A stretch of 28,449 nt of DNA from a virus. This document shows positions 1 to 28,449 of the stretch, in pieces (within the stretch, counting starts at the first letter, position 1; each line of letters begins with the position of its first letter). Where the stretch lies: the IMG/VR virus record IMGVR_UViG_3300029309_000262, positions 1-28,449 of that record. The stretch is one strand, 5' to 3'. The notes under the pieces are model-generated. The model did no database searches. It had not been told where the DNA came from and worked only from the letters and a program-made list of their open reading frames with translations. The position numbers and the translations under genes are program-made.

Positions 1-80
1 GATACCATTGTAGGATCAGCCATACATCTTTTTAGATATTCTTTTTCTGTTTCTTGTGCGGTTGGATTTGGTATTGGCAT
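1..80 (-). CDS. N-terminal part of a conserved small phage protein (runs off window)
   Basis: An ATG at 80-78 opens a frame that stays open to the window edge (26 complete codons). It begins MPIPNPTAQETEKEYLKRCM and continues ADPTMV. This opening, MPIP followed by an acidic stretch and RCM.DP.M, resembles the start of small phage proteins often found beside head or prohead-protease genes. The start lies 2 nt past the stop of the upstream gene, so it belongs to the same leftward operon. Function cannot be given from this fragment; the family resemblance is from memory. Confidence 0.6.
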   Translation of the reverse strand, partial: MPIPNPTAQETEKEYLKRCMADPTMV

Positions 81-81
81 A

Positions 82-375
82 TTATTTAATGTTTTCTAAT
101 TTATCTTCTAATGCAGCTAAGGCTCTCCAAGCTACTTTTCCTAGATGAAGTAATCCATCATCATCTATCTTATCAGAATCCATTAGATGTCTTGTTAGTG
201 CGTCTAAATGGTCTGTACTTTTACTTTTATCCCAATGCAAAGGTTTGTCAGGATGATGTTGCTCATTACCTGCTAAACTTACTTTACTTACATATTTTAG
301 TGCATTAGGAAAGTATTTAATTACACCAGTATAAACTGGCATACTTTTTCTTTCTTTATGTTTATCTTGACTCAT
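82..375 (-). CDS. dATP/dGTP diphosphohydrolase N-terminal-like (DUF5664-type) protein
   Basis: A 97-aa all-helical protein. Motifs in order are YFPNALKYVSKVSLAGNEQH (about residues 21-40), a W/DKSKSTDHLDALTRHLMD segment (about 48-67) and LLHLGKVAWRALAALED (about 75-91). The order FP.AL..V..VS..G, then DHLDA..RHL, then HL...AW...AL.E is the signature I associate with the phage family named dATP/dGTP diphosphohydrolase N-terminal domain, a MazG/HD-like nucleotide-pool enzyme. The His and Asp residues of the HLDAL..H core and the acidic DDDG loop are plausible metal ligands. It overlaps the upstream nuclease-like gene by 4 nt (ATGA), so translation is probably coupled. The likely role is trimming the dNTP pool during replication; activity is inferred, and the protein is short enough to be a partial-domain member. 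Confidence 0.7.
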   Translation of the reverse strand: MSQDKHKERKSMPVYTGVIKYFPNALKYVSKVSLAGNEQHHPDKPLHWDKSKSTDHLDALTRHLMDSDKIDDDGLLHLGKVAWRALAALEDKLENIK

Positions 376-752
376 AATACTTCTGCATCATAAACAGGTA
401 GCATAGCTATCTCTTTAGATATTTTCTTTCTTTTAGCAAAATCTGTAGTCTCAGGTAAATCTTTATGAAACCACTGAGGACTTGTAAAAAACAAATTCCA
501 TCTATATATACCTTTTGGTGTTGAGTTTATATATATAGGAGCATCCCAATTATCTATTGCTTTGTCAATCAAAGCTGCAAACTTAGACTTCTCTATCACA
601 AGTTCGTCATAATGCGTCTTCCTACATTTAAGTTCTATCCTATGCTGTTTAAGAGGACTGTAACAATCCCACCTACTTATAGGGTTCAAACTCATTACTA
701 AGTCAGGATAGACGTGCTGTTTTAGATAATTGAAAAGATCTGATTCAATCAT
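372..752 (-). CDS. PD-(D/E)XK nuclease-like protein
   Basis: A 126-aa protein with a compact nuclease core: Asp29 (SRWDCYSP), then Glu40 and Lys42 in HRIELKCRKTHYDEL, then LVIEKSKFAAL. The arrangement D-x10-E-L-K on a predicted beta-hairpin, with a helix carrying E/K about 12 residues later, is typical of small PD-(D/E)XK enzymes such as phage endonucleases and archaeal-type resolvases. The N-terminal helix (ESDLFNYLKQHVYPDL) and the following strand also fit. It overlaps its downstream neighbour by 4 nt and its upstream neighbour by 8 nt, within the nucleotide-metabolism and recombination operon. A host-DNA-degrading or DNA-end-processing role is possible, but the substrate is not visible in the sequence. 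Confidence 0.6.
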   Translation of the reverse strand: MIESDLFNYLKQHVYPDLVMSLNPISRWDCYSPLKQHRIELKCRKTHYDELVIEKSKFAALIDKAIDNWDAPIYINSTPKGIYRWNLFFTSPQWFHKDLPETTDFAKRKKISKEIAMLPVYDAEVL

Positions 753-1176
753 TGTATTCGTTAAATACTTTTCTTAGTCTTGTTATCTTATCCATAAAAC
801 AACTACCGCAACCTGTAGGTCCATCATTAACATTAAATACATAATTATATATAGCTAGTAATTCTGTTTGCTGCTCACCAGTTATAGTGTTAGTTTGATT
901 TGCAAAGAAATCATCTAAGTAATTATATTGATCTTCTGTCAAACAATTAGGCTTGTTATATGGGAACATAACATTTAGTATTCTTTTACGTTCATCACAA
1001 CCACAGTCTTTTCCTAGTGCATCAAATACACTATCTACTGCTGCTTTTATTCCTGTAGCTTTTGTAATCTTTTCTACAGTATCACCAACACCTGAAGAAG
1101 TAGATTCATATTTAGCAACCCATTCTTTATAGCGTTTGGTTCTTTTATCGTTTGGTTTTGGAGGTATATTACTCAT
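745..1176 (-). CDS. Conserved phage protein with Cys clusters, function unknown
   Basis: A 143-aa protein. The N-terminus is basic and proline-rich (MSNIPPKPNDKRTKRYKEW). A helix (TKATGIKAAVDSVFDAL) leads into GKDCGCDERKRILN (about residues 55-68), and a second pair of cysteines lies at GPTGCGSCFM (about 120-129). CxC plus CxxC could make a small metal site. The layout helix, then DCGCDERK..LN, resembles a protein I have seen in flavobacterial phages, always without an assigned role. It sits between the sigma-like gene (8-nt overlap) and the nuclease-like gene (8-nt overlap). DNA binding is conceivable because of the basic N-terminus, but nothing shows it directly. Confidence 0.65.
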   Translation of the reverse strand: MSNIPPKPNDKRTKRYKEWVAKYESTSSGVGDTVEKITKATGIKAAVDSVFDALGKDCGCDERKRILNVMFPYNKPNCLTEDQYNYLDDFFANQTNTITGEQQTELLAIYNYVFNVNDGPTGCGSCFMDKITRLRKVFNEYND

Positions 1177-1750
1177 CTTTATTTATTTTAATTAAGTGAA
1201 AATCACCATTGATATAATCCTGGAAATCTTCAGCAAGTTTAGTATTTAGTATTTCCTTGTAATTTTTACAACTGTTGAATATAGATGTAACACTAATATT
1301 TGTATCTGCGGATAATTTACGCATACTAATATCAGTTTCATAATACACTTTGAATAATTTTTGGTCATACCATCTATCCCAACTATTTACTTCTTTATGT
1401 ATTAAGTTTACAAGTTTCTCTTCAGCTCTCTGCTTTTCTATGTCAGCTTTTTGCTGTGCATCAGATGTTGTCTCAACTACTTCATATGTAACCTCTATGT
1501 CGTCAAGTCTTACAACCTGATACCTTTTGTTTTCTTTTAGATAATCGTTGTATAAGTTTTTTATAGTTATGTAAACATAAAACTTATTTACTTCAGTTTC
1601 ATTGTACATAATCTTATCAGGATTCTTAACATATTTATTTAATCGCAGATACATTTCTTGCACGAAGTCTTCTACTAAGTGCTTAGGTATACCCATAGAT
1701 AAACCCATTGAAATCCAAAGATTATGATATTTTGATAATAACTGCATCAT
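1169..1750 (-). CDS. Sigma-like (RNA polymerase sigma region 2/4) protein
   Basis: From the ATG at 1750 the protein has 193 aa. The ATG overlaps the stop of the small gene upstream (ATGA), which makes it a better start than the TTG codon further upstream. Residues 1-75 resemble sigma region 2: a helix with GIPKHLVEDFVQEMYLRLNK, then VNKFYVYITIKNLYNDYLK. An acidic linker (about 80-110) follows. Residues about 135-160 form a region-4-like helix-turn-helix with SMRKLSADTNISVTSIFNSC. Phages of Bacteroidetes often encode such divergent sigma-like proteins. It could redirect host polymerase to phage promoters, although a replication or terminase-small-subunit-like role cannot be excluded from the HTH alone. 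Confidence 0.6.
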   Translation of the reverse strand: MMQLLSKYHNLWISMGLSMGIPKHLVEDFVQEMYLRLNKYVKNPDKIMYNETEVNKFYVYITIKNLYNDYLKENKRYQVVRLDDIEVTYEVVETTSDAQQKADIEKQRAEEKLVNLIHKEVNSWDRWYDQKLFKVYYETDISMRKLSADTNISVTSIFNSCKNYKEILNTKLAEDFQDYINGDFHLIKINKDE

Positions 1751-1893
1751 TTGAAAAAGAAGAAGTGTATAAATACAAACCCTGCACAAACTCTAAGTAG
1801 ATCTGCAGTAGTATTGTATTCAGGTATTTCAATATCCTCGACATAATCTATGCCAAGCAAAAATCCTTTTATAAACTCTAATTGTACATTCAT
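1747..1893 (-). CDS. Small hydrophobic-tailed protein (48 aa)
   Basis: A short gene reading MNVQLEFIKGFLLGIDYVED, then IEIPEYNTTADLLRVCAGFV and FIHFFFFK. The stop at 1749-1747 overlaps the ATG of the sigma-like gene in the ATGA arrangement, and the start is 2 nt past the stop of the RusA gene, so it fills the gap exactly. The pattern FLLGIDY near the start and a hydrophobic, aromatic C-terminal helix (about residues 32-47) suggests a small membrane-associated protein. Similar short proteins occur in flavobacterial phages without assigned function. The tight coupling at both ends is the main evidence that it is real. Confidence 0.65.
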   Translation of the reverse strand: MNVQLEFIKGFLLGIDYVEDIEIPEYNTTADLLRVCAGFVFIHFFFFK

Positions 1894-1895
1894 AA

Positions 1896-2303
1896 TTAAT
1901 ATTCAAATTCTACTCTAATATGATCGGCTTCTCCATAAAACTTACTCATTCTGTTTATTTCAACTATGTTCTGATCTTGTTCATAAACAAGACCTTCTAA
2001 CGAGTCAAAGAAAGCCTTGTTTAAATTATCCTGCAAGTCAGGCTTAGTTGTCTTAAATGTTTTCACTCTTTTCTTTTTAGAGAAACTCTTAGGATAAGAG
2101 TAAATGTATTCTATATAATTAACTTTAATTTCTGATCCTGATGTAATTATGTCAAAATCTTTTGGTAATTGTTCTACTATAAGAGCCTTTATATTTCTTT
2201 GATAATCTACAATCCTTTTAGGTTTATATCTAATACCATTCCTACCAATCCTAAATGATTGATGTGCTAGTGGTTTTACATATATATCAAATGATAATTT
2301 CAC
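1896..2303 (-). CDS. rusA: RusA-family Holliday junction resolvase
   Basis: A 135-aa endodeoxyribonuclease that would cut four-way DNA junctions during recombination and before packaging. The RusA signature is clear: TKPDLQDNLNKAFFDSLEG (about residues 86-104) followed by VYEQDQNIVEI (106-116). Asp89, Asp92 and Asp110 match the acidic metal-binding residues of the family. The KPDLQDNL spelling has one extra residue compared with classical KPDxDN, a variant I believe is common in Bacteroidetes members. The N-terminal strand (KLSFDIYVKPLAHQSFRIGR) and the C-terminal strand (HIRVEFEY) complete the fold, and the length is normal for the family. It overlaps the upstream ATPase gene by 4 nt and stands in the operon with an annealing protein and an SSB-like protein. 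Confidence 0.9.
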   Translation of the reverse strand: MKLSFDIYVKPLAHQSFRIGRNGIRYKPKRIVDYQRNIKALIVEQLPKDFDIITSGSEIKVNYIEYIYSYPKSFSKKKRVKTFKTTKPDLQDNLNKAFFDSLEGLVYEQDQNIVEINRMSKFYGEADHIRVEFEY

Positions 2304-3124
2304 GGATGTATAAAGTCATTGATGTCATCAGGCATTTTACATATTTGAGGTAGACCTGACTTTACCTCGAATGAGAAAGCTGAAAAAGCATATCCTCTAC
2401 TCCTCTTACAATCTACAACAACTACATCAGGATTATCTTCTGTCGGTGTCACAGTAATTTGTGTTTCTGTTTTTTTCTCTAAGAACGAACCTAAATGACC
2501 AGTTGCTTTATTATTATAAAAATTACTATGTATCACAGTTATTATATGTATGTTATAATCTTGCGTCCATTTCATTAGATAATGAATTACTTTGTTTGAT
2601 TTCTCTAAATCATTTATGTCGTTTAGTAGGTCAGCTACTCCGTCTATAATTACAAGTCCTACTTTATCTGTTTCTTTTAAATGCCAATCTATAAACTCTA
2701 ATCTTTCTTCAGGTGAAAATTGTCTTAGTGCATATGTTAAATAATCACTTGCATCTTTTGACATTCTATGTACTCTCTTAAATGTTTTTTGTGCGTGGTA
2801 ACGACTTTGTTCTGTATCATAATGTATTACTTTCTTATCTCCTTTAAAACCTTTTAAGTTTCCAACAAACGTTTCATATGATCCTAAATATGATGCTGCC
2901 AATAGTGATACTAAAAATGTTTTTTTACTCTTTGGTCCTGCTGATATAAAACTAAAATTACCATATGTACCAATTGGAATATATTCTCCATTTGCAAGTT
3001 TACCTTTTGATATTGCAATAGGTGGCTCTGGTATATCTTCTTTAGCATCAACATAACTGTCTTTTAAGATCTTCTCAAATCTAATTTGTTGTCTTAATCT
3101 TTCTTCGGTCATTACTGTTCCCAT
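2300..3124 (-). CDS. RepA/AAA_25-like RecA-fold ATPase (replicative helicase candidate)
   Basis: A 274-aa protein with a RecA-type ATPase core. The P-loop region reads FSFISAGPKSKKTFLVSLLA (residues about 57-76). It is a variant Walker A in which the glycine before the catalytic lysine is Lys67 and K68-T69 are kept. Walker B is VGLVIIDGVADLL (about 155-167) and a sensor-like strand HIITVIHSN follows (about 193-201). This layout fits phage RepA-like hexameric helicases or DnaB-like ATPases without an N-terminal primase-binding domain. The start at 3124 lies only 2 nt past the U tract of a terminator, and an in-frame ATG at 3112 is an alternative. It overlaps rusA by 4 nt. Replication or recombination is the likely role. 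Confidence 0.75.
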   Translation of the reverse strand: MGTVMTEERLRQQIRFEKILKDSYVDAKEDIPEPPIAISKGKLANGEYIPIGTYGNFSFISAGPKSKKTFLVSLLAASYLGSYETFVGNLKGFKGDKKVIHYDTEQSRYHAQKTFKRVHRMSKDASDYLTYALRQFSPEERLEFIDWHLKETDKVGLVIIDGVADLLNDINDLEKSNKVIHYLMKWTQDYNIHIITVIHSNFYNNKATGHLGSFLEKKTETQITVTPTEDNPDVVVVDCKRSRGYAFSAFSFEVKSGLPQICKMPDDINDFIHP

Positions 3125-3125
3125 T

Positions 3126-3155
3126 TAAAATAAAAAGAGGAGCCGAAGCTCCTCT
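3126..3155 (-). terminator. Intrinsic terminator with UUCG tetraloop
   Basis: On the minus strand an 8-bp stem AGAGGAGC / GCTCCTCT encloses the loop TTCG (stem-loop at plus 3155-3136) and is followed by TTTTTATTTTA. The C(UUCG)G loop is an exceptionally stable RNA tetraloop. It follows the SSB-like gene directly and ends 2 nt before the ATG of the ATPase gene, so that gene appears to depend on read-through. Confidence 0.85.
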
Positions 3156-3160
3156 GTAAT

Positions 3161-3418
3161 TTAGAAAGGTAGGTTAGCAGTGTCGTCAGCTCCTACTTGC
3201 TGAACTGCTTCTGCTCTTGCTACCGTTCCTTCTGTCCAAACGACTCTACCATTTCCTACATACTCTCTTGGCTTTTTAGCCGTTCTCTCTTCTTTAGTCT
3301 GCTCTTTCCATATTGCTACGTTCTGACCATACTGATTGGTTTCATCGTTAACGCTTAAGGTATAATTGTGATATGTACCTTTTGCATCTTTCATACCGAA
3401 GTTTATTAATGTTGCCAT
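3161..3418 (-). CDS. Small single-stranded-DNA-binding-like protein
   Basis: An 85-aa protein with a short OB-like beta-rich body (MATLINFGMKDAKGTYHNYT, then GQNVAIWKEQTKEER, then YVGNGRVVWTEGTV) and the C-terminal tail GADDTANLPF. The acidic tail ending in LPF mimics the SSB protein-recruiting tip (D-D-x-P-F). It lies 2 nt after the ERF recombinase gene and ahead of the ATPase gene, the usual neighbourhood of phage SSBs. It is shorter than canonical SSB (over 110 aa), so either the fold is minimal or it is a partner of the annealing protein. The SSB role is inferred from the tail and the context. Confidence 0.6.
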   Translation of the reverse strand: MATLINFGMKDAKGTYHNYTLSVNDETNQYGQNVAIWKEQTKEERTAKKPREYVGNGRVVWTEGTVARAEAVQQVGADDTANLPF

Positions 3419-3420
3419 AA

Positions 3421-3975
3421 TTATTCTTTTTCTAATAATGCTTTTTCTACTTGTTTAGTTACTCGATATTTTTTCATTATATCTTTTACATTCCCACCAT
3501 CTTTTACATACTTAGCAGCTTTAATAAAAGCTTGTGTATTACTTTCTAAAAGTGGTTTACTATTATCTACGGTGTTACCGTGAGTATTTGTTGCATCAGC
3601 ATCTTTAGTATCATCTATTAATAATAAATTACCGATAGCATACTTTTTAGCATAAGAAGATGCAGCACCAGTTCTTTGTGGATCTTGCATACCTTTTGCG
3701 TTGAAGTCTACGATTGCTTGTGCTACTGACTCTACTTGCATAGTAGGATCAGTACAATCTATCATCTTAGCTGTAGACTCAATATAAGGTCTACCAGCTA
3801 TTTCTTTTAACTCGTCTGTTATCTTAAACACGACTTTATGTTTCTTAGCAAGTGGCTTTACAGCTTCCAGAATGTCTTCTGCACTTCTATAATTATAATT
3901 ACCAAAATTATTTCTTTGGTTCTTTGGAGCCTTTAACTCCGTCTGTATCAATAAAAGTTTATTTGTTATATTCAT
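3421..3975 (-). CDS. erf: ERF-family single-strand annealing recombinase
   Basis: A 184-aa protein with the two diagnostic ERF blocks: FGNYNYRSAEDILEAVKPL (residues 24-42) and DPQRTGAASSYAKKYAIGNL (about 98-117), followed by LLIDDTKDADA. ERF proteins pair complementary single strands in phage recombination and genome circularisation. The C-terminal 45 residues form a lysine-rich helical tail. It is first in the replication-recombination operon: a promoter-like element with an embedded palindrome lies 11-46 nt upstream, and a terminator separates it from the lysis region. The SSB-like protein, ATPase and RusA that follow form a coherent recombination module. Confidence 0.9.
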   Translation of the reverse strand: MNITNKLLLIQTELKAPKNQRNNFGNYNYRSAEDILEAVKPLAKKHKVVFKITDELKEIAGRPYIESTAKMIDCTDPTMQVESVAQAIVDFNAKGMQDPQRTGAASSYAKKYAIGNLLLIDDTKDADATNTHGNTVDNSKPLLESNTQAFIKAAKYVKDGGNVKDIMKKYRVTKQVEKALLEKE

Positions 3976-3985
3976 AATGTTTAAT

Positions 3986-4005
3986 TTATGTTAAAGTTAA
4001 CATAA
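3986..4005. promoter_or_regulatory. 20-bp palindrome over the erf -7 element (operator candidate)
   Basis: TTATGTTAA-AG-TTAACATAA is a perfect inverted repeat with 9-bp arms and a 2-bp centre. It covers the whole predicted -7 element and the transcription start of the erf operon, an ideal position for a repressor dimer. No repressor gene is recognisable in the window. Confidence 0.55.
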
Positions 4006-4021
4006 TAAATTTAATAAACAA
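3992..4021 (-). promoter_or_regulatory. Bacteroidetes-type promoter ahead of erf
   Basis: Reading the minus strand, TTG (4021-4019) is followed by 19 nt and TAACTTTA (3999-3992), one mismatch from the TAnnTTTG -7 element. The predicted start of transcription is near 3985, giving a leader of about 10 nt before the erf ATG at 3975. The element follows a terminator immediately, as expected for the start of an independent operon. Assigned by consensus only. Confidence 0.55.
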
Positions 4022-4032
4022 TATATATTAAT

Positions 4033-4063
4033 AAAAAAAAGGAGATTAATAATAACCTCCTTT
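4033..4063 (-). terminator. Terminator after the degenerate M15 gene
   Basis: On the minus strand AAAGGAG and CTCCTTT (plus 4063-4057 and 4044-4038) pair around a 12-nt loop and are followed by a run of T. It closes the structural/lysis transcription unit before the erf promoter. Confidence 0.75.
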
Positions 4064-4097
4064 CTCAAAACAAAAAAACTATTTTATATGAAAAAAA

Positions 4098-4457
4098 CTA
4101 GTAGAGCCAAAAGGCATTGGGTTTTTGAGTATCATTATCTACATATATCTCTGTGCTTGAAACACCGAAACGTTGAAATCCAACCATAGATAATGCTTCT
4201 ATAATCTTTAACCTTTTACCTGTGTGAGAACATTTTATTATGGCAGCACGTCCAATAAGATGAGAACTTGCTGTACCTCCTTGTAATTTAGTATTAATCT
4301 GAGGTGTTCTATAACCTGACAATATTTCGAACTTAACTCCAGCTATATCTCTAGCTTCATCAAGACATTCGACAAATTCTCTGTCCATATACTTGTATCC
4401 ACTACCTGGATAATCAGGTGAATCAAACTCATCATAAGAAAAATGTAATAGCTCCAC
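4098..4457 (-). CDS. Degenerate peptidase M15-like protein (likely pseudoenzyme)
   Basis: A 119-aa protein with the full length and order of the small M15 (D-Ala-D-Ala carboxypeptidase/endopeptidase) fold: YDEFDSPDYPGSG, FEILSGYRTPQIN (43-55), GGTASSHLIGRAA (60-72) and STEIYVDND (101-109). In active enzymes the zinc ligands are the His and Asp of SxHxxGxAxD and a later His of HVD. Here His66 is kept, but the Asp position is Ile73 and the HVD histidine is Tyr105, so zinc binding and catalysis are probably lost. The frame is intact, so this is not simple decay. It starts with GTG at 4457; an in-frame TAA close upstream excludes a longer form. It stands at the end of the lysis cluster, after the intact M15 enzyme. 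A cell-wall-binding or virion role is possible. Confidence 0.75.
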   Translation of the reverse strand: MELLHFSYDEFDSPDYPGSGYKYMDREFVECLDEARDIAGVKFEILSGYRTPQINTKLQGGTASSHLIGRAAIIKCSHTGKRLKIIEALSMVGFQRFGVSSTEIYVDNDTQKPNAFWLY

Positions 4458-4461
4458 ATTG

Positions 4462-4491
4462 TAAAATTATAAAATATTTTTACATTTGCAA
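4462..4491 (-). promoter_or_regulatory. Possible promoter ahead of the degenerate M15 gene
   Basis: On the minus strand TTG (4491-4489) is followed by 19 nt and TAATTTTA (4469-4462), one mismatch from TAnnTTTG. The start of transcription would fall at or next to the GTG start codon at 4457, so the message would be leaderless or nearly so. A chance match is possible because the stretch is very AT-rich. Confidence 0.35.
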
Positions 4492-4555
4492 AACGTAGCC
4501 GTAAATCTACGATAAAAATTACTAAACTTCAGTAGGAATATTGTTGGATCAGATA

Positions 4556-4630
4556 CTACAAATATTTTCTTTTTGTAGGCTTTTTCTTTTCTTTCTTTTT
4601 GGTTACTTTTTCTTTCTTTTCTTTTATCTA
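4556..4630 (-). other. Lysine-rich in-frame extension behind an amber codon
   Basis: After the TAG that ends the small basic protein (4630-4628), the same frame stays open for 23 codons rich in AAA/GAA (beginning IKEKKEKVTKKKEKKK) to a second TAG at 4558-4556. The composition continues that of the preceding protein. It may be a read-through extension, a relic of a longer gene, or just purine-rich leader. The rest of the 4458-4627 interval holds only the possible promoter. Confidence 0.3.
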
Positions 4631-4768
4631 TTTTCTTTTACCCTGTCCTCTATATTTTTTCTTGTAACCAGTTTGTCCTCGTGAAGCATTCTTAGAATGT
4701 ACACCAGGTCTTTTCTTTCTCTTTGGTGGAATGTAAATATGGACTTTAGGTCTTCTAACCCTAGCCAT
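4628..4768 (-). CDS. Small very basic conserved phage protein (46 aa)
   Basis: It starts at the ATG at 4768 and reads MARVRRPKVHIYIPPKRKKR, then PGVHSKNASRGQTGYKKKYR, then GQGKRK. The block KKRPGVHSKNAS...YKKKYRGQGK matches, from memory, a small basic protein seen again and again in flavobacterial phages and prophages, usually unannotated. With Lys/Arg at about 40% of residues it should bind nucleic acid or an acidic surface. It lies between the holin and the degenerate M15 gene, which ties it to the late/lysis unit. Function unknown. Confidence 0.75.
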   Translation of the reverse strand: MARVRRPKVHIYIPPKRKKRPGVHSKNASRGQTGYKKKYRGQGKRK

Positions 4769-4802
4769 TATCTACAAATACAAAATGGACAGTTACACAT
4801 AA

Positions 4803-5252
4803 TTATTTACTTATTGATTTAAACTTCTCTGCTCCTCTAGAACCAAAGTATGCTACATAAACTGTAATTAATAATGATTTAAGTAAATCTACCCAACCAC
4901 TATCAACACTAAAATCTAAACCTGTTGAGTCTATAAATATAAGCAGCATCATTGATACAGTTAAAAATACTAAAGCAAGTGGTCTTGTATTTTTAGATAG
5001 CCAAGAATCACTTTGCATATCACTTGCCCAACGTTTAGATACCTCCTGCATTTCTACAGTATCTTGATTTAGTAGTGCCAGTGCTTTCTCTTTATCTTCT
5101 GCTGGTAAAACTGGATCTTTATCTATTAAGTTTTTTACTATACCAAAGACTCCTTTGTCAGGCAATACATCACCTAATGAGTCTATTATACTAGAACCAG
5201 CTCCAGATAAAAACTTTCCTACTTTAGTATCTTTTAATTTCTTCTTACTCAT
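4803..5252 (-). CDS. Holin, 3TM/GTA-type superfamily
   Basis: A 149-aa membrane protein. An amphipathic N-terminal part (about 18-43) is followed by a charged middle and the family block RWASDMQSDSWLSKNTRPL (74-92). Two clear membrane segments come next (about 91-108 and 120-137), and the C-terminus is basic (SRGAEKFKSISK). The block W..DM.SD.WLS..TRPL before the first TM is what I recognise from the holin superfamily III / 3TM holins. It would permeabilise the inner membrane at the end of infection. It overlaps the M15 peptidase gene by 4 nt (ATGA), so enzyme and holin are translationally coupled as a lysis pair. Confidence 0.8.
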   Translation of the reverse strand: MSKKKLKDTKVGKFLSGAGSSIIDSLGDVLPDKGVFGIVKNLIDKDPVLPAEDKEKALALLNQDTVEMQEVSKRWASDMQSDSWLSKNTRPLALVFLTVSMMLLIFIDSTGLDFSVDSGWVDLLKSLLITVYVAYFGSRGAEKFKSISK

Positions 5253-5710
5253 ATTTGCATATAATGTGTTTTACCATCTCTTTTGTATGCTTTTAAGCAT
5301 TTGTTTCTATTGTCTCTTTCGTTTTTATAACTTACGTGAACCCAGTCAGGATTTTTGTCATCACCAAACTCCCATATCATTTGGTCAAAATCTAAATTCT
5401 CTTTTATGTAATTAAACATTTCTGCATTAGTCTTGTGACCAAAAACATCGTCTATATCCATAGCTCTACCTTCACAATGTTGTGATCTACTACTACCACC
5501 AATAGCTGAGTTTAACTCTTTACATCTAAACATACTATTTATTTTTATAGGACCACCAACCCATTGTCTTAATGGTTCAAATACTTTATTAGCAAGAGTT
5601 CTCATATTGCTCATATCGTATTCTGAAGGTGAATTATCTATATTTAAACGTAATGCTGTATTTGATTTGATGGCTTCTCTATAAGTTATATGTTGACTTA
5701 TATTATTCAT
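5249..5710 (-). CDS. M15-family peptidase, endolysin candidate
   Basis: A 153-aa zinc peptidase that would cleave peptidoglycan cross-links. The core is complete: INSMFRCKELNSAIGGSSRS (57-76), SQHCEGRAMDID (76-87, with zinc ligands His78 and Asp85) and DWVHVSY (122-128, with His125). The N-terminal region (about 1-45) with NISQHITYREAIKSNTA resembles the conserved lead-in of peptidase_M15_3 proteins. There is no signal peptide, so export through the coupled holin is expected. It contrasts with the second M15 protein at 4098-4457, which lacks two of these ligands. Enzymatic activity is inferred from the intact motif. Confidence 0.85.
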   Translation of the reverse strand: MNNISQHITYREAIKSNTALRLNIDNSPSEYDMSNMRTLANKVFEPLRQWVGGPIKINSMFRCKELNSAIGGSSRSQHCEGRAMDIDDVFGHKTNAEMFNYIKENLDFDQMIWEFGDDKNPDWVHVSYKNERDNRNKCLKAYKRDGKTHYMQI

Positions 5711-5714
5711 CTTG

Positions 5715-5813
5715 TTACATTTTAATTTTCTTTAACCAGTTATTCCAGGCAGTTGCTACCATATTGTTAAAGTTCTCTAGTTTGTTTGCTAACCATCTTA
5801 ATATTCTTACCAT
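5715..5813 (-). CDS. Tiny amphipathic peptide in the lysis cluster (32 aa)
   Basis: The frame reads MVRILRWLANKLENFNNMVA then TAWNNWLKKIKM. It begins 3 nt after the stop of the small membrane protein and ends 4 nt before the M15 start, so it fits the operon spacing. It has three tryptophans, and Lys/Arg at both ends of an amphipathic helix suggest an interfacial membrane peptide. I do not recognise a family. The tight fit between two genes is the only support beyond composition. Confidence 0.5.
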   Translation of the reverse strand: MVRILRWLANKLENFNNMVATAWNNWLKKIKM

Positions 5814-5816
5814 AGT

Positions 5817-5963
5817 TTATTTCTTTTCTAAAAGTTGTATTATTTTGATTACTGTATAAACCAACGTTGCTATAATTAAGAGTGATTGTAATGCTTCATT
5901 TATTTGTGCATTTGTAATTATATAAACTACAACTCCTAATACTGTTGGTTGAAATCCTTGCAT
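5817..5963 (-). CDS. Small membrane protein in the lysis cluster (48 aa)
   Basis: The frame reads MQGFQPTVLGVVVYIITNAQ, then INEALQSLLIIATLVYTVIK, then IIQLLEKK. Two hydrophobic segments (about 7-18 and 27-44) around a polar turn and a basic end indicate a hairpin membrane protein. Its ATG shares one base with the stop of the upstream secreted protein (TAATG), implying coupled translation. A second holin, antiholin or holin-assisting role is a reasonable guess given the position, but no family is recognised. Confidence 0.6.
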   Translation of the reverse strand: MQGFQPTVLGVVVYIITNAQINEALQSLLIIATLVYTVIKIIQLLEKK

Positions 5964-6274
5964 TATCTTTTATGTTTATTTATAACAGCTTGTATGCTGT
6001 CTAATCTTATTGTTATTTCCATTGTTAGTCCTGCTTCAAATTTAGCAACAGGACTTGAATTCTTATATATCATAATTGTAGGCACAGATTTTATTGACTT
6101 TTTAATTGCATCACTTTGATCTTCTACAAAAGCATATTGTACTTTTGTATTTCTTAATCTATCTAAACCTCTATAAGTATTGTTGTCATTCCACTTATAA
6201 TTAAAATGTACTGTAGTTATATTTTGACCATAACTAAATACACTAAACAGTAATGCTAAAACTAATATTCTCAT
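5963..6274 (-). CDS. Secreted thioredoxin-fold protein lacking the CxxC motif
   Basis: A 103-aa protein with a signal peptide (MRILVLALLFSVFSYGQ, cleaved about residue 16-17) of the type common in Flavobacteriia. The mature part has thioredoxin-like order: strand ITTVHFNYKW, then a helix, strand KVQYAFVED, a helix IKKSI, and the cis-Pro turn SVPTIMIYK (63-71), then VAKFEAGL and a last helix. Where WCxxC is normally found there is KWNDNNTYR, and there is no cysteine at all, so it cannot be a disulphide oxidoreductase. It would act in the periplasm. It overlaps the TM/coiled-coil gene by 4 nt and the next small membrane gene by 1 nt, so it probably serves lysis or envelope modification. Confidence 0.65.
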   Translation of the reverse strand: MRILVLALLFSVFSYGQNITTVHFNYKWNDNNTYRGLDRLRNTKVQYAFVEDQSDAIKKSIKSVPTIMIYKNSSPVAKFEAGLTMEITIRLDSIQAVINKHKR

Positions 6275-6561
6275 TTCTTAATTATTTCAAATAGTTTCTC
6301 ATCAATATTCTTAACAGTTTCATCTATCTCTTCTACTTTTTTATTTGTGTTAATAATATTTTCTCTAATTAATTGGTCTTTTAAGTCGTACTCTGTTCTT
6401 GATACTTCTGGTTCTGGTAGTTCTTTAGCTTCCTCAATGTCTGCTTGTAGCGAATACCACATACCTACAACTGTAACTACAACTGCACCTAAAGTTATTA
6501 GATTCTCAACACTAATGTTGAACTTCTTTTTCTTTATTTCTTCTATATCTAAATCTGCCAT
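6271..6561 (-). CDS. TM plus coiled-coil protein (lysis/envelope cluster)
   Basis: A 96-aa protein. Residues 1-18 are charged and cytoplasmic, 19-38 are a membrane segment (ENLITLGAVVVTVVGMWYSL), and 40-96 form a heptad-like charged helix (DQLIRENIINTNKKVEEIDE and onward). This N-in single-TM plus coiled-coil plan is that of inner-membrane spanins, and the neighbour encodes a secreted protein. However, that neighbour lacks the lipobox cysteine of an outer-membrane spanin. The plan also fits small holin-like accessory proteins of Bacteroidetes phages. Topology is visible; function is inferred from position. Confidence 0.6.
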   Translation of the reverse strand: MADLDIEEIKKKKFNISVENLITLGAVVVTVVGMWYSLQADIEEAKELPEPEVSRTEYDLKDQLIRENIINTNKKVEEIDETVKNIDEKLFEIIKK

Positions 6562-6572
6562 AATTATTTATT

Positions 6573-7745
6573 TTAAGCTATGCTAAACATATCCCCACCA
6601 AAAGCAAAACAACCATACCTAAATCCATTTGCATTTGTATCTGATTCACTAGAAGATAATCTAACATCTTGATTACCACCATCAACATTAACTGAACCAG
6701 TTTCATTAGAAAACATTGCATTATCTTCTAATTCTAAACCACCTACAGCTTGATTACCAGGTACCCTAAAGAAATTTAAAGTACCAGTACGAGGAGTACC
6801 TGAATTGGCTCTATCTGGATGAAAGCAATGAAACCTATTCTCTCCAGGAATAAAAGCTACAATTGGTGCAAAATCAGCTGAGAGTATTGTTCTAGTTGAA
6901 GAACTTGCATTTCCAACGTAAGATTCTCTGTCGAAAAAACCTGATTTAGGTGCAAAAGCATATATAACATAATCAACACCGCTATCACCTCCTAAAGATG
7001 AAGATGAATGAACACTTATTGTAGATGTATTAGCTGACATATGATTACTACTGCTATCTAAAGGTCTGCTAAACTGAGTGTTACTAAATCCTTGACCACC
7101 TCTAAAATCATTGTCAGTGTCATCAAATATTGTAGCACCACCTCTTGAATCACCAAAGGAAGATGCACTTGAAAGACTTAAATTTGTTCTTATACAAAGC
7201 ATAACCTCTGGTTTTACTCCTAAACCGTGACCAATCGTAGTTGAACCACCTCCTGAGGTAAATGTTACTTTAGAAAAAGCACCGTCAGCATTTACAAAAA
7301 CTGTGCTTGTAGTATTACCATCATTGTTTGTTGCTCCTGAAGTTGTTGTTTTAAAAGCAATGCCACAATATTTACTTCCATCTCTGTTAAAAGTACTGTG
7401 TGGTTTATTGGAACCAGTATAATTACTTCTAGCGTGTAAAGTAAAACCGTCAGTACCCCAAGTAATTATATCGTTGTTAGCTCTGACTGTTTGAATTACA
7501 CCGCCTCCTGATATATGCATCGTTTCAGTTGACCCAGCAAATGCTCTGTCTATAACAAAGTTTTTCCTTGAACTTGTGTCATTTTCATCTCTTGGAAAAA
7601 TCCATAATAGGTCAGGCTCAAATCCTAAACCAGTAACACTAACATCTGCTGTATTAGAACCAGTACCAACACCATCATATTTAAAAGAACCAGCTATGAA
7701 ACCTACACTACTTCCTGTTCTAAATGTCTTTTTATTTATACTCAT
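6573..7745 (-). CDS. Tail-fibre/receptor-binding-type protein with three similar domains
   Basis: A 390-aa beta-rich, Ser/Gly/Asn-rich protein. Three units can be aligned. Each opens with a strand motif (GLGFEPDLLWI near residue 40, GHGLGVKPEVMLCI near 175, FAPIVAFIPGE near 295) and closes with an aromatic strand (KYCGIAFKT near 125, VDYVIYAFAPK near 258, RYGCFAFGGD near 378). The G.G..P....I opening and Y..FAF closing resemble phage virion domains of the DUF7483 kind found in marine phage fibres. No chaperone or protease domain is seen. It overlaps the next upstream gene by 14 nt. A role in host recognition is inferred. Confidence 0.6.
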   Translation of the reverse strand: MSINKKTFRTGSSVGFIAGSFKYDGVGTGSNTADVSVTGLGFEPDLLWIFPRDENDTSSRKNFVIDRAFAGSTETMHISGGGVIQTVRANNDIITWGTDGFTLHARSNYTGSNKPHSTFNRDGSKYCGIAFKTTTSGATNNDGNTTSTVFVNADGAFSKVTFTSGGGSTTIGHGLGVKPEVMLCIRTNLSLSSASSFGDSRGGATIFDDTDNDFRGGQGFSNTQFSRPLDSSSNHMSANTSTISVHSSSSLGGDSGVDYVIYAFAPKSGFFDRESYVGNASSSTRTILSADFAPIVAFIPGENRFHCFHPDRANSGTPRTGTLNFFRVPGNQAVGGLELEDNAMFSNETGSVNVDGGNQDVRLSSSESDTNANGFRYGCFAFGGDMFSIA

Positions 7746-8187
7746 AACTAACTACACTTGCTTTAGTTGTTAGAGCATTTATTTCAGATTCTCTAGTATT
7801 GTGATCATCTAATATAGATGCTCTTTCATCTTGAATATTTTGTGGTAATTCAATACCTCTTTCTGCGTTTCTTATAATATACCAATCTGTAGAAGATAAT
7901 CTATAATTAGTATATTCTCTTAAGCTCTCTATTGTAGATTCTTTAAGTTTACTTAAACTTTCACTAAAAGATATAGATTCTACATTGTAAGTAAATTTAT
8001 CTGTATCAAAATACAAACTACCTAAATTGTGTGTTCGTTTATTATAATCAGGAATTTCTACAGTGTAAAAACCGTAAGATTCAGCTGCCTCGTCTGACAA
8101 GGTGTTAAAACCACCAATTACATTACCCCAAGACTTTGGTAATTCATTGTATGTTTTGATTTCTCCGTTTATATCTATTGCGTACAT
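7732..8187 (-). CDS. Probable tail-fibre-associated or assembly protein
   Basis: A 151-aa protein. The N-terminal half (MYAIDINGEIKTYNELPKSW, then GFYTVEIPDYNKRTHNLGSL) looks like a small fold seen in phage fibre-locus proteins. The C-terminal half is a long helix with YRLSSTDWYIIRNAERGIEL and QDERASILDDHNTRESEINA. The STDWY..RN.E.G...P..I...R......E..I..L pattern is common in tail-fibre assembly or DUF4376-like proteins. Gene position, between two fibre proteins, supports this. The exact role (chaperone or structural linker) is not shown. Confidence 0.55.
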   Translation of the reverse strand: MYAIDINGEIKTYNELPKSWGNVIGGFNTLSDEAAESYGFYTVEIPDYNKRTHNLGSLYFDTDKFTYNVESISFSESLSKLKESTIESLREYTNYRLSSTDWYIIRNAERGIELPQNIQDERASILDDHNTRESEINALTTKASVVSYEYK

Positions 8188-8206
8188 ATCTTTTTTATTT
8201 TATCTA

Positions 8207-8854
8207 TTAACTTGGTGTTGTGTCTGATGTATAAGTTGCTACTACATAATTAAATATAGCATTAGCAGAATCATCTATACATTCAACGTGAATCATATTT
8301 GTTGTACTTCCATCATAATCTACACCACCAACTTTGTTAAATGTTTCACTTGTTCCTGCATCACTATCTAAAGTAATTGTTTGACTTCCTGTTAAGTTAT
8401 AGAAAGTAATTACTTGTCCTTGCTTAAAGTTTGTAAAGTCAAACTCGATACCACCTGTTAAACTTGATCCCATTTTAAATGTAGTACCTGCTGACCAATC
8501 AATACTTACTGCACCTGAATAAGTAGTAATGTCAACTTTTGCTGTGTATCTGTTTTCAAGTTTAGCAAATGTTACATTGTCATCAGTTATTGAAGCTGTA
8601 ACTACTGCGTTTGACGCTAGTTGATCTGCTCCTACTGCATCATCTGCAATCATTGCTTGTTCTACAGCATCATTTGCTATTGTTAAAGCACCTGATGATA
8701 CAGTTGCATCTCCACTTATTGCAAGTGTTGTACCGTTTCCGAATAAAGCATATACTTCATTGAAGTTATCATTTACTTTATCCATTGCGTCTCTTAACGG
8801 ATCACCTGTTCCGTCATTCGCTGAACTTCCTATTCCTATCGCTTGTTTTGCCAT
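8207..8854 (-). CDS. Tail-fibre-like structural protein
   Basis: A 215-aa protein. It begins with IGIGSSANDGTGDPLRDAMD and KVNDNFNEVYALFG (about residues 6-39), a module found at the N-terminus of many phage fibre and structural proteins of marine phages, probably an attachment helix. A repetitive stretch follows with AMIADDAVGADQLASNAVVT and ITDDNVTFAKLE (a triple-helix-like fibre repeat, about 66-100). The C-terminal beta domain (YTAKVDITTYSGAVSIDWSA onward) is of a kind seen in fibres. Together this suggests an elongated trimer. No receptor-binding residues can be named. Confidence 0.7.
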   Translation of the reverse strand: MAKQAIGIGSSANDGTGDPLRDAMDKVNDNFNEVYALFGNGTTLAISGDATVSSGALTIANDAVEQAMIADDAVGADQLASNAVVTASITDDNVTFAKLENRYTAKVDITTYSGAVSIDWSAGTTFKMGSSLTGGIEFDFTNFKQGQVITFYNLTGSQTITLDSDAGTSETFNKVGGVDYDGSTTNMIHVECIDDSANAIFNYVVATYTSDTTPS

Positions 8855-8864
8855 AATTTATTAT

Positions 8865-9032
8865 TTAATATACTGTTTTATCTGCCGTTATACTTGTGTC
8901 ATCAACCAACTCCTTTGTTGTATCTACTGATAAAAATGAACCGTCTGCATCAAAAGGATAAATACTACCCCAACCATTAGACTCATTTGTATTCCCAAAA
9001 TAACTTACTTCATATATTGACCCGAATGACAT
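8865..9032 (-). CDS. Short conserved virion-region protein (55 aa)
   Basis: The ATG at 9032 opens a frame MSFGSIYEVSYFGNTNESNG, WGSIYPFDADGSFLSVDTTK, ELVDDTSITADKTVY, ending 10 nt before the fibre gene. The phrases SFGSIYEVSYFGN and GWGSIYPFDADGS look strongly selected (G, Y, F and D spacing), and I recall similar short proteins between connector and fibre genes of flavobacterial phages. Size and acidity suggest a small structural component or fibre adaptor. Function unknown. Confidence 0.7.
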   Translation of the reverse strand: MSFGSIYEVSYFGNTNESNGWGSIYPFDADGSFLSVDTTKELVDDTSITADKTVY

Positions 9033-9117
9033 TTTTTATCTTTTCTATATAACTCTTTAATTTAATTTCGTTCTCTTTTTTAGGCTTATATGTTTTTTTA
9101 TTCTTTATAAAACCCAT
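9010..9117 (-). CDS. Possible very small basic protein (35 aa)
   Basis: An ATG at 9117, inside the end of the connector gene, opens MGFIKNKKTYKPKKENEIKL then KSYIEKIKNVIRVNI, with the stop 23 nt inside the next gene. It fills the 72-nt gap between two structural genes. High lysine content is partly due to A-rich DNA, so a chance ORF cannot be excluded. No family recognised. Confidence 0.35.
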   Translation of the reverse strand: MGFIKNKKTYKPKKENEIKLKSYIEKIKNVIRVNI

Positions 9118-9602
9118 CCTGTCATATTTTGATCTCTCTCTGGATACATACCACCTTCTTGTGCAGCTGTATACTCTGGATATAAATTACTGTTTTCATC
9201 AATATAATCTAAAAATCTTTGCGTATAAAAATCTGCAGTTGTTTTAGCTTGATAAACTAAGTTATTTATTTCTTCTAATGAAGCCGAATCACTATTCTCT
9301 GATCTATGTTTAAATACACCACCATTTGATATTTGAAATGCTGCATATTTCATATATTCTGATTGTGTAAACCAAATCAACATTGGTTTTAAGTAAGTAT
9401 TTATAAGTGTAGTGTTCGCAGTATTTAAATTATTATTTATTACACCGTCTTGCAGTTTATCGTATAATTTTGTACCCAACTGCGTTTGTATATAAGTATC
9501 TTGTGCTACTTCTACAAACTGTATAAGTTTATCAGTATCTACGTTACCATCTATAATAGACTTTCTCTTTAATTCCTCAAGTGTAATAAATAATGCTTTC
9601 AT
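9105..9602 (-). CDS. Head-tail connector-type protein (DUF6712-like)
   Basis: A 165-aa mainly helical protein. Features are LITLEELKRKS-like start (MKALFITLEELKRKSIIDGN), FVEVAQDTYIQTQLGTKLYD (about 29-48), YLKPMLIWFTQSEYMKYAAF (about 70-89), ISNGGVFKHRSENSDSASLE (about 91-110) and a Tyr-rich end (DYIDENSNLYPEY). The block NGGVFKH.SENS with a preceding helical bundle is what I recognise from Bacteroidetes phage connector/adaptor proteins. It overlaps the portal gene by 4 nt, the normal position of a first head-completion protein. Confidence 0.65.
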   Translation of the reverse strand: MKALFITLEELKRKSIIDGNVDTDKLIQFVEVAQDTYIQTQLGTKLYDKLQDGVINNNLNTANTTLINTYLKPMLIWFTQSEYMKYAAFQISNGGVFKHRSENSDSASLEEINNLVYQAKTTADFYTQRFLDYIDENSNLYPEYTAAQEGGMYPERDQNMTGWVL

Positions 9603-11332
9603 TTTTTATAATTTGGATGATGTCCTCTGTTTGCCATATCTTTTGGTGCAATTTCTACTTCTGCAGGATTATTTGGCTCTTTTAGACCATCTGCAATTGC
9701 TTCTTGCTCACTAACAAGGTTATTGTCAGCTATTTTTTTCTTATATACCTTTAATTCCCAGTAATGATGACAATTTACACCGCCTTTGTACTTAAATAAC
9801 GAATAATTTTGTCCTTTATGACCTAATTCTTTATTTATACCTCTAAAAGACATCATATTTATATCTTCTTTTCTAAATACTATCTTTTGCTCTGTTAAAA
9901 TCTCCATTTTTTGACAAAAACGTCTACTGTTAGGTGATTTTCTTATAGGTGCGTAAGAATAACGAACCTTATATGTTGAATTGTCTTGTGATGATACCTT
10001 ATTAGGTTTAGCATCATCTTGAGTTGGCATAGAAAGACTTGTTAGGTCAAATTCTTTGTCAGAATCTTCTACTTTTTCAGTATGTACAAGTTCCCAATCA
10101 GTTTCATCTATTTTTTCACCTAATTCTTCTAGTTGTGACAATAAATCATCTCCTTCTTCATCAGAAATATCATTTTTTTCTTGTGATGATAGCTTCTCAC
10201 CTGTTTCTTCTTCTCTTTTAATCTTTGTTTCAATGTTATCTAGTTCTGTAAACTCAATTGGTTGTAATGTAACAAAGTAAAGATTAAGTTCTATACCGTT
10301 AAAATTTAACAACTTGTTGAAAGAGTCGATTAGTAATGCTTGAAATGGTCTAATTACAATGTTATCCATAAGCACAGATGCTGTTCTTAATTCTTCTGCG
10401 TTATTTCCAAAGCCAGTATTATCTTTTATACCAAGTAGTATAGGTGAAACAACACCGTGACCAATCATTATCTTTTCTCTAGATTCTTTAGCTAAGAATT
10501 CATATTGTGCGTGTGCATCAGGTAAATTGATAGGATCTATAGAAGCTTCAGCTTCTGCACTTTCGTTAAATGCTAAAATAAATCTACCTGCGTTTGATGA
10601 CCCACTGAATTTATCATATATTTTTCTTTCAATCAATTCTTGTGCTTCGTCACCTGGAATACCATTGTTAAAATTAAGTAGCATAGATGGCTGTAAACCA
10701 TTCTTTATGTTGTTTATATGATAGTTTGATACTTCTTCTTCTAAATTACAATACTGTAAACATCCTTGATAATCGACAGGTGAATAGTAATAGAACCCAG
10801 CTCTATAAGGTTTTATACAATATATCTCAACAGTTTCACTTTTTTTACCAAATTTATATGCTGGTATTCTTTTAGGTTTATCTGATGGTTTTAAATCATT
10901 CCATTTTGGATGATAGTAAAAAGCCTGTATCTGACCATCTTTTGCTTTTTCAGCTCTAAGCGTTTCAGTTGGAAAGTGCTTAAGCTGCATAATTTTTGTT
11001 TTGTTCTTATTATATACAACTTGAATTGCACCTTGTCCAAGTAATTTTAAATCTCCAACTATTCTTCTTACATCTAAATCTTTTAGTATTTGTTTCATTT
11101 GACCAAACTGAACAGAATTAGTTTCTGAATCTGTTGCGTTTAATCCTCTACCATATATCAAATCTGTTATACCGTTTATACATCTTGAGTTTGTTGGACT
11201 ACCTGTATATCTATCTATAATGTCACCAAAATAGTTATTGTCATCACCATATTCTACCCAATCGTGCCTTGTAGATTCTTTGATGCTAGGCACTTCATAC
11301 CCTGCTAAATTTATTACTTTTACCTTGTTCAT
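9599..11332 (-). CDS. Portal protein with C-terminal extension domain
   Basis: A 577-aa portal of the HK97/PBSX type, forming the dodecameric ring through which DNA enters. Supporting blocks are WVEYGDDNNYFGDIIDRYTG, SPTNSRCINGITDLIYGRGL (about 45-66), LKHFPTETLRAEKAKDGQIQ, and EFLAKESREKIMIGHGVVSP then LLGIKDNTGFGNNAEELRTA (about 283-320). Beyond an acidic linker (about 370-450) lies an extra domain, residues 454-533, with SPNSRRFCQKM, FRKEDINMMS and KYKGGVNCHHYWELKVY. This resembles the Cys/His-containing C-terminal part of minor head proteins (Mu gpF-like), suggesting that a normally separate minor-capsid function is fused to the portal. It overlaps both neighbours by 4 nt. Confidence 0.8.
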   Translation of the reverse strand: MNKVKVINLAGYEVPSIKESTRHDWVEYGDDNNYFGDIIDRYTGSPTNSRCINGITDLIYGRGLNATDSETNSVQFGQMKQILKDLDVRRIVGDLKLLGQGAIQVVYNKNKTKIMQLKHFPTETLRAEKAKDGQIQAFYYHPKWNDLKPSDKPKRIPAYKFGKKSETVEIYCIKPYRAGFYYYSPVDYQGCLQYCNLEEEVSNYHINNIKNGLQPSMLLNFNNGIPGDEAQELIERKIYDKFSGSSNAGRFILAFNESAEAEASIDPINLPDAHAQYEFLAKESREKIMIGHGVVSPILLGIKDNTGFGNNAEELRTASVLMDNIVIRPFQALLIDSFNKLLNFNGIELNLYFVTLQPIEFTELDNIETKIKREEETGEKLSSQEKNDISDEEGDDLLSQLEELGEKIDETDWELVHTEKVEDSDKEFDLTSLSMPTQDDAKPNKVSSQDNSTYKVRYSYAPIRKSPNSRRFCQKMEILTEQKIVFRKEDINMMSFRGINKELGHKGQNYSLFKYKGGVNCHHYWELKVYKKKIADNNLVSEQEAIADGLKEPNNPAEVEIAPKDMANRGHHPNYKK

Positions 11333-11694
11333 ATAATTATATATTTTTGAGCCACTTCAGCTGGATCTGCATACTGGTCATATTTATTACTGTTTAATGT
11401 GTGATCCGTTGTATTATCAGTTTGTGATGTACAATATGCTTTACCTCTATATAGAAGTGTAGATCCTTGTTTAAGTTCAAATGAGTAGCTTGTTTCAGCT
11501 GTCAATATAGTAAATGCCACAGACATCTGCAAGTAATTACTGTTAGTAGCTCTTGTAGAAGTTACGCTTGTAAGCGTTTGTGTTTTTCTTGTACCGTCTT
11601 CTACAATAACTAAAGTTAAATTACTAGCAACTGTATATGCTCTAGGTATAATACTAATTGTTTGTGAACTAGTCGTAGGTGATAATGTAATCAT
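11329..11694 (-). CDS. Small beta-rich virion-region protein
   Basis: A 121-aa protein made almost entirely of predicted strands: MITLSPTTSSQTISIIPRAY, then LTLVIVEDGTRKTQTLTSVT, then YSFELKQGSTLLYRGKAYCT. It ends with NSNKYDQYADPAEVAQKYII. The single-sandwich, Ig-like pattern followed by LLYRGKAYCT and a C-terminal KYIII is familiar from flavobacterial phage structural clusters. It is coupled to the portal gene (4-nt overlap) and stands behind a terminator, so it is made in low, portal-like amounts. A head or neck accessory role is a guess. Confidence 0.55.
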   Translation of the reverse strand: MITLSPTTSSQTISIIPRAYTVASNLTLVIVEDGTRKTQTLTSVTSTRATNSNYLQMSVAFTILTAETSYSFELKQGSTLLYRGKAYCTSQTDNTTDHTLNSNKYDQYADPAEVAQKYIII

Positions 11695-11726
11695 ATTTAT
11701 ATAACCTATTATGTTGAATTATGTTC

Positions 11727-11753
11727 AAAAAAAAAGAGGACCAATTGTCCTCT
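11727..11753 (-). terminator. Intrinsic terminator after the tail-tube-like gene
   Basis: On the minus strand AGAGGAC and GTCCTCT pair (7 bp) around AATTG and are followed by nine T (plus 11735-11727). It lies 24 nt beyond the stop of the tube-like gene. Genes further down (portal onward) would be reached only by read-through. Confidence 0.85.
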
Positions 11754-11777
11754 CTTTCTTTACTGTACTCTCTATGT

Positions 11778-12326
11778 TTAAGAGTTAGTACCTTGAGTAA
11801 TTGTTACTGTGTTAGTCATACCAGCAAAAGGATTTGCTGCAGTAGCACCTTCTAAGAAGTTAGCAGGTAGCACTTCTTGAGCAGTAAGAGTTAGTGTATA
11901 TCCACTCATATCGCCCATTGCTGCACCAGTTACTATTGTACCACCACTTACGTCAGCACCGTGTTCTAATCCCATTATAAAGGCATTGTCATTGTAATCT
12001 TGGACTACAACGTGAGGTCTTCCATAAGTTAATAATTTTAACTCTTTATGATCTTGTACTGTAAGTTTATGTAGAGTTAAATTAAGTGTTTGCTCAAAGA
12101 AAGCTGTTCCGTTTTCTCTTGAAGCTGTTATCGTTTGTTCGAAAGATGAATTACCTTTTACTTCGTACTCGAAAGCAGTAACTGTTCCTAAATCTTCAAC
12201 TACATCTGTATCTGTGCTATCAAAAGCAGCAGTAATAACACCATAGTTTAAGAAGTAAACAGCTCTTATACCACCTACGACATCTTTACAAGGTTCTTTT
12301 CTTCCTATTGTTAAATCACAAGCCAT
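11778..12326 (-). CDS. Tail-tube-like structural protein
   Basis: A 182-aa beta-rich protein. Blocks are TIGRKEPCKDVVGGIRAVYF (6-25), FEYEVKGNSSFEQTITASRE (about 52-71), FFEQTLNLTLHKLTVQDHKE (about 76-95), PHVVVQDYNDNAFIMGLEHG (about 104-123), TIVTGAAMGDMSGYTLTLTA (about 129-148) and EVLPANFL. The sequence pattern (ordered strands, GDMSGYTLTLTAQE near the end) resembles phage tail-tube proteins of Bacteroidetes phages. It lies between major capsid and portal with a strong terminator on each side, consistent with high dosage. A tail tube call is likely but rests on pattern memory; another abundant virion protein is possible. Confidence 0.55.
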   Translation of the reverse strand: MACDLTIGRKEPCKDVVGGIRAVYFLNYGVITAAFDSTDTDVVEDLGTVTAFEYEVKGNSSFEQTITASRENGTAFFEQTLNLTLHKLTVQDHKELKLLTYGRPHVVVQDYNDNAFIMGLEHGADVSGGTIVTGAAMGDMSGYTLTLTAQEVLPANFLEGATAANPFAGMTNTVTITQGTNS

Positions 12327-12342
12327 AATATTTTAATTTTAT

Positions 12343-12381
12343 AAAAAAAGGCAGGTAGAAAATACCACCTACCTTTTTTTT
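12343..12381. terminator. Terminator after the major capsid gene, bidirectional
   Basis: On the minus strand a 9-bp stem GGTAGGTGG / CTACCTGCC (with two G-U pairs) encloses TATTTT and is followed by TTTTTTT. The other side carries eight T on the plus strand (12374-12381), so the hairpin could work in both directions. The main use is leftward, 17 nt after the capsid stop. Confidence 0.85.
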
Positions 12382-12397
12382 AGTTAAACAATTGTTA

Positions 12398-13321
12398 TTA
12401 AGAGTATAAAACAATATCACTACCGATTGCGTGTTGTATACCAGCAGTAAATCTCATTATTACTCTTACATTTTGAGAACCATCAATGTCAGCCATATCA
12501 ATAACTTTTACTTCGTTGTGGTCAGCTAATAGACCAGTTCCAAAGAATAAGTTACCTTTTTCAGCTGCAACAGCCTTGTCAGAAGGTAAACCTTGTGCAA
12601 GTGCAATGTTAATCCCATCAAAAGTTAATGCTCCACCGTTAAACCACTGAGTACCTTGATCGTTAGTACCAGCTGCTCCAACGTTAGAAGCAAACCCACC
12701 TAATGCTCTTACATAGTTTCTGTACATATTAGATGGTAAGTAAATTGCTAAATCATCTGAAGCGTATACACCAGAAGGAATTGCATCTACAATTTTTCCA
12801 AGCTCACCTACAACGTTAGCAGAAGTACTTGCTTGAGCTCCTACGTCTACTACGTCACCGTCAGCACCTAATGTAGTTACAAAACCATCGAACTCACCTG
12901 CGTTAGCATTAGTACCGTTCCAAATGTTTTGCTCTACCTTTTGTGCAACTTTTCCTGCAACGTGTGCAATTAAAAAGTCTGAGAAAGAAGGAGGTAAGTT
13001 GTCAAATGCAGAATATCCCATTTGTACAGCTTCCCAGTCAGATCTGAAATCTTTCTTACATAACTGAAGGTTTACTTGAAACTCTTCTGGTTGTAGAATT
13101 CTTTCAGTTAATGTTAATGTTGAAGTAGCGTCAAAGTCACAAGTTGCATCTTTTACAATGTCATCAGTTGCTACTTTTTTCATTACTTCTTTGAATTTAA
13201 CGTTAGGTTTAACAGTAATGTTACCTTCAGCTAAAGTTTTACCTGATAGCAATGCTGCAGAGACATATTTCCCAGCAAATTCACCAGCGTAAGTTGTTGT
13301 TAAAGAATTAGTTGTTGCCAT
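12398..13321 (-). CDS. Major capsid protein
   Basis: A 307-aa protein with the features of an HK97-fold capsid subunit: a short N-terminal arm (MATTNSLTTTYAGEFAGKYV), a helix and strand with NITVKPNVKFKEVMKKVATD, the stretch LTERILQPEEFQVNLQLCKK (about 73-92), a long spine helix FSDFLIAHVAGKVAQKVEQN (about 113-132), DDLAIYLPSNMYRNYVRALG (about 188-207) and an A-domain end (DGINIALAQGLPSDKAV, then GNLFFGTGL). It is followed by a strong terminator and preceded by scaffold-like and head genes. No protease-processed N-terminal delta domain is present; a separate scaffold gene takes its place. Confidence 0.85.
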   Translation of the reverse strand: MATTNSLTTTYAGEFAGKYVSAALLSGKTLAEGNITVKPNVKFKEVMKKVATDDIVKDATCDFDATSTLTLTERILQPEEFQVNLQLCKKDFRSDWEAVQMGYSAFDNLPPSFSDFLIAHVAGKVAQKVEQNIWNGTNANAGEFDGFVTTLGADGDVVDVGAQASTSANVVGELGKIVDAIPSGVYASDDLAIYLPSNMYRNYVRALGGFASNVGAAGTNDQGTQWFNGGALTFDGINIALAQGLPSDKAVAAEKGNLFFGTGLLADHNEVKVIDMADIDGSQNVRVIMRFTAGIQHAIGSDIVLYS

Positions 13322-13345
13322 TTTATATTTATTTTATATTATTAA

Positions 13346-13759
13346 TTATGATTCTGATGCCCATATACCAACACCACCTGTTACATACCAAGTAGTTGTA
13401 GCGACTGCTTTTAATCTACACCAGTCACCTTTGTTAGCTGTTGCTTTTGTGTTTATCCAATCTTTGTTTGCTACACCACCTGCTACTGAATCTGCAGCAG
13501 AGTTTGCGATTGAACCGTTTACGCTATCAGTTGATGCAGGAGATAAGGTAATAATGTTGTTACCGTCAGCACCTGTATTTCTGAATAAAAATTCCATACC
13601 AATGTTATTGGCAGTAATAGCTGGTAAAGTAATTACTAATGCGTCAGTTGCAATATTAAATTCTTGACCTGCTTGGTTTTCACCTAATGTTTGTGTTGCA
13701 CTAAGAGTATTTTGTTTTGATCTAGCTCTTAATACATCGTTACTTGAATTTGTTGCCAT
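13346..13759 (-). CDS. Head-region structural protein (decoration candidate)
   Basis: A 137-aa beta-rich protein. It opens with NSSNDVLRARSKQNTLSATQ, then ITLPAITANNIGMEFLFRNT (about 43-62), GADGNNIITLSPASTDSVNG (63-82) and VANKDWINTKATANKGDWCR (about 95-114), ending VTGGVGIWASES. The block NIITLSPASTD.VNG, then NTKATANKGDW, then WYVTGG.G.W is found in small virion proteins of many phages, sometimes as decoration proteins or fibre domains. The position between scaffold and major capsid suggests a head decoration protein. Function is inferred. Confidence 0.6.
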   Translation of the reverse strand: MATNSSNDVLRARSKQNTLSATQTLGENQAGQEFNIATDALVITLPAITANNIGMEFLFRNTGADGNNIITLSPASTDSVNGSIANSAADSVAGGVANKDWINTKATANKGDWCRLKAVATTTWYVTGGVGIWASES

Positions 13760-13775
13760 TTTAATTTATTATTTA

Positions 13776-14258
13776 TTAGTTAGATAATGCTTTTAAAACT
13801 CTACCATAAGTAGTGTTTTGGTTTGCATTAACTGCAAATCTTGCACCAACTTTTGTAGTTACTTCGTTTTCTGGAGAATGAGAGATTGCTTCAGCAGGAG
13901 CTTCTTCAGCAGAAAGTTCTTGTGGAACTTCTTCTCTAGCTTCTTCTTTAGCTTCAATCATACCTTTTAATTTTTCTACCATAGATTTCAGTTCAGCTAC
14001 TTCTTCTTTTGTAGCATAGTCAGCTGGATCCATATACTCTCTGTGTTCTGGAGTGTGCTTCATTTCACTTTCCTCTTGTAGTTCAGCTTCTTCTACATTT
14101 GCAGGAGCAGCTTCTTGTGTAATCTCCTCTTGAGCCAAGTCTTCTTTAGCTACAGGAGCTTCTTCTTTTAACTCTACATCATTGAAGTTTTCTTCTTCCT
14201 TCTCTGATGTTGATAAAAGAACATCTTTGATTTTAGTTACAATTTCACTTGCTTTCAT
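13776..14258 (-). CDS. Scaffold-like acidic head protein
   Basis: A 160-aa protein, almost entirely helical and very acidic (Glu-rich segments about residues 18-65 and 100-125). A coiled-coil ATKEEVAELKSMVEKLKGMI (about 82-101) is followed by a C-terminal stretch VGARFAVNANQNTTYGRVLK, probably the capsid-binding end. Low-complexity acidic helix, coiled coil and a short basic or aromatic C-terminus is the plan of phage scaffolding proteins. It lies between the maturation protease and the capsid gene, as expected for a scaffold digested after assembly. Confidence 0.75.
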   Translation of the reverse strand: MKASEIVTKIKDVLLSTSEKEEENFNDVELKEEAPVAKEDLAQEEITQEAAPANVEEAELQEESEMKHTPEHREYMDPADYATKEEVAELKSMVEKLKGMIEAKEEAREEVPQELSAEEAPAEAISHSPENEVTTKVGARFAVNANQNTTYGRVLKALSN

Positions 14259-14307
14259 AAGATTCTTATTTATAGTTATTACCGATTAAATTTATTCTGT
14301 TGTATTT

Positions 14308-14448
14308 TTATACTTTACCAATACCTTGAGCTTCAAGAGTACCATCACAACACTTCTTAGAATAGGTCTTTCCATCAGGACAAAGACAACCTCTTCTTGA
14401 TGTTCTTGGTGAAGAAAAACTTAAGGTCGCATTTTTTCTTCTTCTCAT
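14308..14448 (-). CDS. Small Cys-motif conserved protein (46 aa)
   Basis: The frame starts at 14448, overlapping the protease stop by 4 nt (ATGA). It reads MRRRKNATLSFSSPRTSRRG, then CLCPDGKTYSKKCCDGTLEA, then QGIGKV. The motif CLCPDGKTYS.KCCDG...AQGIG is one I recognise as recurrent in small proteins of flavobacteria and their phages. Four cysteines (CxC and CC) could bind one metal or form two disulphides. The N-terminus is arginine-rich. Its job in the head gene cluster is unknown. Confidence 0.75.
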   Translation of the reverse strand: MRRRKNATLSFSSPRTSRRGCLCPDGKTYSKKCCDGTLEAQGIGKV

Positions 14449-15959
14449 TTTGATGATTTAGGATGTTTAGCTGGAAGAATGTCATAGTCTGTTGTATACT
14501 TTGCATTTTGTGGTCTTCCATTCTTCACTAAATACAAAAACGCATTGACTCGTGCAAATGCCCATTGTGAAGGACTATTTACTCTTGGAGAGCTACTCCT
14601 GTTAAATGCACCAAGACCTCTTTGGAAGACCGAAGCTAACATACCGACTGTAACACCATAACCTAATTTTTCTTTATATCTCTTGTTAAAGTCATCAGCT
14701 TTTTTCTGTAATGCTTTTCTATCTTTTGCAGAAACCTTTGCTCCTCTTTTACCTTTAGCTGTACCCCTAGCTGTACCCCTGCCTTTTGGGTTTTTATTAG
14801 GTGTGTCTGATGCTGGTGCTTTTGGTGATCTTCTTATACCACCTCTTGGTCCAACCTCTGCAAGTGCGTGTTTCTCGCAAGGCATATACCAAGTCTGTCC
14901 TTCGTAATCGTGAGTGTGATGACCTTTACAACCAATATCAGTTGCTATTTTTTCTGCTTGTTCTTTAGTAGCATAAGCAAGTCTATCGTTAATTATTGCA
15001 AAGTTATCATTTATTTTTTCAGAATATAATTCTACAGATAATTCATCTAAACCTTTTAGTTTTGACTCTACCCAATTGAACATAGATTTACCTCCCCAAA
15101 GTAAATAAGATATAGTACCACAAGCTTCATTATCTCCTTCTTGATAATAAGTTTCTGCTCTTGATAAATATGAGTATATGCGTTTAAGAGTTGGTACTGT
15201 AAAGTTTTCACCTCTTTCTAATTGTCTTGCTCTTGTTTTACCAACAGCAGTAGCACATTTATTGTTGACAGCCTTATTATATTTAATACCTCGTATTGCA
15301 TTGTTTTTTGCAGACTCTGGATAATCTCCGTAAGATTCTAATTCTACTTCTTCTGTTAGTGCAGCAAGAACTTCTCGTAATTCATATTCTGCGTTTAGTT
15401 CATTTATTTTCTCTTCTATACTTTCTTTTGGTCTTTCAAGTCCATCAGCAAAATAACCTTCTATAGAAAATCCTTTTACTTCACCATCTTTTACAGCTTT
15501 CCATACTTTATCATTTAATACTTTCATAGAAACCATCCAAGTACCTTTTGGTAAGTCAAATCCATAAGCAGCAGCTTTATCTTTCTTTGGATCTTCTATA
15601 AGCCAAGATTCAACTACAGACATATCTGTTAATTCAAATGCGTGTTCATATGTAGAGTTTTTGTGTTTGCTTTTTATAAAGAATAGTTCTGAAGCTCTTC
15701 TAACTGTATCTTCAGAGAAATATATATAGTAATCATTATCATCATCATCAGCACCTTTTCTAAATATCTTCTTGTTAGGTATAAGTGCAGGACCCATAAT
15801 AATTCTTTGCTCAGCGTCAACTTCAGCAAGTTTTACATCTTTGTGTTCTTTAAGTGCAATAAAATCCTCTTGAATTGCAGGATTCTCAACGACAGAAATA
15901 GCTTCAATACCGCTAATTTCATTTTCTTCGTCTATAATAAGTTCTATTATCTTTTCCAT
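14445..15959 (-). CDS. XkdF/S78_2-type prohead protease fused to extra head modules
   Basis: A 504-aa multi-module protein. Residues 1-170 are an XkdF-like (peptidase S78_2) prohead protease: TYEHAFELTDMSVVESWLIE (103-122, with catalytic candidate His106) and VKGFSIEGYF (161-170, candidate Ser165). Residues about 211-302 are a helical module (YPESAKNNAIRGIKYNK, then TVPTLKRIYSYLSRAETYY, then ISYLLWGGKSMFNW). Residues 344-364 hold a Cys/His cluster (CKGHHTH and CEKHAL) that may bind zinc. A basic linker RGTARGTAKGKRG (about 394-407) leads to a last module (428-500) with VFQRGLGAFN and QWAFARVNAFLYLVKNGRPQ. The protease would cut scaffold; the other modules are seen in phage head proteins, but their fusion is notable. 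Confidence 0.75.
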   Translation of the reverse strand: MEKIIELIIDEENEISGIEAISVVENPAIQEDFIALKEHKDVKLAEVDAEQRIIMGPALIPNKKIFRKGADDDDNDYYIYFSEDTVRRASELFFIKSKHKNSTYEHAFELTDMSVVESWLIEDPKKDKAAAYGFDLPKGTWMVSMKVLNDKVWKAVKDGEVKGFSIEGYFADGLERPKESIEEKINELNAEYELREVLAALTEEVELESYGDYPESAKNNAIRGIKYNKAVNNKCATAVGKTRARQLERGENFTVPTLKRIYSYLSRAETYYQEGDNEACGTISYLLWGGKSMFNWVESKLKGLDELSVELYSEKINDNFAIINDRLAYATKEQAEKIATDIGCKGHHTHDYEGQTWYMPCEKHALAEVGPRGGIRRSPKAPASDTPNKNPKGRGTARGTAKGKRGAKVSAKDRKALQKKADDFNKRYKEKLGYGVTVGMLASVFQRGLGAFNRSSSPRVNSPSQWAFARVNAFLYLVKNGRPQNAKYTTDYDILPAKHPKSSK

Positions 15960-15993
15960 ATCTAAATAACCCTATTGAGTTTATTTTGTTTTA

Positions 15994-17973
15994 TTATCCA
16001 ATAGATGCACCTTCAATCGTACTGCGTTCAAGTTCCTGTGCAGTTGTAACGTCTGATGCTACAACAAATGCTTTTATAGGTTTATCTTCTGCTCCTGCAA
16101 TTGTTTGTGCTAACTGGCTTGCTTGTGTTGCACCTACCACGTTAAATGCTGGAGGTGTAACAGCAGAAGATGCTCCTCCACCTGAACTTACACCAGAGAG
16201 AGGACCTGACAATGCTTTTATTTGCTGTTCTGCTTTTGTACGGGCTGACACAATAGTTGCAATAACACCTCCTATTGAAGCTGCATATGCTGCAATACCA
16301 AGTGGACCTAGTTGTTTTAAAAACTCACCCAAAGACATAGTAGCAGCTGCAACACTACCCACCCCATCACTTACTGTTTTTGTCATAGCTCCTTTTAACT
16401 GTAAAGTTATTTTTGCCAATTCCATTGCAGCTTCTATTTGGAACATATCTCTTTCAAACCTTATTTGTTTTTTTCTGACTTTTCTTGTTTCAGAGTCATT
16501 TTTTTTCAATAATCTTTCTTTCTCACTTGCAGTTAAATTGTCATTGTTCAGTATTACATCTCTTTCAGTATCTAATCTTTTTATTTGTGCATCTAATGCT
16601 TGTTTTTGTACTTGAGCTATTTTACCGACTTGAGTAGCTATGATAGAAGCTAACTCTATTCTTTTACGCATCTGCTCTTGTATACGGTTCATTTCGTCTT
16701 CGTGCATTTGTTGCATAATAGAGGCGACAGCTAATCTTCCATCTAACATTCTTTGTAAACTATTAGTGTCCGCTTCTTCTTCTACTTTTCTTACTAAATT
16801 TACTTCTTTTGCTGTTTTACGTCTTTCAATTCTCTCTGTTGTTCTTGTTTTTTTTCTGTCACGAGTAGCTGTTTTTTGTAACTGAGTTAAATCTGCTATT
16901 GCTGACTGTGTTATTGCACTTGTCTCTGTTGCTATTTTATCAAACAAATTTAATCTCTGTTGGTCTAGTAATGGTCCAAAACCTAAAACTGTACCTGAAA
17001 AAAACCTTTTAAATGCACTTACATTTTCATCAAGAAACTTTTTTACTTGTTTAGGATCACTCCTATCAACACCTTCTATAAGATTTTGTAATCTAAATTT
17101 TTCAGCATTTTGTGCAACTAGAGCATCAATTTCTGCTCTAAGTAGTTGTTGTTCTATATAATCTTCTATTGCTAATCTTGTTGCTTCAAGATTATCTTTG
17201 TTAGCAATTTCTTCTTCATTTAAGTCTGGCAGTATTTTAGCTAGTTCGTCAACTGCATATAATTGTGCTTCTCTTGAAGCTGTAGAATCATCTAAAACAG
17301 TGATTAAAGAAAGTAGTCTTTGTTCCTCTGCTCTTAGTTCTTTTTCTGTATCTTCTAATGCTTCTGCTAATTCTCTAGCTGATTTAGCTGCTTCATCATT
17401 ACCTCTTATAAAGTCTAATATTTTATCTCCATAGGCAGTTACTAGAGCTATTAATACTTGAAAAGCTAATATTAAAGCACCACCTTTTTTTAGTTGTTTT
17501 AATAATATTTTAAAAGAGGTAGACGCATCACCTGTCTTACGAGATAAATTACCAAAATTAGAACCTAATTGTGATATGTTATTAGTAACAGCGATTATAC
17601 CAAAAGGTAAATCTGAAATCAATCTACCAAATTCAGTTATTGTATTTGAAGCTAAACCTTGATTACTAATAAAATCTGCATTTACTTGTACGTCAGCTTT
17701 TCTTGCAGATGTCAATTCTCTAAGCTGAGCTTCTACTTGAGTTATTTTAATTGAGTATTCTTGATAAGCTTTTGATGTAGTAGCAGTAGCAGCACGTTCT
17801 GCTTTTAATGCCTTGATTTCATCAAGTATAGCTTTCTCTGTACCTGCTTTTGCTTTAGATAAGTTTTTTTGTGATTGAGCTGCTTGATCTAAAGATTCTT
17901 TCAGTTGTTTTATTTGAAAAGTACCATCATCCTTTAACTCAACGGATATTATTATTTTTTTATTGTCCTCCAT
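15994..17973 (-). CDS. Tail tape measure protein
   Basis: A 659-aa, mostly helical protein. The N-terminal coiled coil (about 15-90) is followed by a conserved block SNTITEFGRLISDLPFGIIA (about 107-126) and a first hydrophobic segment GGALILAFQVLIALVTAYGD (about 163-182). Long charged coiled coils run from about 195 to 540. A second hydrophobic stretch FLKQLGPLGIAAYAASIGGV lies about 550-570. The C-terminus has PPAFNVVGATQASQLAQTIA and AFVVASDVTTAQELERSTIE, typical of flavobacterial phage tape measures. By length, using about 1.5 Angstrom per residue, the tail would be near 100 nm. It starts inside the end of the 49-aa gene upstream. Confidence 0.85.
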   Translation of the reverse strand: MEDNKKIIISVELKDDGTFQIKQLKESLDQAAQSQKNLSKAKAGTEKAILDEIKALKAERAATATTSKAYQEYSIKITQVEAQLRELTSARKADVQVNADFISNQGLASNTITEFGRLISDLPFGIIAVTNNISQLGSNFGNLSRKTGDASTSFKILLKQLKKGGALILAFQVLIALVTAYGDKILDFIRGNDEAAKSARELAEALEDTEKELRAEEQRLLSLITVLDDSTASREAQLYAVDELAKILPDLNEEEIANKDNLEATRLAIEDYIEQQLLRAEIDALVAQNAEKFRLQNLIEGVDRSDPKQVKKFLDENVSAFKRFFSGTVLGFGPLLDQQRLNLFDKIATETSAITQSAIADLTQLQKTATRDRKKTRTTERIERRKTAKEVNLVRKVEEEADTNSLQRMLDGRLAVASIMQQMHEDEMNRIQEQMRKRIELASIIATQVGKIAQVQKQALDAQIKRLDTERDVILNNDNLTASEKERLLKKNDSETRKVRKKQIRFERDMFQIEAAMELAKITLQLKGAMTKTVSDGVGSVAAATMSLGEFLKQLGPLGIAAYAASIGGVIATIVSARTKAEQQIKALSGPLSGVSSGGGASSAVTPPAFNVVGATQASQLAQTIAGAEDKPIKAFVVASDVTTAQELERSTIEGASIG

Positions 17974-18109
17974 AATACTCTCTAATTATGTGATCTTTTA
18001 AATCTTTGTAATTTTCTTTGGCTTTATATTTACCTTTAGCAATGTCTATATAAGGATTAACTCCATAAAAATTATCTGTCTTTAGTAATTCAATTATTAT
18101 TCTTATCAT
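17960..18109 (-). CDS. Small protein between tail tip and tape measure genes (49 aa)
   Basis: The ATG at 18109 shares one base with the stop of the large tail gene (TAATG). The frame reads MIRIIIELLKTDNFYGVNPY, then IDIAKGKYKAKENYKDLKDH, then IIREYYGGQ, and the stop lies 14 nt inside the tape measure gene. Both overlaps show that it is part of the operon. It has a mixed helical, basic sequence without a recognised family; a tail assembly factor is possible from position. Confidence 0.65.
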   Translation of the reverse strand: MIRIIIELLKTDNFYGVNPYIDIAKGKYKAKENYKDLKDHIIREYYGGQ

Positions 18110-21078
18110 TATTCTTCTGTTTGATCTGATGTTATAATTCCACTATCCGCATATATAGTTGTCTTATCTACTGTTAGCCCTCCAGATGGTGGTGTGATAG
18201 GTGTAGAGTCTGCAACACAATCTGCGTTATAAACTAAATTGTTTTCTCCACCCATATATCCGTGATTGTAACATTCATAACTGATTGTTCCAAAATCACC
18301 AGTTACTGTTACAGTAACAGTGCCTGAATAATATGTATATGTGTTACCGTCTAATCCTGCTTTTGTACCACCAGTTGTTGTACCTGTATAAGTGATTCTA
18401 TCTTCTTTACCAGAGTTATGAAAAGCTATTGGATGTGATCCTGATACATTATTTAAAATATAAGTACCTTGACCCATTTGATAAGTACCATACTTATTAT
18501 CAAAATAATATATATTTCCTGAAGATGTTACTTCAACACTTACATTGAATTCTGCTGATAAACAAGAGAATGATTTTATAGAATAGTATCTTTGTAACTC
18601 TAGTTTTGCTTTACCATTTACAATATTAACATCTAATTTATTTATACTGTATGTTTTACCAGAAACTCTTATCTTATCAGCTAATGAGTATTTAGATAAA
18701 AAAGCGTTTGTTAAATTAGCATTTAGAGATATTATTCTTGATTTTATATCAAATAAATGTGTAATGTAGTTTTTGTAATATAAATTAAATAAATTATTTA
18801 CATTACTTTGCTCTCCTGATTCATAAACTCTATACTCATCAATCTCTTCTCCAAAATGATTAGATTGAGATGTATCTATACTTATTGAGTTTAGTGGTAT
18901 AAAGTACGAAGTAATGTTACCATAATGCACTGTATTATTAGAAGAGTCTGTATATAAATATGGTATTGTTTCACCAGATGATTCTCTATGTGCATAAAAC
19001 AAAAGTGGTTTACCAACGTGAGGTGTATATTTTTCACCTTGAAAAGAAGTGTCTGATCCTGTTGAATTTCTATCAGCACTACCTCTCTTTACACTGTAAC
19101 CAACTTGTATTTTAGATGCACTTCCATCTGTCTTCAACAATCGTTCAAATTTCATATGTGCAAAAGGTGGTATAACTTCATACTTCTTTTCACCTCTTGA
19201 TTCACTATATGACCAGGTTTCACCACCCCATTCTATACCATTTTCAGTTTTGTGTTGTTCTGCAAGTATTGCTTCTGTATCTTCATATTTAAATTCTATT
19301 TGAGAGTAAGGTAACATTCTTTGCACAGAACTTTTTGTAACATCAATTTTATTTGTTATATCGAGTTCAGAGTTAGAAGATGCGTAGTAAGCATCAAACG
19401 TCATAACTCTAATTCTTTTTATATCACTAATTGTTGTAACATATGATGAATTACCTTTTCCTTCTACAAAACATACTAAATTAAATAACTTAAATAAACC
19501 TGATAAAAAATCAACTACTGACATATCAGGCATATTTAGTCTCATATTGAAACGACCTTTAGTTACATTTAGAGATCCTGCAGAAATTACAACATCACTA
19601 AATTGCGTATCGTCTCTGTCAGCCCTTATAATAAATCTTGCTTCAAAACCATTATTTATGTTTATAGTTGTACTAGAAAAAATAACAAATTGATAATCAC
19701 CATCCTGTTCAACTGTAAACAAAAAAGTTTTAGTACCTATAGCAGGTTCAAATGTTCTTACAACTTCACCATTTCTTAATATTCTTAAACCGTATTTATT
19801 TGTCGAATCTGTGGTGGATGCTGTTAATCTAAGTTCTACATAGTCAATGTTTTGTGATGTAACATTTCTTACTTTTATTGTATCACCATTTTGACCACTT
19901 ACTAAACCAGCTGAATTTACTGAGTTTATATATAAGAAGTCACTTGATGTTGAAGCTCCAGAGTATAATGAACTTTGATTTACCTGCGTGTTAAATGTAT
20001 TTATTCTTAACTCTTTTGGCTGTTGATCAAATTGTGTATTAGGAACTTTCTCTCTGTTGAGCCACATATATAAATCATAATAATCTTTATTTGTAGCATT
20101 TAAGAAATCGTTAGAAAATTCTATGCTTGGTGTTGTAGTATCTTTATTTATAAAATCTTCAATAGCTTTTACAATATAATGTACTCTAATACCTGGTTTT
20201 AAGTATTCATACTTAAGACCATTGATAATGTTGTTTCTTGGATAACGATTTGGATCTGATGAAGAACTACCAGCAGTATAATATAAGTTACCATCTGCAA
20301 GTGTTCCGTAATAAGCTGTGTTACTAGAACGATATAGTCTTTCTGATGTAGATATTAAAGGAACAACAACTGGCTGTGAGTAAAATAATTTTGTAGTTAT
20401 TGCATTTCCAACTGCAGGTGCTGAGTTAAATATAACATCTCCAGTCGTATATGAATATGAAAAATTACTTGTGGATACTTCTGAACCATTATTAAATAAT
20501 TTAAAATCAGTATTTAATTGTGGGTAAGGTTTGTATAGTAATCTAAATCTTTTCTTTGAACCGTCACCAGTACCTATTGTAAACTCATCACTTGATGTAA
20601 CGTCTTTACTTGTTGTTAGATATTGATAAAATGATTCTCCTCCTGCATCATAATAAACATCATCAATATTAAATTGTTCAAGAGATTCTAGAGATGTAAG
20701 TTTAAGGTTGTTAAATAATTCTTTTAGTAAACGCATATTACCATAAAAGGTAATTTTGTACGCACTAGGTCTATTATATTTAAGTTCTACACTATCTAAA
20801 ACTACATAACCTTCTTTATAAGGTCTGTCATTTATTTCTATAGATGCTGATTTAGAAGTCCTTGCATCATAACCACCATCTAGAATATCATAATCGTAAT
20901 AATGTTTAAATAACTTATTGTTTCTTGGTGTTGCTGGTAGTGTAAAGTTCTTAGAGTAATCTGTAAATAATTTATCAGGACTACGAAAGTCCTTTATAGA
21001 ACTTACTATGTTTATTGAACTATCTTGAAAAACATCAACTTGTTCATTCTCTATATAAAGCTGTACCTTTTGATTCAT
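18109..21078 (-). CDS. Large tail-tip protein with C-terminal cupredoxin-like domain
   Basis: A 989-aa protein. The N-terminus (residues 1-110) has a block known from flavobacterial phage tail proteins: DKLFTDYSKNFTLPATPRNN and KLFKHYYDYDILDGGYDAR, then GYVVLDSVELKYNRPSAYKI. A long middle is rich in strands, as in distal-tail or hub proteins (for example NMPDMSVVDFLSGLFKLFNL about 508-527). Residues about 850-950 form a separate cupredoxin-like domain: SGSHPIAFHNSG (His882) and YECYNHGYMGG (Cys936, His939, Met942) supply all four ligands of a type 1 copper site. A linker rich in Thr/Pro follows. It probably forms the tail tip/baseplate; the copper domain might bind a host surface. It is coupled to its upstream neighbour (1-nt TAATG-like overlap). 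Confidence 0.75.
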   Translation of the reverse strand: MNQKVQLYIENEQVDVFQDSSINIVSSIKDFRSPDKLFTDYSKNFTLPATPRNNKLFKHYYDYDILDGGYDARTSKSASIEINDRPYKEGYVVLDSVELKYNRPSAYKITFYGNMRLLKELFNNLKLTSLESLEQFNIDDVYYDAGGESFYQYLTTSKDVTSSDEFTIGTGDGSKKRFRLLYKPYPQLNTDFKLFNNGSEVSTSNFSYSYTTGDVIFNSAPAVGNAITTKLFYSQPVVVPLISTSERLYRSSNTAYYGTLADGNLYYTAGSSSSDPNRYPRNNIINGLKYEYLKPGIRVHYIVKAIEDFINKDTTTPSIEFSNDFLNATNKDYYDLYMWLNREKVPNTQFDQQPKELRINTFNTQVNQSSLYSGASTSSDFLYINSVNSAGLVSGQNGDTIKVRNVTSQNIDYVELRLTASTTDSTNKYGLRILRNGEVVRTFEPAIGTKTFLFTVEQDGDYQFVIFSSTTININNGFEARFIIRADRDDTQFSDVVISAGSLNVTKGRFNMRLNMPDMSVVDFLSGLFKLFNLVCFVEGKGNSSYVTTISDIKRIRVMTFDAYYASSNSELDITNKIDVTKSSVQRMLPYSQIEFKYEDTEAILAEQHKTENGIEWGGETWSYSESRGEKKYEVIPPFAHMKFERLLKTDGSASKIQVGYSVKRGSADRNSTGSDTSFQGEKYTPHVGKPLLFYAHRESSGETIPYLYTDSSNNTVHYGNITSYFIPLNSISIDTSQSNHFGEEIDEYRVYESGEQSNVNNLFNLYYKNYITHLFDIKSRIISLNANLTNAFLSKYSLADKIRVSGKTYSINKLDVNIVNGKAKLELQRYYSIKSFSCLSAEFNVSVEVTSSGNIYYFDNKYGTYQMGQGTYILNNVSGSHPIAFHNSGKEDRITYTGTTTGGTKAGLDGNTYTYYSGTVTVTVTGDFGTISYECYNHGYMGGENNLVYNADCVADSTPITPPSGGLTVDKTTIYADSGIITSDQTEE

Positions 21079-22148
21079 TATCTAATATTGTTAATTCCAT
21101 CAAATGCGTATTCAAATTGAACAGTATAATTTACTAATTTATCATTTAAGCTTGTCTTGTATGCAAAGTCACTGTCTTTTACGGTTACTGGTACAGTTCT
21201 GTTTTCTTCTCTTATCCAAATATCTTCTGATTGAAATAGCTGTCTAATTGTTTCATTATACTCTTCTTTTACAAAACCTGTATTAAGAACGATTGACTTT
21301 TGTGTGCTTACATCTTGAACTACACTTGTTGGATTATATTGATTATATGAGACAGCAGTTGTAGAAGATGTTAGTGTGCTTGTAATATAGTTATCTCTTT
21401 TTGAGCTAAATGAATCAGTTCTTTTCTTGTTGAAATATAAATCTTGTACTGCACCAAATTTATTTATGAATGATATTTTATAATTTGTGTATTTAGGTTC
21501 ACAAGTGAATATTGGAAATATTGTTTCTGTAGATTTCTGACTTTCTGCATTATATGTTGCAGATGATGTGTTGCTAGATATTATTTCTATTTTACTGGCT
21601 TGTACTGTACTAGAAACATATTCTATATAAAGATTTGAGTTTTGTGAAGTAGGTTGTCCAATAATTGGTGTCACTGTAGAACTGTCTGCCATAGTTTCTA
21701 ATCCAGATCCATCTTTAGTATAAAATATAACGTTTGAAACACCATTTGGTCCTCTATAGACAGGTATATGATATTCTATATTTTCTGGAATATACAAGTA
21801 AGTATTACTAAATAATTTAGATGATGTAAGTGTTGAGTTTAATCCGTCCTCAAAATAAGTATAACCTTTTGTTGCTAAACCATAACCAGTTTTAGTTATA
21901 GGAGTTAATAAATCGCTATAATCATTTGTCTTTGTGTAGTACCACCAACAAGTTGTTTTTATATTACTATAATCATTATTAAATTCAACTTCAATATAAT
22001 CTTGTATAAGCTCTGCTATTTCAAAACGTATTAAGTTGTTTGAATCAGGATTGCTTTTTGTTATTGTATATTGTGCTTGTGTCGGCTGCGAAAGAAAACT
22101 TCCTGTCCAACAATATAATTTTAAAGTAGAGCTTGTTAGTACTGCCAT
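21078..22148 (-). CDS. Tail structural protein (distal-tail candidate)
   Basis: A 356-aa strand-rich protein. Features are LKLYCWTGSFLSQPTQAQYT (8-27), LIRFEIAELIQDYIEVEFNN (about 39-58), CEPKYTNYKISFINKFGAVQ (about 216-235) followed by DLYFNKKRTDSF, and an end with VNYTVQFEYAFDGINNIR. The block C.P..y...FiNKFGa.qdLyF.kk is familiar from Bacteroidetes phage tail clusters, where it neighbours the large tail protein as here. A distal tail or adaptor protein between tube and tip is likely; no enzymatic motif is present. Confidence 0.65.
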   Translation of the reverse strand: MAVLTSSTLKLYCWTGSFLSQPTQAQYTITKSNPDSNNLIRFEIAELIQDYIEVEFNNDYSNIKTTCWWYYTKTNDYSDLLTPITKTGYGLATKGYTYFEDGLNSTLTSSKLFSNTYLYIPENIEYHIPVYRGPNGVSNVIFYTKDGSGLETMADSSTVTPIIGQPTSQNSNLYIEYVSSTVQASKIEIISSNTSSATYNAESQKSTETIFPIFTCEPKYTNYKISFINKFGAVQDLYFNKKRTDSFSSKRDNYITSTLTSSTTAVSYNQYNPTSVVQDVSTQKSIVLNTGFVKEEYNETIRQLFQSEDIWIREENRTVPVTVKDSDFAYKTSLNDKLVNYTVQFEYAFDGINNIR

Positions 22149-22189
22149 TGTCTGTTGTTTATTATATAACTAAAATATTGTTTTTAGTA

Positions 22190-25100
22190 TTACTGAACTG
22201 GTCCACAAATCTCTACATCATATACTTGACCCTCTGCTACAGGATCAGAAAAGCTAGAAGCACGTCCTATTTTAAATACAATATTAGTTTCTGTCTTAGC
22301 AAACTGATTAGAAGTAGTAGTCGAATATTTAGTTGATAACGTATTGTCTGAGTACAGATAAACACCATCTGAAAATATACCAGTATAATAAACTGTTTGT
22401 GGAAAAGTATCTATTTCGTTACAAGCATCTGTTGTACTGGTATCTGTATTTGTTGATATTCTAATTGATTTAACATCAGAAGGCTCAGATGGTGGAGTTA
22501 TTGTAGGAGGATTTACAACAGCGTTACAAGCAACACAATCTGAATATACTGTTAGGTCATCAATGTTTATTGTTGACGTAGCAGATGCTGATGCAGATTC
22601 TTTATAACATACACCATTATATGCTACTGTAGGATATTGAGCTTGAAATTGTGCAGCAGTTAAATTATCTGTATGACCAAATACTATTGTTTGAGATGAA
22701 TCATCACATTGTTCATATGTTCTTTTTCCAGCAAGAGGGGTTGCACTTGGTGCAGTAGATCCACCAATACAAGTTACACAATCGTTAAATGGAGTACCAG
22801 CTAAATCCTCAAACACTAAAGCATCAGGACTATAAGCATTAACATCTCCTACATTATTATGTATGCTATACACTCTATGTCTACAGGTTTGTGTATTAGC
22901 TCCTATTCTAAATACATTTGGTAAAGATGAGTTAGAAACAACATACAATAATGTACCTCCAGTACTACCACACAATCTATAAGCACCGTAGTATTTATTA
23001 GGGTCAATTAAAGCATCAATGTCTGTGGTTACTTCTGTATCTCCAACACATTCTGCACAAGTTCCATAGGGTTGAGATCTATGTAGGTCAGATGTTTGTA
23101 GTGTAAAATTAGGACTTGGGACTGTCGTACTGTCAGAAAATATCTCTATAATTTCATAACATCCAGCTCCTCCTGTTTGACCAAAATCATTAAATCTTAA
23201 TATATTACCTAATTGATATTCAAAGTTATCAAATATTATGTACTCTAATCTTCCAGGATTTGTTTGATCTTCACATCTTCTTACAGCTACCTTTTGTATA
23301 TTAGATGTAGGTTGACTAACAGGTTCACCAGCACAGCCATAATTTATACAAGGTCCTGCTATACCACTTGCTTCTATATATCTAAAATTATTATTTGTCC
23401 CTGATGTACTGTCAGAGTAAGTACCTGCTGATAAAGCACCTGTTCCATCTGCATTAGCAAAAAATTGATTACCTACACAAAAAGCAGTTTTTGCGTCTCT
23501 ATCTCCGTGTATTGTTACTGTAGTTCCTGAAGAACAAGCTGTGTTACTTGCAGATGCAGTTGAAGCAAATCTTAATGTAAAGCTCGGTCTAGCTTCCCAA
23601 GTGATTGATTTAGATGTTGTAGCTGTTAAGTCTGTTACACCAACACCACTTACTTTACAATTATAAAATACATTTCCTGCACTTGTTTGTGTTTCACCGC
23701 CACCTCCGACTTCATTTATAATTAACGTAGATTCAGTTTCTCCACTAATATTAGATTGACTTCCTGAAGTACTACCTTTTGTCCATTGATAAGTTGGGTT
23801 TGTTATATTTTCTGCTACTGCTACTAATTTAACTCTTTGTGATACAAAAGCAAAACCTTGATTATTACCATCAACTGTTGACATACTTATTGTAACTCTA
23901 GCAGATGAAGTAATTGTTGTTGTAGGTTCTACATCACTTCCACAAACAAATATCCTTGATACATATCCTGGCGGATAACTAAGTATATTTGCCCAGTGTT
24001 CTTGTGGTGTCCCATCACTACAAGTTAGTATAAGTTTATACCAATTATCAGTTCCACCAAAAGGAGCAGACAAACTATTGTCGGATGCTCTTTGTGTATA
24101 TAGTCCAGCACCTTCTGTTATAGCACCATTATAATAAACCTCTGTATCTGCGATTAAAGCACAAGCATTTGTACCTTGTGGTCCAGCTACTGTTGCAAAA
24201 GAAGAAGACACTACTGCTGTATTTGGTACGTTGCTTGACTCTTCTATGTTACAAGATGTAATAAGTGTAGGACAAGCTACATAACCACTAATTCTACCAT
24301 CTGCTACTGCTCCAATAATTCCGTTATTACTTGAACCTATTTTGTAATATCTACCATCACTTGCATATGGAGTCTCTAATGACTGATCACTAAATAAAGT
24401 TACACCATTACCTAGTTCAGTTTGACCATCAAGTAAGATAAAGTAAGCAGTTTCAGCTGCTGTATCAGCACAAGCAACGGTGGCAACTGTTCTACCTGTA
24501 GGAGAAACTAGCACTGTGCTTGGTGTTACTTGACCTGCTGCATCATATATTTTTACAGATGTAGAAACAGTAGGACTAATGTCACTTAATGTTATTGTAA
24601 ATGTTTCAAATGGTTGTTCACTTGTTTGGTCTTTTATGGCTTCAAATTCTATTTCTGCTTTATTCTCAAATACCTGGAAAGATCCTGATAAACTACCTCT
24701 TCTTAAATCACCTGCAGAAACACCTGTAATAGCAAAAGGAACTGTAGAGTTGTCAGCTAAGTTTTCTGTAGTAAGTGATATTGTAAATGCACTTCCTTCT
24801 GTTGCTGAAGTTACACTTGGTGTTAATATGTAAGTGTCGCTTAGGGCTAATGTACCTGTCAGTGTTGAAGTTAATGATACATCTGCACCACTAAAGTTAC
24901 CACTAAAACTGGCAGTTGATGCTGCTAAAGCAGGACTTGCTGCGTAACCAGTAGCTACTGATAAAGCAATGTCAAAACTAAAGGCATCTGTATTTACACC
25001 TGTTACAGTATATGTAGTAGTTTCTTCTTTAATTAAAGTATCTACTGATGCGGTCATATTAGTTGCATTTCTTGTTACAGTTCCAGTATAACCAGCAGAA

Positions 25101-25525
25101 GAGAAAGATGGTAATATATCGTTAGTGATTGTTAATGTTGCAGTAAATTGAGCTGATGTAGCAAAGTTTACTTTAAACACAGGTGATGTTACTGTTGTTC
25201 CATCAGGTGCTGTGGCACTTACAGTATATGAAAATGTTTGCTGTGCCGCACCTCCTCCTTGTGCTTCTGTAAATGTAATATCTTGTGTAGCACCAGTTGC
25301 ACTTCCACCAGACCAAGTATATGTCCCACCAGAAGGAACAAAGTTTAATGGTTTTGCTCTTAGAGTTATATTTGAAGAAAAGGTACCTTGTCCTAGACCG
25401 ACTCTTTCTGAACCGTCTGCGTTAACTTGTACAATCTCCATTGATAAGCTTTGTTCTCCTACACCTTCTGCTCCTGTTGCTGTTATGAAGTAAGGACTTC
25501 TTGAGTTTACTTTAACTGTTGACAT
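22190..25525 (-). CDS. Giant modular adhesin/tail-tip fibre with two Cys repeat families
   Basis: A 1111-aa, Ser/Thr-rich, beta-domain protein. It opens TVKVNSRSPYFITATG, typical for flavobacterial phage adhesins. Ig-like units lie at about 40-120 and 540-640, and a Calx-beta-like unit at about 230-325. Family A, four units: Cys352-Cys418, Cys455-Cys528, Cys664-Cys731, Cys1035-Cys1107. Each opens AC, runs through a Y/F-rich segment with an LYSD-like turn (for example GVYLYSDNTLSTKY) and closes with a Cys strand. Family B, three units: C751/789/823/826, C852/881/916/919 and C940/973/997/1000, each ending C-x2-C (ECVGD, DCVTCIGG, DCVACN). It ends VEICGPVQ. Disulphides or metal clips would rigidify a receptor-binding fibre. 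Family resemblance and role are inferred. Confidence 0.7.
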   Translation of the reverse strand: MSTVKVNSRSPYFITATGAEGVGEQSLSMEIVQVNADGSERVGLGQGTFSSNITLRAKPLNFVPSGGTYTWSGGSATGATQDITFTEAQGGGAAQQTFSYTVSATAPDGTTVTSPVFKVNFATSAQFTATLTITNDILPSFSSAGYTGTVTRNATNMTASVDTLIKEETTTYTVTGVNTDAFSFDIALSVATGYAASPALAASTASFSGNFSGADVSLTSTLTGTLALSDTYILTPSVTSATEGSAFTISLTTENLADNSTVPFAITGVSAGDLRRGSLSGSFQVFENKAEIEFEAIKDQTSEQPFETFTITLSDISPTVSTSVKIYDAAGQVTPSTVLVSPTGRTVATVACADTAAETAYFILLDGQTELGNGVTLFSDQSLETPYASDGRYYKIGSSNNGIIGAVADGRISGYVACPTLITSCNIEESSNVPNTAVVSSSFATVAGPQGTNACALIADTEVYYNGAITEGAGLYTQRASDNSLSAPFGGTDNWYKLILTCSDGTPQEHWANILSYPPGYVSRIFVCGSDVEPTTTITSSARVTISMSTVDGNNQGFAFVSQRVKLVAVAENITNPTYQWTKGSTSGSQSNISGETESTLIINEVGGGGETQTSAGNVFYNCKVSGVGVTDLTATTSKSITWEARPSFTLRFASTASASNTACSSGTTVTIHGDRDAKTAFCVGNQFFANADGTGALSAGTYSDSTSGTNNNFRYIEASGIAGPCINYGCAGEPVSQPTSNIQKVAVRRCEDQTNPGRLEYIIFDNFEYQLGNILRFNDFGQTGGAGCYEIIEIFSDSTTVPSPNFTLQTSDLHRSQPYGTCAECVGDTEVTTDIDALIDPNKYYGAYRLCGSTGGTLLYVVSNSSLPNVFRIGANTQTCRHRVYSIHNNVGDVNAYSPDALVFEDLAGTPFNDCVTCIGGSTAPSATPLAGKRTYEQCDDSSQTIVFGHTDNLTAAQFQAQYPTVAYNGVCYKESASASATSTINIDDLTVYSDCVACNAVVNPPTITPPSEPSDVKSIRISTNTDTSTTDACNEIDTFPQTVYYTGIFSDGVYLYSDNTLSTKYSTTTSNQFAKTETNIVFKIGRASSFSDPVAEGQVYDVEICGPVQ

Positions 25526-25988
25526 TATTATTTATTTCTGATTCTAAGTCTTTTAAATAACCTTCTTTTATCTCTTGTGTTATTTCGTCTTTATATTTTT
25601 TATCTATGTAATCTAATATGTTAGCTCCTTTATATGCAAATTGTTTTATAGTACCATTAACCATTATAGCCTGTTGAATCGATTTAATCATTTTAGCTTT
25701 GCTGTTTTGACTATTCATAGGTTGCAGTCCTTTAGCTTCAGCCCATTCTTCTATTTTATTATAAGGTGGTTTTTTGCCAGGTAGAGTTCCTTTGTCAACA
25801 GCATTAAAGTATTCAGCTGCAAAGATGTTTAGTGTGACAGATTTAGCAGAGGCAAATACAGTACCGCTTATACTATTTCTTAATCTCCTAGTTGCATTTA
25901 ATTTATTTGCATCTAGTTGATTTTTTATATCAGTAGTTATCTTGGTCCTTAATCTGTTTAGTGCTTCAGCTGTAAAAGTATAGACCAT
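25512..25988 (-). CDS. Neck / HK97 gp10-like tail-completion protein
   Basis: A 158-aa helical and strand protein. The block EYFNAVDKGTLPGKKPPYNK followed by IEEWAEAKGL (about 60-89) is the pattern GxxP..xPP...I..W...KGl of HK97 gp10-like/neck proteins. The N-terminal helix (TAEALNRLRTKITTDIKNQL) and the Ser/Val strand SAKSVTLNIFAAEYFNAV support it. It overlaps the adhesin gene by 14 nt and shares one base with the tail-terminator-like gene. It probably joins head and tail. Confidence 0.75.
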   Translation of the reverse strand: MVYTFTAEALNRLRTKITTDIKNQLDANKLNATRRLRNSISGTVFASAKSVTLNIFAAEYFNAVDKGTLPGKKPPYNKIEEWAEAKGLQPMNSQNSKAKMIKSIQQAIMVNGTIKQFAYKGANILDYIDKKYKDEITQEIKEGYLKDLESEINNNVNS

Positions 25989-26449
25989 TAGCAGAGAGAT
26001 AATTCATTTGTTGGAACTTGTATATCTACAGTCATACCCCATCCTGCTAATTGATTCTCATATTTATCTAACATAGGTTCTGCAGTTACACTTGTAATTA
26101 CTTGGAAGTTATCAGAGAAAGCATCTCCTCTTCTTAAGTTTTGTTGTAAGTCATTTACTACTTGTAGCTGTGTATTTAGTACATCTTGTAAATTATCATT
26201 ACCAAACATCATATCTTCTGTTTGTTTCTCTTTTGTATAATCTACTATGTCTAAACATAACACTTGTAAAGTAGCTGTCATAATTCTGTCTGTAAATGTG
26301 ACATTGCCAAACACAATATGAGCAAGTGGATAGATAGTGGTTTTATTTAGATCTACTTCAAGTATGTCACCGAAGGTGACGGTTTTTGTTGTGCCGTTAG
26401 CTCTTAGTATTGTTTTTAATTTATCTAGTACTGTATAAACTTGTCTCAT
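25988..26449 (-). CDS. Tail terminator-like protein
   Basis: A 153-aa alpha/beta protein. Blocks are TVTFGDILEVDLNKTTIYPL (about 23-42) AHIVFGNV, then VLCLDIVDYTK (about 63-73), NDNLQDVLNTQLQVVNDLQQ (about 84-103) and YENQLAGWGMTVDIQVP (about 130-146). The pattern LCLDIVD, then NDN.QDVLNT, then ENQLAGW is one I associate with tail-terminator genes of Bacteroidetes phages. Its ATG overlaps the stop of the frameshifted T extension (ATGA), supporting translation of that extension. Caps the tail tube by inference. Confidence 0.7.
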   Translation of the reverse strand: MRQVYTVLDKLKTILRANGTTKTVTFGDILEVDLNKTTIYPLAHIVFGNVTFTDRIMTATLQVLCLDIVDYTKEKQTEDMMFGNDNLQDVLNTQLQVVNDLQQNLRRGDAFSDNFQVITSVTAEPMLDKYENQLAGWGMTVDIQVPTNELSLC

Positions 26450-26700
26450 CTTGTATTTTGTTTTATCATTTTTCTCTCTAGTTCGTTTTTCTCTTTTTCA
26501 AACTCTAACCAAGTTAAGCATTGAAATAAGGAAAGTTTTGTAACGTCTTTAAATTTTGTTGGGTCGCCTTGAGCAAGTCCGTAAATTGATTGATACCAAC
26601 CCCATTTTGCTCCAAAATTTGCTGAAGCTCCGAGTCCTCCTTCAACTGACTCCCCAAATAATCCATCATATGTTTCGACAACTCGCTGCCTAAACGGTAA
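26446..26700 (-). CDS. T extension of the G/GT tail assembly chaperone (-1 frame)
   Basis: The -1 frame relative to the G gene is open from 26700 to a TGA at 26448-26446. It codes 84 residues including VETYDGLFGESVEGGLGASA, then NFGAKWGWYQSIYGLAQGDP, TKFKDVTKLSLFQCLTWLEF and EKEKNELERKMIKQNTR. The phrases KWGWYQSIYGLA, D..KF..VT and LTWLEFEKEK are strongly protein-like and match the second domain of tail-chaperone GT proteins in flavobacterial phages, as I recall. There is no good start codon of its own; fusion to G by -1 slippage gives a 261-aa product (177 + 84). The stop overlaps the next ATG (ATGA), which closes the apparent gap between genes. Confidence 0.75.
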   Translation of the reverse strand, partial: LPFRQRVVETYDGLFGESVEGGLGASANFGAKWGWYQSIYGLAQGDPTKFKDVTKLSLFQCLTWLEFEKEKNELERKMIKQNTR

Positions 26701-27230
26701 AAAAAAACCGTTGCTCCTAGTGCTACGTTTACAGGAGCATCTAACATCACGTCTGAATATTTATCTGATCCTTCATAGTCTTCAATTAAGTATAACTCTT
26801 TTTTCTCAAATACAACTGGTCTGTATAATACAGCTAATGCTTTGTGCATCTCTTGCCAGTCAGATATGTATTTATCTAAATCAATAAACTCACCTAAAGA
26901 TATATCATCAAGCTTAGGTATAAAACCAAACTTTACTGTTACACCTTTTGGATCTGTCATCTCAAAGGTTCTTTGTAGTGGTGTGTTTTCTTTAAACAGT
27001 TCTGCAATGTGTGCTATAATCCCACTAAATTCAGTTAGAGGTAAATCGTATGCTTGTTTTAATGTTATACCGCAAAAGCACTCTAATAGTTTTACATTTG
27101 CAAAGTCTATTTCTTCTTTTGTAGGTTCTTTGCCTTCTTCATACTTTACAGTCTTTATATACTTTTGATACTGTCTAAGAGATATTCCAGATAACTCTTT
27201 TGGGATGCTTAGGGTGAATGTTTTACTCAT
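26514..27230 (-). CDS. Tail assembly chaperone, G form
   Basis: A 238-aa protein in the unshifted frame. The body (1-177) has FTLSIPKELSGISLRQYQKY, then FANVKLLECFCGITLKQAYD (about 43-62), KLDDISLGEFIDLDKYISDW (about 105-124) and MHKALAVLYRPVVFEKKELY (about 127-146), then VNVALGATVFF. The pattern LGEFIDLD..I.DW..MHKA.AVLYRP is a known phage family in Bacteroidetes. Unlike lambda G, the unshifted product keeps another 61 codons after the slip site (LGSELSKHMMDYLGSQL onward, ending QNFPYFNA). It would coat the tape measure during tail assembly. It is the first gene of the late operon; no consensus promoter is visible just upstream. Confidence 0.75.
   Translation of the reverse strand: MSKTFTLSIPKELSGISLRQYQKYIKTVKYEEGKEPTKEEIDFANVKLLECFCGITLKQAYDLPLTEFSGIIAHIAELFKENTPLQRTFEMTDPKGVTVKFGFIPKLDDISLGEFIDLDKYISDWQEMHKALAVLYRPVVFEKKELYLIEDYEGSDKYSDVMLDAPVNVALGATVFFYRLGSELSKHMMDYLGSQLKEDSELQQILEQNGVGINQFTDLLKATQQNLKTLQNFPYFNA
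26699..26707 (-). promoter_or_regulatory. Slippery U-run for programmed -1 frameshift
   Basis: Nine consecutive T on the minus strand, read GTT-TTT-TTT-TAC in the zero frame. This contains the heptamer U-UUU-UUU (X-XXY-YYZ). Slipping back one base leads to TTA-CCG-TTT and the open T frame. The site is codons 175-178 of G. Confidence 0.75.
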
Positions 27231-27416
27231 ATCTATATAACTATCAATTATGTTATTGTAATATAATACTAATGTACAACAAAAATTAAAAACACAGTTT
27301 AATAGATATATGGTTATTTATTAAGACAGAATTTTATATCTTAGAACTATATTTATAAAGATTCACCAGAATTGTATTAAATCGATAAATAATCATTTTT
27401 CATATTTGTTTAGTTT

Positions 27417-27451
27417 AAGCCCACGTAAACATCCTTACTGGGCTTTTTTTT
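27417..27451 (+). terminator. Plus-strand intrinsic terminator
   Basis: AAGCCCA (27417-27423) pairs with TGGGCTT (27439-27445). Inside, GTAA pairs with TTAC around ACATCC, with one bulged C, and eight T follow (27444-27451). The direction is opposite to all firm genes. No plus-strand gene is visible to its left, so it might end a small RNA or block antisense transcription. Confidence 0.7.
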
Positions 27452-27487
27452 GATATGTGTTTGAATTTATGAAAGTGGATAACTCAA

Positions 27488-27547
27488 GACGTAGATAATG
27501 CATTTTACGTCAACTAATAAAAAATTACCTACTTTTTACGTTTACTA
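27488..27547. repeat. Operator-like repeat cluster
   Basis: Two direct copies of TTTTACGT-NN-ACTA begin at 27503 and 27534, 31 bp apart (about three helical turns). The first copy also forms an inverted repeat GACGTA...TACGTC (27488-27511). The geometry suggests protein binding on one face of the DNA. No binding protein can be named. Confidence 0.4.
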
Positions 27548-27561
27548 TCTAAGTTTAGTTA

Positions 27562-27593
27562 TTGAGTTTATTGTAAAGTATATTTTACATTTG
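27562..27593 (+). promoter_or_regulatory. Possible plus-strand promoter overlapped by a palindrome
   Basis: TTG (27562-27564), a 21-nt spacer and TACATTTG (27586-27593) match the Bacteroidetes consensus. The inverted repeat TGTAAA-gtatat-TTTACA (27572-27589) covers the spacer end and part of the -7 element, as an operator would. The only plus-strand ORF behind it is the 31-codon frame at 27735. Confidence 0.4.
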
Positions 27594-27676
27594 ATAAGTA
27601 GTAGAAAAAAGAAGAGATTTTTATATACAAAAAAAAACTACCTATGATTATTAGATAGTTATAAAATAATTGGAAT

Positions 27677-27703
27677 AAAAAAAACAGCCCATTTCTGAGC
27701 TGT
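27677..27703 (-). terminator. Terminator with GAAA tetraloop after the 102-aa gene
   Basis: On the minus strand ACAGCTCA and TGGGCTGT pair (8 bp, one G-U) around GAAA and are followed by eight T. It ends the first transcription unit, about 68 nt after the stop of the 102-aa gene. Confidence 0.85.
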
Positions 27704-27734
27704 TCATAAACATAATTAACCTAAGTATTAACCT

Positions 27735-27830
27735 ATGAAAAAAGGTTTCTTAAATCGTTTAAAAAGGTGGTTATTTAACAAATTCTTTAACTTCTTTTTG
27801 TTTGCAGTTTTCTATTTTATTTTTTCTTAG
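27735..27830 (+). CDS. Possible plus-strand membrane peptide (31 aa)
   Basis: The frame reads MKKGFLNRLKRWLFNKFFNF then FLFAVFYFIFS. A basic amphipathic start and a strongly hydrophobic aromatic end form a plausible membrane peptide. Its second half is antisense to the last 60 nt of the 102-aa gene, so the codons may be forced by that gene. A promoter-like element lies about 140 nt upstream. Weakly supported. Confidence 0.25.
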   Translation: MKKGFLNRLKRWLFNKFFNFFLFAVFYFIFS

Positions 27831-28079
27831 TATAATGTTATTTTCTTTGCAGTATATTCTAAGATTTTGATTTGAATTTGTACTAATCTTATTTAATTGG
27901 TTTAATGCTGATTTGGTTTCGTGAATGTAATAATCCCCATAACCATATTGAAAAGGCAGACAATAATTTTCCTGATCTTTCATACCATAATTTAAAATGA
28001 TTTGAGCAGAAAAATAAGAATTACCATAAGTTTTATCAAACCATTCTTTTGCTGTTACATCAATTGTTTTTATTTTCAT
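27771..28079 (-). CDS. Conserved small phage protein with KEWFDK..GNSYF motif
   Basis: A 102-aa protein. The N-terminal two thirds read KIKTIDVTAKEWFDKTYGNS, YFSAQIILNYGM, then LPFQYGYGDYYIHETKSAL. The sequence AKEWFDK..GNSYF...I..N.G followed by LPF.YGYGD.Y recurs, from memory, in proteins of diverse phages and plasmids, always of unknown function. The C-terminal 30 residues are a lysine-rich tail. It is expressed from the consensus promoter near 28364 and ended by the GAAA terminator, so it belongs to a separate, probably early unit. Confidence 0.65.
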   Translation of the reverse strand: MKIKTIDVTAKEWFDKTYGNSYFSAQIILNYGMKDQENYCLPFQYGYGDYYIHETKSALNQLNKISTNSNQNLRIYCKENNIILRKNKIENCKQKEVKEFVK

Positions 28080-28098
28080 AATGTTATTTGTTTTTAGT

Positions 28099-28248
28099 TT
28101 ATAATGTTATAAAGTGAAAAAAGAAATATAAAAAGCCAAATATTAATATAAATGGTGTGATATATTTTTCTGTTATTTGTATAATTTTTTTCATAGTTAT
28201 TATTTTAATTATAGATCTTTTGATTTGTCTTTGAGTAGGTGCGATCAT
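28099..28248 (-). CDS. Small single-TM protein (49 aa; or 31 aa from an internal start)
   Basis: From the ATG at 28248 the frame reads MIAPTQRQIKRSIIKIITMK, KIIQITEKYITPFILIFGFL, YFFFHFITL. An in-frame ATG at 28194 gives a 31-aa form starting MKKIIQITEKYITPF. Residues about 31-49 are a membrane segment. It lies 19 nt upstream of the 102-aa gene in the same unit. Such one-TM peptides at the start of phage early units often act on the host membrane, but nothing shows that here. Confidence 0.5.
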   Translation of the reverse strand: MIAPTQRQIKRSIIKIITMKKIIQITEKYITPFILIFGFLYFFFHFITL

Positions 28249-28284
28249 TTTACACCATTTTATTATTTTTAGAATAATTTTCTG

Positions 28285-28353
28285 TTATACTTCGTTAGAT
28301 TTTGCTTTGACCTTTACTCGCTTAATCATACTTAATAAAGTATTTACTTTCAT
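28285..28353 (-). CDS. Very small basic ORF at the start of the unit (22 aa)
   Basis: ATG at 28353, 10 nt after the promoter's -7 element, codes MKVNTLLSMIKRVKVKAKSN then EV and stops. It would sit at the very 5' end of the transcript (leader about 4 nt). It could be a leader peptide or a chance ORF. No family recognised. Confidence 0.3.
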   Translation of the reverse strand: MKVNTLLSMIKRVKVKAKSNEV

Positions 28354-28363
28354 ATTAACATTA

Positions 28364-28393
28364 CAAATATAATAATAATTTTTAAATAATCAA
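28364..28393 (-). promoter_or_regulatory. Consensus Bacteroidetes promoter for the right-hand unit
   Basis: On the minus strand TTG (28393-28391), exactly 19 nt, then TATATTTG (28371-28364), a full match to TTG-N19-TAnnTTTG. Transcription should start near 28357 and read the small ORFs and the 102-aa gene to the terminator at 27684. Confidence 0.65.
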
Positions 28394-28449
28394 CAATATT
28401 TGTTTATTATTTTAATTTATTTCTTATTATTGTTTTGTGAAATATATCC

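Follow-up and report, generated by a model that had tools for sequence, protein, structure and literature searches.

Does the run of nine T's inside a probable virion-assembly gene mark a programmed change of frame, and if so, is it the ribosome or the RNA polymerase that slips there? The window, that is, the whole stretch of DNA analysed, is a viral record of 28,449 bases in which nearly all large ORFs lie on the minus strand. On that strand the zero frame of a 238-aa gene reads GTT TTT TTT TAC at 26708..26697, with the T run at 26707..26699, as proposed in the original prediction. Inspection of the -1 frame confirmed that it is open for 84 codons past the slip point, that it ends in an ATGA shared with the next gene, and that it spans an otherwise empty gap of 64 nt (26450-26513) between the two genes. 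The features of the locus are as follows.

26514..27230, minus strand: gene 'G', the zero-frame ORF of 238 aa; residues 1-177 are common to the fusion and are followed by a 61-aa zero-frame tail, 'Z'
26700..27230, minus strand: N domain of 177 aa common to both products, ending at the slip site (AlphaFold model; VIA-align row HK97 2OB9)
26699..26707, minus strand: slip site of nine T's, with the heptamer T TTT TTT at 26706..26700
26446..26700, minus strand: 'T' domain in the -1 frame, 84 aa and a stop, lacking its own start codon (ORF reading, homology)
26446..26449, minus strand: ATGA, shared by the stop of T and the start codon of the following gene (sequence)
25988..26449, minus strand: next gene, 153 aa, same operon, function unknown (PHROG 30964)
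25512..25988, minus strand: gene of 158 aa, weakly matching unnamed PHROGs as well as a head-tail adaptor PHROG (E 0.065)
27682..27705, minus strand: terminator-like hairpin upstream of G (consensus scan only)

The open stretch of the -1 frame begins at 26763, includes the T run and ends with the stop at 26446. The part beyond the slip (26700) codes for 84 aa, LPFRQRVVETYDGLFGE...KWGWYQSIYGLAQGD...LTWLEFEKEKNELERKMIKQNTR, the codons after the -1 step being LPFRQRVVETYDGLFGESVEGGLGASANFGAKWGWYQSIYGLAQGDPTKFKDVTKLSLFQCLTWLEFEKEKNELERKMIKQNTR, followed by the stop. A fusion 'G-T' would thus consist of 177 + 84 = 261 aa, and the unshifted G of 238 aa, which are the two sizes that had been predicted. 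In 0.135% of trials with the gene's own codons shuffled, the -1 frame was open across all 61 codons of the zero-frame tail.

Viral contigs were first scanned with the fusion as query, which gave 79 loci, 39–96% identical in the N part and 49–98% identical in the T frame. In all 79, N and T were offset by -1, with T9 or T10 at the junction. The set was then widened by five further viral scans (N/T alignments or single proteins as queries), by a scan of genome contigs and by one of 299 genomes of a single host family, and loci were scored with profile HMMs. All 411 scorable loci, which represent 324 non-identical sequences and form 173 clusters at 80% identity or 68 at 60%, had the -1 offset and a T run of either nine or ten, with no other length seen. 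One of them, L057, carries indels in the N part, ahead of the junction, with the local slip unchanged; another (L277) is cut before T. The -1 frame, which the original prediction had read as a conserved protein, has homologues in hundreds of related phages, and the recoding site is real and deeply conserved. Related loci include the isolate phages P12024S and P12024L of Nonlabens (Persicivirga). Copies are also present in Bacteroidota MAGs and in a prophage, on a large contig of a flavobacterial chromosome, in which G comes after a terminase gene. Judging from these isolate, MAG and chromosomal copies, the hosts are flavobacteria, marine ones in the case of this phage, and their relatives. The N domain matched PHROG 32199 in 31 of 31 relatives and the T domain matched PHROG 38404 in 17 of 31, both families being listed as of unknown function.

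The surroundings of the gene are also kept. The ATGA overlap was found in 105 of the 170 cluster representatives where it could be read, and the order G/T, a gene of about 150 aa, a gene of about 160 aa is the same in P12024S and in a prophage. Upstream of G in the window, about 540 nt (27231-27770) between a 102-aa gene and G hold no minus-strand ORF of 60 aa, and contain the terminator-like hairpin (27705-27682) together with promoter-like sites. This segment probably serves as leader of the operon that holds G/T and, given the hairpin upstream of G, a new transcription unit probably starts with G/T. Another T9 run in coding orientation (A9 on the plus strand) is present in the window at 11727-11735; it lies in a short intergenic stretch after a 182-aa putative tail tube gene, and is therefore no recoding site by itself.

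Could the junction be something other than a fusion point? The annotation of P12024S has two neighbouring hypothetical genes in the corresponding segment, and PHROGs keeps N and T as two families, as would be expected if T were made separately, by internal initiation or reinitiation, and the fusion were absent. Yet the T frame has no ATG, GTG or TTG ahead of its conserved part in 127 of 173 clusters, the window locus included, and an ATG occurs there in only five; moreover, the conserved T sequence begins exactly at the T run, and run and offset are invariant. An internal start of T was ruled out by the missing start codon in most clusters, so that two separate genes are a very improbable reading. 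Homopolymers are also error-prone and can vary in length by DNA slippage, and the run might accordingly reflect a sequencing error, a decayed single-frame gene, or a phase-variable tract that differs between genomes. Such explanations are still less credible, because the identical offset is seen in 411 loci from independent samples, isolate genomes and a chromosome, and because T10 comes about by base changes that extend the run at its edge, and in no case by a frame-restoring indel. The sequencing error in the nine-U run that had been raised as a caveat to the original prediction is thereby excluded.

Comparison of 31 divergent members showed that T is conserved as a protein, with F3, F29, W33, W35 and Y36 invariant. 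The third-base diversity at T codons 3, 4 and 7 was 0.00, 0.05 and 0.00, versus 0.66 in N. Third positions of T are second positions of the zero frame, where these three codons fix the L, G and L of a motif YxLGxxL; this motif would extend the final helix of the modelled N domain. Further along the zero-frame tail, whose length ranges from 25 to 83 aa, the third positions of T vary more freely. Since T is conserved as a protein and the zero frame is constrained just past the slip, the unshifted and the shifted proteins are both under selection.

Inspection of the T run relative to the codons revealed six registers among the 173 clusters: xTT TTT TTT Txx (142 clusters, T9), xTT TTT TTT TTx (5, T10), this same pattern placed one codon further upstream (16, T10), TTT TTT TTT CTG (4, T9), TTT TTT TTT T(A/G)x (5, T10), and GGT TTT TTT TTG (1, exactly T9). 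In the last case, a divergent relative (L331:2004-2012), a Gly codon GGT stands ahead of the run and nine T's are restored on the 3' side by way of TTG. Of the clusters with a codon other than TTT at the third place upstream, 148 of 148 use TTT for the last Phe. TTC, TTG or TTA is found at that codon in only 16 clusters, each of which has an extra upstream TTT that gives T10. A TTC at this place would in most cases change neither protein (Phe in one frame; Leu, TTA to CTA, in the other), and TTC makes up 18.8% of the Phe codons in these genes.

To estimate the number of long runs expected from coding alone, a codon-usage null was used that kept the amino acids of either frame and a U_UUU_UU(U/C) heptamer constant, flavobacterial ribosomes being assumed to handle U_UUU_UUC as those of E. 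coli do. At least nine T's were predicted for 57.6 of the 68 clusters at 60% identity, against 68 of 68 observed. With clusters treated as independent, the excess has a P of about 10^-5.5 for the 68 clusters and 10^-12.6 for the 173. Elsewhere in these phages, no run of at least nine T's was found in 407 genes with 91,176 codons, against an expectation of 3.9; those genes avoid T7 and T8 runs as well, in every phase rather than just in that of ribosomal slipping. In 96.5% of clusters the +1 frame, which would be entered upon loss of one U, meets a stop after about five codons or fewer, although this may simply follow from the conserved TTA-GGN codons. Run length, rather than the heptamer, is thus the conserved element.

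We then looked for elements that stimulate ribosomal frameshifting. No local RNA structure was detected downstream of the slip by pseudoknot-free folding of 60-nt windows over about 120 nt (mean z -0.07, n=77), and upstream SD-like elements were not enriched among relatives (16% versus 14% in the control). Two candidates present in the window were discarded: an upstream SD-like AGGAG, which is not enriched among relatives, and a flanking hairpin AACGGT-T8-ACCGTT, whose upkeep across relatives does not exceed chance (p 0.06-0.39). Stimulatory structures are also absent from some bacterial frameshift cases (PMC4066793).

Taken together, the six registers, the lack of U_UUU_UUC at sites with two Phe codons and the lack of stimulators point to slippage by RNA polymerase. 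Bacterial RNA polymerase slips with high efficiency on nine A/T and has an RNA-DNA hybrid of 9-10 bp (PMC5009743), and in many bacterial genomes selection against slippage sets in at A/T runs of 9 nt (PMC1088944). In the proposed scheme, the polymerase would slip on the T9-T10 run and add one U in a fraction of the transcripts (T9 to U10). An ordinary ribosome would then read on into T on the U10 transcript, making the 261-aa G-T, and the unaltered transcript would give the 238-aa G. A transcript that had lost one U would meet a stop within a few codons and yield only a truncated G. We consider it probable that the gene makes two lengths of one chaperone-like protein by means of T9-T10, most likely through polymerase slippage, and that these are most likely tail chaperones. 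The frame arrangement, its conservation, the constraint on both frames and the kept run length are observed here; the choice of polymerase over ribosome, the chaperone role and the proportion of the products are inferred. With slightly less assurance, we also favour the broader view that in this widespread flavobacterial phage lineage the proportion of the two tail chaperones is set at transcription, with T9-T10 matched to the 9-10 bp hybrid, in place of a lambda-like ribosomal frameshift.

The main alternative is classical -1 ribosomal frameshifting at U_UUU_UUU, the third position being strictly U and the flanking T's being held by hydrophobic residues, and it was this that the original prediction had put forward. 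The conserved change of frame and the heptamer that it invoked are both present: a perfect U_UUU_UUU in the right phase exists in every locus, so that ribosomal slipping could take place, and G/GT genes as a rule rely on it (PMC5009743, PMC4493119). In the main register the flanking T's are second positions of V/L/I codons and of L/F codons of the -1 frame, and in many cases the amino acids alone yield about nine T's (mean 0.87 per site). A flavobacterial ribosome strict for UUU in the A site would account for part of the absence of TTC, and the avoidance of T runs in other genes may stem from replication slippage. The ribosomal level of the shift, however, is not established by these data. 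U_UUU_UUC is among the most efficient heptamers in E. coli (PMC4066793), whereas here TTC is tolerated only where the run is lengthened upstream. T9-T10 is held in six registers, at the P of about 10^-5.5 given above for clustering at 60%, and a strict UUU combined with hydrophobic residues explains poorly how the registers are coupled, the GGT case among them. Neither a stimulatory structure nor an SD-like element was found, and T7 avoidance elsewhere is not limited to the slipping phase. Frameshifting by the ribosome is therefore a possible but less likely explanation; polymerase slippage is favoured over it, and both may contribute.

Precedents for the preferred reading, slippage by the polymerase, exist outside phage tails. 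As in Thermus thermophilus dnaX, IS elements with 9A/9T and Shigella mxiE/spa13, an A/T homopolymer of at least about nine is kept free of indels across homologues, irrespective of register, another frame closes soon after it, and ribosomal stimulators are unneeded (PMC1088944, PMC5009743, PMC3711429). Unlike these, the present case concerns a virion-assembly gene of flavobacterial phages and is known from sequence alone. A search of the open-access literature for a tail-chaperone gene that uses transcriptional slippage returned none, which is weak negative evidence. We know of no reported tail-chaperone gene that does so.

What, then, does the protein do? As in lambda gpG/gpGT, HK97 gp13 and TP901-1, a zero-frame protein and a start-less -1 extension share an N domain and are encoded among virion genes; the -1 frame overlaps the 3' part of the gene and is conserved among relatives, which is the arrangement by which G/GT genes are recognised. 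The AlphaFold model of the N domain (pLDDT 88.9, pTM 0.80) gave no match in the PDB with Foldseek at E <= 0.001. With VIA-align, the HK97 tail assembly chaperone 2OB9 ranked second of 784 chains for this model, a weak match (Z 3.2, rmsd 2.9, 59 residues). The T model was of low confidence (pLDDT 70.9, pTM 0.48) and its VIA rows, generic helical matches, were set aside; Pfam and PDB sequence searches returned nothing credible. A weak fold match in Flavobacterium phage 6H was left out as well, its sequence being TGT TTT TTC TAT with no extended -1 frame directly after. Three uncultured-phage proteins of 226-241 aa in BFVD (A0A6J5SVK3, A0A6J7WDG4 and A0A6J5N3F3) matched the N and T models alike, again weakly, and some relatives may carry the two domains in one frame, free of any slip.

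Based on the architecture, the context of operon and virion genes and the weak fold match to HK97 gp13, G and G-T are most likely a tail assembly chaperone pair. On the lambda pattern, G would coat the tape measure protein and T would recruit the tail tube protein. Working in the manner of G/GT is well supported as an architecture, rather than as proof of membership in the lambda family, and there are clear differences from the lambda type: a conserved T9-T10 instead of a GGGAAAG-type heptamer (PMC4493119), no stimulators found, an unshifted protein that runs about 60 residues past the slip, and a location near terminase and neck genes. Concerning the last point, the usual position of G/GT genes, between those for tail tube and tape measure, is not strictly defining, and it is not the one seen here. 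The tape measure candidate of the window (15994-17973; PHROG 25337, E 4.9e-7) is separated from G by five genes, and in P12024S and the prophage G comes after the large terminase gene. Directly after the tape measure candidate, at 14445-15959, the window encodes a 504-aa protein with an N-terminal region like a head maturation protease and a long extra C-terminal part. The location of G, the Z of only 3.2 and the absence of Pfam or PDB sequence matches would also fit a real recoding event in some other two-length structural or assembly protein, such as a neck or head-tail joining factor. In contrast, a C-terminal extension made through a programmed -1 shift within a virion operon is a hallmark of G/GT genes, and a solved tail chaperone ranks second of 784 chains, albeit on only 59 residues; we hold the other function to be unlikely. 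The chaperone assignment in the original prediction thus stands as the most likely one, in a place that differs from that in lambda, where the gene adjoins the one for tape measure.

Genes 38 and 39 of the Nonlabens (Persicivirga) phages P12024S and P12024L are homologous to N and T (26-30% identity), with the junction CTT TTT TTT TAT, and differ from the window gene by a zero-frame tail of only 25 aa. They were deposited as two hypothetical proteins; in the P12024S record (JQ823122.1, 23136-23830; L080:8007-8701), P12024S_38 and P12024S_39 are separate entries. By homology, the two are one recoded gene, which corrects the annotation of both phages. Likewise, a likely function is obtained for PHROG 32199 and PHROG 38404.

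G/GT frameshifting is the textbook case of ribosomal recoding. As to its kind, a probable tail chaperone of the G/GT sort, the present gene is ordinary, and the unusual part is the evidence that favours transcriptional slippage. A single-base difference, TTT to TTC, would separate the two mechanisms. If slippage by the polymerase is true here, the recoding mechanism has been switched for the same job, as is known for dnaX; selection would then act to keep the proportion between the two products, with the decoding level at which it is set being interchangeable.
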